From positions 372,001 to 436,000 of the forward strand of contig NZ_JBANDL010000002.1 in the NCBI RefSeq assembly GCF_037027445.1: a DNA stretch of 64,000 bases, given 5' to 3'. Below the pieces are notes generated by a model. That model worked only from the letters and a program-made list of their open reading frames with translations, did no database searches and was not told the DNA's origin. Of this stretch, positions 1 to 64,000 are shown piece after piece. The stretch's first letter is position 1; each line of letters opens with the position of its first letter. The position numbers were made by a program, and so were the translations under genes. Source of the stretch: Lysobacter firmicutimachus. Its GTDB lineage: Bacteria > Pseudomonadota > Gammaproteobacteria > Xanthomonadales > Xanthomonadaceae.

Positions 1-2
1 GG

Positions 3-935
3 ATGGAAGAGGCGTGGCCGGAGTTCCGCCGTCACCTGCAGGATCAGCGCGGCGAAGGCGATCGCGTGTTCGGCGCCGGCGGCGCGACGCTGCCGGCGCA
101 GGCCGCGCACCGGCGGATCGCGCAATCGCTGGCCTGGCGGTACCGGCGCCGGCGCGGCCAGGCCTTGCCGCAGGTGCGGCTGGCGCAGCTGCAGGGCCAC
201 GCGCGCGATCTGGCGCGGCGATTGCAGGCGCGCGATGTGGAACTGGTGCTGCCGCAGAGTCTGCTGCCGTTCCTGTGGCGCGACGGCGAACTGGCCGGGC
301 GCCGCTATGCGGTGCAGATGACCGCGCTGCCGATGGCGGCGTTGCAGGACGAACTCGACCGCGCGGTGCGGCGCCACCCGCAATGCGCTTCGCTGCGCGA
401 TTTCCGCGCCGACCCGCAGCTGATCGAGGACGAGTGGCAGGGCCTGCTCGGCGCGCAGACTTGGCTGAGCCCGCATGCGCAGGTGCTGGAGTTGGCCGGC
501 GCGCGCGCCAACGCTCTGCCTTGGGTGTTGCCGCCGGCGTTGCAGCGCGTGCCGCGCGCGGCGGGCGCGCCGCCGCGGGTGCTGTTCGCCGCGTCGGCGC
601 TGGCGCGCAAAGGCATCCACGAACTGCTCGAAGCGCTGCGCGGGGACGAGGTCGAGATCCTGCTGCCGCCGGGCGACAGCGAGCGCGGTCTCGATCCGGG
701 GCGCGCCCGCCTGCGCCGCGTCGCCGGCTATGCGCAGGGCCTGAGCGAAGCCGATGCGGTGGCCTTGCCGGCCTGGGTCGAGCACCAGCCGCGCGCCTTG
801 CTGAGCGCGATCGCCAGCGGCATTCCGGTGATCGCGACGCCGGCTTGCGGCCTGGGCGAGGCGCTGCGCTGGCGGCGCGTCGAGGCCGGCGATGCCGAGG
901 GACTGCGCCGCGCCGTGCGCGACGCGCTGACCTGA
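3..935 (+). CDS. Glycosyltransferase family 4-like protein, probably 5'-truncated by the window
   Basis: Reads as a GT-B glycosyltransferase of the GT4 type. The second half has the typical order: a Rossmann strand followed by a Lys-Gly segment (VLFAASALARKGIHELLEAL), then an EHQPRALLSAIASGIPVIAT segment, which corresponds to the E-x7-E sugar-nucleotide region and GLPVIAT motif of the family. The first ATG is at base 3, so the true start may lie before the window; the first residues do not look like a protein N-terminus. It converges on priA, leaving about 70 bases between the two stops. Donor and acceptor cannot be told from the sequence. The family is fairly certain and the 5' end is uncertain. 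Confidence 0.7.
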   Translation: MEEAWPEFRRHLQDQRGEGDRVFGAGGATLPAQAAHRRIAQSLAWRYRRRRGQALPQVRLAQLQGHARDLARRLQARDVELVLPQSLLPFLWRDGELAGRRYAVQMTALPMAALQDELDRAVRRHPQCASLRDFRADPQLIEDEWQGLLGAQTWLSPHAQVLELAGARANALPWVLPPALQRVPRAAGAPPRVLFAASALARKGIHELLEALRGDEVEILLPPGDSERGLDPGRARLRRVAGYAQGLSEADAVALPAWVEHQPRALLSAIASGIPVIATPACGLGEALRWRRVEAGDAEGLRRAVRDALT

Positions 936-1004
936 GTCGGGCACGACCCGGCGTTGCCGGCCTGCGCTGCGTGCAGCGTTTCGGCGCGCGGCGCGCGCCG
1001 CCGG

Positions 1005-3254
1005 TCAATACAGATCGGCCGGGTCCACGTCCAACGACCAGCGCACCTTGCGCGTTTCCGGCGCGGCGTGGATCGCCGGCAATGCCGCGTCGAGCGCGGC
1101 GTGCAAGGCGCGCCGCTCCGGGGCCGACAGGATCAGCTGCGCGCGCAGGTAGCCGGCGCGGCGCGGCATCGGCGCCGGCACCGGGCCGTTGATCTCCAGC
1201 CCGCGCGCGTTGCCGTCGCCGCGGCGCCCGGCGGCGGCGCGCTCGAGCTCGCGCCGGGCCACCGCCAGGAACGCATTGGCCAGTTCGACTTGCTGCGCTT
1301 CGGCGCGGATCAGCGCCATGTGCGCGAACGGCGGGAATTCGGCGGCCTCGCGCTGGGCCAGCTCGGTTTCGGCGAACGCGGCATAGCCGCCCGCCAGCAA
1401 CGTGTGCAGCAGCGGATGGTCGGGGTGGTGGGTCTGCAGCAGCACTTCGCCGGGCTTGTTCGCGCGGCCGGCGCGGCCGGCGACCTGGATCAGCAACTGG
1501 GCGAGTTTTTCCGGGGCGCGGAAGTCGGCGCTGAACAAGCCTTCGTCGATGCCGACCACCGCGACCAGGGTCAGGTTGGGCAGGTCGTGGCCCTTGGCCA
1601 GCATCTGGGTGCCGACCAGCACGCCCGGCGCGGTGCCGAACTCGGCCAGCAGTTTTTCCAGCGCGTCGCGCTTCTGGGTGCTGCCGCGATCGATGCGCAG
1701 CACCGGAAATCCGGACAGGCGCGCGGCCAGCGATTCTTCGATGCGCTCGGTGCCGGCGCCCTGCGACTGCAAGGCCAGGCCGCCGCAGTCCGGGCAGGCA
1801 TCGGGCGCCGGCCGGCGGGTGCCGCAGTGGTGGCATTGCAGGCGCCGGCCGCCGCCGTGCACGGTCATCGGCGTGCCCTTGAGCGGGGTGCTGCAGCGCG
1901 GGCAGTGCGCGCTCCAGCCGCAGTCGTGGCACAGCAGCACCGGCGCATAGCCGCGGCGGTTCTTGAACACCAGCACCTGGCCGCCGGCACGCAGCTCGGC
2001 GTGGACGCGTTCGAACAGTTCCGGCGACAGGCCGGCCTCGAGCGGGCGCTTGCGTACGTCGACCACCCGCACCCGCGGCGCCTGCGCCTGGCCGGCGCGG
2101 CGCTGCAGGCGCAGATGGCCGTAGCGGCCGGCCTGGGCGTTGCGCAGCGACTCCAGCGACGGCGTCGCGCTGCCGAGCAGCACCGGTACGTCCAGGGCCT
2201 TGGCCCGGACCAGGGCGAAGTCGCGGGCGTGGTAGCGGATGCCGTCCTGCTGCTTGAAGCTGGCGTCGTGTTCCTCGTCGATCACGATCAGTCCCGGCTC
2301 GGGCAGGGGCAGGAACACCGCCGAGCGGGTGCCGACCGCGACCCGCGCCTCGCCGCGCGCGAACGCGGCCCAGGTGCGCGCGCGCTCGCCATCGCCGAGC
2401 CCGGAATGCAGGGCGTGCACCGGCACGCCGAGGCGGGCGCGGAAGCGCGCCAGGGTCTGCGGGGTCAGGCCGATCTCCGGCACCAGCACCAGAGCCTGCT
2501 TGCCGCGCGCCAGGCAGTCGGCGATGGCGTGCAGGTAGACCTCGGTCTTGCCGCTGCCGGTGACCCCGTCCAGCAGCAGGGCGTTGAAGCCCTGGGCCGC
2601 CAGGACCGCATCGACGGCGGCCTGTTGCTCGTCGTTGAGCGATGGGCCGGGGCGCGGCACCGGTACCTGCGTCGCGGCGGCGACGGCGACGCGTTCGGCA
2701 TGGCCGCGTTTGGCCAGGCTGCGGGCGGCGTCGCGCCAGCCTTCGAGCAGATTGTCGAGGCGATCTTCGTCGAGCGTGCCGTGATCGTGCAGCAGATCGG
2801 CCAGCCGTCGCGGTTTGCCCGCACGCAGGCGCCCGCGCCCGGCGGCGCCGGCTTCGGTCGCGCACCAGGCCCAGGCGTGCGTGTCGGGCAGCGGTTCGCC
2901 GTGGCGTAGCGGGCCGGGCAGGGCGGTGGCGAGCACCTCGCCCAGCGGGGCGTGGGTGTAGCGCGCCAGCCAACGCAGCGAGTCGAGCAGTTCGCCCTGC
3001 AGCAGCGGCGTTGGGTCGAGCCGGGCCACGGCGGTCTTGAGCGCGGTGCCGTCGCCGTCGAACTCCGGTGCGCCGACTTCGGCCACCACCCCGACCAGCT
3101 CGCGGCGTCCGAACGGCACCCGCACTCGGCAGCCGACCCCGTCGTCCACGACCGGTTCGCCGGCCGGCGGCAGGTAGTCGAACAGGCGCGGCAGCGGCAG
3201 CGGCAGGGCGACGCGCCAGACGGTCTGAGGCGGCGGAAACGGGGCTTCGGGCAT
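1005..3254 (-). CDS. priA: Primosomal protein N' (PriA), replication restart helicase
   Basis: A 749-residue superfamily 2 helicase that reloads the replisome at stalled forks through PriB/DnaT/DnaB. Residues 1-110 match the 3'-end-binding domain. Walker A GVTGSGKT is at about 230-237 and the DEEH Walker B box at about 326-329. The two zinc-binding clusters characteristic of PriA are present as CxxC pairs (CHDCGWSAHCPRC and CHHCGTRRPAPDACPDC). The length is close to the family norm of about 730. The ATG at 3254 gives the natural N-terminus, which includes the proline-rich VALPLPLPRLFDYLPP strand typical of PriA. The gene stands alone on this strand, with an AT-richer regulatory region upstream. 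Confidence 0.97.
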   Translation of the reverse strand: MPEAPFPPPQTVWRVALPLPLPRLFDYLPPAGEPVVDDGVGCRVRVPFGRRELVGVVAEVGAPEFDGDGTALKTAVARLDPTPLLQGELLDSLRWLARYTHAPLGEVLATALPGPLRHGEPLPDTHAWAWCATEAGAAGRGRLRAGKPRRLADLLHDHGTLDEDRLDNLLEGWRDAARSLAKRGHAERVAVAAATQVPVPRPGPSLNDEQQAAVDAVLAAQGFNALLLDGVTGSGKTEVYLHAIADCLARGKQALVLVPEIGLTPQTLARFRARLGVPVHALHSGLGDGERARTWAAFARGEARVAVGTRSAVFLPLPEPGLIVIDEEHDASFKQQDGIRYHARDFALVRAKALDVPVLLGSATPSLESLRNAQAGRYGHLRLQRRAGQAQAPRVRVVDVRKRPLEAGLSPELFERVHAELRAGGQVLVFKNRRGYAPVLLCHDCGWSAHCPRCSTPLKGTPMTVHGGGRRLQCHHCGTRRPAPDACPDCGGLALQSQGAGTERIEESLAARLSGFPVLRIDRGSTQKRDALEKLLAEFGTAPGVLVGTQMLAKGHDLPNLTLVAVVGIDEGLFSADFRAPEKLAQLLIQVAGRAGRANKPGEVLLQTHHPDHPLLHTLLAGGYAAFAETELAQREAAEFPPFAHMALIRAEAQQVELANAFLAVARRELERAAAGRRGDGNARGLEINGPVPAPMPRRAGYLRAQLILSAPERRALHAALDAALPAIHAAPETRKVRWSLDVDPADLY

Positions 3255-3697
3255 CGGTCCAGTCTAGCGACCGCGCCGGGCCGGCGGCAGGCTCGGCAGT
3301 TGCGGGCCATTGCTTCCGGTTACGTGACAAAAATCACGCAAGTGATGGTGTGCCAAGGGGTTTTTCCTTTATCCACACGGTCTGTGGATAAATCTGTGCA
3401 TGGCGGGCCGGCTGCGGGGTCCCAATGCATGGAAATACAGGGGCGGGTTAGGTTGGTGAAAAAATAGCCATCGATGTTATTTCTTTCAAAATCATTGGCT
3501 TAGGTGTGAAACATCGCTGTAATGCGGGTCCCGGTCCAGGCAAAGTGTGGCTTCGTGACGGTTCCATTACTGCTGTGCACAACCGCATTTGGGCCGCAGA
3601 CCGCGCCGGGCTTCGCGCTGCAACGGATCGGGCGCTTGTCAAGCGTTTTGTGCGCGCGCTGCCTCGCTATGATGCGGCGTATGGTGAAGCTGTTCCG
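3255..3697. other. Intergenic region between divergent priA and the sigma-like gene
   Basis: There is no convincing gene in these 443 bases. The stretch is AT-richer than its surroundings, especially 3320-3510, and contains a face-to-face pair of perfect DnaA boxes (listed separately). It must hold the promoter of priA and that of the rightward gene. A TATGAT hexamer at 3668-3673 could be a -10 element for the rightward gene, but no -35 at standard spacing is evident. Confidence 0.6.
3369..3391. promoter_or_regulatory. Inverted pair of perfect DnaA boxes
   Basis: TTATCCACA at 3369-3377 and its exact reverse complement TGTGGATAA at 3383-3391 are separated by 5 bases. Both match the strict 9-base DnaA box consensus. 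They sit in the AT-rich region upstream of priA. No dnaA or dnaN gene is nearby, so this is not read as oriC; DnaA-dependent regulation or titration is an inference. Confidence 0.5.
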
Positions 3698-4714
3698 ATG
3701 AGTTCGAAGTCCCCTGCCGCGGCCCCTGCCGCATCCTCCGCCGGTCCTCGTCCGGGCCCGCCGGCCGCTCTGTCCGCCTTCTTGCGCGGGGTCGAACGGC
3801 GCGGCGCCGTGCTGGCGGAACTGCAGGCCGGCGACGCCGCCGCCGGCGACGCCGCGCTGGCGGCGGCGATGGCCCAGTTCCGCCCGATCGCCGCGCAGGC
3901 GCCATTGGGCGAGTGGCCGAGCCGGTTCTGGTCGCTGTTGCTGACTCAGCCGCGGCTGCGCCACCGTACCCCGGTGGCGATCGCGGTGGAGGCCACCGAC
4001 CGCCTGGCCGAGCTCGGCAGCGGCCCCCGCGCGGCGCTGCTGCTGCGCCTGGCCGCGGGGCTGGACGAGAACGACGCCGCCGCCGCCCTTGGCGTGGCCG
4101 CGCCGAGCTACCGTCTGGCCCTGCAGCGCGCCCTGCCGCGCCACCCGGACGGCCGCGCCGACCCGCTGGCCTGGCAGCAATTGCGCGAACAGGTCCACCG
4201 CCGGATCAAGACCCTGCCGGCGGAGCGCCTGCAGCGCCTGGGACAAGCCCGCGAGGCGGCGCTGCACGACGCGCCCGCGCCGTCCGCGCCGGCCGGCCGC
4301 GCCGCGGTCGGCCCGCGTCCGCGTCCGCGCTGGCTCATGCCGCTGCTGTGGAGCGGGCTGGCGCTGTGCGCGCTGGCGTTCGCGGCCACCTTCTGGAGCG
4401 ACGGCCCGGCCGGGCGTTGGTTGGGCGGTTCGGACCGGATCGAGGTCGAACCGCTGCCGCCGGCGGCAGCGCCGGCCGCGCGCTACCAACGCGAATCCGG
4501 CCTGATCGCCCATCGCGATTTCGACCTGCTCGCCGACCCGGCCGGCGAAGCCGCCGCGGCCGAGCTGGCGTTCCACAGCTGGCTGGCAGCGATGGACGCC
4601 GGCCGGATCGTGCCGGCCGAACCGACGGCCGTTGCGGCGGCCGACCGCGCCCTGCCGGCGGCGCCGGCCGCCGGTGGGGAAACCCAGGACCTGGAGAGCA
4701 CCGATGCGCCGTGA
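3698..4714 (+). CDS. Sigma-70 region 4-like protein with one membrane segment
   Basis: About 338 residues from the ATG at 3698. Longer reading frames start at 3506, but that extension lies in AT-rich non-coding sequence. The middle (LLLRLAAGLDENDAAAALGVAAPSYRLALQRAL) resembles the helix-turn-helix of sigma-70 region 4. There is no recognisable region 2, so it is unlikely to work as an ordinary sigma factor. An Arg/Pro-rich linker leads to one transmembrane helix (WLMPLLWSGLALCALAFAATFW) and a periplasmic-looking acidic tail. The stop overlaps the start of the next gene by 11 bases, so the two are probably translated together. A membrane-tethered transcription regulator is an inference. Confidence 0.65.
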   Translation: MSSKSPAAAPAASSAGPRPGPPAALSAFLRGVERRGAVLAELQAGDAAAGDAALAAAMAQFRPIAAQAPLGEWPSRFWSLLLTQPRLRHRTPVAIAVEATDRLAELGSGPRAALLLRLAAGLDENDAAAALGVAAPSYRLALQRALPRHPDGRADPLAWQQLREQVHRRIKTLPAERLQRLGQAREAALHDAPAPSAPAGRAAVGPRPRPRWLMPLLWSGLALCALAFAATFWSDGPAGRWLGGSDRIEVEPLPPAAAPAARYQRESGLIAHRDFDLLADPAGEAAAAELAFHSWLAAMDAGRIVPAEPTAVAAADRALPAAPAAGGETQDLESTDAP

Positions 4715-5366
4715 CCGGTTCCGCAGCGCCCCCCGGCCGGCGCCGGCCTTGGCCTTGGCGATGCTGGCGGCCTTGATCGGCCTGGCCGGCGCCGCCGCGG
4801 CCCTGCCGCCCGAGCTGGAGCAGACCCTGGCGCGCTTGCCGGCGCCGGAGCGCGCCCGTCTGCAGGCGCAGGGCGCGCGTTGGGACGGCTGGAACGACGC
4901 CCAGCGGCGCGAGTTCGCCCAGCGCGCCGCGCAATGGGAGCAACGCCCGGCCGGCGAACGCGGCGCCGCGCGCGAACGCTATCGGGCCTGGCAAGGCCTG
5001 AGCGCCGGCGATCGCGCCGAAGTCCAGGCCGCAGCGGCGCGTTACGCCGCGCTGCCGCCGGATCGGCAACAGGCCCTGCGCGCACGTTTCGATGCGCTCG
5101 ACGGCAGCGAACGCCGCGGCTGGCTGCTCGGCCCGCAGCTCGGCGCCGACTATCCGGCGCTGCAGCCGTTGCTGGCGCAATTGCCGGCTTCGCAACACGC
5201 CGCGCTGCTGGCCGCCCTGCACGGCCTGAGCGCGCCGCAGCGCAAGGAACTGGCGGTGCTGGTCCAGCGCACGCCGCCGCAGGAACGCGCGCGGCTGCGC
5301 AGCGAACTGTTGGCGGCGCCGGCGGCGAGCCGCGGCGCCTGGCTGCAGGACGCGCTGCAGCGTTGA
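4704..5366 (+). CDS. DUF3106 domain protein, exported
   Basis: An exported protein of about 220 residues. The start at 4704 is chosen because GGAGAG lies at suitable spacing before it and because it gives a signal peptide (Arg-rich n-region, hydrophobic core ALALAMLAALIGLAGAAAA). The mature part is an all-helical repeat of the form LPPELEQTLARLPAPERARL, WDGWNDAQRREFAQRAAQW and YAALPPDRQQALRARFDAL, the pattern of DUF3106. It overlaps the upstream sigma-like gene by 11 bases, a pair arrangement that suggests a shared job, perhaps sensor and regulator in the envelope. No catalytic motif is seen. Confidence 0.75.
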   Translation: MRRDRFRSAPRPAPALALAMLAALIGLAGAAAALPPELEQTLARLPAPERARLQAQGARWDGWNDAQRREFAQRAAQWEQRPAGERGAARERYRAWQGLSAGDRAEVQAAAARYAALPPDRQQALRARFDALDGSERRGWLLGPQLGADYPALQPLLAQLPASQHAALLAALHGLSAPQRKELAVLVQRTPPQERARLRSELLAAPAASRGAWLQDALQR

Positions 5367-5461
5367 AACCGTGATCGGGTCGGCGGCGCTACAGACTGCG
5401 ACGGTCGCCGTCGCGGGCGCCGGCTAGAGTCGGGGCTTGGTCGGCCGCCGGAGCGTTGCGC

Positions 5462-5776
5462 ATGATCGTCGAATACATCCGTTATCGCCTCGCGGCCGAC
5501 GCCGCCGAGGCGTTCGAGCGCGACTACGCGCGCGCCGCGCGAGTGCTGGACGCGTCGCCGCATTGCCTGGCCTACGAACTGTCGCGTTGCGTCGACGAAC
5601 CGGCCTGCTACCTGTTGCGGATCGAATGGGACAGCGCCGACGGTCATCTGCGGGGTTTCCGCAAGAGCGCCGGGTTCGCCGATTTCCTCGCCGCGATCGG
5701 CGGCTACATCGGCGCGATCGAGGAGATGCGCCACTACGCCGCGACCGGCGTGGTCGCGCGCAAGCCGGCGCCCTGA
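5462..5776 (+). CDS. Antibiotic biosynthesis monooxygenase (ABM) domain protein
   Basis: A 104-residue protein with the small ferredoxin-like ABM fold: an initial strand MIVEYIRYRL, a helix FERDYARAARVL, strands with CLAYELSRC and CYLLRIEWDS, then the HLRGFRKSAGFADFLAAI helix. Such proteins act as cofactor-free monooxygenases or unknown small-molecule binders. ATG 5462 is preferred over a TTG two codons earlier because GGAG ends 8 bases before it. The substrate is unknown. It converges with the DUF4286 gene, only 10 bases away, another small protein of similar fold. Confidence 0.75.
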   Translation: MIVEYIRYRLAADAAEAFERDYARAARVLDASPHCLAYELSRCVDEPACYLLRIEWDSADGHLRGFRKSAGFADFLAAIGGYIGAIEEMRHYAATGVVARKPAP

Positions 5777-5786
5777 GCGCGGCCGC

Positions 5787-6146
5787 TCAGGCCAGGCGCC
5801 GCAGAATCCGTCGGCTGGCGTCGAAGCGTCCGCCGAAGCGGGCGAGGCCGTCGCCGCGCAGGCGCGGCGCATGCTCGCGCAGATAGTCGTCCAGCGCGGC
5901 GCGATCGCGCAGGCGGTATTGCACGCACAGGCCGAACCGCCCCGCGGCGGGCGCCGGGTCTTCCACCCGGTGCAATCGCGCGCCGAGGAAGCCGGGCAGG
6001 GCGCAGATCTCGTCGATGTGCGCGCGCAGCCAGGCCATGTACTCGGCTTCGATCGCCGCATCGACCTCGAGCGAGACTTCGTACGTTGTCTCGGCCCGGC
6101 TTGCGTCGGCCTCGCCCGCGCCGGTGGTGGCGTCCCGGTCCGCCAT
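5787..6146 (-). CDS. DUF4286 family protein
   Basis: A 119-residue protein matching the DUF4286 pattern: TYEVSLEVDAAIEAEYMAWLRAHIDEICALPGFLGARLHRVED, then FGLCVQYRLRDRAALDDYLREHAPRLRGDG. These are small ferredoxin-like-fold proteins of unknown function. The ATG overlaps the TGA of the upstream DUF3667 gene by one base (TGATG), so the two are probably translationally coupled. It probably acts in the cytoplasm, since no signal or membrane segment is seen. Confidence 0.8.
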   Translation of the reverse strand: MADRDATTGAGEADASRAETTYEVSLEVDAAIEAEYMAWLRAHIDEICALPGFLGARLHRVEDPAPAAGRFGLCVQYRLRDRAALDDYLREHAPRLRGDGLARFGGRFDASRRILRRLA

Positions 6147-7621
6147 CACATCCGCACGATCGTGGTCACCGCCAGGGCCATCGCGGCGATGCTCAACATC
6201 ACGAAGTACAACGAGCCGATCACGGTGTAGCGCACCAGGGTCAGCAGCCAGCCGTTGCCGTACACGCGCTTTTGCATGATCAGCAGGTAGATCGGCATCC
6301 ACAGCCACAGCAGGCCGATGCCGACGCCGCTGATCACGCCGGCCGCGGGCCAGTGCGTCGCGATCGCACCGCCGAGCAGCGTCAGCACGAACATCGCCAG
6401 GAACACTAGGCACAGGTAGGCGTGGCTGTACAGCGCGACCACCAAATGCTCCAGGTAGCCGCGGCCCGAGCCCAGGTAGGCCAGCTTCAGCAGCAGCGCG
6501 AACATCGGCACCATCAGGAACAGCGCCGAGGGAACCGCGCCGAGCAGGGTGTTGATGTAGCGCCAGGGCTCTTTGCTGAGCCGGCTGATGTTGGCCTGGC
6601 CGATGCCGACCTGGCGGTTGAGCCAGTCGTTGGCGAACTTGGGCAGGTAGGGCGACACCAGGGGATTGCTCTGCGCGTCCCAGGGCTTGCCGTTGAAGCT
6701 CAACGGGTCGTGGATGTCGTCGCATTCGGCGTCGCCGTAGCGGTCGCGGTCGGTCTTGCGCGCGGCGCGTCCTTCGCTGACCGCGGCGTGCGCCTTCTGC
6801 AAGGTGGCGATGCGGCAGCCGGCTTCGGCGTTGATCCGGCGGATCTGCTTGGCCTGCTCCAAGGCCTGCGGCGAGGCCGGCGCGAGCTTGCCCAGTTGCG
6901 CCTGCAACGGCGCGATCTGACGGTCGCGCCATTGCTCGACGTCTCCCAGGGTGTTCATCGCCTGCACCGAGCCGGCGGCGGCAGTGCCGCCTTCGCGCTC
7001 GCCCTGCGCCTTCTGGAAGGCGAACTCGGCGTCGTCGATGCCCTGCAGCGCGCGCAGCGCTTCGATGCGCTTGTCGGCCTGGCGCTGCACGCTCTCGATC
7101 GATTTGTCGATCGGGCTGCGCGCCGTCTCCGGCACCGCTCGCCGGGCCAGCTGCAGCTCTTTGACCATGCGCGTGCGCAAGGCCTCGACCTCGACCACCG
7201 AATCGGCTTCGCGGAACTGCTTCTTGGTGTTGCCCAGCCGCACGGTGGTGCCCTGGACGTCGCCGACGCTGATCAGGCGCTGATCTTCGTCGACGTGGAT
7301 GGCGAACTTGGCGATGAAGAAGGTCAGCACCGACAGCACCACGAACAGGCGCAGCGGCGGCACGTAGCGCATGCGGTGGCCGCGGATGTAGTTCGCCGCG
7401 GCCCGCCCCGGAGACAGCAGATCGCGCAAAGTGCGGAAAATGCGCCCGTCCAGGTGCCAGAACGACTCGAACACTTCTTCCAGGGCGTGGCCGACGTGGC
7501 GGATCGGGTTGTGCACCGACTGGCCGCAGGCATGGCAGAACTCGCCGTGCAATTCGGCGTGACAGTTCTCGCAATGGCTGAGATCGCCATGGCCGTGGGC
7601 GGTAGCTGCGCTTGCGCTCAT
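6146..7621 (-). CDS. DUF3667 domain membrane protein with zinc-ribbon
   Basis: About 491 residues from ATG 7621; a GTG 30 bases earlier is possible. The N-terminus has a zinc ribbon (CENCHAELHGEFCHACGQ) followed by the DUF3667 signature, including FESFWHLDGRIFRTLRDLLSPG and YIRGHRMRYVPPLRLF. A first membrane helix follows (FVVLSVLTFFIAKFAI), then a long charged, coiled-coil-prone loop of about 250 residues, then several C-terminal membrane helices. The function of the family is unknown. It is coupled by a one-base overlap to the DUF4286 gene downstream. Confidence 0.82.
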   Translation of the reverse strand: MSASAATAHGHGDLSHCENCHAELHGEFCHACGQSVHNPIRHVGHALEEVFESFWHLDGRIFRTLRDLLSPGRAAANYIRGHRMRYVPPLRLFVVLSVLTFFIAKFAIHVDEDQRLISVGDVQGTTVRLGNTKKQFREADSVVEVEALRTRMVKELQLARRAVPETARSPIDKSIESVQRQADKRIEALRALQGIDDAEFAFQKAQGEREGGTAAAGSVQAMNTLGDVEQWRDRQIAPLQAQLGKLAPASPQALEQAKQIRRINAEAGCRIATLQKAHAAVSEGRAARKTDRDRYGDAECDDIHDPLSFNGKPWDAQSNPLVSPYLPKFANDWLNRQVGIGQANISRLSKEPWRYINTLLGAVPSALFLMVPMFALLLKLAYLGSGRGYLEHLVVALYSHAYLCLVFLAMFVLTLLGGAIATHWPAAGVISGVGIGLLWLWMPIYLLIMQKRVYGNGWLLTLVRYTVIGSLYFVMLSIAAMALAVTTIVRM

Positions 7622-7741
7622 GAGTGACGAACGAGGCTCCCCGGCCTTCACTTTCGAGCGGGTAAGATAGCCCTCCGCCGCGACCCGGCGCCAGCGCCCT
7701 AGACCGGATGCGCGGCCGCAGTCGTGCTGTTGGGTTCCCCG

Positions 7742-9163
7742 ATGTCCGCGTCATCCCCCTCCGTCTCGCGCTCCGGCCTGCCCGGCGAGATCCGCACCAC
7801 CGTGGTACTGGCCGCGCCGCTGGTCGCCGGCCATGTCTCGACCGGCCTGATCGGCTTCGTCGACAACACCCTGGCCGGCCACCACGGCACCACCACCCTG
7901 GCGTCGGTCACCATCGGCACCGCGCTGTGGTGGCTGCCGATGATGGTGCCGATCGGCACCCTGCTGTCGGTGCCGCCGTCGGTCTCGCAATTGGAAGGCG
8001 CCGGCCGCCGCGGCGAGATCGGCGCGCTGTTCCGCCAGGCGATGTGGCTGGCGGCGCTGCTGAGCGTGTTCCTGTTCGCGTTCCTGACCGCGATTCCCTA
8101 CGCGCTCGGCGCGATGGGCATCGCGCCGGAAATCATTCCCGGCGCGCAGGCCTTCCTGCACGGCATCCGCTGGGGCGTGCCGGCGCTGACCCTGTTCTTC
8201 TGCATGCGCTACCTCAGCGAGGGCCTGCACTGGACCTTGCCGACCATGCTGCTCAGCGCCGGCGGCTTGCTGGTGCTGCTGCCGCTGGGCTACGTGCTGA
8301 CCTTCGGCAAGTTCGGCCTGCCCGAGTTGGGCGCCGGCGGGCTCGGCATCGCCTCGGCGGCGATGCTGTGGACGCAGGCGATCGGTTTCTTCCTGGTCCT
8401 GCGGCGGGCGCGCCGTTTCGCCGACCTGGGCCTGTTCGCGCGCTTCGACCGGCCGCATTGGCCGACCATCCGCGGCCTGCTCGCCACCGGCCTGCCGATC
8501 GGCGTGACCGTGCTGATGGAAGGCAGCTTGTTCATCGTCACCGCCTTGCTGATCGGCCGCCTCGGCGAGGTCCAGGCCTCGGCGCACCAGATCGCGATCA
8601 ATCTGTCGGCGTTGTGCTTCATGGTGCCGATGGCGCTGGCCGAGGCGACCACGGTGCGGGTCGGCCATGCGCTGGGCCGCGGCGATGTCGGCGGAGTGCG
8701 GCGGGCGATCTGGGCCGGCTATGCGATCGTGATCGGCACCCAGCTCATGTCCGGCATCGTCTTGCTCAGCGCCAACGACGTGCTGGTGAGTTTCTACACC
8801 CGCGACGCCGCGGTCGCCGCCCTGGCCGCCTCGCTGCTGTTCTACGCGGCGATGTTCCAGTTTCCGGACGGGATCCAGGTGCTGTCCGCCGGCGCCCTGC
8901 GCGGGCTCAAGGACACCCGCATGCCGATGATCCTGGCGGCCCTGGCCTACTGGGGCGTGGGCATGCCGGTCGGCGCCGGGCTCGGCCTGGGCCTGGGCTG
9001 GGGCCCGAAGGGCATGTGGATCGGCCTGATCGCCGGCCTGACCGTGGCTGCCGTCCTGCTCGGCCTGCGCCTGCTGCGCTCCAGCGCTCCCGACGCCCTG
9101 ACCCGCCGCATCGCCGCCGAGCACCCCCACGAGCTGGACCCGCATGAGACGGGGTGCACGTGA
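7742..9163 (+). CDS. MATE family multidrug efflux transporter (NorM-like)
   Basis: A 473-residue inner-membrane exporter with about 12 hydrophobic helices in two similar halves. The opening is typical of MATE proteins: LAAPLVAGHVSTGLIGFVDNTLAGHHGTTTLASVTIG. The second half begins ATGLPIGVTVLMEGSLFIVTALLIGRLG and includes ASAHQIAINLSALCFMVPMALAEATTVRVG, a strong family signature. Members export cationic drugs or metabolites in exchange for Na+ or H+. The start at 7742 gives the expected short N-terminus; no strong ribosome binding site is seen. It is divergent from the DUF3667 gene. Confidence 0.93.
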   Translation: MSASSPSVSRSGLPGEIRTTVVLAAPLVAGHVSTGLIGFVDNTLAGHHGTTTLASVTIGTALWWLPMMVPIGTLLSVPPSVSQLEGAGRRGEIGALFRQAMWLAALLSVFLFAFLTAIPYALGAMGIAPEIIPGAQAFLHGIRWGVPALTLFFCMRYLSEGLHWTLPTMLLSAGGLLVLLPLGYVLTFGKFGLPELGAGGLGIASAAMLWTQAIGFFLVLRRARRFADLGLFARFDRPHWPTIRGLLATGLPIGVTVLMEGSLFIVTALLIGRLGEVQASAHQIAINLSALCFMVPMALAEATTVRVGHALGRGDVGGVRRAIWAGYAIVIGTQLMSGIVLLSANDVLVSFYTRDAAVAALAASLLFYAAMFQFPDGIQVLSAGALRGLKDTRMPMILAALAYWGVGMPVGAGLGLGLGWGPKGMWIGLIAGLTVAAVLLGLRLLRSSAPDALTRRIAAEHPHELDPHETGCT

Positions 9164-9165
9164 AG

Positions 9166-9302
9166 CCGGGATTGGGGATTCGGGATTGGTTTAAAAGCGG
9201 GGATTCGAGATTTGGGATTCGGGATTAGTTTGAGGCCGGGATTCGCCACGGCCTGCGCTCTTAACCAATCCCGAATCCCCAATCCCCAATCCCCAATCCC
9301 CA
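9166..9302. repeat. GGGATT-type intergenic repeat, inverted-repeat arrangement
   Basis: Several degenerate copies of GGGATTCGGGATTGG run forward on the left (9168-9240) and their complements (CCCAATCCCCAATCC) on the right (9265-9302), so the transcript could fold into a long imperfect hairpin. A related element lies at 28606-28793. Dispersed repeats of this type are common between genes in Lysobacter and Xanthomonas. It may also serve as a terminator after the MATE gene. Confidence 0.75.
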
Positions 9303-9374
9303 CCCTTACGAATGGCGGGTGAAACCCGGCCTCGGCCCGGTTAGTCTGGGCACGTATTCATGGAGCTCGTGCAA

Positions 9375-11261
9375 ATGAACGATACCGCCCCGTCCCGCGG
9401 GCCTTTGGCCCGGCTGCTCGTCGGCGCCTGGGATGCGATGAATTTCACCCGCCGGTTGTTTTTCAACCTGGTGTTTTTCGGCGTGCTGTTGTTTTTCGCC
9501 CTGGCGGTCATGTTCGGCGGGCGGCCGGAGCCGCTGCTGGAACGCACCACCCTGGTGATCGCGCCGGAGGCCAGCCTGGTCGAGCAGTACAGCTCCGACC
9601 CGGCCTCGCGCGCGCTCGGCAAGGCCTTCGGCGACCGCAACGAGGAAGTGCAGCTGCGCGATCTGCTGCGCGCGCTGGACGCGGCCAAGGACGACAAGCG
9701 CATCGAGCGCGTGGTGCTGCGCCTGGACAAGCTGCAGGCCTCGGGCCTGGCTTCGCTGCGCGAAGTCGCCGCGGCGGTGGCGCGCCTGCGCGAGAGCAAG
9801 AAGGAAGTGATCGCCTTCTCCGAAGCCATGGACCAGAAGCAGTATCTGGTCGCGGCGCAGGCCAACCAGCTGTACCTGGACCCGATGGGCGGCATGCTGC
9901 TGGAAGGCCTCGGCCGCTATCGCCAGTACTACCGCGAAGGCCTGCAGGACAAGCTCGGCGTCGACGTGCACCTGTTCCGGGTCGGCGAGTTCAAGTCCGC
10001 GGCCGAGCCCTACATCCTCGACGCGGCCTCGGAAGAGTCCAAGACCGCCGACCTGTTCTGGATGAACGACCTGTGGTCGCGTTACCTCGGCGACGTCGCC
10101 AAGGCGCGCAAGCTCGACCCGGCCCAGCTCGCGGCCAGCATCGACGAATTGCCGCAGCGCCTGGACGCGGTCCAGGGCGACCTGGGCAAGTACGCGTTGC
10201 AGCAGAAGCTGGTCGACGGCCTCAAGACCCGCGCCGAAGTCGACGAACTGTTGGCCAAGCGCGGCGTCGCCGACGACGACGCCGAGGGCGGCTTCCGGCA
10301 GATTTCCCTCGACGCTTACGTGGCCAGCCTGGACCGCGTGATCAACCCGGCCGACCAGCGTCCGCAGGTCGCCGTGGTGGTGGCCGAGGGCGAGATCACC
10401 GGCGGCGAGCAGCCGCCGGGCACGATCGGCGGCGTCTCGACCGCAGCCCTGCTGCGAGAAGCGCGCGAGGACGAGCACGTGAAAGCGTTGGTGCTGCGGG
10501 TGGACTCGCCCGGCGGCGAAGTGTTCGCCTCCGAGCAGATCCGCCGTGAAGTGGTCGCGCTGAAGGCCGCCGGCAAGCCGGTGGTGGTGTCGATGGGCGA
10601 TCTGGCGGCGTCCGGCGGCTACTGGATCTCGATGAACGCCGACCGCATCTACGCCGATCCCTCGACCATCACCGGTTCGATCGGCATCTTCGGCATGATC
10701 CCGACCGTGCCGCGCGCGCTGGAGAAGATCGGCGTGCACACCGACGGCGTCGGCACCACCCGCCTGGCCGGTGCGTTCGACATCACCCGGCCGCTGGCGC
10801 CGGAAGTCGGCAGCGTGATCCAGAGCGTGATCAACAAGGGCTATGCCGATTTCACCGGCCGCGTCGCCGATGCGAGAAAGCGTCCGGTGACCGAGATCGA
10901 CGCGGTCGCGCGCGGCCGGGTCTGGAGCGGCGCGCAGGCCAAGGAGCGCGGCCTGGTCGACGCGCTGGGCGGTCTGTCCGATGCGATCGACGACGTCGCC
11001 AAGCGGGCCAAGCTCGGCAAGACCGGCGAATATCGGGTGCGTTATGTGGAGAAGATGCCGACCCCGTTCGAGCGCTTCTTCGCCAACTTCGCCCAGAGCC
11101 GTGCCGGCAGCGCCATGCTGGGCCAGTCGGACTTCGCCCGCGGCCTGCTGGTCAAGGCGATGCCGCAGGCGGCGGCGGACCTGCGCTTCCTGCAGAGCGC
11201 GGCGGTGCCGACCCGCGGCGTGCCGGTGAAGTCGCTGGCGTATTGCTTCTGCGAGCTGTAA
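9375..11261 (+). CDS. sppA: Signal peptide peptidase SppA, 67K type
   Basis: A membrane-bound serine protease of about 628 residues that degrades cleaved signal peptides. The length fits the long, duplicated 67K form. An N-terminal anchor (LFFNLVFFGVLLFFALAVMF) is followed by two protease-fold halves. The catalytic Lys is in GEFKSAAEPY at about residue 207 and the nucleophile Ser in GDLAASGGYWIS at about residue 413, the Lys/Ser dyad split between halves as in E. coli SppA. The ATG at 9375 is preferred over 9360 because GGAG lies 9 bases before it. Confidence 0.95.
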   Translation: MNDTAPSRGPLARLLVGAWDAMNFTRRLFFNLVFFGVLLFFALAVMFGGRPEPLLERTTLVIAPEASLVEQYSSDPASRALGKAFGDRNEEVQLRDLLRALDAAKDDKRIERVVLRLDKLQASGLASLREVAAAVARLRESKKEVIAFSEAMDQKQYLVAAQANQLYLDPMGGMLLEGLGRYRQYYREGLQDKLGVDVHLFRVGEFKSAAEPYILDAASEESKTADLFWMNDLWSRYLGDVAKARKLDPAQLAASIDELPQRLDAVQGDLGKYALQQKLVDGLKTRAEVDELLAKRGVADDDAEGGFRQISLDAYVASLDRVINPADQRPQVAVVVAEGEITGGEQPPGTIGGVSTAALLREAREDEHVKALVLRVDSPGGEVFASEQIRREVVALKAAGKPVVVSMGDLAASGGYWISMNADRIYADPSTITGSIGIFGMIPTVPRALEKIGVHTDGVGTTRLAGAFDITRPLAPEVGSVIQSVINKGYADFTGRVADARKRPVTEIDAVARGRVWSGAQAKERGLVDALGGLSDAIDDVAKRAKLGKTGEYRVRYVEKMPTPFERFFANFAQSRAGSAMLGQSDFARGLLVKAMPQAAADLRFLQSAAVPTRGVPVKSLAYCFCEL

Positions 11262-11358
11262 GCGCGCGCAGCGGCGGTCGCGGCGGCCGGGCTTCGGTCG
11301 CCGCGGCCTCTCACGACGGGTCGCTGCGGCGGCCCGTTTGCGTTATGGGGCGCCGGCC

Positions 11359-11586
11359 TCAGCCGCCGGCGGCCTCGATCGCGTCGCGCTGGCGCTGCGC
11401 GCCCTGGTCGACCGCGTCCTCGCTGCTCTTGGCCTGGTCGATCGGTTGCTGGATCGCGTCGCGCAGCTGAGTCGCCTGCGGCTCGACCGGGCGTTCCTTG
11501 TCCGGCGGTTGCGGCTTGGTGCAGCCCGCGAGCGCGCCCAGCGCGGCGACGGCGATCACGAGAGGCAAAGTCCGGCAGCGTGTCAT
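11359..11586 (-). CDS. Small lipoprotein
   Basis: A 75-residue protein with a signal peptide ending in a lipobox (AALGALAGC, Cys about residue 22), so it should be lipidated and anchored to a membrane. The remainder is a Pro-rich spacer and an amphipathic helix rich in Gln, Asp and Lys. No family recognised. It is divergent from the SDR gene, sharing an 86-base intergenic region. Confidence 0.7.
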
Positions 11587-11672
11587 TGCGGCATCCTCGG
11601 TCGGCTGGCCGTTATGCTACGCCGGTCGCGCCGCGCCGGCGCGTCGATTCCGCGGCAGATCTGGAGAAGGCT

Positions 11673-12449
11673 ATGGACCCGAAACGTTGGCGCCTGGACG
11701 GACAACTGGCCCTGGTGACCGGCGGCAGCGCCGGCATCGGCCGGGCGATCGCGCGCGAACTGCTGGGCTTCGGCGCCGATGTGCTGCTGGCCGCGCGCGA
11801 CGCCACCGCCTTGGAGTCGGCGCGCGCCGAATTGGTCGAGGATTTCCCCGAACGCGACATCCACGCCTTCGTGGCCGACGTCGCCGACGACGAGCAGCGG
11901 CGCGAGCTGCTGGACTGGGTCGAGGACTTCGGCGAGGGCCTGCACATCCTGGTCAACAACGCCGGCGGCAACCTCAGCAAGCCGACCAACGACTACACCG
12001 AGGACGAGTGGCGGCAGATCTTCGAGATCAACCTGTTCTCGGCCTTCGAACTCTCGCGCTACGCGCATGCGCTGCTGACTCGGCACGCGGCCTCGAGCAT
12101 CGTCAACGTCGGCAGCGTGTCCGGCAATCTGCACGTGCGCACCGGCTCGCCCTACGGCATGAGCAAGGCGGCGATGCACCAGATGACGCGCAATCTGGCA
12201 GTGGAATGGGCCGAGGACGGAATCCGGGTCAACGCGGTCGCGCCCTGGTACATCCGCACCCGCCGCACCTCGGACAAGCTGGCCGATCCCGACTATCTGG
12301 ACGAGGTGCTGCTGCGCACGCCGCTGGGCCGGATCGGCGAGCCGGAAGAGGTGGCCGCGGCGGTGGCCTTCCTGTGCCTGCCGGCCTCGGGCTACATCAC
12401 CGGCGAATGCATCGCCGTCGACGGCGGCTTCCAACGCTACGGTTTCTGA
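11673..12449 (+). CDS. Short-chain dehydrogenase/reductase, tropinone reductase-like
   Basis: A classical SDR of about 258 residues. The NAD(P)-binding motif TGGSAGIG is near the N-terminus, NNAGG stabilises the central sheet, and the catalytic YxxxK reads YGMSK with a Ser about 13 residues earlier (GSVSG). The C-terminus ends in [13 protein letters not shown], standard for the family. ATG 11673 is chosen because GGAGAAGG lies just before it. It resembles tropinone-reductase-type SDRs in layout, but the substrate cannot be inferred. It is followed by an exported protein gene 27 bases downstream. Confidence 0.9.
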
Positions 12450-12476
12450 GCCGCGCGTCGCGCGCAAGGAGGCGGA

Positions 12477-13379
12477 GTGCGATCGATCGCATGGACGTTA
12501 TTGGCGCTGACCGGTGCGCCCCTCGCCCACGCGGGCGACGGCGCCGAGGCGGCGTTGCTCGCGCCCGCGTCGCGCACGGCGTTGTGGATCGGGGCCGACC
12601 ACGCGCAGGCGGGCGAATATCCGTTCGTGCAGGTGCTCGGCGACGCCGGTGCCGACCCGCGTGCGGCGCCCTGGCTGGGCCGCGAGTTCCGGGTCTATGC
12701 CGATGGACAGGCGCATGGCCGAGTGCGGCCGCTGCGCCGCATCGCCGTGCCGGACCTGGGTTGCAGCGAGCCGGACCGGCTGGCGTTCGCGGCCGGCGAC
12801 GCGGCGCCGGCGCTCGGCGAACGCGGTGCCTGGTTGGCCGATTTCGATCTCAATCCGGAACGGCGTCTGCAGAGCCGTCCGGCGACGGCCGCCGAGCGCG
12901 AGGAACTGCTGGCCGAACTGGTCGCGATGGCGATGCCGGGCCGGGGCGAGCGGCCGCAGCGCCTGCGCGAGGCGGTGATGCGATGGCGGCGCGATGGCGA
13001 GGCTGCTGGCGCGCGCGAACTGTGGTTGATCGCCGATGCGCGCGCGCCGCAGCGCCGCTGGGCGCTGCTGACGCTCGATGCGCAGTTCGATGCGGATGTG
13101 GGCGACGAGCGCGAACGCATCGGCGTCGTCGCGCTGTTCGCGCGCGAGGCCGCCGATCGCGGCTGGCGCCGGCGGGCCTGGATATCGACCGCGTCCTGCG
13201 CCGACTGCGACGGTATGGAACCGCGCCACACGGTGCTGGACTTCGCCGACCTCGATCGCGACGGCGCGCCCGATTTCCTGTTCGAGGTCCAGCAATACGA
13301 AAGCTGGGGCTACCGGCTGCTGCGTTCCGGCGGCGAGGGCGGGTCCTGGCAAGCGCTGGACGGCGGAGGCGGTTGCTGA
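12477..13379 (+). CDS. Exported hypothetical protein
   Basis: About 300 residues from a GTG at 12477 that follows an excellent AAGGAGG at 12466-12472. The N-terminus is a signal peptide (RSIAWTLLALTGAPLAHAG). The C-terminal third has a calcium-loop-like FADLDRDGAPDFLFEVQQYE, as in VCBS/FG-GAP-type proteins. Paired Cys in SCADCDGM could form a disulphide. No enzyme family recognised. It may share a transcript with the upstream SDR (27 bases). Confidence 0.7.
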   Translation: MRSIAWTLLALTGAPLAHAGDGAEAALLAPASRTALWIGADHAQAGEYPFVQVLGDAGADPRAAPWLGREFRVYADGQAHGRVRPLRRIAVPDLGCSEPDRLAFAAGDAAPALGERGAWLADFDLNPERRLQSRPATAAEREELLAELVAMAMPGRGERPQRLREAVMRWRRDGEAAGARELWLIADARAPQRRWALLTLDAQFDADVGDERERIGVVALFAREAADRGWRRRAWISTASCADCDGMEPRHTVLDFADLDRDGAPDFLFEVQQYESWGYRLLRSGGEGGSWQALDGGGGC

Positions 13380-13468
13380 ATCCGCGCGTTCGCGGCGCGG
13401 TCGCGACCGTTCGGCGGCGGCATCGCCACACGCGGTCGCGGCGCGAACCGCAGGCGTATACTGCGGCC

Positions 13469-13801
13469 ATGCGCCTCGCCCTGACCATCGTCGCCGCCGA
13501 CGGCGCCGAACTGCCTGCCGGCAGTTCGGTCAGCGTGCAATTGCGCGACACCTCGTTCGAGGATGCGCCGGCGCGGGTGCTCGACGAATGGGCGCAGACC
13601 GTGCCCGAGCACGCTCAGTCGCTGCCGCTGCAGGTCGAGATCGCCGACGACCTGGTCGACGCCGGCGACGCCACCTGGTGGGTGCACGTCGACAGCGACG
13701 GCGACGGCCGTCTCGGCCGCGGCGATTACGTCACCATGCAGGCCTATCCGCTGCGTCCTGGCGATGCAGCGGTGACGTTGCAGGTCAAGCGGATCGGCTG
13801 A
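13469..13801 (+). CDS. YbaY/YscW-like beta-sandwich protein
   Basis: A 110-residue protein that matches the YbaY-type domain: LPAGSSVSVQLRDTSFEDAP, then VLDEWAQTVPEHAQSLPLQVEIADDLVD, then VHVDSDGDGRLGRGDYVTMQAYPL. In E. coli this domain follows a lipobox; here the ATG at 13469 starts directly in the domain, so no signal peptide is present and the protein should stay in the cytoplasm. Its 3' end overlaps the convergent ATP-grasp gene by 17 bases. Whether it takes part in that system is unknown. Confidence 0.75.
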   Translation: MRLALTIVAADGAELPAGSSVSVQLRDTSFEDAPARVLDEWAQTVPEHAQSLPLQVEIADDLVDAGDATWWVHVDSDGDGRLGRGDYVTMQAYPLRPGDAAVTLQVKRIG

Positions 13802-14756
13802 CCCCGGCCAGCCAATCGGCCACCGCGCGCGCGATCGGCTGACCGGTGCGGTGCTCGATGAACAAGAACTCGCCGGCGGTGTTGACCTCGAAGAAGTAAT
13901 ACTCGCCGTCCGGCGTGCGGCGCAGGTCGATCGCTCCGTAGACCAGGCCCAGTTTCTGCATCAGCGCGCGCAGGCGCTCGCGCACCGGCTCGGGCAGGGC
14001 GTGTTCGCGCACCTCGGCGTCGCCGAGGTTGGGGCGGAAGTCGACCGTGCCGGCCGCGGCTGCGGCGCTGCCCGGGTCGAGCTTGATTTCGGCGGCGAAC
14101 AACTGGCCGTCGACCGCGGTGACCCGTATGTCGGCGTCGGCCGGCACGAATTCCTGGAAGATCACCGGCGCCAACCGCACCGTATCCAGGTGCGGCAGGT
14201 CGCTGTCGTCGAAGCGGCGCGTCTCGCGCCAGACCGCGTGGGTGCAGGAGAAGGTCTTGTGCACCGTGGCGCCGGGGCCGCGCGCTTCGACGAAGGCGCG
14301 AACCCGTTGCGGATCGGAGCTGATCAGGGTGCGCGGGACCTTCAGGCCGAGTTCGGCGGCGATGCGCAACTGCGCCGCCTTGCGCGAAGCTGCGTCGTCG
14401 CGGCCGGGGTCGTTCATCCAGCGCGCATCGCCGAGCAGGCGCCACAGCCCGTTCAGGGCCTCGTTCCATTCGTTGGCGGTGAACAGGTGCGCGTTGGCGT
14501 CGGTGACGCGGGACAGGTTCGGCGCCTGCGGCCGGCGCCACCATGCCGAGCGCACCCGGTCCAGGGCGTAGTGTTCGCCGCCGGCGCGGGCGTAGTCGAT
14601 GCGCGGACGCGCGCCGGCGGCGTACTCGATCGAGAGCGTGGCGCGATCGGGCAGCTCGGCCAGATCGAACAACAGCACCGGCTGGTCCATCGACTGCAAG
14701 TGTTCGACCACGCGCCGGGCGTGGATGTCCTCGTCGTGCGATATCACCAGGATCAC
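13785..14756 (-). CDS. MvdC/MvdD-type ATP-grasp ligase (graspetide-like macrocyclase)
   Basis: A 323-residue ATP-grasp enzyme of the family that makes omega-ester and omega-amide crosslinks in microviridin-type graspetides. Family signs: an N-terminal ILVISHDEDIHARRVVEHL strand-helix, the WWRRPQAP segment, the lid VHKTFSCTHAVW, IFQEFVPADADIRVTAVDG for the ATP-binding core, and a C-terminus YYFFEVNTAGEFLFIEHRTGQPIA, very characteristic of graspetide ligases. It starts with GTG at 14756 behind a strong AAGGAGG. It lies 21 bases downstream of the metalloprotease gene on the same strand, so they form an operon. No free precursor peptide gene is seen nearby; the protease repeats are the obvious candidate substrate (inference). 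Confidence 0.88.
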   Translation of the reverse strand: MILVISHDEDIHARRVVEHLQSMDQPVLLFDLAELPDRATLSIEYAAGARPRIDYARAGGEHYALDRVRSAWWRRPQAPNLSRVTDANAHLFTANEWNEALNGLWRLLGDARWMNDPGRDDAASRKAAQLRIAAELGLKVPRTLISSDPQRVRAFVEARGPGATVHKTFSCTHAVWRETRRFDDSDLPHLDTVRLAPVIFQEFVPADADIRVTAVDGQLFAAEIKLDPGSAAAAAGTVDFRPNLGDAEVREHALPEPVRERLRALMQKLGLVYGAIDLRRTPDGEYYFFEVNTAGEFLFIEHRTGQPIARAVADWLAGVSRSA

Positions 14757-14777
14757 GGCACGTCCTCCTTGCGGGTT

Positions 14778-16136
14778 TCAGCCGTTGCCGCCGGCGGATT
14801 GGGCGATCTGCGCCAGCAGCGCCGCGGTTTCGTCGTACTGGGCCTGCAACGCGGCGCGCGCGGCGTCGGCGCGGGCCAGCTCTTCGGCCAGCTGCTGCAG
14901 CTGGGCGTCGAGCGCGGCAACGGTGTCGGCGATCTCCTGCTCGCCGGCGCCGCCGTCGCCGGCCGGCAGCGCGCCCGCGCCGGTGGCGATCGCGAACGGC
15001 ACCGCGCCGCGCGCGCCGCCCGGCAGGGCCGGATTGATCACCGCGCCGCGCCCGGGCGTGGTCAGGTTCTCGGCCAGGGTCGGGCCCGGGTCGAACACGC
15101 CTTCCTTGCGCGTATCGGCGATCTGCTCCTTGACCGTGTCGCTGATGATGTCCTTGCGCAGTTCCTTGAGCGTGTCCAGCGGGGCTTCCTTGATCTTCTC
15201 CTTCAGCGTATCCAGCGGCGCTTCCTTGACCTTCTCCTTGAGCGTGTCCAGCGGCGCTTCCTTGGTCTTTTCCTTCAGCGTATCCAGCGGCGCCTCCTTG
15301 AGCGTCTCCTTGATCGTGACCAGCGGGCAGAACGAGTTGACCGCGGCGATGTCGCCGGGCGACAGGCCGTTGCGCTGGCCGATCACCGTGCCCGGCGGCA
15401 CCGCGCCGATCGGCACGATGGTGTCCAGGCCGTTGGACGAGAACGCGTTGCGCGGGTAGTGCATGATCGAGCCGTAGTCGTAGCCGCCGATGTCGTCGCC
15501 GTCGCTGATGTGCTGGTTGAAGTTGTGCTCGAAGCCGGAGGTGATGTTGGCCCATTCGATGCGCACGAACGAGTCGCGGTCCTCGCGGCTTTGCTCGTGC
15601 CACAGGCCGACCACGTGGCCGATCTCGTGGATGGTGTTGCCGAGGGTGCAGCCGGGCGCAAGGTTGACGAACTGCTGGCCGCCGCGCCGGCCGACCTGGG
15701 CCGAGCAACCGCTGCCGGGACGGAAAGTGACGTAGTCGGCTTCGCTGGTGCGCAGCACGAAACGGAAGCGCGTGTTGGCCTCCCAGTGCGCGATGGCGTC
15801 GGTGACGCGGGCTTGGTTCGGCAGCGCCGGATCGATGGTGTAGGGGATCTTGCAGCCCGGCCAGCGGAACTGCGAGCCGCTGATCGCCACCGCCATCGCC
15901 ACGCCGCCGGCGGCCTCGGCGCGCAGCATCTCGGACGTGGCTTCGACTTCCTCGACCGTGCCCAGGACGATGTCGCCTTCGAACATCGCCATGCCGTCGA
16001 TTTCGACGTATTGCACGGCCTTGGCGCGGAAGGTCTCGCCGCGGATCAGCGCGGTGCGGACCGGGCCGCCGCCGCGGAATTCGCCTTGCTTGGGCGGGCG
16101 GGTGTTGTCGTCGTCGTTGCCTTTGCGGGTGGCCAT
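14778..16136 (-). CDS. Astacin-like (M12A) metalloprotease with Lys/Glu repeat tail
   Basis: 452 residues from ATG 16136 (AGGAGAG just upstream). Residues 1-90 look like a propeptide and there is no signal peptide. The catalytic domain carries the zinc site HEIGHVVGLWHE at about 170-181 and the Met-turn SIMHYP at about 223-228, with four Cys (95, 144, 163, 270) able to form two disulphides. From about residue 273 comes a repeat zone: four 12-residue units of DTLKEKxKEAPL type followed by weaker DTVKE and DTRKE units. Then FDPGPTLAENL, a Gly/Ala-rich linker and a C-terminal coiled coil (ALDAQLQQLAEELARADAARAAL). The gene is followed by an ATP-grasp ligase, which suggests that the repeat zone is crosslinked. 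Protease assignment is firm; modification is inference. Confidence 0.88.
   Translation of the reverse strand: MATRKGNDDDNTRPPKQGEFRGGGPVRTALIRGETFRAKAVQYVEIDGMAMFEGDIVLGTVEEVEATSEMLRAEAAGGVAMAVAISGSQFRWPGCKIPYTIDPALPNQARVTDAIAHWEANTRFRFVLRTSEADYVTFRPGSGCSAQVGRRGGQQFVNLAPGCTLGNTIHEIGHVVGLWHEQSREDRDSFVRIEWANITSGFEHNFNQHISDGDDIGGYDYGSIMHYPRNAFSSNGLDTIVPIGAVPPGTVIGQRNGLSPGDIAAVNSFCPLVTIKETLKEAPLDTLKEKTKEAPLDTLKEKVKEAPLDTLKEKIKEAPLDTLKELRKDIISDTVKEQIADTRKEGVFDPGPTLAENLTTPGRGAVINPALPGGARGAVPFAIATGAGALPAGDGGAGEQEIADTVAALDAQLQQLAEELARADAARAALQAQYDETAALLAQIAQSAGGNG
15165..15308 (-). repeat. Four 36-bp tandem repeats coding the DTLKE array
   Basis: Four head-to-tail 36-base units (15165-15200, 15201-15236, 15237-15272, 15273-15308) without insertions. 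Each encodes 12 residues ending or starting at Asp-Thr-Leu-Lys-Glu, with only the residue before the second Lys varying (Thr, Val, Ile). The DNA copies are not identical: synonymous changes such as GTGTCC/GTATCC alternate, so the peptide and not the DNA appears to be conserved. Confidence 0.9.
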
Positions 16137-16522
16137 GGGCTCTCTCCTGGCGTCGCCGCGGCGCTCGGCGCGCGCGGCCGGTGCGCGAGCGCGCACGCGG
16201 CCGTCGCCGCGGGCGGCGGCGTTGGGCCGCACGCCGGCGTCCGCGCGTGCGCGCGCCGGTGTCCGGCGGATGCGGGGGGGGGGCGGAACGTGCGTGCGCC
16301 GGCTCGCGGCGCAGTCGCCGATCCGTTCGGTGCGGGATGCCGTCCCTTCGCTGGGCTGAGTCCACCGTGGCGCAGCGCGTCGTGTCCTTCGACGAGGCCG
16401 AACCGCGCTCTGATCGCCGCGGTTTCAGCTATAGCAACGCGCGCGCTCGCCGCAGTCGGACAGCGGTCACGCTAGCGGCGACGAACGGCGCGGGCGGCGT
16501 CGCGGCGCCGCCTGCGAACGGC
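16137..16522. other. Gene-free region upstream of the metalloprotease
   Basis: 386 bases without a supportable gene. It must hold the promoter of the protease and ligase operon, read leftward. A run of ten G (16274-16283) is the only striking element. No clear -35/-10 pair was found. Confidence 0.5.
16274..16283. repeat. Homopolymer run of ten G upstream of the metalloprotease
   Basis: G10 about 140 bases before the protease start. Homopolymers of this length are slippage-prone and can alter promoter spacing; here it lies in non-coding DNA, so any effect would be on expression level. Confidence 0.6.
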
Positions 16523-17185
16523 TCAGCGGCCGCAGGTGCTTTCGGTGACGATGCGCTGGATGCGCGCGACTTCGGCCTGCGAGGCGTCGCGGCTTTCGCT
16601 GCGGCCGAAGCGCAGCGCCGACTCGGCTTCGCGCAGGCGTTGTTTCCAGTTCTCGCACAGGCTCTGGTCGGGAATGCGCTGGCACTGGTCGGTCACCATC
16701 TGGCAGGCCACGCCGGCGCCGCTGGCATTGGTGCCCAGGCCGGTGGTCTGCAGCGGCGCGCAGCGCTGCGGCGGATTGCCGTCGTCGCTGAGGTAGCGGC
16801 CGTTGTCGTAGGTGCGGCATTCGAACAGCACCGGCGGCGGCAGCCGGTCGGCGTCGGCGATCGCCGGTGCCGGCGGCTTGGGCGCGGCCGGCCTGGCCAG
16901 CGGCTTGGTCACCGAGGGCAGCTGCGAGGACACCGGCGGATGCGGCGACGGGTTGGCCTGCGGAATCGGCGCCACCGGCGAGGTGATGAAGGTCGGCGGC
17001 GCCGACGAACTCGGCGCGGACTCGATCACCCGCTTCTCCTGCAGGCTGCCCTTGGGGCAGGGCGTGTCGTTCTGCACCGTCAGCTGGCCGAGCGCATCGG
17101 TGCAGCGGTAGATCGTGACCTTGCCTTGCGCGGCAACGCCGGCGCTGGCCAGCAACAGGACGGGCAGGGACCACCACACTCGCAT
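16523..17185 (-). CDS. DUF4124 domain exported protein
   Basis: A 220-residue protein with a signal peptide (SLPVLLLASAGVAAQG) followed at once by the DUF4124 motif VTIYRCTDALGQLTVQNDTPC. Pro-rich linker at about 60-118, then a Cys-containing C-terminal part (FECRTYDNGRYLSDDGNPPQRC) also found in the upstream gene. It is paralogous to that gene, whose TGA overlaps this ATG by one base, so the pair is co-translated. It probably acts in the periplasm; function unknown. Confidence 0.82.
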   Translation of the reverse strand: MRVWWSLPVLLLASAGVAAQGKVTIYRCTDALGQLTVQNDTPCPKGSLQEKRVIESAPSSSAPPTFITSPVAPIPQANPSPHPPVSSQLPSVTKPLARPAAPKPPAPAIADADRLPPPVLFECRTYDNGRYLSDDGNPPQRCAPLQTTGLGTNASGAGVACQMVTDQCQRIPDQSLCENWKQRLREAESALRFGRSESRDASQAEVARIQRIVTESTCGR

Positions 17186-17880
17186 CAGTACGCTCCGCAA
17201 TCGGTATTCAGGCGCGCGTCGATGCCGCGCTGTTGTTCGACGATCTGCGCGCGCTCGCTTTGCAACGCGCTGTTGTAACGCCGGTCGAGCTGGTAGCGGC
17301 GATCGCGCAGGCGCGCGCAGACTTCCTGCTGCGGCAGCGCGTGGCATTCGTCGCGGACCAGGGTGTTGCCGCCGTAGAGCACGCCGTAGCCGCGGCCGTC
17401 GCGCGGCAGGCGCGCGTCGGGGTCGCCCAGCCGCGGCGGCGGCGCGCCGACCCGGTCGCCGAGCGGGTTGCGCGGCAGGTAGGCCGGATAGCCCAGCGAC
17501 CACAGCGGCAGCCAGCGCGGATTGCCCTCGGAGGTGTCGCTGGTATAGCGCTCGCCGTCGGGGGTGACGCATTCGTACATCGGGCGCGGCGGCTGCACCA
17601 CCACCACCCGCGGCCGCGGGGCGGCGGCCGGCGTGGGCGCCGGCGCGGCAGGCGCATCCGTGGCCGGCGTCGGGCGCGGCGGCGGGTCGACCGGGCGCAG
17701 CATGGTCTGGGTCTGCTGGCGCTGGCCGGCGGCGCAGGGCGTGTCGCGCAGGGTCAACCGGCCCTGCGCGTCGGTGCAGCGGTAGATCACCACCTCGGCC
17801 GCGCCGGCCGACGCCGCGAGGCAGCACAGCGCGAGCGCGGTGAGCGAGCGAGAGCGAAGCAGGGCGCGGCGGCAGAACAT
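17185..17880 (-). CDS. DUF4124 domain exported protein (paralogue)
   Basis: A 231-residue protein with a signal peptide (LTALALCCLAASAGAAE) and the DUF4124 motif VVIYRCTDAQGRLTLRDTPC. A Pro/Ala-rich linker leads to MYECVTPDGERYTSDTSEGNPRWLPLW, related to the downstream paralogue, and an Arg-rich helical C-terminus. It overlaps the next gene by one base (TGATG). Its start lies 80 bases after the tsaC stop, so it could be read through from tsaC or have its own promoter. Confidence 0.82.
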   Translation of the reverse strand: MFCRRALLRSRSLTALALCCLAASAGAAEVVIYRCTDAQGRLTLRDTPCAAGQRQQTQTMLRPVDPPPRPTPATDAPAAPAPTPAAAPRPRVVVVQPPRPMYECVTPDGERYTSDTSEGNPRWLPLWSLGYPAYLPRNPLGDRVGAPPPRLGDPDARLPRDGRGYGVLYGGNTLVRDECHALPQQEVCARLRDRRYQLDRRYNSALQSERAQIVEQQRGIDARLNTDCGAY

Positions 17881-17960
17881 GCGCGCATCTTGCGCCAGCC
17901 GCGCGCAGGACGAAAGCGCCGCTGCAGTCCGGCGCGTCGGCGCTGGCCGCTTCTGCGGAT

Positions 17961-18527
17961 TCAGGCGCGCAGCACTTCGCCGGTGAGCGCGACCCGGATC
18001 GGGGTCGGCGCGGCCAGCCCGCCGGTTTCGCCGGCGCAGACGCCGTCGCTGAGCGCGATCACCGCCGGATCGAGTTCGCCGCGGCGGAACGCCGGCGGCT
18101 GCCCGCTGAGGTTGGCGCTGGTGGATACCAAGGGCTGCGCACAGGCTTCGCACAGGGCGCGCGCCTGCGCATGCGCGGTCACGCGCACGGCGACGCTGGC
18201 GTGCGCGCCGCGGATCCAGGCCGGCACCGCTGCGGTCGCCGGCACCGCCCAGGTATTCGGTCCCGGCCAGCTGGCCAGTACCGCCTCGCGCCGCGTCGCC
18301 GGCAAGGCGTCCCAATCGACCCAGCCGGCGAGTTGGGCCAAGTCCGCGGCGATGAGGATCACGCCCTTGTCGGCCGACCGTTGCTTGATCGCCAGCAGAC
18401 GCCGCACCGCGGCTTCGTCGTGCGGGTCGCAGCCGATGCCCCACACCGCCTCGGTCGGATAGATCACCACGCCGCCGCGGCGCAGCGCGGCGGCGGCGGC
18501 GGGAACAGAGAGGTCGGCGACGGTCAT
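17961..18527 (-). CDS. tsaC: L-threonylcarbamoyladenylate synthase TsaC (Sua5/YrdC family)
   Basis: A 188-residue YrdC-fold enzyme that makes threonylcarbamoyl-AMP from Thr, bicarbonate and ATP, the first step of t6A tRNA modification at position 37. Motifs: GGVVIYPTEAVWGIGCDP for nucleotide binding, the KQRSADKG loop, SWPGPNTWAVPA, VAVRVTAH, and PLVSTSANLSGQPP. Length matches the single-domain TsaC form, not the longer Sua5. The start at 18527 has GGAG about 9 bases upstream. Confidence 0.95.
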   Translation of the reverse strand: MTVADLSVPAAAAALRRGGVVIYPTEAVWGIGCDPHDEAAVRRLLAIKQRSADKGVILIAADLAQLAGWVDWDALPATRREAVLASWPGPNTWAVPATAAVPAWIRGAHASVAVRVTAHAQARALCEACAQPLVSTSANLSGQPPAFRRGELDPAVIALSDGVCAGETGGLAAPTPIRVALTGEVLRA

Positions 18528-18606
18528 GGCGGCTCCGGATGCTGGCTGCCGCGAGTGTCGCATGCGCGCGGCGACGACGGCGCGAGCCGCCGTCGCCGCG
18601 CCGCGG

Positions 18607-19611
18607 TCAATGGCCGTGGTGGGCGTGCCCGGCCGGACGCGCCGACAGCGGCAGGCGCACGTCAATGGCGTGCGAACGGTTGCCGTCCAGCCAGACGTGG
18701 TTGCCGGCCAGGCCGGAACGAGCCTGGAAACGGCCTGCGTCGAGCGGTTCGCCGATGCGCGCGTAGCGCGAGCGGCGGTTGACCTCTTCGCCGAGCCGGC
18801 GCGGCCAGTCGGCGACCGAGGTTTCGCCGGCGCGCAGCACGGTCTCGATCTTCTCCGCATCGCTGCCGTCGGCGTTGAACACGCGCAGGGTCACCGTGGT
18901 GCCGACCGGATAGTCGTTGGCCACGGCGAGGTTGCCGGCGTCCTTCCAACGCGCGTCCTGCGCGGCCAGCGCGTTGGTGAAGTTGACGTCCATGCAGGTG
19001 TAGAAGGCCTCGGTCGAGTCAGAGCGCTGCCAGATGTTGTAGATCACATGGCGGCCGCTGCGCGCCGGCAGGGTGCAGGTGATGTGGTAGTTGTTGCCGC
19101 TGGACAGCGGCACGCGCGCGCTCTTGCAGAACTGCTGCAGGTCGGCCCAGCGCAACGGCGAGGCCGGGTTCCAGCCCTGCCGGGTCACGTAGAAGGTCCA
19201 GTCCTTGGTCGCGTGCGGCGCGGTGGCGTAGAAACTGAAGGTGTAGCTGGCGCCGGAACGCAGGGTGGTGGTCTGCCAGTCGCTGCGGACCACGTCGAGG
19301 CCGCGGAAGGTCGGGTTGCCGCCGCTGCACAGTTTGCCGTCGGGCACCACCGCCTGGTGGTTGCTGTTGGCGTTGGCCTGGTTGATGCCGTTCCAGTCGT
19401 AGAACAACTGCGAACCGGCGACTTCCCAGGCGGCGCGGCAGGCCGGGTCGGCGGGGTTTTCCTTGTTGCCGAGGTAGCACTTGTAGATGCGGCTTTGCGG
19501 GTTGACGAAGCTGCCGTGGGCCCAGGCCGCGGACAACGGCAGACCGGCGGCGCACAACGCGGCCGCGGTGGAGAGTAGGGACAGGCGAAGAGACGAGGAC
19601 GTAGCGGACAT
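18607..19611 (-). CDS. Lytic polysaccharide monooxygenase, AA10 family, GbpA-like
   Basis: A secreted copper enzyme of 334 residues that oxidatively cleaves chitin (or cellulose). The signal peptide ends in LSAAWA and exposes the N-terminal His in HGSFVNPQSR, half of the copper histidine brace; the second His is in TAPHATKDWTFYVTRQGWNP. The buried aromatic is in AFYTCMDVNF. After about residue 210 comes a second domain (YPVGTTVTLRVFNADGSDAEKIE) resembling GbpA domain 2. The His-rich tail HAHHGH could bind metal. Start 19611 is preceded by AGGAG. Confidence 0.94.
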   Translation of the reverse strand: MSATSSSLRLSLLSTAAALCAAGLPLSAAWAHGSFVNPQSRIYKCYLGNKENPADPACRAAWEVAGSQLFYDWNGINQANANSNHQAVVPDGKLCSGGNPTFRGLDVVRSDWQTTTLRSGASYTFSFYATAPHATKDWTFYVTRQGWNPASPLRWADLQQFCKSARVPLSSGNNYHITCTLPARSGRHVIYNIWQRSDSTEAFYTCMDVNFTNALAAQDARWKDAGNLAVANDYPVGTTVTLRVFNADGSDAEKIETVLRAGETSVADWPRRLGEEVNRRSRYARIGEPLDAGRFQARSGLAGNHVWLDGNRSHAIDVRLPLSARPAGHAHHGH

Positions 19612-20165
19612 GACGGCTCCTGACGACGGGATAGGCGAAGGACACCCCCCGGCAGGTTTCGCAGTGGCATGACTCGTGCGCGATTGCGATCGCGTCTGGC
19701 GCGGGCCGTCTTGGTCCGCCGCGGCGTCGCCGCGGGGCCGCAGCCTCGAAGCGGCGATCCTAGGGGCCGTGCGCAGTCCGAATCTGTGTCGGCGGTCGCC
19801 TGCGCGCGCATGCGCCGGCGCACGGTGGCCGGCGGCGGTACGTAACCGCGAAATCAGTCACGCCGCAGAGGGCGAGTGCGACGCGGTGTCGCTGGCGTTC
19901 CAAGATTCCGGTGCCGTGCCGTGCCGTGCCGCGACGCAGCCCGGGGCTGTCGCCGTCGCGGGGACGACGGCCGTTGCGGCGGTGGGGCGGGAGCGACGCA
20001 ACGGCCCGGTCGCCAGGCCCGCGCAGGCGGGCATCCGCAGACTTCGGCGTTCTGCCGTGGTGAGCCCGGGTGTCATGCCACAGGCGACCGTGGGAGCCCT
20101 TGCGAAAAGAGCGGACCGAAGTCCGCTCTTTCGTTGCGAAGCCGAAGCGGCTGCGCGCCGCCCGC
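19612..20165. other. Gene-free region between the LPMO gene and topA
   Basis: 554 bases with no supportable gene. Near the topA end lies a strong hairpin terminator (listed). A short run of GTGCC units occurs at about 19909-19930. The rest should hold the LPMO promoter, read leftward, but no clear promoter was seen. Confidence 0.55.
20106..20131 (-). terminator. Rho-independent terminator after topA
   Basis: AAAGAGCGGAC (20106-20116) and GTCCGCTCTTT (20121-20131) form a perfect 11-bp stem with a 4-base CGAA loop. On the topA strand the stem is followed by TTTTCG, about 35 bases after the topA stop. Confidence 0.8.
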
Positions 20166-22661
20166 TTACTTGGCCGTCTTCTTGGCTACGGTCTTCTTGG
20201 CGGCTTTGCTTGCGGTCTTCTTCGCCGCCTTCTTGGCCGGCGCTTTCTTGGCCGCGGCTTTCTTCGCCGGCGCCTTCTTCGCCGCCGGCTCGGCTGCGGT
20301 CTTGGCGACCTTCTTCGCCGCCTTCTTGGTCGGTTCCTTCTTCGCCGCGGTCTTCTTGCCGAAGCGGCCGCGCATCGGCTTGCCGGTCTCTTCCAGCAGC
20401 TTGGTCACTTCCTCCAGGGTCAGCGAGGCCGGCTCGCGATCCTTGGGGATGCGGCCGTTGAGCTTGCCGTCGCTGATGTACGGGCCGAAGCGGCCGTTCA
20501 GCACCTGGATGTCGCTGCCGTCGAACTGCTTGATGATCCGGTTGCGCGCGATCTCTTCCTTCTCTTCGATCAGGAACACCGCCCGCGCCAGGTCGATGGT
20601 GTAGGGGTCGTCTTCCTTCTTCAGCGAGGCGTAGGTGCTGCCGCGCTTGGCGAACGGACCGAAGCGGCCGATGCCGACGCTGACTTCCTCGTCGTTGCTC
20701 AGGCCCAGCTTGCGCGGCAGCTTGAACAGCTCCAGCGCCTCCTCCAGGGTGATGGTGTGCATCGACTGGCCGGGGCGCAGCGAGGCGAACTCGAGCTTCT
20801 CGTCGGTGTCCTTGTCGCCGATCTGCGCGTACGGCCCGAACCGGCCCAGGCGCACGCTGACCGGCTTGCCGCTCTTGGGATCGGTGCCGAGCTCGCGCGC
20901 GCCGGTGGCTTCGGAGCGGTCGACCGATTCGGTCTTCTCCTCGACCAGTTCCTTGAACGGGCCCCAGAACTTCTCCATCAGCGGTACCCACTCCTCCTCG
21001 CCGCGCGAGACGGCGTCGAGCTCGTCCTCCATCTTGGCGGTGAAGTCGTAGTCGACGTAGCGGGTGAAGTGGCTGCTGAGGAACTTGGACACCGCGCGGC
21101 CGACGTCGCTGGGGCGGAAGCTGCGGCCTTCCATGTCGACGTACTTGCGGAACAGCAGGGTCTGGATGATCGAGGCGTAGGTCGAGGGCCGGCCGATGCC
21201 GTATTCCTCCAGCGCCTTGACCAGCGCCGCTTCGGTGTAGCGCGGCGGCGGCTGGGTGAAGTGCTGGTCGGCGTGGATGCGGTCCACCGGCACGCGGTCG
21301 CCGGTCTTCATCGCCGGCAGCTTGCGGCCTTCGTCGTCGTCGTCGGCGCCCTTGGCGTCCTTGCCTTCCTCGTAGACGGCCAGGAAGCCCGGATCGACCA
21401 CGGTGGTGCCGGAGGCGCGGAAGCTGTGCTCGCTGCCCGCGGCCAGGTCGACCGAGACGGTGTTGAGCGTGGCCGGCACCATCTGCGAGGCGACCGCGCG
21501 CTTCCACACCAGCTCGTAGAGCTTGCGCTCGTCGTCGCTGAGGAAGCGCGCGACCTGCGCCGGAGTGCGCAGCGCCGAGGTCGGGCGCACCGCTTCGTGC
21601 GCTTCCTGGGCGTTCTTGGACTTGGTGGTGTAGGCGTTGGGCTTGTCCGGCAGCGCGCGGGTGCCGTAGTCGCGCGCGATCACGTCGCGGATCTCGCCCA
21701 GCGCGTCCTGCGACAGGTTGACCGAGTCGGTACGCATGTAGGTGATCAGGCCGACCGTGCCCTCGTCGCCGATCGCCACGCCCTCGTACAGCTTCTGCGC
21801 CACCTGCATGGTCTTGCGGGTGGTGAAGCCGAGCTTGCGCGCGGCTTCCTGCTGCAGGGTCGAGGTGGTGAACGGCGGCGCCGGGCGGCGCTTGCGCTCC
21901 TTGCTGACCACGTCGGTGACGTGCAGCGCGCCGCCGGCGGCCTTGACCAGGCGCGCGCGCGCGGCCTCGGCGTCGTCGCCGTTGGTGATGGTGAACTGCT
22001 CGAACTTCTTGCCGTCCAGCTTGGTCAGCTTGGCGGTGAAGGCCTGCGACGGGTGCGCGCACTCGGCCTCGACGGTCCAGTACTCGCGGGCGACGAAGGC
22101 TTCGATCTCTTCCTCGCGCTCGACGATCATGCGCAGCGCCGGCGACTGCACGCGGCCGGCGGACAGGCCGCGCTGGACCTTGCGCCACAGCACCGGCGAG
22201 AGGTTGAAGCCGACCAGGTAGTCGAGCGCGCGGCGCGCCTGCTGGGCGTCGACCAGCGGCGCGGCGATGTCGCGCGGCTGGTTCATCGCTTCCTTGATCG
22301 CGCGCGGGGTGATTTCGGTGAACACCACCCGGCGCAGCGGCTTGTTTTCGAGCAGGCCGCGCTCGCGCAGGATCTCGGCGATGTGCCAGCTGATCGCTTC
22401 GCCTTCGCGGTCCGGGTCGGTCGCCAGATAGAGGTTGTCGGCGCTCTTGGCCGCCTTCGCGATCGCGTCGACGTGCTTCTCGTTCTTCTCGATGACCGCG
22501 TAGTCCATCGCGAAGTGATTGTTCGGATCGACCGCACCCTCCTTGGGCACCAGGTCGCGGACATGGCCGTAGGAGGCCAGGACGGTGAAGTCCTTGCCGA
22601 GGTACTTGTTGATCGTCTTGGCCTTGGCGGGCGACTCGACGATGAGGAGGTTCTTGGCCAT
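20166..22661 (-). CDS. topA: DNA topoisomerase I, with Lys/Ala-rich histone-like tail
   Basis: An 831-residue type IA topoisomerase that relaxes negative supercoils. The Toprim domain carries LIVESPAKAKTINKYLG at the N-terminus and TDPDREGE at about 81-88; the active-site Tyr is Tyr308 in GLITYMRTDSVNLS. In place of the zinc ribbons of E. coli TopA, the C-terminus has at least three GRFGPY-type repeats followed by a tail of AKKAPAKKA units of about 60 residues that resembles histone H1. ATG 22661 gives the conserved MAKNLLIVESP start; an upstream in-frame start at 22721 adds unrelated residues. Confidence 0.97.
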   Translation of the reverse strand: MAKNLLIVESPAKAKTINKYLGKDFTVLASYGHVRDLVPKEGAVDPNNHFAMDYAVIEKNEKHVDAIAKAAKSADNLYLATDPDREGEAISWHIAEILRERGLLENKPLRRVVFTEITPRAIKEAMNQPRDIAAPLVDAQQARRALDYLVGFNLSPVLWRKVQRGLSAGRVQSPALRMIVEREEEIEAFVAREYWTVEAECAHPSQAFTAKLTKLDGKKFEQFTITNGDDAEAARARLVKAAGGALHVTDVVSKERKRRPAPPFTTSTLQQEAARKLGFTTRKTMQVAQKLYEGVAIGDEGTVGLITYMRTDSVNLSQDALGEIRDVIARDYGTRALPDKPNAYTTKSKNAQEAHEAVRPTSALRTPAQVARFLSDDERKLYELVWKRAVASQMVPATLNTVSVDLAAGSEHSFRASGTTVVDPGFLAVYEEGKDAKGADDDDEGRKLPAMKTGDRVPVDRIHADQHFTQPPPRYTEAALVKALEEYGIGRPSTYASIIQTLLFRKYVDMEGRSFRPSDVGRAVSKFLSSHFTRYVDYDFTAKMEDELDAVSRGEEEWVPLMEKFWGPFKELVEEKTESVDRSEATGARELGTDPKSGKPVSVRLGRFGPYAQIGDKDTDEKLEFASLRPGQSMHTITLEEALELFKLPRKLGLSNDEEVSVGIGRFGPFAKRGSTYASLKKEDDPYTIDLARAVFLIEEKEEIARNRIIKQFDGSDIQVLNGRFGPYISDGKLNGRIPKDREPASLTLEEVTKLLEETGKPMRGRFGKKTAAKKEPTKKAAKKVAKTAAEPAAKKAPAKKAAAKKAPAKKAAKKTASKAAKKTVAKKTAK

Positions 22662-22901
22662 GGGTACTCCGCAGGACCGCGGGGGCGGCCGCTGCACGAC
22701 AGCGATTGCCTTGACAGACAAGGGGTTAAGAAGGCGACGCCCGCAGCTGCCGGCCGCGGGCGTTCAGGTTTCCTTTTTCTAGTGGAATCATGCGGCGGCT
22801 GGGGCTGTCAAGCCTGACCTGCCGGAACCGCCAATACCTTGGCACTGAAACGGCTCAAGGCGGTGTGACGGCGCAGGCCCCGTTCAGGTATCAGTCCCTC
22901 C

Positions 22902-23864
22902 TCAGCGCGTCAGCGTCGGCAGCAGCGCCAGCGCGGCGACGAGGCCGATGGTGAGCAGCCACATCAGCCCGCCCAGCACCAGGACCACGATCGCCACCGG
23001 CCCCAGGTCGCGCCGCTGCAAGTCGGGCTGGGCGGTGTAGGCCCAGCGGTCGACCACCTGGGTCTTGGCGACCAGGTCGTGCAGGCCGCGCTTGCGGTCG
23101 GTGAAGGCGATCATCAGATACCCCACGCCCAAGGTCGCGTAGGACAGCCAACTGGCCAGCCAGCGGCCGAAGGCCCGGCCGCGGGTCAGGCGGCGCCCGT
23201 CGAGATCGACGGTCTTGATCCCCACCGCGCGCTTGCCCAGGGTGGCCTGCATCGAGGAAGACTCGAAGCCGACGTAGTAGGCCAGGCTGAGCGCGCCCAT
23301 GAGCAGGTAGACCCCGCCGATCATCAGCGCCATCGCCACCTCGGGCTTGGACATCCACGACGCCGACGCCATGCCGATCGCCAGCACGAACACGGTCATG
23401 AACATGCTGACCGCGTAGTAGGCGATGCCGATCAGCATCGAGTCGATCAGGTAGGCGGCCATGCGCTTCCAGAAGCCGACATGGACCACTTCGTGGCCGT
23501 GCACGACCTCGGCGATCTCGTCGACGCCGGCGCGCGGCGCGGCGTAGGGCGAGTCGCGGTCGGCCGCGGCGGGCGCGGCCTGGGGCGAGGCCTGGGCGGC
23601 GTGCTCGGCCGCGTCCAGGCGCGCGGACACTGCCGCCGCGACCGGATCGGCGGTCGCCGGCGCCGGCGCGGCCGCCGCGGCGAAGCCTGGCGAGGCGATC
23701 AGTTCGCCGGCCAGCTCGCGCCACGGCCGCCACTGGGTCAGGCCGTCGCGCCAGACCAGGGTTTCCGCGCCCAGTTCGCCGCGCCGGTGCAGATCGATCA
23801 TGGTGTCCGCTTCCAGCGGCCCATGTCGGTTGCGGTCGGCGTCGCTGTAGTACCACTGGGTCAT
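22902..23864 (-). CDS. RDD family membrane protein with N-terminal GYF_2 domain
   Basis: 320 residues. Residues 2-50 (WYYSDADRNRHGPLEADTM, then LVWRDGLTQWRPW) are a GYF_2 domain, a cytoplasmic peptide-binding fold. An Ala/Pro-rich linker leads to the RDD membrane domain (GFWKRMAAYLIDSMLIGIAY, ATLGKRAVGIKTVDLDGRRLT, then IAFTDRKRGLHDLVAKTQVV), and a final membrane helix follows. RDD proteins are poorly understood; some act in ion transport. The next gene upstream (43 bases away) encodes another protein with a GYF_2 domain, so the two are probably one operon. Confidence 0.88.
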   Translation of the reverse strand: MTQWYYSDADRNRHGPLEADTMIDLHRRGELGAETLVWRDGLTQWRPWRELAGELIASPGFAAAAAPAPATADPVAAAVSARLDAAEHAAQASPQAAPAAADRDSPYAAPRAGVDEIAEVVHGHEVVHVGFWKRMAAYLIDSMLIGIAYYAVSMFMTVFVLAIGMASASWMSKPEVAMALMIGGVYLLMGALSLAYYVGFESSSMQATLGKRAVGIKTVDLDGRRLTRGRAFGRWLASWLSYATLGVGYLMIAFTDRKRGLHDLVAKTQVVDRWAYTAQPDLQRRDLGPVAIVVLVLGGLMWLLTIGLVAALALLPTLTR

Positions 23865-23907
23865 TGCGCGGATCTCTGGGTGCGTTGCGATGAAGCGGGG
23901 TGGGGGA

Positions 23908-24702
23908 TCAGCCGCGGCACTGGGCCGGCAGCAGGCGATCGGCGATGTCCGAACTGCAGGTCCAACTGCCGGCGCTGCGGTCGTATTCCTGCCAGAGCTT
24001 CTTGCCGTCGACCTGGTCGTTGCCGATGCCGCGCAGTTCGAGCTGGATGCCGCAACGGTCGCTGTCCTCGAATTCGCCGAATTCGATCTTGGCCACGCGC
24101 GGTCCGGCGTAGGCCTCGGCCGGCTTGAAGCCTTCGCTGTCGTTGTCGGGGCAGGCGTCGTGGGTGGCGACGTACTCGGCGACTTGGATCTTGAGTGCGC
24201 TGGAAGCGGCCAGAGCTTCGCTGATCTTGGCCCGCAGGGTGTAGTCCTGATAGGCCGGGATGGCGATCGCGGCGAGGATGCCGATCACCGGCACCGCCAG
24301 GGCGGCGAGCACGATCAGCACGATCACGCAGCCGGACAGGCCGCGGCGCGGCGGCGGCGCGGCCGGGCGCGCCGCGGACGGGCCCGGACCGGGACTCGGG
24401 CCCTGGTGAGCCTGGGCACGGTAAGCGTGACCGGCCGTGGCGTCGCCGGCCATCGGTTGCAGCTCGGCCGGCAGCTCCGGCGGCGCGGCCGGCGGCAGCG
24501 GCGGCGGGTCCGCCGAGAGCAGGTCCTCGTCCAGGCCCAGTTCGCCGGACAGCCGTTCCAGCGGCTGCCATTCGCGCAGGCCTTCGCGCCACAGCAGCGT
24601 GTCGCGGCGGATCCGGCCGGCGCGGTAATGCCCGCGCACGGCCTCGATGTCGATCGGACCGACGCGGCCCTGGGCCGGGTCGTGGTAGTACCAGTTGCTC
24701 AT
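23908..24702 (-). CDS. GYF_2 domain fused to type IV pilin-like domain
   Basis: 264 residues from ATG 24702, behind GGGGGAAGG. Residues 2-52 form a GYF_2 domain (WYYHDPAQGRVGPIDIE, LLWREGLREWQPL). A Pro-rich linker (60-120) is followed by one hydrophobic helix and IGILAAIAIPAYQDYTLRAKISEAL at about 140-164, the exact pattern of the pilin N-terminal helix of PilA and PilE, then a globular region with Cys pairs. A classical prepilin leader is absent, since the pilin helix is internal. It may tie a cytoplasmic binding domain to a membrane pilin-like part. Probably co-transcribed with the RDD gene. Confidence 0.82.
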   Translation of the reverse strand: MSNWYYHDPAQGRVGPIDIEAVRGHYRAGRIRRDTLLWREGLREWQPLERLSGELGLDEDLLSADPPPLPPAAPPELPAELQPMAGDATAGHAYRAQAHQGPSPGPGPSAARPAAPPPRRGLSGCVIVLIVLAALAVPVIGILAAIAIPAYQDYTLRAKISEALAASSALKIQVAEYVATHDACPDNDSEGFKPAEAYAGPRVAKIEFGEFEDSDRCGIQLELRGIGNDQVDGKKLWQEYDRSAGSWTCSSDIADRLLPAQCRG

Positions 24703-24939
24703 GCCTTCCCCCTGCTGTGGCCGCCGTTGCCGGCCGCTTTCGGTGCGGATGCGCGCGGACGACGGTCCTTGATGACGTAGCCCCGGCGCGGCCAGCCCGG
24801 CGCCGCAGAGCGGGGCTGGGCCGAAACGCGGACGGTGGTGCCGGCGCCTCCCCGGCGCGCGACGGACGCAAGAAACTAGCACGACGGCGCGTCGCTCAGG
24901 CGGGACGCGCCGGACGCAGGGGCCCGCGAGGGCCGGCGC

Positions 24940-25428
24940 TCAGTGCACCGGCTCGGGCTCGTCCTCGAACATCTGGGTTTCCATCCAGGCGTAGGCCGCC
25001 TCGGAACCGGGCTGGTTGAACAGCACCATCAGCACCACCCACTTGAGGTCGTCCAGGTCGAGTTCGTCCTGGTCCAGGGCCATGGCGCGGTCGAGCACCA
25101 GCTCGCGCTGGGCGGCATCGAGGATGCCGTGCTGCTCTAGGAACAGCAGGAAGCCGCGGCACTCGACATCGAGCTTGTCGAGTTCGGGGCCGAAGTAGAC
25201 CCGGGTCGGGCCGCCCGCGCGCGGCTGGCTGACGCTCGGCCGCTGCTGGGCCAGCGCATCCAGCCATTCGATGGCTTTGTTGATCTCGGCGGGGCTGAAA
25301 CCGGCCTGGCCCAGTTCGTCGAACAGGGGGCCGCTGCGGAGCGAATCGCGGTCGCGGACCAGGTCCGCATCGTCGGTGAAATAATGCTCGAACAGGTACA
25401 GCAGGACGTCCAGGATGCTCTCTTTCAT
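24940..25428 (-). CDS. smg: Smg family protein (DUF494)
   Basis: A 162-residue acidic helical protein beginning [17 protein letters not shown], the invariant start of Smg/DUF494. It keeps the [25 protein letters not shown] and [24 protein letters not shown] signatures. Function is unknown, but it is regularly placed next to dprA near def and fmt, as here. ATG 25428 gives the conserved start and has GAGGGAA just upstream. Confidence 0.95.
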
Positions 25429-25519
25429 TTCCCTCGGCCTGCGCCGCATGCGGCGCGGTGGGTCTCACAGGAGTTGCTGATTGACCGTATGACCCGCCGG
25501 CAAGTTCACCGATACGGAT

Positions 25520-26686
25520 TCAGCGGTTGCGGAAGTAACGGCCATGCTGGGCCGACACGCGACCTTCAAGCTCCATGACCAGCAGCATGGAGGACAGTTC
25601 CGCGGCCGTCAATCCGGTGCGCTGGACCAGCAGATCCATACCGGTAGGGTCGTGGCCGAGGGCCTGCCACAAGCGCTGGTAGTCGGGGTCGGCGAATTCC
25701 GAGTCCGCGGCGGCCCCGCCGGGATCCTGCCCGGCGTCTGTGACGCCGGCATGGCTGCCAGGTATGGGGGCGGCCAGGCGCCGGCGCAAGTCGGCGGCCA
25801 GCTCGGCCGCCAGCGGGGCCAGGGCGGCGGCGACTTCGGCCGCGCTTTCGACCAGCCCTGCGCCCTCGCGGATCAGGCGGTGGCAGCCGCGCGCCAGCGG
25901 GTTGTGGATCGAGCCCGGCACCGCGAACACCTCGCGCCCGGATTCGGCCGCCAGGCGTGCGGTGATCAGGGCGCCGGACCGCTCGGCGGCCTCGATCACC
26001 AGGGTCGCCAGGCTGAGCCCGGCGAGGATCCGGTTGCGGCTGGGGAAGTGCTCCGGCCGCGCCTGGGTGCCGGGCAAGTGTTCGCTGACCACCGCGCCGG
26101 CGGCGGCGATGCGCGCGTGGAGGTCGGCGTTGCTGCGTGGGTAGGCCAGGTCCGGGCCGGTGCCGAGCACCGCCACGGTCAGGCCGCCGGCGTCCAGCGC
26201 GGCGCAGTGGGCGGCGGTGTCGATGCCGGCGGCCAGGCCGCTGCTGACCGCCAGTCCGGAGCGGGCCAGGGCGCGGGCGAAGTCGGCGGCATTGTCGCGC
26301 CCGCCCGGCGTCGGCGAGCGGCTGCCGACCACGGCCACGGCCGGGTGCCAGAGCAGGCCGGGCTCGCCGGCGACGAACAGGGCCAGGGGCGGATGGGGCG
26401 CGCGCCGCAGCAGAGCCGGGTAGTCCGGGTCGTGCCAGCCGAGCAGATGATGGGTGGGCGCCTGCAGCCAGTCGAAGGCGCGGTCCAGCGCGGCGGACGG
26501 CGGCGAGCGCAGGCGCTCGATCTGCGCCGGCGACAGCCCGGCCGCGTGCCAGGCCGGCGGGCCGGCGGCGAGCGCGGCAGCGGGCTCGGGATGGGTTTCC
26601 AGCAGGGCACGCCGGGGCGCAGCGGCGCCGGCGGCATCGATCAGGCGCAGCAGCGCCTGCAGGTCGTCGGGGGAAGCGATGGGCAT
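25520..26686 (-). CDS. dprA: DNA-processing protein DprA (Smf)
   Basis: A 388-residue protein that protects incoming single-stranded DNA and loads RecA during natural transformation. The Rossmann-like core is clear: VAVVGSRSPTPGGRDNAADFARAL, SGLAAGIDTAAHCAALDAGG, TVAVLGTGPDLAYPRSNADLH and EHLPGTQARPEHFPSRNRILAGLS. An acidic linker is followed by a winged-helix-like C-terminus (TAAELSSMLLVMELEGRVSAQ). The start is at ATG 26686. It lies 91 bases before smg and is separated from the upstream LysM gene by a terminator. Confidence 0.96.
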   Translation of the reverse strand: MPIASPDDLQALLRLIDAAGAAAPRRALLETHPEPAAALAAGPPAWHAAGLSPAQIERLRSPPSAALDRAFDWLQAPTHHLLGWHDPDYPALLRRAPHPPLALFVAGEPGLLWHPAVAVVGSRSPTPGGRDNAADFARALARSGLAVSSGLAAGIDTAAHCAALDAGGLTVAVLGTGPDLAYPRSNADLHARIAAAGAVVSEHLPGTQARPEHFPSRNRILAGLSLATLVIEAAERSGALITARLAAESGREVFAVPGSIHNPLARGCHRLIREGAGLVESAAEVAAALAPLAAELAADLRRRLAAPIPGSHAGVTDAGQDPGGAAADSEFADPDYQRLWQALGHDPTGMDLLVQRTGLTAAELSSMLLVMELEGRVSAQHGRYFRNR

Positions 26687-26710
26687 GGCGGCAGCCTAGC
26701 CCGCAAACGA

Positions 26711-26734
26711 CGACGGCGCCCGCAGGCGCCGTCG
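26711..26734. other. Perfect 10-bp stem hairpin before dprA
   Basis: CGACGGCGCC (26711-26720) and GGCGCCGTCG (26725-26734) form a perfect stem with a 4-base loop. It lies between the LysM-gene terminator and the dprA start, about 25 bases before the dprA ATG. It may add to termination or influence dprA expression. Confidence 0.5.
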
Positions 26735-26748
26735 CGTGGTGCTGTCGG

Positions 26749-26771
26749 AAAACCCCGCGCCGTGCGCGGGG
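26749..26771 (-). terminator. Rho-independent terminator of the LysM gene
   Basis: CCCCGCG (26753-26759) and CGCGGGG (26765-26771) form a 7-bp stem with a 5-base loop. Read on the minus strand it is followed by TTTT (complement of 26749-26752). It lies just after the LysM gene stop. Confidence 0.75.
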
Positions 26772-26780
26772 CATCCGTAC

Positions 26781-27941
26781 TCAGTACGGCGAGTCGGGGT
26801 GCTTGAGCTCGTAGCCGACCTTGGTCGGGCGCACGCCGTCCATGATCAGGGCGTAGCTGACCTTGTCGAAGGTGCGGAACACCATCGCGTGGCCGGCGAA
26901 CTCGTCCGGCAGGCGCACGCGCGAGTGCTTGCCGAACAGGTCCTCGGCGCGGTCCGGGCCGATCTTGACCCGGTCCGGGGCGCTGCTGCCGACGCGCCAG
27001 GTCGAGAACACGGTGCCATTGTCGATGCCGTCGCGGGCGCCGACCGACAGCGCGATCACGTCGCGCGGGCCGCCGTGCTTGACCAGGTCGGCCACCGCCA
27101 GGACCTGGGCCCGGCCGTAGTCGAACTGGGCCTTGGGCGGGTGCGGGAAGAACTGCAGGTCGTACGGCTGCGCTTCGACCGGGATCAGGCGGTCGCCGAC
27201 GCGGATCTCGCGGTGGGTGCTGTCGACCACCAGGGTGCTGGCCTGCATGCCGCCGACGGCGCCGCGGCTGAGGGTGCCGGTGGCGACCTGGACCAGCTCA
27301 TAGCCGAGCAGTTCGCGGCCCTTGTCCGGCACCACCACGTCGGTCCAGATGGATTCGAAGTCGACCGTGCGCTTGCCGCGGAAGTCGAGGTCGGCGGCGC
27401 GCATGATGTCGCAGCAGGCCACGCGGTCCAGGCGGGTGTAGCGCTGGGTCGGGCGGACCACGGCGTAGCGGGTGCCGGGGCTCTGCTCGGGCAGGTTCTT
27501 GATGTAGGCGACCTGGCCTTCGCTGACGCGCAGGCGGTCTTCCTCGAGGCCGACCACGTAGGGCAGCTGCTCGAACTGGTCGACCACGCGCAGGTTCTTC
27601 AGGAACGGCTCGATCTCCGACAGCGGGATGCCGCTGATCGGGGCCTCCTGGCGCGGGCCCGGCTTGACCTGGGCGGCGACCCGGTCCAGATACGCCAGGG
27701 AAATCACGTCGCCCGGGTAGATCAGGTGCGGGTTCTTGATCTGCGGGTTGGCCTGCCAGATTTCCGGCCACAGCCACGGGCGCTTCAGGAAGCGCGCCGA
27801 GATGTCCCACAGGGTGTCGCCCCGCTTGACCACGTAGGTGTCGGGGTGGTCGCCACGCAATTCCGCCGCAATGGCGTACGTGGCAACAGTCAGCAACGCG
27901 GCGGCGAAAACCGCACGGATCGGTTTAAACATGGCGGCCAT
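26781..27941 (-). CDS. LysM peptidoglycan-binding domain protein
   Basis: A 386-residue exported protein. Signal peptide AVFAAALLTVATYAIAAE, then one LysM module (TYVVKRGDTLWDISARFL, NPHLIYPGDVISL) at about 35-83. The rest is a conserved domain of unknown fold typical of the LysM protein found next to dprA in gammaproteobacteria. It probably binds peptidoglycan in the periplasm. The start could be 27941 or the in-frame ATG three codons later. It is divergent from def; a GGGTGCCC/GGGCACCC hairpin (27960-27980) lies in its untranslated leader. Confidence 0.92.
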   Translation of the reverse strand: MAAMFKPIRAVFAAALLTVATYAIAAELRGDHPDTYVVKRGDTLWDISARFLKRPWLWPEIWQANPQIKNPHLIYPGDVISLAYLDRVAAQVKPGPRQEAPISGIPLSEIEPFLKNLRVVDQFEQLPYVVGLEEDRLRVSEGQVAYIKNLPEQSPGTRYAVVRPTQRYTRLDRVACCDIMRAADLDFRGKRTVDFESIWTDVVVPDKGRELLGYELVQVATGTLSRGAVGGMQASTLVVDSTHREIRVGDRLIPVEAQPYDLQFFPHPPKAQFDYGRAQVLAVADLVKHGGPRDVIALSVGARDGIDNGTVFSTWRVGSSAPDRVKIGPDRAEDLFGKHSRVRLPDEFAGHAMVFRTFDKVSYALIMDGVRPTKVGYELKHPDSPY

Positions 27942-28036
27942 CTACCTGATTCCCCTTCAGGGTGCCCCTGGCGGGCACCCGGACTATAGCCCAGAAGCTG
28001 CGAACGTTAGCAGGCCTTTGCAGCCTATAACGGGGG

Positions 28037-28042
28037 TACAAT
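28037..28042 (+). promoter_or_regulatory. Possible -10 element for def
   Basis: TACAAT at 28037-28042 is one base from the TATAAT consensus and lies 48 bases before the def ATG. The best upstream hexamer (TTGCAG at 28018) is only 13 bases away, which is too close for a normal -35, so the call is weak. Confidence 0.35.
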
Positions 28043-28089
28043 GCAACCAAAGCTTGCGTATGTGACCCACGCCCCCATTTTTCGACGCC

Positions 28090-28602
28090 ATGGCCCTCCT
28101 TCCTATCCTCGAATTCCCCGACCCGCGCCTGCGCACCAAGGCCGTCCCGGTCGAGCCCGCGCGCGTCACCGAGCCCGAGTTCCAGCAGTTGCTCGATAAC
28201 ATGTTCGAGACCATGTACGAGTGCCCGGGCATCGGTCTGGCGGCGAGCCAGGTCGACGTGCATCAGCGCTTCATGGTGATCGACGTGTCCGAGGATAAGA
28301 GCCGGCCGTTGGTGTTCGTCAACCCGCAGATCGTCGCCAAGTCCGGCGAGCAGGTCTACCAGGAAGGCTGCCTGTCCGTGCCCGGCATCTTCGCCGACGT
28401 GACCCGCGCCAACGAGATCACCGTGCAGGCGATCGGCCGCGACGGCCAGCCGTTCGAGCTGAGCACCGACGGCCTGCTCGCGGTCTGCATCCAGCACGAA
28501 ATGGATCACCTCGACGGCAAGCTGTTCGTCGACTACCTGTCCCCGCTCAAGCGCGAGATGGTGCGCAAGAAGCTGGCCAAGCAGAAGCGGTTGTCGGCGT
28601 AA
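28090..28602 (+). CDS. def: Peptide deformylase
   Basis: A 170-residue metalloenzyme that removes the formyl group from nascent N-formyl-Met. All three signature motifs are present: [16 protein letters not shown] (metal Cys) and QHEMDHLDG (two metal His and the catalytic Glu). It is the first gene of def-fmt-rsmB, the classical order, although a repeat-bearing gap of 193 bases separates it from fmt. Confidence 0.98.
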
Positions 28603-28605
28603 CAG

Positions 28606-28793
28606 CCGGGATTCGGGAGTGGGGATTCGGGACTCGGTGCGCGCGAGTGCGTGCGGCCGAAGGCTCCGGGTCCCTTCTTCGTTTTTCTGCGCCAGGTTTT
28701 TCTGATCCGCACGCACCGACGCTCCCGCGTCGCCGCAGTCGTTCCGCTCTACGCCGTCCCCATCCCGAATCTCCAACCCCCAATCCCAGCCCA
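28606..28793. repeat. GGGATT-type intergenic repeat with inner spacer, between def and fmt
   Basis: GGGATTCGGGA-type units at 28610-28640 and their complement (TCCCGAATCTCCAACCCCCAATCCC type) at 28761-28793 form the two arms, with about 120 bases of unrelated spacer between. It is the same family as the element at 9166-9302. It fills almost the whole def-fmt gap and ends three bases before the fmt ATG. Confidence 0.7.
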
Positions 28794-28795
28794 AA

Positions 28796-29719
28796 ATGCG
28801 CCTAATCTTCGCCGGTACCCCCGAATTCGCCGTTCCCTGCCTGCGCGCTGCGGCGCAGAAGGGCGAGATCGTCGGCGTGTACACGCAGCCGGACCGGCCG
28901 GCCGGGCGCGGGCGCGAGCTGGCGATTTCGCCGGTCAAGCGCGAGGCGCTGCTGCGCGGGTTCCCGGTGCTGCAGCCGGAAAACTTCAAGTCCAAGGTGT
29001 CGCGCGAGGCGTTGGCTGCGCTCAAGCCCGACTTGATGATCGTGGTCGCCTACGGCCTGATCCTGCCGCAATCGGTGCTCGACATTCCGACTTACGGCTG
29101 CTGGAACGTGCATGCGTCCCTGCTGCCGCGCTGGCGCGGCGCGGCGCCGATCCAGCGCGCGATCGAAGCCGGCGACCGCGAGACCGGCGTGTGCCTGATG
29201 CAGATGGAAAAAGGCTTGGACACCGGCCCGGTGTTGCTGTCGGCCAAGCTCGCGATCGGCGACAACGAAACCGGCGGGCAGTTGCACGACCGCTTGGCCG
29301 AGCTCGGCGCGGAAGTGCTCGGCGACGGCCTCGGCCTGGCGCGCGCGGAACTGTTCCCGCGGCCCTGGGTGCAGCCGGAGCAGGGCGTGACTTATGCGCA
29401 CAAGCTCGACAAGGCCGAGGCGCGGCTGGACTGGAATCAGCCGGCGACCGCGCTGGCGAACAAGGTGCGCGCGTTCAATCCCTGGCCGATGGCCGATGCG
29501 CTGATCGCCGGCGAGCGCGTGCGCGTGCACGGCGCGACGGCGCTGGCGCAGGCCCACGGCGCGGCGCCCGGCACGGTGCTGCGCGCCGGGCGCGACGGCA
29601 TCGACATCGCCTGTGGCGAGGGGGTTCTGCGCATCCGTGTGCTGCAGCGCGACGGCGGTAAGGCGATCACCGCCGCCGACTATCTCAACGGTCGCCGCGA
29701 CCTGCTGGCGGTGAGCTGA
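28796..29719 (+). CDS. fmt: Methionyl-tRNA formyltransferase
   Basis: A 307-residue enzyme that formylates initiator Met-tRNA using 10-formyl-tetrahydrofolate. The N-terminal domain contains [15 protein letters not shown], the catalytic [20 protein letters not shown] and [12 protein letters not shown]. The C-terminal tRNA-binding domain follows. Length is standard. It is directly followed by rsmB, whose ATG comes one base after the stop, a normal operon partner. Confidence 0.98.
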
Positions 29720-29720
29720 G

Positions 29721-31676
29721 ATGAGCCGCGATCACGACCCGGAAAAGCCGCCGCGCCGCCCGCCCGGCCGTCGTCCTTCGCTCGCCGACGAACCGGCCGC
29801 GGCGCCGAAGCCGGCCGCCAAGCCGGCACTGAAGCCGTTGCCGTCGCCCGACCCGTATGCGGGCGCCAAGGCGCGCCGCGCCGGCGTCGAATCCGGCGGC
29901 CCGCCGCGCGACAGCGAGCGCACCCGGCCGGCACGACCGGGCGGCGCCGGCCGCACGGCCGCACCGCGCGGCGGTGACCGGCGCGGCGGCGAAGGGCGTG
30001 CCGCCTACGGTCGCGGCCCCGGCGCGGGCGCTGCGGGCGACCGCGCAGAACGGCCGCGCAGCGCACCGGCGCGCGAGGGTGCGGCGCAGCGCGAGGGCGC
30101 GCGAACTTTCGCGCCGCGCTCCGGCCCTGGCCGGCCTGCTGCCGGTCCGCGCCGCGACCGCGACGCGGCCTCCGGTTCCCCCACCGCCGGCTTCACGTCG
30201 GGGGCCTTCAAGTCGGCCGGCTCCAAATCGGCGGGCTTCAAATCAGTGGGCTCCAAATCGGCCGGTTCCAAGTTGGCCGGTTCCAAGTCGGCTGGTTCCC
30301 AATCCGCCGGCGCGCGGCCGAGCGGGCACAGGCCGGCCCAGGCCAAGACCGCCGCGGCCGAGTTGCTGACCACCGCCGGCGGCAGCGGCGCGCAGACCCG
30401 CGCGATCGCCGCGCGCGTGCTCGATGCGGTGCTGCACCGCGGCCGCTCGCTCAAGGCCGAGCTGGCGGCGAGCCTGCCGGCGCTGCGCGACCCGCGCGAC
30501 CGCGCCCTGGTCGAGGCGATCTGCTTCGCCGTGCTGCGCCAGCCCTTGCGTTACGAGCGCACCCTCGAGGCCTGGATGCCGCGGCCGCCATCGGCGCGCG
30601 ACGGCGAACTGCGTGCGCTGCTCTATGTCGGCCTGGCCCAGCTCGATCCGCTGCGCCTGCCCGAGCACGCCGCCGTGGCGTCGACGGTCGAGGCCGCGCG
30701 CGCGCTCGGCCATCCGCATCAGGCCGGGCTGGTCAACGCGCTGTTGCGCCGCGCCCAGCGCGACGGCCTGCCGGCGCTGGACCCGACCCACTCGCATTGG
30801 CCCAGCTGGCTGCGCGGACGCCTGCGCCGAGACTGGCCGGAACACTACGCCGCGATCCTCGCCGCCAGCGCCTTGCCGCCGCCGATGTGGCTGCGGGTCA
30901 ATGCCTTGCGCGAACCTGTGCAGGCATATCGCGCCCGGCTCGCCGAGGCCGGCATCGAGGCCCTGGCCGGCCCCGGCGCGGCGCTGCGCCTGGAGCAGGC
31001 GATGCCGGTCGCCGCGTTGCCCGGTTTCGACGAGGGCCTGGTTTCGGTCCAGGACCTGTCGGCGCAGCAGGTCGCCGACGCGTTGGCGCCCGCGCCCGGC
31101 GCGCGCGTGCTCGACGCCTGCGCCGCGCCCGGCGGCAAGAGCGCGCACCTGCTCGAACGCGACCCGCAACTGCGCTTGACCGCGCTCGACATCGACGCCG
31201 CGCGGCTGCGCCGGGTCGAGGACACTTTGCGCCGACTCGGCCTGTCCGAGCGCGCCGTGCTGCGCGCCGCCGATGCCGCCGAGCCGGCGGCCTGGTGGGA
31301 CGGCCGGGCCTTCGACGCGATCGTGCTGGACGCGCCGTGCTCGGCCACCGGCATTGTGCGCCGCCAGCCCGATGTGGTCCTGCATCGGCGCGAAACCGAT
31401 CTGGCCGCGTTGGTCGGGCTGCAGGCGCGCCTGCTGGATGCGCTGTGGACCACGCTGGCGCCCGGCGGCACCCTGCTGTACGCGACCTGCTCGATCCTGC
31501 AGGACGAGAACGAGCATCAGGTGCGAGCGTTCCTCGAGCGCACCGCCGATGCGCGGGTCGAGCCGCTGGACGCGCGCTACGGCCACGATCGCGAGGTCGG
31601 CCGCCAGCGCTTGCCCGGCGAGGACGGCGGCGACGGCTTCTTCTACGCCCGCCTGCGCCGCGCGCCGCCCGGCTGA
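29721..31676 (+). CDS. rsmB: 16S rRNA (cytosine-967-C5)-methyltransferase RsmB with long N-terminal extension
   Basis: 651 residues, about 200 more than E. coli RsmB. The conserved enzyme starts near residue 215: a NusB-like domain ([33 protein letters not shown]) and a SAM methyltransferase domain with [17 protein letters not shown], the catalytic Cys in [16 protein letters not shown] and the second Cys in [12 protein letters not shown]. The first 210 residues are low-complexity Pro/Ala/Arg-rich sequence containing seven five-residue units of SKSAG type. The extension should be disordered and basic, perhaps aiding RNA binding (inference). Starts one base after the fmt stop. Confidence 0.95.
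30207..30311 (+). repeat. Seven 15-bp repeats in rsmB (SKSAG units)
   Basis: Seven in-phase 15-base units code for [30 protein letters not shown] and SQSAG at residues 163-197 of RsmB. The near identity of units suggests recent expansion by slippage. Confidence 0.85.
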
Positions 31677-31814
31677 CGACACGATTCCGACGTTCCGGTA
31701 ACGAATTCCTCAGCCGGGGACTGGATAATGCCGCCCGGTCGACGCCGGCTGCGGCAGGGCGTCGTGTCTCGCCGCCCCTCCACCCGGCCTGAACGGCCTC
31801 GTATCATTCCGCGC

Positions 31815-33554
31815 ATGCTCAAGACTCTCCGCTCCCAGCAAGCCTGGCTGTTCTGGATCGTCGCCTGGCTTGTCCTCGGGGCCGGCCTGGGCCTGCGCGA
31901 CCCCTGGCCCGCCGACGAGCCGCGTTTCGCGCTGGTCGCCAAGCAGATGGTCGAGAGCGGCCAGTGGCTGTTCCCGCACCGCGGCACCGAGCTGTATTCG
32001 GACAAGCCGCCGTTGTTCATGTGGACCGAGGCGGTCTCGTTCCTGATCACCCAGAACTGGCGCATCGCCTTCCTGCTGCCCTCGCTGCTGGCGGCGATGG
32101 GCACGCTGTGGTGCGTGGTCGATCTCGGCCGCCGGCTGTGGACGCGCCAGGTCGGCTATTACGCCGGCTGGGCTCTGTTGTTGACCCTGCATTTCGCCTA
32201 CCAGGCCAAGAAAGCCCAGATCGACCCCTCGGTGGTGTTCTGGATCACCTTCGCCAACTACGGCCTGCTGCGCCATCTGCTGACCGGGCCGAACTGGCGC
32301 TGGTGGGCGCTGGGCTGGTTCGCCGCCGGCATCGGCACGATCACCAAGGGCGTGGGCGCGATCGCCTTGCTGATGCTGGCGCCGGTGGCGCTGGCGGCGC
32401 TGCTGCGGCCGCTGCACGCGCGCGGCGGCGGGCGGTGGCTGGCCTGGACCGCGATGCCGGTGCGCGCCGGCATCGGCAACCCGCGCTTCTGGCTCGGCCC
32501 GCTGGCCTTCGTGGCGGCGGTGTCGCTGTGGATCGTGCCGATGGTGACCGCCGCGCTGTCCAACGACGATCCCAGCTACCGCGCCTATCTCAACGACATC
32601 CTGTTCCGTCAGACCGCGGGCCGCTATTCCAACTCCTGGGACCACCACCAGCCGGTCTGGTACCACCTGGGGGTGATGCTGTCGATGTGGCTGCCGCCGA
32701 TGCTGGCGTTGCCGTGGGCGCTGCCGGCCTGGCGCCGACGCCTGCGCCGGATCGACCCGCGCTACCTGCTGCCGCTGGCCTGGTGGGCGCTGGTGATCGT
32801 GTTCTTTTCGATTCCGCACGGCAAGCGCGACGTCTACATCCTGCCGGCGCTGCCGATGGCCTGCCTGATGTTCGCGCCGCTGCTGCCCGGCATCGTGCGC
32901 AAGCTGTGGCCGCGCCGCATCGCCCTGGGCTTCGCCGCGGTGCTGACCTTCGCCTTGCTCGGCGTCGGCCTGTCGATGTGGTTCGGCGATCCCAAGTTCG
33001 AAGCCAAGCTGATCGCCGACCGCGGCTTCACCGACGGCGGCCGCCAGCTGGAGGCCGCGATCCTGGCGATCGGCGCCTGGGGCCTGGCGTCGCTGCTGTG
33101 GTTCGGCCGGCGCCGGCCGATCCACGCCATGGCCTCGACCCTGTGCGGTCTGTGGGTGCTGTACGGTCTGCTGGTCACGCCGGTGCTCAACGACTCTTCT
33201 TCCGCGCGCGGGGTCATGACCCGCGTTGCCGAACGCATCGGTCCGGACGCCGAGCTCGGCCTGGTCGCGTGGAAGGAACAGAACCTGCTGCAGAGCCGCT
33301 CCCAGACCACCACCTTCGGCTTCGTCATGGGCTGGGCCAAGCAGCTCGAGCACGGCCTGGCCTGGCAGAAGCAGGCGCCGGCGCGGCGCTGGCTGCTGGT
33401 GCAGGAGCCGGCGCTGCCGGACTGCGTCGACCGCAGCAAGATCGAACTCGGCGGCCGCGCCAACCGGCGCGTGTGGTGGCTGGTGCCCTACGCCGCCCGC
33501 GCGAACTGCCCGGCGGCGCCGACCCTGCGACCGCACGAAGACGACCCGGACTGA
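31815..33554 (+). CDS. ArnT-like membrane glycosyltransferase (GT83/PMT superfamily)
   Basis: About 579 residues with a dozen membrane helices. The first periplasmic loop holds RDPWPADEPRFALVAKQM, the acidic Asp-Glu-Pro-Arg motif that marks ArnT and dolichyl-phosphate-mannose-type transferases, followed by GTELYSDKPPLFMWTEA. Such enzymes move a sugar from a polyprenyl phosphate to lipid A or another envelope glycan. ATG 31815 gives a proper cytoplasmic start before the first helix. It precedes the O-antigen ligase gene by 3 bases. Confidence 0.88.
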   Translation: MLKTLRSQQAWLFWIVAWLVLGAGLGLRDPWPADEPRFALVAKQMVESGQWLFPHRGTELYSDKPPLFMWTEAVSFLITQNWRIAFLLPSLLAAMGTLWCVVDLGRRLWTRQVGYYAGWALLLTLHFAYQAKKAQIDPSVVFWITFANYGLLRHLLTGPNWRWWALGWFAAGIGTITKGVGAIALLMLAPVALAALLRPLHARGGGRWLAWTAMPVRAGIGNPRFWLGPLAFVAAVSLWIVPMVTAALSNDDPSYRAYLNDILFRQTAGRYSNSWDHHQPVWYHLGVMLSMWLPPMLALPWALPAWRRRLRRIDPRYLLPLAWWALVIVFFSIPHGKRDVYILPALPMACLMFAPLLPGIVRKLWPRRIALGFAAVLTFALLGVGLSMWFGDPKFEAKLIADRGFTDGGRQLEAAILAIGAWGLASLLWFGRRRPIHAMASTLCGLWVLYGLLVTPVLNDSSSARGVMTRVAERIGPDAELGLVAWKEQNLLQSRSQTTTFGFVMGWAKQLEHGLAWQKQAPARRWLLVQEPALPDCVDRSKIELGGRANRRVWWLVPYAARANCPAAPTLRPHEDDPD

Positions 33555-33557
33555 TCG

Positions 33558-34853
33558 GTGTCGTCCAGTCCGTCCGCCGTCTCTGCCTCGGCCCGCTCCG
33601 CCGCGGTCCGCTCCGCCGGCGAATCGCCGCGCCAGCGCTGGGCCCGGCATGCGCTGGAAGCCGGCCTGCTGTGCCTGCCGGCGCTGCTGGTCGCCACGCC
33701 CTGGGGGTTGTCGCCGTTCACCGCCTTCGCCTTGCTGGCGCTGGCGCTGGCGCCCGAACGCCTGGCCCGCGGCTGGCGCGAACTCGGCGGTTCGCTGCGG
33801 CTGCTGTGGTGGCTGGTGCTGGGCGTGGTCGCGGTCGCGGTGGTGTCCAAGTTCCAGTTCGACGTGCGCTGGCGCGAGATCGACAATCGCCTGCGCCTGC
33901 TGACCCTGCCGTTCTTCGCTCTGATGGTGTTCGCTTACCGGCCCTCGCGGCGTTGGTTGTGGCGCGGCGCCCTGCTCGGTCTGGCCGGCGGTTTCCTGAT
34001 CGCGCTGATCCAGGTCCTGGGCGGCGCCGACCGCGCCGCCGGCTGGACCGCGAACGCGATCGTATTCGCCGATGCGCTGATCGGCGTGGTCGTGATCGCG
34101 GTGTACTGCCGTCCTTCCGGCGAGTTGCTGTGGACCACCGTCGCCTGCGCGCTCGGCGTCGGCGCGATCGCGCTCAGCGGCAGCCGCGGAGTCTGGCCGG
34201 GCCTGGCGCTGGTGCTGCTGGTGGGCCTGTTGGTCAGCGGCGGCCGCGCGCGCAAGCTCAGCTGGGCGATGCTGGCGGCGCTGGTGTTGGCGGCCGCTGC
34301 GGCGGTATGGGTCGCGCCCTTGGCCGAGCAGACCCGCATGCACGAGTTGCGCACCGACGTCGACCGGCTGCGCGAAGGCGATGCCGAGTCCTCGCTGGGC
34401 GCGCGCCTGACCTTGCTGCGCCTGGCCGGCGAGACCTTCGCCGAGCATCCGCTCAGCGGGATCGGCGTGGGACGTTTCGAAGAGGTGGTGCTGGCGACCC
34501 CGCAATGCCGGCCGCCGGCGCCGCGGATCGGTTTCTGCAAGCTCGGCCACGCCCACAGCGATCTGGCCGAATGGGCGGCGACCATGGGCGCGCCCGGCCT
34601 GCTGGCGGTGTTGGCGGTCTATCTCGTTCCGCTGGCGTTGTTCGCGCGCCGCCTGCGCGAGCGCGTCACCGGCCGCGCGCGCAGCGCGGCCCTGGCCGGG
34701 GTGGTGCTGATCCTGGTCTATCTGGCCTGCGGCCTGACCCAGTCGATGTTCGCCCACCAGCTGATCGCCTCGTTCTACGCGATCGCGGTCGGCGTGCTGT
34801 ACGGCTTCGCCCTGCGCGAAGCGGGCGAGGAAGACTGCGACGCGCTGCGCTGA
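33558..34853 (+). CDS. O-antigen ligase family protein (WaaL-like)
   Basis: About 431 residues with 10-12 membrane helices and a large periplasmic loop. The Wzy_C/O-antigen ligase pattern is present: ALSGSRGVWPGLALVLLVGLL, then LRLAGETFAEHPLSGIGVGRFEEV, and a loop ending FCKLGHAHSDLAEWAATMGAPGL with the conserved His. WaaL attaches O-antigen to lipid A core in the periplasm. It lies in a run of core/O-antigen transfer genes. Confidence 0.88.
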   Translation: MSSSPSAVSASARSAAVRSAGESPRQRWARHALEAGLLCLPALLVATPWGLSPFTAFALLALALAPERLARGWRELGGSLRLLWWLVLGVVAVAVVSKFQFDVRWREIDNRLRLLTLPFFALMVFAYRPSRRWLWRGALLGLAGGFLIALIQVLGGADRAAGWTANAIVFADALIGVVVIAVYCRPSGELLWTTVACALGVGAIALSGSRGVWPGLALVLLVGLLVSGGRARKLSWAMLAALVLAAAAAVWVAPLAEQTRMHELRTDVDRLREGDAESSLGARLTLLRLAGETFAEHPLSGIGVGRFEEVVLATPQCRPPAPRIGFCKLGHAHSDLAEWAATMGAPGLLAVLAVYLVPLALFARRLRERVTGRARSAALAGVVLILVYLACGLTQSMFAHQLIASFYAIAVGVLYGFALREAGEEDCDALR

Positions 34854-34913
34854 AGCGCGCGGGCTTCGGCGGCGCCTACCGCGTCGCGGGCTTCATTCCC
34901 GCAGCATGGGCTT

Positions 34914-34939
34914 TTGCAGGAGCGGCGCGAACCGCGACC
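34914..34939. repeat. REP-like GCAGGAGCGGCG element
   Basis: TTTGCAGGAGCGGCGCGAACC followed by GCGACC; the same sequence type occurs at 45272, 45397 and 45479. Such short GC-rich elements, which read either GCGAACCGCGA or GCAAGCCGCGA, are dispersed between genes in Xanthomonadaceae. Confidence 0.65.
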
Positions 34940-34976
34940 GCGTTATGCCGTCCTAGCGCCGTATCTTGCCCCGTCC

Positions 34977-35687
34977 TCAGTCGCGCCGCGGCGTAGTCAC
35001 CGGCTGCCCGTTCTGCAGCAGCCACAGCATCACCGTCTTCTGCCGCACGTAGTTGGCGCGCACATAGGCGTAGACCAGGCCGTGCCAGCCGTCGAGGAAG
35101 CCGCCGCGCAGCAGGTAGCCGCGCCAGAAGCGCCAGGCCGGCGCCAGCACCAGCTTGGCCAGGGTCGCGCGCTTGCCGCGCGCATGGTCGTGCTCGGCCA
35201 TCATCCGCGCATAGCGCTCGGTCTTGGCCAGTTGCTGCTCCAGCGAACGGTACGGGTAGTGGATCAGATCGCCGCGCAAGGTCGCGACGGCGCCGTCGAC
35301 GCTGGCGGCCTCGTGCACCTCGCGTTTGCCGCGCCAACCGCCGCGGCGGCGGTCGAACAAGCGCAGCACCCGGTCGGGGTAGGCGTTGCCGTGGCGCAGG
35401 AACCTGCCGAAGTAGTCCGACAGCCGGGCGAAGCGATAGCCGGCCGCATCGGCGAAGCCGCGCGCGCGCGCCGCCTCGATCGCCGCGCGCAGCTCCCCGC
35501 TCACCCGTTCGTCCGCATCCAGGCACAGCACCCAATCGTGCGCAGCCTGCTCGATCGCGAACTGCTTCTGGCTGCGGAAGCCGTCGAAGGCGCGCTGCAG
35601 CACGCGCGCGCCGGCCGCCTGGGCGATCGCCACGGTGGCGTCGCGCGAATGCGAATCGACCACCAGCACCTCGTCGCAGAACGACAA
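34977..35687 (-). CDS. Glycosyltransferase family 2, WaaE-like; N-terminus not fully open from a normal start
   Basis: The conserved body is a GT2 enzyme like KdtX/WaaE: VLVVDSHSRDATVAIAQ, GFRSQKQFAIEQAAHDWVL, LDADERVS, FLRHGNAYPDRVLRLFDRR and the C-terminal RGGFLDGWHGLVYAYV. The coordinates use a TTG at 35687. That start omits the first strand of the fold: upstream codons in frame read SACIIAFDEADRIGDCIASL, clearly homologous to the paralogue at 37145-37936, but no ATG or GTG precedes them in frame. Either a rare start codon (CTG at 35747 or ATC at 35783) is used or the real N-terminus is damaged. It probably adds a sugar to the LPS core. Confidence 0.75.
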   Translation of the reverse strand: MSFCDEVLVVDSHSRDATVAIAQAAGARVLQRAFDGFRSQKQFAIEQAAHDWVLCLDADERVSGELRAAIEAARARGFADAAGYRFARLSDYFGRFLRHGNAYPDRVLRLFDRRRGGWRGKREVHEAASVDGAVATLRGDLIHYPYRSLEQQLAKTERYARMMAEHDHARGKRATLAKLVLAPAWRFWRGYLLRGGFLDGWHGLVYAYVRANYVRQKTVMLWLLQNGQPVTTPRRD

Positions 35688-35955
35688 CGAGGCGATGCAG
35701 TCGCCGATCCGGTCGGCCTCGTCGAAGGCGATGATGCAGGCCGACAGGCGCGGGCGGGCAGCGGCGGGCGAGGGCGTGTCGATGGCGGCGGTCCGGGGCG
35801 GTGATGGGGCACGGCGGTTTGGCGGCCAGGATACTCCGGCGGCCGGAAGCGGGGAGAGGAGCGAGCGCGGGCGCGCCGGAAGCGGGTCGTCGGCCCGGAC
35901 TTTCGCGGGTGTTCGGTTCCTCTAAACTCGCTGCAGGCTTCCCAGCGCTGCATCC

Positions 35956-37026
35956 ATGTCCGATTACCTGCTTTTCGCCACCGAACGCTACGCCCTGCCG
36001 ATCCTGCAGCCGCTGGCGGAGGCGTTGCACGCGCAGGGCCATGTCGCCCACGCCTGGTTCGCCGACGGCGCGGCGGAATCGGCCTTGCCGGCGCCGGTGC
36101 GGCGGCTCGCGCCGGGGCGTGACGGCCTGCGCGCCGCGGTCGCGCTGAAGCCGCGCGCGGTGTTCAGCGCCGCCAACTGGGTGCCGCCGTTCATCGCCGG
36201 GGCCAAGGTGCAGTTGTTCCATGGCTTCAACGTCGAAAAGCGCGACGACGCGCGCGGCCATTTCCGCGTGCGCGGCCTGTTCGACCTGTACTGCACCCAG
36301 GGCCCGGCGACCACCGCCCCGTTCCGCGCCCTGGCCGAGCAGGCCGGGCACTTCGCCGTGGTCGAGACCGGCTGGCCCAAGCTCGACCCCTTGTTCCGCG
36401 ACGACGACGGCAGCGCCGCGCAATTGCGGGCCCGCGCCGGCGGCCGGCCGGTGGTGCTGTTCGCCTCGACCTTCACCGAGCGCCTCAGCGCCGCGCCGCA
36501 TCTGCTGGACGCGATCGCCGCGCAGGTCGCCGCCGGCGAGCGCTACTGGCTGCTGACCTTGCACCCCAAGTGCGCGCCGGAGCTGTTCCAGCGCTATCGC
36601 GCGCTGCAGGGGCCGAACGCGCATTTCGTCGAGACCGAGCAGCTGATCGCGGCCCAGCGCGCCGCCGACGTGCTGCTCGCCGACACCACCTCGGTGGTGT
36701 CGGAGTTCGTGGTCCAGCGCAAGCCGGTGGTGACTTTCCGCAATCGCGCGCCCAAGCCGCACATGCTGGATTTCGCCGACCCGGCGCAGCTGCCCGCGCA
36801 GCTGGCGCGCGCGTTCGCGCCGGATGCGGCCTTGCAGCAGGCGATCGACGCCTACGCCGAGCAGATCCATCCCTACCGCGACGGCCGCTCTTCGCAGCGC
36901 GTCATCGCGGCCACCGACGACCTGCTCGCCGGCCGTCTCGGCCGCTTGCGCAAGCGGCCGTTCACGTCCTTGCTGCGCGGCCTGCAGATCCGGCGCGAGC
37001 TGGGGTATTGGGGGCCGACCGGCTGA
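35956..37026 (+). CDS. CDP-glycerol glycerophosphotransferase-family protein
   Basis: A 356-residue GT-B-type protein matching the TagB/TagF C-terminal fold. Signatures: FHGFNVEKRDDARGHFRVRGLFDLYCTQGP, VVETGWPKLDPLF, LFASTFTERLSAAPHLL, TLHPKCAPELFQRY and LLADTTSVVSEFVVQRKPVVTFRN. In Gram-positives this family polymerises teichoic acid; in Xanthomonadaceae it occurs in LPS core gene clusters, where it may add a phosphoglycerol or similar group. It sits divergently between two GT2 paralogues. Confidence 0.85.
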   Translation: MSDYLLFATERYALPILQPLAEALHAQGHVAHAWFADGAAESALPAPVRRLAPGRDGLRAAVALKPRAVFSAANWVPPFIAGAKVQLFHGFNVEKRDDARGHFRVRGLFDLYCTQGPATTAPFRALAEQAGHFAVVETGWPKLDPLFRDDDGSAAQLRARAGGRPVVLFASTFTERLSAAPHLLDAIAAQVAAGERYWLLTLHPKCAPELFQRYRALQGPNAHFVETEQLIAAQRAADVLLADTTSVVSEFVVQRKPVVTFRNRAPKPHMLDFADPAQLPAQLARAFAPDAALQQAIDAYAEQIHPYRDGRSSQRVIAATDDLLAGRLGRLRKRPFTSLLRGLQIRRELGYWGPTG

Positions 37027-37144
37027 AGGCCACGGGGCGGCGGGCCGGTGTCGACGGAAGCCCGATCTGAAGGGAAATGCGCAGACGCCAGGCCCTCGCG
37101 CTCTTTCTTCGTCCTGATTCCCGCGCGCTGGCTCGCGGCGTTCG

Positions 37145-37936
37145 CTATCTCCCGCGCTTTTCCAGCAGCCACAACCGGATCGTCTTCTGCCGCGCCGTGT
37201 ACGCGGTGACGTAGGCGTAGATCAGTCCCGGCCAGCCGTCGAGGAAGCCGCCGCGCAGCAGATAGCCGCGCCAGAACCGCCAGGCCGGCGAAAGCACTAG
37301 CCGCGCCAGCGAAGCGCGTCGGCCGCGGGCGTGGTCGTGCTCGGCCATCATCTGCGCGTAGCGCCGGCCCTTGGCCAACTGGTGTTCGAACGAACGGAAC
37401 GGGCGGTGCAGCAGGTCGCCGCGCAGGGTCGCCACCGCGCCGTCGACGCTGGCGCTTTCGTGCACCTCGCGGTCGCCGCGCCAGCCGCCGCGACGGCGGT
37501 CGAACAGGCGCAGCTTGCGGTCCGGGTAGGCGTTGCCGTGGCGCAGGTAGCGGCCGAAGTACTCCGAGCGGCGGGCGAAGCGGTAGCCGGCCGCCGCGGC
37601 GAAACCGGCGTCGCGGGCGCGCTCGATCGCTTCGCGCAGAGTCGCGTCGATGCGTTCGTCGGCATCGACGCACAACACCCAGTCGTGCGCAGCCTGTTCG
37701 ATCGCGAACTGCTTCTGGCTGCGGAAGCCGTCGAACGGCCGGTGCAGCACGCGCGCGCCGAAGCCGCGCGCGATGTCCGCGGTGGCGTCGCGCGAGCCCG
37801 AGTCGACCACCAGGATCTCGTCGCAGAACGCCAGCGACGCCAGGCAGTCGGCGATGCGGTCGGCCTCGTCGCAGGCGATCACCGTCGCCGACAACGCGGG
37901 ACGGCGCGGAGAACTGGCATGGTCCGGTAACGGCAT
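37145..37936 (-). CDS. Glycosyltransferase family 2, WaaE-like
   Basis: A 263-residue GT2 enzyme, complete from ATG 37936. It starts PALSATVIACDEADRIADCLASLAFCDEILVVDSGSRD, has VDADERID for the metal site, then YFGRYLRHGNAYPDRKLRLFDRR and RGGFLDGWPGLIYAYV. It is a close paralogue of the gene at 34977-35687, evidently by duplication, and the two flank the CDP-glycerol-type gene. It probably transfers a heptose or glucose to inner LPS core, as WaaE does; the true sugar is unknown. Confidence 0.9.
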   Translation of the reverse strand: MPLPDHASSPRRPALSATVIACDEADRIADCLASLAFCDEILVVDSGSRDATADIARGFGARVLHRPFDGFRSQKQFAIEQAAHDWVLCVDADERIDATLREAIERARDAGFAAAAGYRFARRSEYFGRYLRHGNAYPDRKLRLFDRRRGGWRGDREVHESASVDGAVATLRGDLLHRPFRSFEHQLAKGRRYAQMMAEHDHARGRRASLARLVLSPAWRFWRGYLLRGGFLDGWPGLIYAYVTAYTARQKTIRLWLLEKRGR

Positions 37937-38044
37937 CGTCGTATTCGCAGGTCAAGGTGGGCGCGCCGCAACCGCGGGACGCGCAAACCATGATGGCGCG
38001 GACGCGTTGCGGCTTGATTGCTCCTTCGCCACTGCCGCGCCCCT

Positions 38045-38929
38045 ATGACTCAACCGCCCGTCGCCAGCGTCGTGTTCACCACCTACAACCAGCCGGCCTG
38101 GCTGGAGAAGGTGCTGCTGGGTTTCGCCGCGCAGAGCCGGCGCGACTTCGAGATCCTGATCGCCGACGACGGCAGCGGCGAGGACACCCGTGCCTGCATC
38201 GAGCGCCTGCGGCCGCGGTTGCCGATGCCGCTGCGGCACCTGTGGCAGCCCGACCAGGGCTTCCGCAAATGCCAGGCGCTGAACATGGCGATCCGGGCCA
38301 GCGCCGCCGACTATCTGATCTTCACCGACGGCGACTGCATTCCGCGCGCCGATTTCGTCGCCACCCATCTGCGCCTGCGCCGGCCGGGCCGTTTCCTGTC
38401 CGGCGGCTATCACAAGCTGCCGATGGAGACGAGCCGGCGCATCGGCCCCGACGACATCGCCAGCGGCCGCTGCTTCGACGCGCGCTGGCTGCGCGCGCAC
38501 GGCATGCCGGCCACGCGGCGCGATCTCAAACTGACGGCGCCGCCGCGGCTGGCCTGGTTGCTGGACCAGGTCAGCCCGGCGCGGGCGAGTTGGAACGGAC
38601 ACGGCGCATCGGGCTGGAAGCGCGACATCCTCGCCGTCAACGGCTTCGACGAGCGCATGCGCTACGGCGGCCAGGACCGCGAGTTCGGCGAGCGTCTGCG
38701 CAACGCCGGCATCCGCGGCATCCGCATCCGCCATCGCGCGATCGTGGTGCACCTGGACCACCCGCGCGGCTATGCCAGCGCCGAGAGCATCGCCTTCAAT
38801 CGCCGCCTGCGCGCGCAGACCCGGCGCCGGCGCCTGACCTGGACCGAGCACGGCCTGCAGCAACAGCCGCAGCCCGACGGCGCGGCGGTCGCCGGCCTCG
38901 GCCCGGCCTGGCCGCAGCCGGCCGGCTGA
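38045..38929 (+). CDS. Glycosyltransferase family 2
   Basis: About 294 residues. The GT-A fold is clear: VASVVFTTYNQPAWLEKVLLGFAAQ, LIADDGSGEDT, the loop QPDQGFRKCQALNMAIRAS that precedes the FTDGDCIPR metal-binding site, and a C-terminal GFDERMRYGGQDREFGERL, typical of chondroitin-synthase-like and core glycosyltransferases. The start at 38045 removes a short unrelated upstream stretch; the ribosome binding site is poor. Divergent from the WaaE-like gene. Confidence 0.88.
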   Translation: MTQPPVASVVFTTYNQPAWLEKVLLGFAAQSRRDFEILIADDGSGEDTRACIERLRPRLPMPLRHLWQPDQGFRKCQALNMAIRASAADYLIFTDGDCIPRADFVATHLRLRRPGRFLSGGYHKLPMETSRRIGPDDIASGRCFDARWLRAHGMPATRRDLKLTAPPRLAWLLDQVSPARASWNGHGASGWKRDILAVNGFDERMRYGGQDREFGERLRNAGIRGIRIRHRAIVVHLDHPRGYASAESIAFNRRLRAQTRRRRLTWTEHGLQQQPQPDGAAVAGLGPAWPQPAG

Positions 38930-38964
38930 GACCCGCTGTCCCGCGGCGCTTCGGCCGCGCGCGC

Positions 38965-40521
38965 TCACCAGCGCAGCGGCCGCCGCGCCAGCACCGCGGC
39001 CAATGCGGCGTACAGCCGTCGCGCCTCGTCCTCGGGCAGGAAGCGGATCCGCAGCGGCGGCCCCAGCGCACCGCCGCCGGCGGTGTCCAGCCACAACGTC
39101 GCGGTGCCGCAACGGCGGTCGAGCGGCGAACGGGTGATCTGCAAGGCCTGCAGCTTGTCGAGTTCGGCGAAGCGCCAGTAGCGCCGCCACCAGCCTTCGC
39201 GCACCGCGACCAACTGCGAATCCAGCGCATAGCCGATCCGGCGCGCGCGGCGCTGGGCCTTGAACGCGGCCCACGGCAACCAGGCCAGCGCCAGCGCGCT
39301 CAAGGCGCCGATCTGCCAATACAACGCGAACGCCGCCAGCGCGACCCAGGGCACGTCGGGCAGGAACAGCCGCCACCAGGCCGCGTCCGGTAGCGGGCGC
39401 CATTGCAGTTGCTCCAGCCGAGCGCCGGGCAACAGGCGTTCGATCAGCGCATCGCAGGCCGGTGCCGATGCGATCGGCGCCAGCTCCTTCAGCGCGCGTC
39501 CGTCGTCTTGGTCGCCGGCGCCGACCGTGTCCACCGCCAGCCGGCGACGGGCGAGCAGGCGGTGCAGCAGGCCTTCCTCCAGGGTCCAGGCCTGGATGCG
39601 CCGGCGCGGCACCGTGGTGCGCCAGCGCCCGAGCAGGCCGCGCTCGGCGGTCAGGCGGCGGCCGTGTTCGCTGAGTTCGAAGCCGTAGTAGCGCAGCACC
39701 GCCAGCGCCATCGACAGCAGCTTGAGCGCGACCGCCAGGGCCAAGGCCAGCACCAGGGCCACGCCGACGTAGCCGAGCGCGTCGAGGTGGTAGGACTCGA
39801 CCCGGCCGAACAACCAGCGCGCGGCTTCGCGCATCAGCCGGCCGGGCACTTTGGCGCTGAAGTCGGGCATGGCCTGGCTCAGTGCGGCGAAGCCGGCGCC
39901 GATCAGGACCAGGCCGCCGTCCGAGACCAGCCCCAGGCGCAGGACTTCGGCCGGCGGCAGGCGCAGCAGCACTTCGGCCGGCGCCTCGGCCTGGCCCGGC
40001 GCGGGCGCGTCGCCGCGCCGACGCACCAGCGCCTCCAGGGCCAACGCGTCGGCCAGCTTGAGCACCCGCATCTGCGCCTCGGGCTCTTTGCTGCCGGCCG
40101 ACTCCAGGCGCACCTCGGCGACCCCGAACAGGCGGTGCAGCACGGTCTGGTGCACGGCCACGTTCTGGATCCGTACGAACGGGATCTCGCGCAGGCTGCG
40201 GTTGAACAGGCCGCTGCGCACGACCAGGTGGTTGGCGCCGATGCCGTAGCGATAGGTCAGGTAGCGCCAGATCGACACCGCCACCAGCACGCCGACGCCG
40301 ATCAGCGACCACAACTCGTTGCGGTCGCCGCGGCCGAACACCAGCAGCGCGATCAGCGGCACCACGAACTGCTTGAGCTGCTGGATCAGCACGAACAGCC
40401 ACGACATCGGATGCAGGCGCCGGTCGAGCGCGGCCTCGCCCTGCGGCGCGGCGGGCGGCGGCGCGGTCGCGGGCTCGGCGGCGACGCCGGCGGACGGTTC
40501 GGCGGGCTGGGAAGCGCTCAT
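38965..40521 (-). CDS. PH domain protein, YdbT-like
   Basis: A 518-residue membrane protein with repeated bacterial PH (bPH_2) domains separated by paired membrane helices. YGIGANHLVVRSGLFNRSLREIPFVRIQNVAVHQTVLHRLFGVAEVRLESAG is the best copy; a second (FELSEHGRRLTAERGLLGRWRTTVPRRRIQAW) and a third (YALDSQLVAVREGWWRRYWRFAELDKLQAL) follow. ATG 40521 overlaps the stop of the small PH protein gene by one base (TGATG), the classical YdbS-YdbT pair. Function unclear; YdbS/YdbT affect envelope processes in some bacteria. Confidence 0.9.
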   Translation of the reverse strand: MSASQPAEPSAGVAAEPATAPPPAAPQGEAALDRRLHPMSWLFVLIQQLKQFVVPLIALLVFGRGDRNELWSLIGVGVLVAVSIWRYLTYRYGIGANHLVVRSGLFNRSLREIPFVRIQNVAVHQTVLHRLFGVAEVRLESAGSKEPEAQMRVLKLADALALEALVRRRGDAPAPGQAEAPAEVLLRLPPAEVLRLGLVSDGGLVLIGAGFAALSQAMPDFSAKVPGRLMREAARWLFGRVESYHLDALGYVGVALVLALALAVALKLLSMALAVLRYYGFELSEHGRRLTAERGLLGRWRTTVPRRRIQAWTLEEGLLHRLLARRRLAVDTVGAGDQDDGRALKELAPIASAPACDALIERLLPGARLEQLQWRPLPDAAWWRLFLPDVPWVALAAFALYWQIGALSALALAWLPWAAFKAQRRARRIGYALDSQLVAVREGWWRRYWRFAELDKLQALQITRSPLDRRCGTATLWLDTAGGGALGPPLRIRFLPEDEARRLYAALAAVLARRPLRW

Positions 40522-41051
40522 CAGGCCTCGTCGTCGTGGTCGAGTTGGCGGCCCAGGCGTTCGCGCAGGCGTTCGGCGTCGGCGGCGTCGAGATGATCGA
40601 TCGACACCGCGCTGTGGCGGGTGCCGGCGGTGTGCACGACCAGGGTGGCCAGGTCGCGCAGGCGCTGCAGCGGGCTGTGCTTGAGGTCGAGGTGCTGGAC
40701 CCGGGTCAGCGGCACCAGCGTCTCGCGCTGCCAGGCGACGCCGCGGCGCACCGCGAAGCCGTGCGCGTCCAGCCGCCACAAGGTGTTGCGGTAACGGCGC
40801 AGGCCGATCCAGGTGCCGATGCCGGCGCCGAGCAGGGCGCCGGTGAGCGCGCTGGCGGTACCGACCAGCAGGCCGCGGGTCAGCACGCCGAGCACCACTC
40901 CGGCGATCGCGAACAGCGCCGCCAGCGATAGGCTGACATCGATCGTGCACAGCAACTGGGCGCGCGGCGGCAGCCGTTGCCAACCCTCGTCGGCGGCCGG
41001 TGCGGGGGCCGGCGGGGCAAGGGAATCGGCGCTGTCGGGCGCGTCGGTCAT
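40521..41051 (-). CDS. PH domain protein, YdbS-like
   Basis: A 176-residue protein with two membrane helices (VSLSLAALFAIAGVVLGVLT and TASALTGALLGAGIGTWIGL) followed by a bPH_2 domain (WRLDAHGFAVRRGVAWQRETLVPLTRVQHLDLKHSPLQRLRDLATLVVHTAG). It is translationally coupled to the larger PH protein. The two proteins probably form one complex in the inner membrane. Confidence 0.9.
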   Translation of the reverse strand: MTDAPDSADSLAPPAPAPAADEGWQRLPPRAQLLCTIDVSLSLAALFAIAGVVLGVLTRGLLVGTASALTGALLGAGIGTWIGLRRYRNTLWRLDAHGFAVRRGVAWQRETLVPLTRVQHLDLKHSPLQRLRDLATLVVHTAGTRHSAVSIDHLDAADAERLRERLGRQLDHDDEA

Positions 41052-41124
41052 CGTCGTTCGGGGGCTGCGGTGAAGCGCCGAGTGTAGCCGCGGCGGCGGC
41101 CGCGCAGTGCGCGCTGCGGCGCGC

Positions 41125-42045
41125 TCAGCGCAACCGATACGGGTTGTCGTCGCCGTTGCCGGACGGCCGCAGGGTGTAGCGTTTGTACGTCCACTGGTAC
41201 TGGGCCGGATCGCGCCGGGCGATGCGCTCGACGGCGGCGTTGAGCGCGACGCAGGCGCGCTGCGGATCGGGGTCGGCGATGCCGGCCGGCGCGGCTTCGA
41301 CGCGCAGCGCGAACGCCGGTTGCTGCGGGTGCGAGGGCAGGCGTTCGCAGTAACAGAACAGCACCGTCGCGCCGGTGCGTTCGGCGAGCCGGCCGAGCAG
41401 GGTCATGGTCAGCGCCGGCACGCCGAAGAACGGCGCGAACTCGCCGTCGCCGGCCTTGGGCTGCTGGTCGGGCAGGATCCCGACCACGCCGCCGGCGCTG
41501 AGCCGTTTCCACAGTTGGCGCACCGCCGCGCCCTCGGCGCGGACCTGGGTCACCCGGCCGGTGTCGCTGTCGGCGCGGACCAGGTTGAGGAAGGCTTCGC
41601 CGACCGCCGATTCCGGCGGCCGGTACAGGATCGCCAGCGGCGTGCGCGAGGCCAGCCATTGGTTGAGCAGTTCCCAGTTGCCGTAGTGCGGCGCGGCCAC
41701 GATCAGGCCGCGGCCGGCGGCCAGGGCGGCGTCGAACAGCTCGACGCCGTGCTGCTCGCGCAGCAGGGCGAGGTTCTCGGCATGCGGCCGGGTCCACAGG
41801 CGCAGAGTCTCGATCGCCTGGCGCGCGGTGGTGCGGACGATGGCCCGCTGCAGGCGTTCGCGCTCTTCGGCGGCCAGGCCGGGGTAGGCCAGTTCCAGGT
41901 TGACCCGGGCGACCCGGGCCTCGCGCGCGGCCCGGCGCTGCCACAGCCGGGCCACCGCGTCGCCCAGGCGCATCTGCCAGGACCACGGCAGGCGGCCCAG
42001 CGCGCTGGCGAGAAGATAGAGCAGGCGGGCGACGAAGCGGGTCAT
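41125..42045 (-). CDS. LpxL/HtrB-family lipid A acyltransferase
   Basis: 306 residues. The acyltransferase motif HYGNWE (HX4D/E) at about 138-143 follows GLIVAAPHYGN, and the second block GVVGILPDQQPKAGDGEFAPFFG with the metal/acyl-binding Asp-Gln pair is intact. These enzymes add secondary fatty acids to lipid A on the cytoplasmic side of the inner membrane, using acyl-ACP. An N-terminal hydrophobic anchor is present. It closes the envelope-glycolipid region. Whether it is the LpxL or LpxM type is not decided by sequence alone. Confidence 0.92.
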   Translation of the reverse strand: MTRFVARLLYLLASALGRLPWSWQMRLGDAVARLWQRRAAREARVARVNLELAYPGLAAEERERLQRAIVRTTARQAIETLRLWTRPHAENLALLREQHGVELFDAALAAGRGLIVAAPHYGNWELLNQWLASRTPLAILYRPPESAVGEAFLNLVRADSDTGRVTQVRAEGAAVRQLWKRLSAGGVVGILPDQQPKAGDGEFAPFFGVPALTMTLLGRLAERTGATVLFCYCERLPSHPQQPAFALRVEAAPAGIADPDPQRACVALNAAVERIARRDPAQYQWTYKRYTLRPSGNGDDNPYRLR

Positions 42046-42144
42046 CGGCCCAGTTTAGTGAAAGGGCTGCAGGGGGTTAAGCGCGCTGCAGCCCCTGCCT
42101 CCCTTTTAGACTTGCCGGTCCGAAGCCTCGTGGTGTCCGTCCGC

Positions 42145-42585
42145 ATGTTGAGCTTGATCCAGCGCGTCGCCCAGGCCTCGGTCGTGGTCGACGGCGAAAC
42201 CGTCGGCGCGATCGGGCCCGGGCTGCTGGCCCTGGTCGGGGTAGAGCCCGGCGACGGCGAGGCCCAGATCGCGCGCATGGCCGAGCGCCTGCTCGGCTAC
42301 CGGGTGTTCGCCGACGAGGCCGGGCGGATGAACCGTGGCCTGGCCGATACCGGCGGCGGCCTGCTGCTGGTCAGCCAGTTCACCCTGGCCGCCGACACCC
42401 GCAGCGGCATGCGTCCGGGCTTCAGCACCGCCGCCGCCCCGGCCCTGGCTGAACCGCTATTCAACCGGCTGGTCGAAACCTGCCGGCAACGTCACGCCGG
42501 AGGGGTGGAAACCGGTCGCTTCGGCGCCCATATGGTCGTCAGCCTGGTCAACGACGGCCCGGTCACTTTCCTGCTTCGGTCTTAG
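42145..42585 (+). CDS. dtd: D-aminoacyl-tRNA deacylase
   Basis: A 146-residue enzyme that hydrolyses D-aminoacyl- and Gly-tRNA-Ala to keep translation accurate. Signatures: [33 protein letters not shown], the [17 protein letters not shown] loop with the catalytic Thr/Ser region, and the cis Gly-Pro containing NDGPVTFLL at the C-terminus. ATG 42145 gives the classical N-terminus. It lies 88 bases before rpoD. Confidence 0.97.
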
Positions 42586-42633
42586 CCCCGTCCCGCCTGG
42601 TCCCGGCCCTCCGGCCGACCCTGCCGGATCTGC

Positions 42634-42639
42634 TATACT
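42634..42639 (+). promoter_or_regulatory. Candidate -10 element for rpoD
   Basis: TATACT, one mismatch to TATAAT, 34 bases before the rpoD ATG. No good -35 at 16-18 bases is visible, so it may depend on an extended -10 (TGCTATACT). Confidence 0.5.
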
Positions 42640-42673
42640 GGAGCGTTCCCCTATCCCAGCGGTGGCGCAGCCC

Positions 42674-44536
<1,863 letters not shown>

Positions 44537-44561
44537 GTCGGTCGGGCCGCGCACGCAATAC

Positions 44562-44595
44562 GAAACAGGCCCCGCTCGCGGGGCCTGTTTCGTTT
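44562..44595 (+). terminator. Rho-independent terminator of rpoD
   Basis: GAAACAGGCCCCG (44562-44574) pairs perfectly with CGGGGCCTGTTTC (44579-44591): 13-bp stem, 4-base loop, then GTTT. It starts 26 bases after the rpoD stop. Confidence 0.9.
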
Positions 44596-44782
44596 CCGGC
44601 GCCGAGCCGTCGCGCGCGCCTGCCGCGTTGCGCTCGGCCCCGCTCCCGTGCCGGGCTGAACGCCCCCGCCGGCTTGCCGGCCGGGCGCGTTGGCCGCGAT
44701 CGCGCCGGCGGCGCCGCATTCCCGTGCGGCCGCGGACACGCGCGCGAACTCGCTGCGGCCGCCGTCCGCGGCGCGCGCAGGC

Positions 44783-45148
44783 TCAGCCGTAGAAAAACTG
44801 CTCGTGCACGATCTTGCCGTCGCGCACCTTGTACACCGCGACCTCGGCCATCGGCATGCGGCCCATGCTCTTGTAGGTGGCGTCGATGCTCATCGCCAGG
44901 CTGAACCAGTCGCCGCCGACCGCCGGATCGCTGCACCAGCTGTCGTGGATCTCGATCACGTCGTCCATGAACCGGCGTCCCTTCTCGCGGATCGCGGCCA
45001 GGCCTTCCACGTTGCCGAGCGGCCCGGCCTGATTGCCCGGCGCTTCGATGCTGACGGCGTCGTCGGCATAGAGTTCGTCCTGGATCTGCTCGTGCTTGCC
45101 CGCGCGGCACAGCTCGACGTAGCGGTTGGCGATCTGCTGGGTATCCAT
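44783..45148 (-). CDS. SnoaL-like / NTF2-fold protein
   Basis: A 121-residue protein with the alpha+beta barrel pattern of SnoaL-like polyketide-cyclase or ketosteroid-isomerase-type proteins: IANRYVELCRAGKHEQIQDELYADDAVSIEAPG, GLAAIREKGRRFMDDVIEIHDSW, FSLAMSIDATYKSMGRMPMAEVAVYKVRDGKIVHEQFFYG. Such proteins are often orphan enzymes or binding proteins. The start is set at ATG 45148 because GAGG lies 8 bases upstream and because it gives the compact family length. Substrate unknown. Confidence 0.8.
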   Translation of the reverse strand: MDTQQIANRYVELCRAGKHEQIQDELYADDAVSIEAPGNQAGPLGNVEGLAAIREKGRRFMDDVIEIHDSWCSDPAVGGDWFSLAMSIDATYKSMGRMPMAEVAVYKVRDGKIVHEQFFYG

Positions 45149-45544
45149 GGCGCGATCCTCGGAGGCGGGCGCCCAGGATAGGCCCGGCGGTCTGGGCGAG
45201 CGGCCCTCGGTGCGGGCGCAGGCGCCGCCCTCCCGACGAGCGGCGGATGAACGCGGCGCCCGCTTACCGGGGCAGGAGCGGCGCAAGCCGCGACAACCGC
45301 AGCGGTTCGATACCGCGTTGCCTTCCGAAGCCCGGCGCTGTGAGCGCTGGCGGCTGTCGGGCGCCCGCGCCGGTGCCCTTGCGTGCAGCGCTTTGGTTGC
45401 CGCGGCTTGCGCCGCTCCTACAGGGGGGCGGCGTAGTTTCGATGGGGGGGCGAACGCTTATGGTTTTCTGCGCATCCCTTGGTCGCGGCTCACGCCGCTC
45501 CCAGAGAAAGCCGGTGCGCCGCGAGCTCGGCGCCGCGGCAGACC
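45149..45544. repeat. Gene-free region with three REP-like elements
   Basis: 396 bases without a supportable gene. It contains GCAGGAGCGGCGCAAGCCGC at 45272-45291 (continuing GAC), the inverted copy GCGGCTTGCGCCGCTCC at about 45402-45418, and a third copy, GTCGCGGCTCACGCCGCTCC, at about 45482-45501. The first two face each other and could pair into a large hairpin. Elements of this type are dispersed in Xanthomonadaceae genomes. Confidence 0.7.
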
Positions 45545-46759
45545 TCAGCGTTGCCGCAGCCAGCGCAGCACTTCATAGCAGGCGCCCATGGTGTGGTAAT
45601 CGGTCTTGCCCGCCGGGCTCTTCTCGTCGCTGTACTTGCGGTTCTCGCGATCGAGAATCCGGTACCAGGCGCCGTAGCGATGATCGACCATGTGCTGCCA
45701 GGCGTAGGCCCACAGCTTGTCGTACCACGCCCAGTACTGCGCCTCGCCGGTGCGGATCGCCAGCAGCGCCGCGGTCGCCAGCGATTCGGCCTGGACCCAG
45801 AAATACTTGTCGTCGTCGCAGACCGTGCCGTCGGGGGCGAATCCGTAACACAGCCCGCCGTGCTCGGGGTCCCAGGAGCGCGCGACCGCGACGTCGAACA
45901 GGTGACGCGCGGTAGGCACCAGCCAGTCCACGGTTTCGCCGCGTGCGGTGAGGTGGCGGTCGAGGATCAGCAGCAGCTTGGCCCACTCGGTCTGGTGGCC
46001 GGGCTGGAACCCCCAGGGGCGGAACAGGTGCTTGGGGTCGTCGCGGTGATAATCCCAGTCGATGTTCCAGTCGCGGTCGTAGTGCTCCCACACCAGCCCG
46101 TCGGCCTGGGCCGCCTGACGCTGGGTCATGTTCTGCGCCAGCGTTAGCGCGCGCTGCAGATAGCGCGCTTCGCCCGAGGCTTCGAACGCGGCCAGCATCG
46201 CTTCGCACATGTGCATGTTGGCGTTCTGGCCGCGATAGCCGGTGAAGTTCCACTGCGCGTCGGCCTCGTCGCGGTACAGGCCGTGGTTCGGCTCCCAGAA
46301 GCGCGCTTCCAGCAGTTCCCAGGTTTCGTCCATCCACGCCGCGGCCTCGGCGATGCCGGCCTTGCGCGCGGTGGAGTAGGCCAGCAGTACGAAGGCCACG
46401 CCGTAGCAGTGGTTCATGCGGTCTTCGGCGCGGCCGTCGCGGATCGTCCACGCGTAACCGCCGCTGGCGGCGTCGCGATGCGCCTCGCGCAGATAGCGCA
46501 GGCCGTGGCGTGCGCGCTCGCGGTAGTCGTCGCGGCCGAATTCGATCGCCGCCATCGCGTAGTTGAAGACGAAGCGCGTGCTGCTGACCAGGTGCCGGTG
46601 CGAGGCGTCGTAGACCGAGCCGTCGTCGCGGAAGTAATGGAAGAAGCCGCCGTTCGGATCCAGCGCGACCGGATCGTAGAAGGCCATGGTGTCGGCGACG
46701 TGCGCGAGCAGGGTCTCGGGCCGGCGGAAGTCGGGCAGCGGATGCGCGGGAAGATTCAT
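45545..46759 (-). CDS. AGE-family epimerase/isomerase, probable D-mannose isomerase
   Basis: 404 residues with the (alpha/alpha)6-barrel pattern of N-acylglucosamine 2-epimerase-type enzymes: GGFFHYFRDDGSVYD, HLVSSTRFVFNYAMAA, NHCYGVAFVLLAYSTARKAG, GYRGQNANMHMCEAMLAAFEASGE, RPWGFQPGHQTEWAKLLLIL and KYFWVQAESLATAALLAI. The conserved Arg/His residues (STRFVFN, NxHM, GHxxEW, the WVQAE cluster) are intact. Closest to the mannose isomerases (mannose to fructose) described in Xanthomonas-type bacteria. It is the last gene of the mannose operon, 32 bases after the fructokinase stop. Confidence 0.9.
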   Translation of the reverse strand: MNLPAHPLPDFRRPETLLAHVADTMAFYDPVALDPNGGFFHYFRDDGSVYDASHRHLVSSTRFVFNYAMAAIEFGRDDYRERARHGLRYLREAHRDAASGGYAWTIRDGRAEDRMNHCYGVAFVLLAYSTARKAGIAEAAAWMDETWELLEARFWEPNHGLYRDEADAQWNFTGYRGQNANMHMCEAMLAAFEASGEARYLQRALTLAQNMTQRQAAQADGLVWEHYDRDWNIDWDYHRDDPKHLFRPWGFQPGHQTEWAKLLLILDRHLTARGETVDWLVPTARHLFDVAVARSWDPEHGGLCYGFAPDGTVCDDDKYFWVQAESLATAALLAIRTGEAQYWAWYDKLWAYAWQHMVDHRYGAWYRILDRENRKYSDEKSPAGKTDYHTMGACYEVLRWLRQR

Positions 46760-46791
46760 CGGGGAATACCGGATCGGAAGCGGAGCGGCGG

Positions 46792-47805
46792 TCAGGATTG
46801 TTCGCGGATGAGGCGCTCGACCTCGGCGGTGTCGGGCATGGCCGCGAACGCGCCGTGGCGGGTGGTGGCCAGTGCGCCGGCGGCGGCGGCATAGCGCAGC
46901 GCGGCGACCAAGGCGGCCTCGTCGGCGATGAAGTCGGCGAAGCCGGCGGCGTCCACGCCCAGGCTCGACAAGCGCTGCAGCAGGCCGCCGACGAAGGCGT
47001 CGCCGGCGCCGGTGGTGTCGGCCGGGGCGACGCGGAAGGTCGCGACTTCGCCCTGGCGGGTGCGGGTATGCCAACGGATCGGCGTGGCGCCGTCGGTGAT
47101 CAGCACGCAGCGCGCATGGCCGTGCCACAGTCGCTGCAGCGCCGCTTCCTCGCCGCCGAGATGGCGCGCAAGGAACTGGAACTCGCTGCCGCACAGCTTG
47201 ATCAGGTCGGCCTCCAGCAAGGCCGCGATCAGCCGCGGCGCCGGATCGACATCGTGCGGCCACAGCGACGGCCGCAGGTTCATGTCCATGCTGACCAGGG
47301 CGCCGGCCAGGCGCGCGCGGCGCATGCCGGCCAGGGTCGTCGCGGCGATGCCTTCCTCGGTCAGGCTGTTGGAGCAGACATGGAAGATGCCGGCATCGGC
47401 GAAGCCGTCGGCGCGGAAGTCGGCGTCGCGGAACAGCAGGTCGGCGGCCGGCGGGCGATAGAAGCTGAAGCTGCGCTCGCCAAAGCCGTCCAGCGACACG
47501 AACGCCAACGCGGTCTTGGCCTCGCCGGTGCGGACCACGTCGCGGGTGTCCACGCCGTAGTGCTGCAACTGCGCGGCGATGAAGTCGCCGAACATGTCCT
47601 GGCCGAGCATGCCGACGAAGCGCGCCGGCGCGCCGAGCCGGGCTGCGGCGACGGCGACGTTGGCCGGCGCGCCGCCGGCGTACTCGACGAAATGGCGCGG
47701 CTCGCCCGGCGCCTCGGCCGGGCGGGCGAGGAAATCGATCAAGGCTTCGCCGAAACAGACGATGGCGGAATTGCGCGACTGCGCGGGCTGCGCTGCAGCA
47801 GACAT
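46792..47805 (-). CDS. PfkB-family carbohydrate kinase, probable fructokinase
   Basis: 337 residues. It begins IVCFGEALIDFLARP, the ribokinase-type sugar-binding strand, followed by YAGGAPANVAVAAARLG, and ends with the catalytic ADTTGAGDAFVGGLL signature (Asp base). This matches fructokinases of the PfkB family. In its operon it would phosphorylate fructose formed from mannose by the isomerase. Its ATG overlaps the stop of the transporter gene by one base (TGATG). Confidence 0.92.
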   Translation of the reverse strand: MSAAAQPAQSRNSAIVCFGEALIDFLARPAEAPGEPRHFVEYAGGAPANVAVAAARLGAPARFVGMLGQDMFGDFIAAQLQHYGVDTRDVVRTGEAKTALAFVSLDGFGERSFSFYRPPAADLLFRDADFRADGFADAGIFHVCSNSLTEEGIAATTLAGMRRARLAGALVSMDMNLRPSLWPHDVDPAPRLIAALLEADLIKLCGSEFQFLARHLGGEEAALQRLWHGHARCVLITDGATPIRWHTRTRQGEVATFRVAPADTTGAGDAFVGGLLQRLSSLGVDAAGFADFIADEAALVAALRYAAAAGALATTRHGAFAAMPDTAEVERLIREQS

Positions 47806-49103
47806 CAATGCATCACTCCCGAAGCCTGGGCGCTGGCGTGCTGGCCCTGGCCGGCGCGGATGCGCGAGCCGGCGAAGCCGTACCAGACGATGAAGGCGTA
47901 ACAGATCAAAGGAATTACGAACGATTGCTGGATGCCGATCCGGTCGGACAGCACGCCTTGCAGCCAGGGCACCACCGCGCCGCCGACGATGCCCATGATC
48001 AGCAGGCTGGAGGCCTTGCTGGTCATCGGTCCCAGCCGTTCGATGGCGATGGTGAAGATGGTCGGGAACATGATCGAGTTGAACAGGCCGATCGACAGCA
48101 CCGTCCACATCGCGAGCGTGCCCTTGCCGCTCATGGTCAGCGCCAGCAGCGCCATCGCCGCGATCGCGAACAGGGCCAGCAGGCGGCGCGCGTCGAAGCG
48201 CTGCAACAGCATCGCGCCGACGAAGCGGCCGACCATCGCGCCGCCCCAGTAATACGCCAGGTATTCGCTGGCCTTGGCGTGGTCGATGTTGCCGATCTCC
48301 GGTGCGGAGATGTAGTTGATCAGGAAGCTGCCGATCGAGACCTCGGCGCCGACGTAGACGAAGATCGCGATCACTCCGTACAACAGGTGCTTCTGGCTCA
48401 GCACCTCGGCGAAGCTGTGGTGCACCGGGTCGGCGCTCTCGGTGGCTTCGGTCAGCGGCGGGATGCGCATGGTGTAGACGAACACCGCCAGCAGCAGCAG
48501 GCAGCCGGCGATGATCATGTACGGCATCTGCACCGACGCCGCTTCGTGGGCGCGGTACGCGGCCTGCTCGGTCGCCGACATCGCCGCCAGCTCGGCGGTG
48601 CCGAGCACCGCGCCGGACAGGATCAGCGGGCCGATCACGTACGGGAACACGGTCGTGCCCAGCGAATTCAGCGCTTGGGCCAGGTTCAAGCGGCTCGGCG
48701 CGCCGGCGGGGTCGCCGAGCAGGCTGATGTAGGGATTGGCCGAGACCTGCAGCAGGGTGATGCCGCTGGCGAGCACGAACAGCGCGCCCAGGAAAAGCGG
48801 ATACGACGGAATGCGCGCGGCGGGGAAGAACATCGCCGCGCCGATCGCGGCCACGATCAGGCCGATCACGATGCTGTTCTTGTAGCCGAACTTGGCCACC
48901 ACCCGGCTGGCCGGCAGCGACATCAGGAAATACGCGCCGAAGAAGGTCGACTGGATCAGCATCGACTGGGCGTAGTTCATCTGGAACACGGCCTTCAGAT
49001 GCGGGATCAGCACATCGTTGAGGCTGGTCAGGCCGCCCCAGGTGAAGAAGATCGTGGTCACCACCGCCAGCGCGGCGGTGTAGGACATGTCGCGACGGCT
49101 CAT
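47805..49103 (-). CDS. MFS sugar transporter, FucP/GluP-like
   Basis: 432 residues with 12 membrane helices. It has the fucose/glucose-galactose permease signature: FFTWGGLTSLNDVLIPHLKAVFQMNY, SLPASRVVAKFGYKNSIVIGL, LGALFVLASGITLLQVSANPYISLLG (a hallmark) and LAQALNSLGTTVFPYVIGPLIL. Such proteins bring in sugars with H+. Here it probably imports mannose, as it is coupled to the fructokinase (one-base overlap) and to the LacI gene (four-base ATGA overlap). Confidence 0.92.
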   Translation of the reverse strand: MSRRDMSYTAALAVVTTIFFTWGGLTSLNDVLIPHLKAVFQMNYAQSMLIQSTFFGAYFLMSLPASRVVAKFGYKNSIVIGLIVAAIGAAMFFPAARIPSYPLFLGALFVLASGITLLQVSANPYISLLGDPAGAPSRLNLAQALNSLGTTVFPYVIGPLILSGAVLGTAELAAMSATEQAAYRAHEAASVQMPYMIIAGCLLLLAVFVYTMRIPPLTEATESADPVHHSFAEVLSQKHLLYGVIAIFVYVGAEVSIGSFLINYISAPEIGNIDHAKASEYLAYYWGGAMVGRFVGAMLLQRFDARRLLALFAIAAMALLALTMSGKGTLAMWTVLSIGLFNSIMFPTIFTIAIERLGPMTSKASSLLIMGIVGGAVVPWLQGVLSDRIGIQQSFVIPLICYAFIVWYGFAGSRIRAGQGQHASAQASGVMH

Positions 49104-50152
49104 GCGGAAGCTCCGTTGTGCGGCAGATGCACCTCGCTGCTGCTGCGCGCCTGCAGCCGCACCGGGGCGATGGTGTGGGCGCGCGGCATGTCCGGGTCGC
49201 GCAGGCGTTTGAGGATCAGCTCGGCGGCCTGGCGGCCGCGCGCGCGCGGGTCGACCGCGACCGTGGTCAGGGTCGGCGAGGCGACCGAGGCTTCGGGAAT
49301 GTCGTCGAATCCGACCACGGCGAAATCGCCGCCGGGGCGGCGGCCGCGCGCGACCAGGCCGGCCATCAGGCCCAGCGCGACCGCGTCGTTGTAGCAGACC
49401 GCCGCAGTCGGCGCGGGATCGCGCACGAACAGCGCGCCGGTCTGCTGCGCCGCTTCCAGCCGGGTCGGCGCGCACTCCACCAGCCACTGCGGTTCCGGCT
49501 CCAGCCCGGCTTCGACCATCGCCTCGCGATAGCCCTGGCGGCGTTGCCGGCACGAGGACGAATCGCGATGGCCGCCGAAGAAGGCGATGCGGCGGTGGCC
49601 GCGATCGATCAGGTGGCGCGTGGCCAGGCGCGCGCCGTGGATGTTGTCGAGGGCGAGGAAATCCCAGGGCGTGCCGTCGAGTTCGCGGTTGAACACCAGC
49701 ACCGGCGTGCGTTCGCCGATCTGGTTGCGCACCCGCGCGCCGTCGCTGCCTTCGGCCGGCGACAGGATGATCCCGGCCGGGTCGTGCTCCATCAGCGAGG
49801 TCAGCACCGCCTGCTGGCGTTCGACCGATTCGTTGGTGCTGCCGAGCAGGGTGACGAAGCCGGCGGTGGCCAGCCATTCGTCGACGCCGGCCGCGAATTC
49901 GGCGAAGAACGGGTTGGACAGGTCGTTGATGACCAGGGCCACGCCGGTCGACACCTTGCGCCGCAGGTTGGCGGCGCCGCGGTGATATACATAGCCTTGG
50001 CGCTTGAGCTCGGCTTCGACCCGGGCGCGGGTGTCGGCATGCACCAGCGGGCTGCCGCGCAGCACCAGCGACACCGTCGCGCGCGACAGGCCGCAGGCGC
50101 GCGCGATGTCGGCCAGGGTGACCCGGCCGCGGGGGGCGGGCGCGTCGTTCAT
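49100..50152 (-). CDS. LacI-family transcriptional regulator of the mannose module
   Basis: 350 residues. The N-terminal helix-turn-helix reads RVTLADIARACGLSRATVSLVLRGSPLVHADTRARVEAELKRQGYVYH, and the hinge and sugar-binding core follow (VALVINDLSNPFFAEFAAGVDEWLA, SPAEGSDGARVRNQI, HLIDRGHRRIAFFGG, DFAVVGFDDI). ATG 50152 is preferred over longer reading frames because GAGGTG lies upstream and it gives the typical HTH start. It is the first gene of its operon. Its likely operators are two 16-bp palindromes in the divergent promoter region. Confidence 0.93.
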   Translation of the reverse strand: MNDAPAPRGRVTLADIARACGLSRATVSLVLRGSPLVHADTRARVEAELKRQGYVYHRGAANLRRKVSTGVALVINDLSNPFFAEFAAGVDEWLATAGFVTLLGSTNESVERQQAVLTSLMEHDPAGIILSPAEGSDGARVRNQIGERTPVLVFNRELDGTPWDFLALDNIHGARLATRHLIDRGHRRIAFFGGHRDSSSCRQRRQGYREAMVEAGLEPEPQWLVECAPTRLEAAQQTGALFVRDPAPTAAVCYNDAVALGLMAGLVARGRRPGGDFAVVGFDDIPEASVASPTLTTVAVDPRARGRQAAELILKRLRDPDMPRAHTIAPVRLQARSSSEVHLPHNGASA

Positions 50153-50171
50153 CGTGAACACCTCGCTGAGA

Positions 50172-50180
50172 GGGGGGGGG
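50172..50180. repeat. Run of nine G in the leader of the LacI gene
   Basis: G9 at 50172-50180, between the proximal operator and the LacI start. On the LacI-gene strand it reads as C9, about 20 bases before the ATG, in the untranslated leader. Confidence 0.6.
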
Positions 50181-50208
50181 CGAACGGGAATCATGGCTCC
50201 GGGCGGCT

Positions 50209-50224
50209 TTTGGATCGTTCTAAA
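50209..50224. promoter_or_regulatory. LacI-type operator, LacI-operon side
   Basis: TTTGGATCGTTCTAAA. Its reverse complement, TTTAGAACGATCCAAA, differs from the operator at 50310 in one base. The central CG and 16-bp length fit LacI-family operators. It lies 57-72 bases before the LacI start. Confidence 0.8.
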
Positions 50225-50309
50225 TGCCGCCATCCTGCGGTCTAAGCCCCGCCGCTGCATTCTGCAATGCAGCATGAACGCGGCCGGGACGCATGCTAGC
50301 TTGCCTCGA

Positions 50310-50325
50310 TTTAGAACGATCTAAA
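50310..50325. promoter_or_regulatory. LacI-type operator, GH92 side
   Basis: TTTAGAACGATCTAAA, a near-perfect palindrome with half-sites TTTAGA and TCTAAA around a central CG. It lies 70-85 bases before the mannosidase start and 85 bases from the other copy, so looping between the two is possible. Confidence 0.8.
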
Positions 50326-50394
50326 AGAGCTCCGGGCCCGTTTTGCCGACCCGGACGCGTTCCTGCCGCCCAGTTCCGATACGGAGTGCCCCGG

Positions 50395-52794
50395 ATGACC
50401 CGGCCGATCCCGTCGCCGCCCGCCCCGCAGTCCCGATCCGCCGCGCGTCCCTGGCGCGCCGGGTTCGCCGCCGTGCTGGTCTGGGGCGCCTGCCTCGCCG
50501 GCCCGGCCCGGGCCGCCCCGGCCGGCGATGCCGGCGAGCGCGCCTACCGCGCGGTCGATCCCTTCATCGGTACCGGCGGCGAGGGCCACACCTATCCCGG
50601 CGCCACGGTTCCGTTCGGCATGATCCAGCTCAGCCCGGACACCGAAATCAAGCCCCGCAAGGAAGCCTACGGCTGGGCCGCCGGCTACCGCTACGGCGAC
50701 CCAACCATCGTCGGCTTCTCCCACACCCATTTCTCGGGCACCGGTCACTCCGACCTCGGCGATGTGCTGCTGATGCCGATCGCCGGCGAGGTCAAGCTCG
50801 AACGCGGCCAGGCCCAGGCCCCGCGCAGCGGCTACCGCTCGGCCTTCCGCCACGACGACGAGCGCGCCGAGCCCGGCTACTACGCGGTCACCCTCGACGA
50901 CTACAAGATCCGCGCCGAACTCACCGCCGGCGACCGCGTCGGCGTGCACCGCTACCGCTATCCGGCGGGGCAGGACGCCCACCTGCTGATCGACCTGCGC
51001 ACCAGCCTGTACGACTACCCCGGCAAAGTGCTGTGGTCGCGGCTGCGCCTGCGCGCCGACGGCACCGTCACCGGCTTCCGCGAAACCCGCGGCTGGGCGC
51101 TGGGCCGGCAGCTGTATTTCGCCATGCGCTTCTCGCGCCCGCTCAGCGGCCACGCCTTCCACGACACCGAAGCCGACATCGTCTACAAGGGCTTCCCGCC
51201 GCCGGGCGAAAAAGACCCGCGCCGCCGCGCCCAGATCGAAGGCCGGCAGCTGGTCGCCAGCCTGGATTTCGCCGACGCCGCCGGGCAAGAACTGATCGTC
51301 AAAGTCGCGATCTCGCCGGTCAGCGAAGACAGCGCCATCGCCAACCTCGACGCCGAAATGCCCGGCTTCGATTTCGACCGCGTGCGCGCGCAGGCGCGCC
51401 AGCGCTGGAGCGAGGCCTTGTCGGCGGTCGAACTCGATGCGCCCGAACCGCAGCGCAAGAGCTTCTACACCGCGCTCTACCACAGCCTGCTCGGCCCGAC
51501 GCTGTTCATGGACAGCGACGGCCGCTACCGCGGACCGGACAACGCCGTGCACCAAGCCCGGGGATGGACGAACTATTCGACGTTTTCCCTGTGGGACACC
51601 TATCGCGCGCTGCACCCGCTGCTGACCCTGGTCCAGCCCGAGCGCCGCAACGCCGACTTCGTCAACTCGTTGCTCGCCGCGCATCGCCACAGCCCTTACG
51701 GCGTGCTGCCGGTGTGGGCCTTCCACGGTCAGGAGACCTGGTGCATGGTCGGCTACCACGCCGTGCCGGTCATCGCCGATGCCTACATGAAGGGCATCCG
51801 CGGCTTCGATGCCGGGCAAGCGCTGCAGGCGATGGTGGCCAGCGCCGACTACGGCCCCTACGACGGCATCGCCCAGTATCAGCAGCTCGGCTACGTGCCG
51901 ATCGACGAAGAAGGCGAAGCCGCGTCCAAGACCTTGGAGTACGCCTACGACGACTGGACCATCGCGCGCATGGCCGCTGCGATGGGGCGCGAAGACGTCG
52001 CCGCGCGCTTCGAGCAACGGGCCGGCAACTGGAAGCATGCTTTCGACGCGTCGACCGGCTTCATGCGCGCGCGCAAGCGCGACGGTGCCTTCCGCGAGCC
52101 CTTCGACCCCAGCGCCAGCGGCTACGGCACCGACTACACCGAAGGCAACGCCTGGCAATACTCGTGGTACGTGCCGCAGGACGTCGCCGGCCTCGCCGCC
52201 GCGCACGGCGGCGAGCAAAAGCTGATCGAACGCCTCGACCAAGTCTTCGACGCCAAGGTCGACCCGAAGATCTTCGCCCACATGGAAGACATCACCGGCC
52301 TGATCGGCTGGTACGCCCACGGCAACGAACCCAGTCACCACGTCGCCTACCTGTACGCCTATGCCGGCCAACCCTGGCGCAGCCAGGAGCGTTTACGCCA
52401 GATCATGGCCAGCCAATACGCCCCGCGCCCCGACGGCCTGGCCGGCAACGACGACCTCGGCCAGATGTCGGCCTGGTACGTATTCACCGCGCTGGGCTTC
52501 TATCCGGTCGCCCCGGGCAGCAACGAATACGTCATCGGCCGCCCCTTCTTGCCCAAGGCCACGCTCAACCTGCCCAACGGCAAGCGCTTCGCCATCGTCG
52601 CCGAAGGCCTGAGCGAAGCCCGCCCCTACATCGCCGGCGCGACCCTCAACGGCAAGCCGCTGGACCGCGCCTACCTGCGCCACGACGAAATCCTCGCCGG
52701 CGGCGAACTGCGCTTCGTCATGCAGGCCGAACCGAACAAACAATGGGCGACCGACCCGGCGCAGCGGCCGTATTCGATGAGCGCGAAGCGCTGA
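50395..52794 (+). CDS. GH92 family alpha-mannosidase, secreted
   Basis: 799 residues with a signal peptide (FAAVLVWGACLAGPARAAPA). The GH92 signature is strong: VDPFIGTGGEGHTYPGATVPFGMIQLSPDT near the N-terminus, GFSHTHFSGTGHSDLGDVLLMP, and in the catalytic half SLWDTYRALHPLLTLV, EGNAWQYSWYVPQD, GNEPSHHVAYLY, GNDDLGQMSAWYVFTALGFYPVAPGSNEY. These are calcium-dependent exo-alpha-mannosidases, usually alpha-1,2, that trim N-glycans or mannan. The start at 50395 follows GGAG. It is divergent from and probably controlled with the mannose operon. Confidence 0.97.
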   Translation: MTRPIPSPPAPQSRSAARPWRAGFAAVLVWGACLAGPARAAPAGDAGERAYRAVDPFIGTGGEGHTYPGATVPFGMIQLSPDTEIKPRKEAYGWAAGYRYGDPTIVGFSHTHFSGTGHSDLGDVLLMPIAGEVKLERGQAQAPRSGYRSAFRHDDERAEPGYYAVTLDDYKIRAELTAGDRVGVHRYRYPAGQDAHLLIDLRTSLYDYPGKVLWSRLRLRADGTVTGFRETRGWALGRQLYFAMRFSRPLSGHAFHDTEADIVYKGFPPPGEKDPRRRAQIEGRQLVASLDFADAAGQELIVKVAISPVSEDSAIANLDAEMPGFDFDRVRAQARQRWSEALSAVELDAPEPQRKSFYTALYHSLLGPTLFMDSDGRYRGPDNAVHQARGWTNYSTFSLWDTYRALHPLLTLVQPERRNADFVNSLLAAHRHSPYGVLPVWAFHGQETWCMVGYHAVPVIADAYMKGIRGFDAGQALQAMVASADYGPYDGIAQYQQLGYVPIDEEGEAASKTLEYAYDDWTIARMAAAMGREDVAARFEQRAGNWKHAFDASTGFMRARKRDGAFREPFDPSASGYGTDYTEGNAWQYSWYVPQDVAGLAAAHGGEQKLIERLDQVFDAKVDPKIFAHMEDITGLIGWYAHGNEPSHHVAYLYAYAGQPWRSQERLRQIMASQYAPRPDGLAGNDDLGQMSAWYVFTALGFYPVAPGSNEYVIGRPFLPKATLNLPNGKRFAIVAEGLSEARPYIAGATLNGKPLDRAYLRHDEILAGGELRFVMQAEPNKQWATDPAQRPYSMSAKR

Positions 52795-53017
52795 GCGGGC
52801 CGTCGCCGGGGAAACGTCGACGCAGACGGTGGCGCGCACGCTTGCCTGCGAGCCGCGTCACCCCGCGCTCGGCCGCGCTACCGCCGGAGCGCCGCTGCCC
52901 GGAACCTGTCGACGGCACACTTATCGCCGCGCGATCGCGGCCAGACGCATCGCGCGCATCCACCGCGAAGCCCCGGATGCCGCCCGCCGCCGGCTTACGC
53001 CCCACTCGCCCAGCCAT

Positions 53018-53023
53018 TAGAAT
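53018..53023 (+). promoter_or_regulatory. Possible -10 element of the tRNA gene
   Basis: TAGAAT, 12 bases before the tRNA 5' end, a normal distance for a tRNA gene. No clear -35 was assigned. Confidence 0.45.
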
Positions 53024-53035
53024 GCCCGCTCGCAC

Positions 53036-53111
<76 letters not shown>

Positions 53112-53113
53112 CC

Positions 53114-53250
53114 CCCCAATCGCCCTCATTGACCCTCATTCGCCCCCAACGACCCTCATTAGCCCTCACGACGTGGGGCCGCTGCGAGTGGTGTTGGTCA
53201 GCGTAAGCCACCAACTCAATAGCCCTCATTAGCCCCCAGCGGCCCCATGG
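53114..53250. repeat. Degenerate 10-bp repeats (CCCTCATT type), left flank
   Basis: Decamers CGCCCTCATT, GACCCTCATT, CGCCCCCAAC, GACCCTCATT and AGCCCTCACG are in tandem from 53121 to 53170, with further copies at about 53219-53240. The same repeats return at 54984-55024 on the other side of the cassettes. They translate on the minus strand into RxNEGxWG-type sequence, but this is not considered a gene. Confidence 0.7.
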
Positions 53251-53271
53251 CCAGGGGTCTGGCACGACCAG

Positions 53272-53297
53272 TGTCTGCTTCCGACCCAAAGCAGACA
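53272..53297. repeat. Dispersed hairpin element (TGTCTGCTT type), left copy
   Basis: TGTCTGCTT (53272-53280) and AAGCAGACA (53289-53297) form a 9-bp stem. Elements of this kind are dispersed in proteobacteria and are often mis-annotated as an ORF beginning MSALGRKQTL. A similar element is at 54954-54977. Confidence 0.7.
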
Positions 53298-53486
53298 TCC
53301 GCCTGAGTGCGCGCTCCACACCTGCTGGGTCCGGTTGTACATCGGCTTGTTAGCCGGGCCTAGTCGACCTAAGATCGAGTCGTATTAAGGGGATAGCTCA
53401 TCAGACGGTGCGCTGTGGATAAGTCGTATAACCGGACCCAGGGATCCGGCTATTAGGTAGTTAGGCCGCATACGGACTTTTCTCTC

Positions 53487-53834
53487 ATGTTTTGGCAAGA
53501 ACTCATCTTGCGCACAGTCGTCGCTTGTCTTGCCCTTACATGTTCTCTCTTCGGTTACACGCAGGTTCTCCTGTGGATTGGGCAGAAATTCAACAGGCGC
53601 GGGAAAGTCTTCCTCGGTACGCTCGCCTACCTCATCGTTGCCATTCTTCTTGGCGGCTCCCTTGTCTTCCTAGTCACGGCAACTAACGAGCCCGCTCAAC
53701 GACAGGCTGTGCCATACATCCTCGCAGTTTTGGCGGGTTGGACTCTTGCCATGGCACCCGGGTTCCTATATCTCTGCTCACAAATGCCGCTACTTCGTCG
53801 GTATGGCATGTTTCTTTCCCGGTCGCGCTCGTAA
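53487..53834 (+). CDS. Cassette-borne small membrane protein
   Basis: A 115-residue protein with three probable membrane helices (LRTVVACLALTCSLFGYTQVLLWIG, VFLGTLAYLIVAILLGGSLVFLV, VPYILAVLAGWTLAMAPGFLYL) and a basic C-terminus. It fills cassette 1 and ends 7 bases before attC1. No family recognised; the protein sequence and codon use differ from the host genes. Confidence 0.75.
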   Translation: MFWQELILRTVVACLALTCSLFGYTQVLLWIGQKFNRRGKVFLGTLAYLIVAILLGGSLVFLVTATNEPAQRQAVPYILAVLAGWTLAMAPGFLYLCSQMPLLRRYGMFLSRSRS

Positions 53835-53841
53835 TGCTGCG

Positions 53842-53901
53842 GCCTAACGGTTCATTCAAGCCGAACCCGCTTCGCGGGCCGGCTTAACTCAGAGGTTAGC
53901 G
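53842..53901 (+). other. attC site 1 (59-base element)
   Basis: R'' GCCTAAC at 53842-53848, L'' around TTCATTCAAGCC, central CCCGCTTCGCGGG hairpin, L' GGCTTAACTCAG, R' GTTAGCG at 53895-53901. Exactly 60 bases. Confidence 0.92.
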
Positions 53902-53905
53902 CCCT

Positions 53906-54433
53906 ATGAACCCAGACGACTACCTCCGCAGAGCAGACGGCTACATCGATGAGCTAAGAGGAATTCTGTCCCGGTTTGTAAAAGGGCGTGATTCTCTCCT
54001 GGCGGCAGATGACGACGAGCCTCGAATTCAACAGATCACGCTAGAACTACGTGATCTCTTTCACGACGCGATGGGACAGAATGACTACAGCAAGATGGTC
54101 ATTGACGCCTACAACCATGGCGTAGCCAACCTCTACGACTCGCCATCCTACTCATCGGTCGAAAGAATTATTAGCATCGCCTCTGCTGCGAGGAATCGAG
54201 TGGAGAACAACCCAGAGCTACTAGGCAATGCCCAGCCTGGCGCCGCAACGCCCGTGCCTGCACCGCTAGCGGTTCCTGACAAAGTCACTCTGAGGTGGCT
54301 CTTCAACCATGTTCCATACTCATTCTGGTTTTGGCTTGGCAGCTTAATGTTGGGAGCTTTTGCTCTTGGCGCAGCTGCTGTTTACAAGCTACAGCTCGTA
54401 CAGCAGTGGCTCGGCGTCAGCTGCACCCACTAA
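53906..54433 (+). CDS. Cassette-borne protein with C-terminal membrane helix
   Basis: A 175-residue protein in cassette 2. Residues 1-100 are charged and helical (YLRRADGYIDELRGILSRFV, QQITLELRDLFHDAMGQND), followed by an Ala/Pro linker and one membrane helix (FWFWLGSLMLGAFALGAAAVY) near the C-terminus, so the bulk should face the cytoplasm. The ATG lies 4 bases after attC1. It ends 2 bases before attC2. No family recognised. Confidence 0.75.
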   Translation: MNPDDYLRRADGYIDELRGILSRFVKGRDSLLAADDDEPRIQQITLELRDLFHDAMGQNDYSKMVIDAYNHGVANLYDSPSYSSVERIISIASAARNRVENNPELLGNAQPGAATPVPAPLAVPDKVTLRWLFNHVPYSFWFWLGSLMLGAFALGAAAVYKLQLVQQWLGVSCTH

Positions 54434-54435
54434 GG

Positions 54436-54495
54436 CGCTAACAATTCATTCAAGCCGACGTCTCTTCGCGGCGCGGCTTAATTCAGGCGTTATGC
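54436..54495 (+). other. attC site 2 (59-base element)
   Basis: R'' CGCTAAC at 54436-54442, TTCATTCAAGCC, loop around CTTCGCGGCG, GGCTTAATTCAG, R' GTTATGC at 54489-54495. 60 bases. The start codon of the next cassette gene (ATG 54492) lies inside R'. Confidence 0.93.
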
Positions 54496-54897
54496 CCCAT
54501 TCTTCCGATCGCCTCAAACTGTTGATTCAATCAAACGCCGAGGAGGTCGCGCGGCTGCACTCGCGCGTGCATGAGGCATTCGCGCAGCGGGATCGCAGCT
54601 CTGACAAGCGCCAAGAGTGGGAGCGTGCCTGCGAGACCTTCCACTCCAGATACAACGAGCCGGCCTTTCCGGGTGGCTTTGACGGAGCGCTAGATCGCAT
54701 CGCGGCTGGCGACCCTGAGTCTATGGAGGCCGCCATCTGCTTCCTTGAACTTCGCCCATACTTTTTCCGCTCTTGAGTCCTTACTCCGCAAGGCCAAGCG
54801 TGCGCCGCTCTCCCAGGAGCAGGCCGCGAGGTCGCAGCACGTCCTTCACGCCTTGGCTGCATTTCGCGCGAGGAAGGCCGCCGCAAATCGGGCATAA
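54492..54897 (+). pseudogene. Cassette gene with a frameshift
   Basis: The first reading frame (54492-54776, 94 residues) stops right after FLELRPYFFRS. In the next frame, from 54775 to the TAA at 54895-54897, the sequence goes on as a coherent, Lys/Arg-rich helical tail (SLLRKAKRAPLSQEQAAR and onward), ending exactly at attC3 like a normal cassette gene. A proper copy would read through, so an indel near 54773 has broken it. The N-terminal part (EEVARLHSRVHEAFAQRD, FHSRYNEPAFPGGFDGAL) resembles small cassette-associated proteins of unknown function. If the truncated form is used, it ends at 54776. Confidence 0.72.
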
Positions 54898-54950
54898 CAA
54901 TTCATTCAATGGGAAGCCGCTTCGCGGCCCCCTTAATTCAGGTGTTGGGC
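54892..54950 (+). other. attC site 3 (59-base element)
   Basis: R'' GCATAAC at 54892-54898, TTCATTCAATGGG, loop GCCGCTTCGCGGC, CCTTAATTCAG, R' GTTGGGC at 54944-54950. 59 bases. Its R'' matches the 5' end TTATGC of cassette 3. Confidence 0.92.
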
Positions 54951-55824
54951 GATGTCCGCTTCTGGCCGAAAGCGGACGCTAACCCCCAATAGCCCTCATT
55001 GACCCCCAATTGCCCCCGTTCGCCCGTCAAGAGGGTTTGAACCCAGTTCCCGTGGCTCCACCACTCCTTTCGGGCGTGCGTTTATCTCCCCCGCCGAGGG
55101 GCGAGAACAGCCCCTTATTTTCGAGGGTTTCCGTAAAAGCCGTGGTTTCGGAGAACCGGCAAAAAGCGGCGTTTGGCGAAGGTTTCGCCACTTCTCCCTC
55201 TCTCTTCTCCCTGCCTGTGGTCTCGGAACTAAAGGCCCATTTTTCAGAGTCTTGTAGATCAATGGGTTGGCTCTGGACTTTTTTGTGAGTTTTCCGGCCG
55301 TCAACAGGTCAACCAGAACACTCAACGTGAAAACCACGGCGCAAATTTGGTCGCAATAAGTGGGCGTTGGCCATTGGTCGGAGGTTTGCATCCCGCTGAG
55401 CGCGCCAAACTCCCAGCCTCAACCTTTTCTGCGCCTCGTCGCAACGAAGAAAAAGGTCTCATTTCCTAGGTTTTTGGCGTTTTCCATTGGACGATGAGTT
55501 ATCCACAGAGAGCTTATTTGGCGTTTTTCTTCGCCTCTCTCCGGACCGTTTTCTCCAATGCCTTTGGTCGGCCGACCATTGCTCGCCGTTGAAAATCAGA
55601 CGCTTACGAAGGGGGCGATCTTTGGAGCCCAAGGCGACATCGAGCCGCTTGATCCGACTAATGAGCCGACTCGGGATATATGGAAGTTTGCTAGGCAAGC
55701 TCTGATATCAGTCCTATCTCAGCTCGAGCTTGCCGTTTCGGACATCACCGCTAGTAGCGCTTATTGATGGGCAAGTCGTGGCTGCGATGTACGAGAAGAC
55801 CAGTACGGACTGAGTTGCAAACAG
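54951..55824. other. Decayed accessory DNA, no gene called
   Basis: 874 bases of lower-GC DNA. Seen: the hairpin element, the second set of CCCTCATT-type decamers (54984-55024), and CCCGTGGCTCCACCA at about 55050-55064, which looks like a degenerate tRNA or tmRNA 3' end. A perfect DnaA box (TTATCCACA) occurs at 55499-55507. Several small frames exist, but none has a family signature or a convincing start. Confidence 0.5.
54954..54977. repeat. Dispersed hairpin element (GTCCGCTT type), right copy
   Basis: GTCCGCTT (54954-54961) and AAGCGGAC (54970-54977) form an 8-bp stem. Related to the element at 53272-53297. It follows attC3 directly. Confidence 0.7.
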
Positions 55825-56409
55825 CTATGCTGCCCCGCCACCTGGGTTGTTCGCAGCAGCGATAGCTGCCTTTCTCTTCAAGAGACGCTCGACGACGTTG
55901 CCTTCGAGTTCACGATAGTTGTCTAGAAGCTCGGGAACCTTTTGTTCCGCTGTCGCGGGAATAAAAGGTGTGGCCCTGCCGCTAGAGTCCTTACGTGAAT
56001 CGAAGTGAGAGAACAGGCTAGCGAATCGGTTTGGCGATACACCTTCAAAGTGTAGAAATGCAACCCGTTTTTCTCGGCCGTCTGCTTGATCTGGAGGTGA
56101 CTCCGCATTGTGATCTATCGCATCACTATGAAGTTCGTCCGCAAGGCTCTTGCCGTACGGCTCTATGAAGTAAACCGCGCAAATTCCTGCTGCAACGATA
56201 TGCCTGGTGCAGTTATGGCATGGATACGTTGTGGTAAATAGGATGCAATCCTGTATGCCGTTCCCGCCATTGCGGGCGGCGGATATGAGAGCGTCCATCT
56301 CCGCGTGTACTGCTCGTGAGAATTCGATCAGATCGCGTAAGTATGTGCTGGAGCGGATGGAGTCAGCGAGTGAGTCGGCGAGGTCGCGATTGACACCCTT
56401 TGTCCGCAT
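55825..56409 (-). CDS. Truncated AvcD-like cytidine/dCTP deaminase (antiphage type)
   Basis: 194 residues from ATG 56409. The zinc deaminase core is intact: HAE at about 35-37 in SRAVHAEMDALISAARNG and PCHNC at about 63-67, followed by IVAAGICAVYFIEPYGKSLADELHSDAI and FEGVSPNRFASLFSHF. This is the C-terminal deaminase domain of AvcD/DCD antiphage dCTP deaminases, which in full-length form begin with a P-loop kinase-like domain of about 300 residues. That domain is missing: upstream in frame there are about 25 more open codons without a start, then a stop. It may be a pseudogene remnant or a minimal deaminase. Confidence 0.8.
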   Translation of the reverse strand: MRTKGVNRDLADSLADSIRSSTYLRDLIEFSRAVHAEMDALISAARNGGNGIQDCILFTTTYPCHNCTRHIVAAGICAVYFIEPYGKSLADELHSDAIDHNAESPPDQADGREKRVAFLHFEGVSPNRFASLFSHFDSRKDSSGRATPFIPATAEQKVPELLDNYRELEGNVVERLLKRKAAIAAANNPGGGAA

Positions 56410-58031
56410 AAGCGCAGCTATCTCGTCGCATAGCTCGACTACGAGTGGGACAGTTCCTCCCCGCGCGCGACGAGGCGCGCAAAGCGTTCAAGACCCAGGT
56501 CGACAGCGACTAGGCAGCATCTGATGGGCGGTTTAACGCCAGTTTTGAGGATATGTACCCCATCAAACCGCTTTTTCGGGTCCAAGGCTAATTCACTGAT
56601 TCGAAAGGGTGCGCGAGATGGGGCGTAGGACTAAAAAACCAACGCCCTGAGAGAGAATGGTGGGGTTGATCTGCCCCGTTTCGGTCGAAACCGCGTTGTT
56701 CTTGGTCCAACGCCAAAGCGCGAAAACCGCCAAAAGAACGCGTTTTCGACGGCGGCTGCTCTCCGAATAGAGAGGTTCGAACAGGGGATTTTGGCGCATT
56801 TGAAGAGATGCGAATCCGAGACCAAGGGGGCGTGTTGCGGATGGCCGCTTCCTCAGCGCGGTTCGGTGCCCCGGGCGCCTTAGAGAACTCTCGCGGAGGA
56901 CTTCGGGCGGTTGCGACACGAGTTCTGGCGAGGCAAATCGGCTTGGGTCTTCGTCTTCGACCAACGCCGACAGAATGGTGGGCCGAACGAAGGTGCTCGG
57001 TGAGGTTGAGTGAGTGAACGATAGATAGATCTTCATCAAGATCTTTCTGGTCATATGCGTACCTGCATGCGCCCGGATAGCTGCAAGCAAGCCCTGCGGT
57101 GCCTACTGGAAGTGGTGATTGCGGGCAATCGACCGTCCATCTTGGTTGCGTTGACAATGACACCCTACACACCATATGGACTAGGTTCGCTGGCGCTCAG
57201 CCCCCTCCCCGACAGCGAGAGCCCGCTCCATTGCACCAAAAGCGACACTTCGATTGCCTGGTCGTCACCCGGGATGTGAGAGGTGAGCTCAAAGGCATCG
57301 CGTTGTCGAAGCCACAGTCCTTGCGGCAGTCGCTGCGGATGGCATACACCCACTTGGAACGTCATTGCCTACCGAGGGCATCGGCCGAATTGCGCGCGCG
57401 TTCGATTTCGTGCGCCTGCTAGAACAGGAGTAACTGACAGGGTCATGAGTCATCCTTCAAGACTTCGTCGCAACCCTGCACGAGCACCTAGCATCTAGGA
57501 GATTTCTTAGTTGTGCTGGATTGCACAACTGAGGTAGTTTTTGTGACATCAGGCACGACAGCTTCGTGACATGTGCGCCATCACTTGGCGGGGTGCAATC
57601 GGGGAGGGCACGGTTCCAATATATCTCTTTGCCCGAGCATCGGACGACGTCAAAGGCAGTTGGTCCGAATAAGGTCGAATCGCGGAGATATCCGCGTCGG
57701 CAGCAACTATTCCGAGTGGGTCTGCGACAGGCGGCATTGAGCCCTGTTGGGCATGTATTTGCCTGAATTCTCCTCGGTGAACTCGGTGATCGACTGACTT
57801 GGCTCGTCGCGCAGGCGCCGCGGCTGAGTTCTGTTTACTTGATGAAACACCACGTTTGTGGAACAGGCTGCCTTCACTTAGTGCCGGGACGAAGCCGGAA
57901 GCCGATGAGCAACCACTGCAGCGTATGAGCGCACGAGGCGTTAGTCGCCTCCGATCCATCCCGCACCGACTCAATTGGTACCTGAGCCAGGTGGCCGACT
58001 TGTCGATCTGCCGAATCAAAGAGGATAGGTT
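56410..58031. other. Decayed accessory DNA upstream of the autotransporter, no gene called
   Basis: 1,622 bases with no supportable gene. A GC-rich fragment at 56451-56513 reads in frame as QFLPARDEARKAFKTQVDSD with a stop and may be the end of a broken gene, read rightward. Frames at 56593-57090, 57099-57422 and 57549-58040 lack family signatures. The last 500 bases must contain the autotransporter promoter; an 8-bp inverted repeat at 57509-57530 is listed apart. Confidence 0.5.
57509..57530. promoter_or_regulatory. Perfect inverted repeat AGTTGTGC/GCACAACT
   Basis: AGTTGTGC (57509-57516), 6-base spacer, GCACAACT (57523-57530), about 500 bases before the autotransporter. It may be an operator or a weak terminator (a TTTTT run lies at 57537-57541). 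Confidence 0.4.
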
Positions 58032-61000
58032 ATGAACCACGTATTCCGCATCATTTGGTCCCGCGCGCAGAATGCATGGGTCGTCGTGTCCGAGCTCGCG
58101 TCCGGCCGAGCGAAGAGCGGCCGCGAAAGGCGCACCACGAAACGCGAGTTGATGTTCGGCTGCGACTTGTTCGCAGACTTTTCGCCGGGCTCGTCGTGGC
58201 CGTTAACCCTGAGCGTGATCGTGGCGTTGGCGACGTTGTCGCCGCAGGCCTGGGCGGCGGATCGGTACTGGGACCAGAACCGCACCGCACTCGGGTTCGG
58301 CGGCACCGGCACCTGGGACACCACCGGCACTTTTTGGAGCCCCAACAACGACGGCGTGAGCGGTCCCTACAGCGCGTGGAACAACGCAGCCTTGGACGAC
58401 GCTTTCTTCGGCGGCACCGCCGGCACCGTCACTCTGGGCGGGCCGATCGCCGTCCACAACATGACGTTCCAGACCAGCGGCTACACGGTCACCGGCAACA
58501 CCCTGACCCTGGGCGGGGTCGATCCGACCATCTCGGTGACCGGGACGACCACCATCGCCTCCCAAATCAACGGCATCGGGCGGGTGAACAAGACCGGCAC
58601 GGGCACGTTGACCCTGACCGGCAACAACAGCTTCGGCGGCGGTTTGACCGTCAACGGGGGTACGGCCGTCCTGTCCGGCAACAACAGTTTCGCCAGCGCG
58701 CCCATCGTGACCGCCGGCGCGCTCAATCTGCAAGGCACCAACACCTTCACCGGCACCATCAACGTCACCGGCTCGCTTACCGCCAGCGGCGCCGCCAGTC
58801 TCGGCGCGGCGACCAACAACATCAACATCACCGGGGCGCTGAACGTCGGCGCGACCGGGGGCACTCTGGCCGGCCGCACGGTGACGCTCACCGCAGGCAC
58901 CACGAACATTACCGGCGCGGGCGTCGGCAGCGCTTTCTATACCGGCACCGGCAGTCTGTTCGTCGGAGATGCCAATACATTGAACAACGACGCCAACAAC
59001 TACACCGGCACGACCGGAGCCAATCGCGGCTTGTCGTTCACGTCCGTGCGCAACTTGGGAGAGGCGAGTGCCCTGGGCGCGCCCACCACGGTCGCCAACG
59101 GCACCATCTCCCTGTCGAATCCGCTCAATTCGAGCGCCACCCACTCCTATATCGGCGACGGCGATACGTCGAATCGCAACTGGCTCATCAACTCCATCGA
59201 CAACCGCTCGGCGGGGCTCGCCAACGCCGGCACCGGCACGCTGACCCTGACCGGCAATATCCAGTCAGCAGGCGGTACGGGGGGGCTCGCCGCGCAAACG
59301 GCCGATCTGGAGCTGCTGGGCGTCATCTCCGGCGGCCGAGTCGCACTCGCGGCGAACGCCGGACGGACCATCACCCTCGGTACCGCCAACACGAACACCG
59401 GTGTCAACATCACCGGCGCGGGGACCGTCAGGGCCAGCATGATCGGCAATACCGGCGTCGCCAGTTCGCTGGGCACTGGTACCACGAGCATCGGCGGTAA
59501 CGGCACGTTGAGCTATACCGGCGCCGCCGCCAGCAGCGACCGTACCTGGACCATCAGCCAAGGCACCCTCGCCAACAACGGTAGCGGCGCCTTGACGCTG
59601 ACGGGCCCGACGACCATTGGCGGTACCGCAACGCTGGGCGGTGCCTACACCGGCTCCGCCAATGTCTTGGCCGGGGTGGTGTCCGGTGGCGGTAACCTGC
59701 GCAGCGCCGGTGCCGGCACGTGGGTGCTCACCGGCGCCAATACCTACACCGGCAGCACCATCGTCGACAGCGGCGTGCTGCGCGCGGGCTCGGCCGGGGC
59801 CTTCGGCGCCTCGAGCAGCTTCGTCGTCAACGGCGGCACGCTCGACATGAACGGGTTCGACAAGACGCTGCCCAACATCACCGGTAGCGGCGGGACGGTG
59901 GCATTGGGCAGCGCCATCCTGACCCTGCAGGGCGCGAGCGGAGGCACCGGCACCTACGCCGGCAGCATCACCGGCAGCGGCGGCCTGACCAAGCTGGGCG
60001 CCAGCACCCAAACCCTGACCGGCGCCAGCACCTACACCGGCGACACCACCATCGCCGGCGGCACGCTCAACCTGGACTTCAGCCCCGCCGGCGGCCCGAG
60101 CAGCGCCATCATCGGCAGCGATTCCACCCTCAACCTGGGCGGCGGCCGGCTCAACATCATCGGCGCCAACGGCGAAAGCAACACCCAGACCTTCGACGGC
60201 CTGAACATCACCGGCAGCAACAACACCATCGACGCCAAGTCCGGCACTGGCGGCAGCCTCACCGTCAACCTGGGCGCCATCACCCGCACCGGTGGGCTGA
60301 TCAACTTCAACCTGCCCACCAGCGGCAACATCACCACCACCAATACCGTCCTGGGCGGCTGGGCCACGGTCAACGGCACCGACTATGCCAAGGTGGTCGG
60401 CGGCAATATCGCCGCCTTCGTCGACGCCGACTACACCGACAAGGACAACGCCGCCAATTGGCTGGCCAACGAATACATCACCGACGTGAACGGATTCTTC
60501 GGCGCGGTGAGCGGCAGCGTCCAGCTAGCCGGCCTGCGCTACACCGCGCCGACCTCGACCACCGTGACGGTGAACCCCGGCGAGACCCTGGGCGTGGACG
60601 GCACCATCATCGTGGCGCCCACGGTGGTGAATACCAATCAGCTGATCACCGGCGGGATGATGACCGGCCCGGTCGGCGGCGCATTGGGCGTGCAGCAGAA
60701 CAGCACCGGCAACTACACCATCGCCTCGCAGATCGTCGACAACGGCGGCAGCATCGGCTTCATCAAGGCCGGCACCGGCCTGGTCACCCTGGCCGGCACC
60801 AACAACACTTACACCGGCGCCACCCAGGTGGTGCAGGGCACGCTGGCCGTCGCCGACATCGGCAACGGCGGCGCAGCCAGCGGCATCGGCGCCTCGTCGG
60901 CCGATCCGGCCAACCTGCGCTTGGAAGGCGCCACCTTGCGCTACACGGGCCCAGGCGATGCCAGCGATCGAGGTTTTACCTTCACCAGATCCGGCGCCAT

Positions 61001-64000
61001 CATCGGCTCGAGCGTCGAAGTCACCAATGCCGGCGCCAATCTGATCTTCGGCGGGCTGGTCACCAGCCCCGACGCCGCCAACTTCACCAAGAGCGGCGCC
61101 GGCACTCTGACCCTGTCCAACGACAGCAACGACTTCACCGGCATCACCACCGTCAGCGGCGGCCTGCTGTCGGTCGATACCCTGGCTAACGGCGGCGCGG
61201 CCAGCGGCATCGGCGCTGCCGGCGGTGCATCCGCCAACCTCGTACTCGCCGGCGGCGGCCTGCAGTACACCGGCGGCACGGTCGGCACCAACCGCGGTTT
61301 CACTGTGGGCGCCGGCAACGGCACCGTCGATGTCAGCAACGCCGCGACCACCCTGACCGTCAGCGGCGCGGCGGTCGGCGCCGGCCGGCTGGCCAAGAAC
61401 GGAGACGGCACCCTGGTGCTGTCCGGCACCAACACCTACGCCGGCGGCAACACGGTCAACCGCGGCATCCTGCGCGCCGGCTCGACCCAGGCGTTCGGCG
61501 CCGCCAACGGGCCGATGACCCTGGCCAACACCGCCGGCGTGCTGCTCGACCTGGAGGGGTTCAACAACGGCATCGGCCCGCTGAGCGGCGGCGGCGCCAA
61601 CGGCGGCCATATCACCCTCGACGCCGGCACCCTGACCATCAACGGCGACGGCGGCAACTACTCCGGCGCCATCAGCGGCACCGGCGGCATCGTCCGCGCC
61701 GGCGGCGGCACCCAGACCTTCAACGGTTGCAACCACACCTATACCGGTCCGACTACGCTTTCGGGCGCCAATCTGAGTACCAATTGCCTGGCCAACGGCG
61801 GCGTGGCTAGCGGCATCGGCGCCTCCAGCGCGGCTCCGGCCAACCTGGTGCTGGGCGGCTCGCTGATCTACACCGGCGGTACCGTCGCCACCGATCGCGG
61901 TTTTCAGACCGCGAACGGCGGCATCAACGTCAGCGATGCCGCCACCACGCTCACCTTCAGCGGCCCCGCCATCGGCGTTGGCAACTTCACCAAGGACGGC
62001 CCGGGCACGCTGGTCCTGAGCGGCGCCAATACCTACACCGGCTCTACCCAGGTCAACGGCGGCGTATTGCGCGCGGGGTCGACCAATGCCTTCGGCCCTT
62101 CGGGCCATATGACTTTGGCCAATGCCGCCGGCGCGTTGCTGGACCTGAACAATTTCAATGCCGTGGTGACTTCGCTGATCGGCGGCGGCGCCGCTGGCGG
62201 CAATATCACCCTGGGCACCGCGACCTTGACGATCAACGGCGTCGATACCCGTTCCTACGCCGGAGCGATCAGCGGCACCGGCAGCCTGGTCAAAAACGGC
62301 GGCAACAACCAGGCGCTGACCGGTTGCAACAGCAGCTATACCGGCCCCACCGTGATCAATGCCGGCACGCTGCAGGTCACATGCCTGCCGAACGGCGGCG
62401 TCAACAGCTCGATCGGCGCCTCGACCTCGGCGCCTGGCAATCTAACCCTCAACGGCACGCTGCGCTATGTCGGCACGGGCGATGTGACCGATCGCCAGTT
62501 CACCCTGGGCTCCAGCGGCGGCACACTCGATGCGTCGGGTACCGGCGTCATCGAGTTCGCCAGCACGGCACCGGTGACCCTGGCCGGCGCGAATACGGCC
62601 CGCACCCTGACTTTGACCGGGACCAACACCGGCGATAACACCTTTTCCGGACAGCTGACCAATAACGGTGCCGGCGCTAGCTCGTTGACCAAGACCGGCA
62701 CTGGCACCTGGGTTCTGGCCAACGACAGCAGCACTTACACCGGCGCCACCACGCTCAACGGCGGCGTGCTGATCGTCGACCGTCTCGCCGACGGCGGCCA
62801 GGCCAGCAGCGTCGGCGCCTCCTCCAGTGCGGCAGGCAACCTGGTGATGGGCAATAGTTCGACGCTGCGCTATGTCGGCGATGGCGACACCTCCAACCGC
62901 TTGTTCACTTTGAACGCGGGCGTCAGCTTCATCGAGTCCTCCGGCACCGGAGCACTGGAATTCACCAATACCGGTGCAGTCACTCTTTCCGGCACGAACG
63001 TCGCTCGCACCTTCGCCTTGGGCGGCACCAACACCGGCAACAACACCTTCGCTGGCGCGATCGGCAACAACGGCACCGGCGCCACCACCCTGGCCAAGAA
63101 CGACAGCGGCACCTGGATTCTGACCGGAAACAACACCTATTCCGGCAACACGGTCATCAACGACGGCAACCTGGTGATCGGCAACGGCGGCACCACCGGC
63201 AACGCCGGCGTCGGCAACGTGATCGTGGATTCGCCGACGTCGACCCTGTCGCTCAATCGCAGCGACACGTTCACCTTCAGCGGCACCCTGAGCGGTCCGG
63301 GCACGCTGGCCCAGATCGGTAGCGGCACCAGCGTGCTGAGTTCCCCCAACAACAACATCGGCGCCACCGCCCTCGCCGCCGGCACGTTGCAGGTGAACGG
63401 AGGCCTGGCGACGCCGACGGTGAGCATGACCGGGACCTCGTCGCTGCAGGTGAACGGCATCGTGCAGGCCGAGGACGGTACTCAGACCGCGCTCAGCGGC
63501 GATGCCGGTGCCCAGGCCGTCGCCGTCGGCAACGGCGGCACGTTGCGCGCCGCGGGCGACCTCGGCGGCGGCAACGACACGGTCGCCCTCACCGGCATTC
63601 TGGATACCGGTGCGGGCACGTTGCAGCTCGGCGACGGCGACGACACGCTGGTGCTCAACGACGGTGCGCAAATGCTCGGCGGCGGCGTGGGCACGTCCGG
63701 CGACGGCACCGATACGCTGGTGGTCAACACCGCGCTGGGCTACACCCTGGACGGCGGCAGCATCGACACCTTCGAAATCCTGACCAAGCAGAACACCGGC
63801 GCGCTGACCCTGACCGGCGACCACGTCTTCGCCGTCGCCACTCAGCTCGAAGGCGGCACGCTCGACGTGGACGGCCGACTGGAGACGTCGGCCCTGTCGA
63901 TGGCCGATGGTACCGTGCTCGACGTCGACGGCATCGTCGAAGCGGCCGGCGGCACGCCGACGGCCCTTACCGGCAGCGCCGGCGTCAATACGATCGATGT
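58032..64000 (+). CDS. Giant autotransporter adhesin (type Va), 3' end beyond the window
   Basis: The frame is open from ATG 58032 to the window end: 1,989 codons and two bases. GAGGATAGG precedes the ATG. Residues 1-25 (MNHVFRIIWSRAQNAWVVVS, then ELASGRAK) are an ESPR, the extended signal region of large autotransporters. A hydrophobic core follows, with likely cleavage after residue 75 (PQAWA|ADRYW). The passenger is built from autotransporter-associated repeats of the type LTGANTYTGSTxVxxGxL; at least 11 copies were counted. It should fold as a long beta-helix on the cell surface. The beta-barrel translocator is not in the window. Gly/Asn/Thr-rich, few Cys. Confidence 0.93.
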   Translation, partial: MNHVFRIIWSRAQNAWVVVSELASGRAKSGRERRTTKRELMFGCDLFADFSPGSSWPLTLSVIVALATLSPQAWAADRYWDQNRTALGFGGTGTWDTTGTFWSPNNDGVSGPYSAWNNAALDDAFFGGTAGTVTLGGPIAVHNMTFQTSGYTVTGNTLTLGGVDPTISVTGTTTIASQINGIGRVNKTGTGTLTLTGNNSFGGGLTVNGGTAVLSGNNSFASAPIVTAGALNLQGTNTFTGTINVTGSLTASGAASLGAATNNINITGALNVGATGGTLAGRTVTLTAGTTNITGAGVGSAFYTGTGSLFVGDANTLNNDANNYTGTTGANRGLSFTSVRNLGEASALGAPTTVANGTISLSNPLNSSATHSYIGDGDTSNRNWLINSIDNRSAGLANAGTGTLTLTGNIQSAGGTGGLAAQTADLELLGVISGGRVALAANAGRTITLGTANTNTGVNITGAGTVRASMIGNTGVASSLGTGTTSIGGNGTLSYTGAAASSDRTWTISQGTLANNGSGALTLTGPTTIGGTATLGGAYTGSANVLAGVVSGGGNLRSAGAGTWVLTGANTYTGSTIVDSGVLRAGSAGAFGASSSFVVNGGTLDMNGFDKTLPNITGSGGTVALGSAILTLQGASGGTGTYAGSITGSGGLTKLGASTQTLTGASTYTGDTTIAGGTLNLDFSPAGGPSSAIIGSDSTLNLGGGRLNIIGANGESNTQTFDGLNITGSNNTIDAKSGTGGSLTVNLGAITRTGGLINFNLPTSGNITTTNTVLGGWATVNGTDYAKVVGGNIAAFVDADYTDKDNAANWLANEYITDVNGFFGAVSGSVQLAGLRYTAPTSTTVTVNPGETLGVDGTIIVAPTVVNTNQLITGGMMTGPVGGALGVQQNSTGNYTIASQIVDNGGSIGFIKAGTGLVTLAGTNNTYTGATQVVQGTLAVADIGNGGAASGIGASSADPANLRLEGATLRYTGPGDASDRGFTFTRSGAIIGSSVEVTNAGANLIFGGLVTSPDAANFTKSGAGTLTLSNDSNDFTGITTVSGGLLSVDTLANGGAASGIGAAGGASANLVLAGGGLQYTGGTVGTNRGFTVGAGNGTVDVSNAATTLTVSGAAVGAGRLAKNGDGTLVLSGTNTYAGGNTVNRGILRAGSTQAFGAANGPMTLANTAGVLLDLEGFNNGIGPLSGGGANGGHITLDAGTLTINGDGGNYSGAISGTGGIVRAGGGTQTFNGCNHTYTGPTTLSGANLSTNCLANGGVASGIGASSAAPANLVLGGSLIYTGGTVATDRGFQTANGGINVSDAATTLTFSGPAIGVGNFTKDGPGTLVLSGANTYTGSTQVNGGVLRAGSTNAFGPSGHMTLANAAGALLDLNNFNAVVTSLIGGGAAGGNITLGTATLTINGVDTRSYAGAISGTGSLVKNGGNNQALTGCNSSYTGPTVINAGTLQVTCLPNGGVNSSIGASTSAPGNLTLNGTLRYVGTGDVTDRQFTLGSSGGTLDASGTGVIEFASTAPVTLAGANTARTLTLTGTNTGDNTFSGQLTNNGAGASSLTKTGTGTWVLANDSSTYTGATTLNGGVLIVDRLADGGQASSVGASSSAAGNLVMGNSSTLRYVGDGDTSNRLFTLNAGVSFIESSGTGALEFTNTGAVTLSGTNVARTFALGGTNTGNNTFAGAIGNNGTGATTLAKNDSGTWILTGNNTYSGNTVINDGNLVIGNGGTTGNAGVGNVIVDSPTSTLSLNRSDTFTFSGTLSGPGTLAQIGSGTSVLSSPNNNIGATALAAGTLQVNGGLATPTVSMTGTSSLQVNGIVQAEDGTQTALSGDAGAQAVAVGNGGTLRAAGDLGGGNDTVALTGILDTGAGTLQLGDGDDTLVLNDGAQMLGGGVGTSGDGTDTLVVNTALGYTLDGGSIDTFEILTKQNTGALTLTGDHVFAVATQLEGGTLDVDGRLETSALSMADGTVLDVDGIVEAAGGTPTALTGSAGVNTID

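What the first reader, a model, noticed from the sequence alone, without database searches (positions are those of the whole stretch)
13785..16136. Graspetide-like ATP-grasp ligase paired with a metalloprotease: a possible new enzyme-tail crosslinking system
The ligase has strong hallmarks of the MvdC/MvdD family, which makes ester or amide crosslinks between Thr/Ser/Lys and Asp/Glu side chains of ribosomal peptides. Its operon partner, 21 bases upstream, is not a short precursor peptide but an intact astacin-type protease carrying a regular array of DTLKE repeats. These repeats supply the donor (Thr, Lys) and acceptor (Asp, Glu) residues such ligases need. The simplest reading is that the ligase staples the tail of the protease, perhaps to rigidify or protect it, to control activation, or to release a cyclic product. 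I know of no characterised example of this architecture.
Basis: partly seen in the sequence, partly recalled or inferred. Interest (0 to 1): 0.88.

Follow-up and report, generated by a model that had tools for sequence, protein, structure and literature searches.

The report
Protease tail as peptide-crosslinking-ligase substrate
Some bacteria make a zinc protease whose long repetitive tail looks like the built-in substrate of the crosslinking enzyme encoded next to it, which could explain why earlier surveys saw such enzymes beside proteases without finding what they act on.

Summary
In detail: a 452-aa astacin (M12A) ends in a repeat tail and is followed, 21 bases on, by an MvdC/MvdD-type ATP-grasp ligase. 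The pairing is not strain-specific: I read it in 14 genomes of two phyla, with two zinc-protease families, astacin and M43 (ulilysin-like). The tail is more regular than reported: 19 consecutive tetrads end in Asp/Glu, and this lattice recurs in 11 of 13 tails compared. All 13 carry PF[AV][ILVM]x[TG] 66-87 residues from the C-terminus, resembling the N-terminal motif of ordinary graspetide leaders. Eleven related proteases without a ligase nearby lack lattice and motif, though two Rhizobium ones have a looser PFARAT. Tailed ligases group together in a tree (78/92). Best reading: the protease is itself the graspetide precursor, with core repeats and a natural C-terminal leader. Makarova 2022 and Carter 2026 saw proteases beside such ligases but, in what I read, not the tails. 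Crosslinks are inferred, not shown; whether the tail stays attached or is released is open.

The parts
14778..16136 (-). Astacin-type (M12A) zinc metalloprotease with C-terminal substrate-like tail, 452 aa
   Evidence: ORF; Pfam Astacin 161.9 bits; NCBIfam LegP model 303.7 bits against cut-off 300, residues 26-270 only
15333..15866 (-). Astacin catalytic domain (residues 91-268); HEIGHVVGLWHE at 170-181, SIMHY Met-turn at 223-227
   Evidence: invariant residues in alignment A5
15090..15317 (-). Predicted core: 19 tetrads (residues 274-349), every fourth residue D or E, rich in K and T; holds six DTxKE motifs
14781..14999 (-). Predicted C-terminal leader (follower), residues 380-452
   Evidence: alignment A3; comparison with the M43 followers
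14982..14999 (-). PFAIAT motif (residues 380-385), leader-like recognition motif
   Evidence: compare the Phhx(1,2)h leader motif in PMC8939145 (passages) and RPFG in PMC13003496 (passages)
14793..14945 (-). Predicted C-terminal helix (residues 398-448)
   Evidence: AlphaFold model of low quality; this helix is its best part, pLDDT about 55-77 in blocks of ten
14764..14770 (-). AAGGAGG, likely ribosome-binding site of the ligase in the 21-base gap
13785..14756 (-). ATP-grasp ligase of MvdC/MvdD type, 323 aa; R74, K167, R211, R241 and D277 invariant in the 42 ligases of alignment A7, E290 and N292 in at least 90%
13469..13801 (+). Convergent YscW/YbaY-like small protein, 110 aa; seems to be a partner of the protease rather than of the ligase
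   Evidence: Pfam YscW PF09619 27.1 bits against 22.6; similar genes beside three relatives

Best explanation
The protease is itself the graspetide precursor. Its C-terminus is a substrate cassette: a core lattice of tetrads (x-x-K-D/E, with Thr in the Xanthomonadaceae form), then a linker, then a PFxxxT motif and a helix that act as a natural C-terminal leader. The ATP-grasp ligase, made from the next gene, binds the follower, activates Asp/Glu side chains with ATP and joins them to nearby Lys or Thr side chains, making a ladder of small lactam or lactone rings along the tail. The cassette goes with the ligase and is found on two zinc-protease families. I think the modified tail most likely stays on the enzyme as a compact, protease-proof rod, which would keep an active endopeptidase from eating its own acid-rich tail and could position or restrain it. 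SHOWN: gene order, lattice, motif, co-occurrence, tree. INFERRED: that bonds form, which pairs are joined, that PFxxxT is the docking site, and the role of the rod.
For: (1) Co-occurrence: of the window's genome and 18 genus relatives, the same four (G000, G005, G008, G017) give strong hits to both protease and ligase; no other of the 18 has a hit of that strength to either. (3) Two protease families, Astacin and M43, carry the same kind of tail. (4) Lattice: D/E in one phase of 4 in 19/19, 19/19, 13/13, 13/13, 14/14, 14/14 (astacin) and 23/23, 30/30, 31/31, 42/42, 35/35 (M43) acids. In 2383 ORFs (all frames, overlapping loci) runs of 9 or more occur only in these proteases, apart from one intergenic 12-bp repeat, L008. 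(5) PF[AV][ILVM]x[TG] lies 66-87 residues from the end in 13 of 13 tails while the stretch before it varies from 81 to 223 residues. (6) Eleven related proteases without a ligase in the stretch held around them (tblastn) lack the lattice and the strict motif: M43 of Priestia, two Rhizobium, Nonomuraea, Azospirillum and G1191; astacins of Pararhizobium, Sinorhizobium, Thermus, G054 and G005's paralogue. (7) Tailed ligases are one side of a branch (78/92; 80% of 200 bootstrap trees; 0 of 500 shuffles). (8) In core columns D, E, K and T are kept more often (14/18, 14/18, 18/26, 14/23) than other residues (26/68) between three lineages; between close relatives the core is under purifying selection (ratios 0.22 and 0.14). 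(9) G1149 encodes protease, tail and ligase as one 956-aa frame. (10) Solved relatives of the ligase include AMdnB and CdnC (7m4s, 7mgv) and 5ig8, 5ig9, 7drm, which I recall as graspetide synthetases. A leader moved to the C-terminus still works in ThfA, and RPFG is its recognition sequence (PMC13003496, abstract and passages).
Against: No bond has been seen; everything is sequence comparison. Two of 13 tails (G535: 6 of 17 acids in phase; Burkholderia: 2 of 8) do not follow the tetrad lattice, though they are repeats of T/K and D/E. The PF pattern was written after seeing the tails, so its shuffle values (0.0003-0.0054 per tail) are not independent tests. Two of the 11 control proteases (both Rhizobium M43, no ligase within 3.5 kb) have PFARAT 25 residues from the end, so a PF motif alone does not mark a ligase partner. 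The follower comparison between protease families is modest (probability 78%, P 1.9e-5, 34 columns) and both sides were cut at the PF, which helps it. The ligase falls below all NCBIfam cut-offs. AlphaFold gave no docking: in the natural fusion the ligase is well modelled but the tail and the PF segment have pLDDT under 50, and the astacin model failed (mean 35.9). The clade support of 78/92 is below the tree tool's star. Over larger distances the core changes fast (ratio 0.54 against 0.26 for the catalytic domain to G005, 0.93 against 0.32 to Pseudoxanthomonas). One of the 15 ligases of this kind seen (the second copy in G1149) has no protease beside it.
Confidence: 0.7

Rival explanations
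1. The tail is the substrate, but the product is a free peptide. The attached protease acts as its own maturation protease, cuts off the crosslinked tail in cis, and the released graspetide is the active compound.
For: Many graspetide clusters lack an identifiable protease (PMC13039773, passages); here one is joined to the precursor. The catalytic residues are intact. Many modified units in one precursor are known (corallotide, PMC13097080, section read).
Against: By eye I saw no exporter among the ORFs next to the pairs that I read, but I did not search for one. The leader-like follower lies at the far end, so one cut would leave it on the peptide. The stretch before it varies from 81 to 223 residues, more like a structural rod than a bioactive peptide.
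Confidence: 0.25
2. The ligase works on another precursor encoded elsewhere, and the protease is a maturation or resistance enzyme; its tail is an unmodified charged linker. This is the reading in Makarova 2022 (peptidases supply peptides) and Carter 2026 (maturation or resistance).
For: Published view for ATP-grasp branches 7 and 8 and for group 32 (passages and a section). The genome has two further ATP-grasp relatives. PFARAT occurs in two proteases with no ligase nearby.
Against: It does not explain why the repeat tail is present with the ligase and the lattice absent without it, why K/T and D/E are kept in register, why both protease types carry a leader-like PF segment, or the single-frame fusion.
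Confidence: 0.16
3. The ligase is RimK-like in outcome: it adds amino acids (for example glutamate) to the tail's acids instead of crosslinking them.
For: RimK-like ATP-grasp domain (PF08443, 25.9 bits) and weak rimK_fam match; RimK is also among its more distant solved relatives.
Against: The MvdD pre-ATP-grasp domain and the best solved relatives (AMdnB, CdnC) point to side-chain crosslinking enzymes. Lys or Thr is held in fixed register with the acids, which simple addition would not need.
Confidence: 0.06

Closest known systems
Graspetides (microviridin, plesiocin, fuscimiditide and others) with MvdC/MvdD-type synthetases
   Same: Same synthetase superfamily with residues invariant across 42 relatives; substrate rich in Thr/Lys and Asp/Glu; PF-type motif as in the leaders QPFALNYARP, QPFVLKS and LPFFARFL of relatives
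   Different: Precursor is a whole zinc protease of 419-609 aa with intact active-site residues; the recognition segment lies C-terminal to the core; in 11 of 13 the core is a tetrad lattice with 13 to 42 acids
Corallotide (graspetide group 15, Corallococcus)
   Same: Long precursor (about 22 kDa) with five KxxxD units, each closed by a TIGR04187 enzyme as a Lys-Asp isopeptide (PMC13097080, section read)
   Different: Stand-alone precursor with an N-terminal helical domain, plus hydroxylase and beta-lactamase; no protease domain
Makarova 2022 ATP-grasp branches 7 and 8 (PMC8939145, passages)
   Same: ATP-grasp genes beside peptidases of unrelated families with no precursor found; branch 7 often with a YscW homologue, as in the window
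   Different: They suggested a precursor elsewhere; here the peptidase tail is proposed to be the precursor. Whether the window's ligase lies in branch 7 could not be checked
Carter 2026 graspetide group 32 (PMC13097080)
   Same: Diverse families of neighbouring proteases
   Different: Proteases read as maturation or resistance enzymes; a tail substrate is not mentioned in the sections and passages that I saw
ThfA with repositioned leader (PMC13003496)
   Same: Leader placed after the core still guides the synthetase; key sequence RPFG
   Different: Engineered and called unnatural there, whereas here the order core-then-leader appears natural
Ulilysin / mirolysin (M43) and astacin / LegP (M12A) proteases
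   Same: Catalytic domains
   Different: The 11 related proteases read here without a ligase nearby, and the NCBIfam LegP model, lack the lattice tail

Membership tests
Graspetide biosynthetic systems | MvdC/MvdD-type ATP-grasp synthetase with conserved ATP-grasp residues | tested here: met
   Pfam MvdD pre-ATP-grasp 36.4 bits over cut-off 27; profile matches 5ig8, 5ig9, 7m4s, 7mgv, 7drm; R74, K167, R211, R241, D277 invariant in 42 rows; that these are catalytic residues is recalled from the fold family
Graspetide biosynthetic systems | Named NCBIfam family (MvdC, MvdD, SAV_5884) | tested here: not met
   161-236 bits against cut-offs 350-475
Graspetide biosynthetic systems | Adjacent precursor with donor (Ser/Thr/Lys) and acceptor (Asp/Glu) residues in repeating register | tested here: met
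   but it is the tail of a protease
Graspetide biosynthetic systems | Short stand-alone precursor with N-terminal leader | tested here: not met
   Immediate upstream neighbour is the protease; the motif lies C-terminal to the core
Graspetide biosynthetic systems | Side-chain ester or amide crosslinks in the product | not testable with these tools
   Needs mass spectrometry
Astacin (M12A) proteases | HExxHxxGxxHE zinc site, SIMHY Met-turn and family profile | tested here: met
LegP (NCBIfam NF045530) | Score over the curated cut-off | tested here: met
   303.7 against 300, residues 26-270 only; effector status of the window protein not testable, Legionella LegP not fetched
Makarova 2022 ATP-grasp branch 7 | Peptidase neighbour, no short precursor beside it, YscW homologue in the locus | tested here: met
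   passages of PMC8939145; the paper says 'often' for YscW, so this is a likeness, not proof
Makarova 2022 ATP-grasp branch 7 | Position in that paper's ATP-grasp tree | not tested
Carter 2026 graspetide group 32 | Position in that paper's similarity network | not testable with these tools
   Only main-text sections and passages available

The most novel reading that the evidence does not exclude
A new kind of covalently stapled protein architecture: a substrate cassette (tetrad lattice plus natural C-terminal leader) that, together with its own ATP-grasp ligase, is attached to different zinc proteases and is turned into a ladder of about ten to forty small rings on a working enzyme. It would be the missing precursor of protease-linked graspetide synthetases.
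Probability: 0.45. Interest if true: 0.88.

Novelty: new variant of a known kind. Interest (0 to 1): 0.8.

Why it matters
Two surveys report graspetide synthetases beside proteases of diverse families; one found no precursor in such loci and suggested it lies elsewhere, the other read the proteases as maturation or resistance enzymes (passages and a section). If the precursor is the protease's own tail, that puzzle becomes testable with one co-expression experiment. It would also give a natural C-terminal leader (in the one paper I saw on this, it was engineered), a natural case of a graspetide synthetase acting on an enzyme rather than a small peptide, and a portable cassette for stapling protein tails.

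Tried and rejected
Tail of another G009 protein: two weak hits (L006, L008) to the tail in a related genome lie, by eye, in short tandem repeats read in chance frames, not in tailed proteins.

M43 as ancestral partner: the tree draws the astacin clade among M43 clades, but the data do not reject one M43 clade (p-AU 0.19), so I make no claim about which partner came first.

Tail without ligase: G1191 has an M43 protease of 697 aa and no ligase at E 1e-60; its extension has no K/D lattice and no strict PF motif, so it is not a counter-example. The two Rhizobium M43 proteins do have PFARAT near the end, without lattice and without a ligase within the 3.5 kb held; I leave this unexplained.

Counting PF leaders in ordinary precursors by script: 19 of 29 loci, but by eye several are chance ORFs. 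I count 11 of 29 rows as plausible (L046, L047, L050, L051, L052 = L013, L054, L060, L079, L081, L127), two of them one locus; L082 has RPFTLNYARP in a longer frame and was missed by the script.

Other collections: viral contigs gave none; phages gave two weak hits, not followed. The promoter and terminator scan showed nothing above its shuffles. Structure prediction: the astacin model failed; the fused protein shows a good ligase and a low-confidence, undocked tail; no fold search was run. A first script for the tail table stopped with an error and was rerun.

Controls are partial. Of 10 plasmid records with an M43 match, one is the tailed Burkholderia and I read five of the other nine; of 18 with an astacin match I read three. 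Absence of a ligase was checked by tblastn only in the stretch held around each control, 7.6-10 kb in nine and about 3.5 kb in two. The 29 ordinary ligases of the tree were picked by hand from those found. One row, HS124 / G945, was left out of the tree and of the 13-tail counts because its ligase is identical to the window's; its tail was read.
Full report
WHAT IS THERE. On the minus strand, a 452-aa protein (16136-14778) is followed after 21 bases by a 323-aa protein (14756-13785) with AAGGAGG before its start. The first is an astacin-type zinc protease (Pfam 161.9 bits, cut-off 22.5) with the zinc site and Met-turn intact. It just passes NCBIfam's LegP model (303.7 against 300), which covers residues 26-270 only. 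The second is an ATP-grasp ligase with the MvdD pre-ATP-grasp domain. Its best solved relatives are 5ig8, 5ig9, 7m4s (AMdnB), 7mgv (CdnC), 9bou and 7drm, which I recall as graspetide synthetases or close kin. It stays below the cut-offs of the named NCBIfam graspetide families. The L. antibioticus HS124 contig has a ligase 100% identical to it, so the window is from that species or very near it.

THE TAIL. After the catalytic domain come residues 274-349, which read as 19 tetrads: TIKE TLKE APLD TLKE KTKE APLD TLKE KVKE APLD TLKE KIKE APLD TLKE LRKD IISD TVKE QIAD TRKE GVFD. All 19 acids fall in one phase of four (5000 shuffles: mean 6.8, maximum 12). In the window the next longest run of acids at every fourth place, among 206 ORFs in all frames, is 4. 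Then follow a DPGPTLAEN linker, PFAIAT and a C-terminal helix (predicted at pLDDT of about 55-77 in an otherwise failed model).

IT IS NOT STRAIN-SPECIFIC. The pair, with a tail, was read in 14 genomes: the window's, G008, G005, G017 (L. antibioticus 13-6), HS124 (G945), Pseudoxanthomonas PXM03 and G1029 with astacin; Cryobacterium algoritolerans, Cryobacterium MP_M3, G1300, G1149, G535, Burkholderia stagnalis and G1558 with M43. That G017 and G945 are 13-6 and HS124 I infer from identical contig positions. M43 membership was tested by Pfam in three (PF05572), the rest by alignment; the Cryobacterium protein is closest to ulilysin (8cd8, E 9e-113). The pair is rare. Profile scores over 400 bits were found in 1 of 398 genomes sampled in the phylum (profile A1) and, with profile A2, in 2 of 396 Actinomycetota, 4 of 247 in the family, 3 of 299 in the Cryobacterium family, 1 of 42 in G535's order and 2 of 293 in the class. 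These samples overlap and include the query genomes.

TWO PROTEASE FAMILIES, ONE CASSETTE. The lattice is perfect in 11 of 13 tails (6 astacin, 5 M43; 13 to 42 acids each), with most Lys in the place just before an acid. G535 has TxxKFRDDPVG repeats and Burkholderia DxHxT / TxD repeats: not tetrads, but again Thr/Lys and Asp/Glu. All 13 have PF[AV][ILVM]x[TG] 66-87 residues from the end, whereas the stretch before it varies from 81 to 223 residues. The two sets of followers match each other at 78% probability, with the caveat that both were cut at the PF. Ordinary relatives of the ligase have short precursors, several with PF near the N-terminus (MQPFALNYARP, RRQPFVLKS, LPFFARFL). Makarova 2022 describes a Phhx(1,2)h leader motif (PMC8939145, passages), and Johnson 2026 found RPFG to be the recognition sequence of ThfA, also when the leader was moved to the C-terminus (PMC13003496, abstract and passages). 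The order core-then-leader seems to be natural here.

CONTROLS. Related proteases without the ligase end soon after the catalytic domain or have an unrelated extension: M43 of Priestia, two Rhizobium, Nonomuraea, Azospirillum and G1191; astacins of Pararhizobium, Sinorhizobium and Thermus, and of G054 and G005's own paralogue. None of the 11 has the lattice or the strict motif, and tblastn finds no ligase in the stretch held around any of them. The two Rhizobium proteins, however, have PFARAT 25 residues from the end; they may be relics, may be served by a ligase elsewhere, or may show that such a motif arises without one. The small neighbours seem to behave the other way. A protein of about 110 aa sits next to M43 with the ligase and without it (Rhizobium, Azospirillum); I judged these alike by eye, and the lipocalin match is below cut-off (17.1 against 22.4, one protein). 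A YscW/YbaY-like protein sits next to astacin with the ligase (window PF09619, 27.1 bits; Pseudoxanthomonas 21.4, just under the cut-off of 22.6; others by eye) and without it (annotated in Pararhizobium). So the small partner seems to go with the protease domain, and the tail with the ligase. In G1149 protease, tail and ligase are one 956-aa frame; a second ligase copy there stands alone.

TREE AND SELECTION. Among 42 ligases the 13 tailed ones form one side of a branch (78/92; 80% of 200 bootstrap trees; 0 of 500 shuffles). Whether M43 or astacin came first is unresolved (p-AU 0.19). Between close relatives the core evolves like the catalytic domain (nonsynonymous to synonymous ratio 0.22 against 0.25, and 0.14 against 0.11); between more distant ones it changes faster (0.54 against 0.26; 0.93 against 0.32), but D, E, K and T are kept more often than other residues.

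HOW IT LIKELY WORKS. The ligase, recruited by the follower, should join tail Asp/Glu side chains to Lys or Thr. With most Lys just before an acid and acids at every fourth place, the usual Lys-to-acid spacings are -3, +1 and +5, and for most Thr in the window -1 and +3; which are used is unknown. Corallotide shows that a TIGR04187 enzyme can close repeated Lys-Asp rings in one long precursor (PMC13097080, section read). I favour a rod that stays on the enzyme. Astacins prefer acidic residues after the cut site (recalled), so an unmodified tail would be prone to self-cleavage and crosslinking could shield it. Release of the tail as a free peptide is the main alternative.

WHAT IS KNOWN. Makarova 2022 noted that branches 7 and 8 sit beside peptidases of several unrelated families without a precursor, and that branch 7 loci often hold a YscW homologue (passages). 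Carter 2026 reports diverse neighbouring proteases in group 32 and suggests maturation or resistance (sections and passages). In the listings of eight library searches (some showed only part of their hits) I saw no paper describing a protease tail as graspetide substrate. The library holds only open-licence papers; Ramesh 2021 and Iyer 2009 were not available.

LIMITS. No chemistry; controls are partial; motif patterns were made after seeing the data; membership in branch 7 or group 32 is untested; AlphaFold did not dock the tail.

Noticed in passing
L108:2573-5443 (G1149): M43 protease, K-D tail and ligase form one 956-aa open frame; a Trp codon and about 30 further residues stand where relatives have the protease stop and the intergenic gap. 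A second ligase copy (L109:4899-5819) has no protease upstream.
   Followed up: partly
L119:3492-4577 and L122:3477-4565 (Rhizobium M43 proteases): Tail-less M43 proteins with PFARATLGDERGERPTREFDGVSWV at the end, a looser PF motif followed by a few acids and one Thr, and no ligase within 3.5 kb.
   Followed up: partly
window 13469-13801: Convergent YscW/YbaY-like gene that overlaps the end of the ligase gene by 17 bases; a YbaY family gene is annotated beside a tail-less astacin in Pararhizobium gei (L123), so it may be a partner or inhibitor of the protease.
   Followed up: partly
L044:3066-3401, L106:3111-3437, L119:4629-4958, L121:4466-4801: Small proteins of about 110 aa, alike by eye, beside M43 proteases with and without the ligase; sub-threshold lipocalin match for one. 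Perhaps an inhibitor or chaperone.
   Followed up: partly
NZ_LR134435.1 (Legionella adelaidensis plasmid, 27.5 kb): Hit lists show a LegP-type astacin and an ATP-grasp ligase of this superfamily on one small plasmid, about 8 kb apart. Not fetched.
   Followed up: no
G000:C2:669584-670363 and G000:C2:3593603-3594520: Two further ATP-grasp relatives in the window's genome, not of the tailed type by score.
   Followed up: no
L008 and L006 (G009): Short tandem repeats that encode lattice-like peptides in chance frames (for example LREA repeats in L008).
   Followed up: yes
window 16523-18444, minus strand: Two similar neighbouring ORFs upstream of the operon whose products share VxIYRCTDAxGxLT; not identified.
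   Followed up: no
window 18607-19611, minus strand: ORF whose product looks like a chitin-active AA10 lytic polysaccharide monooxygenase (recalled from sequence features, no search made).
   Followed up: no
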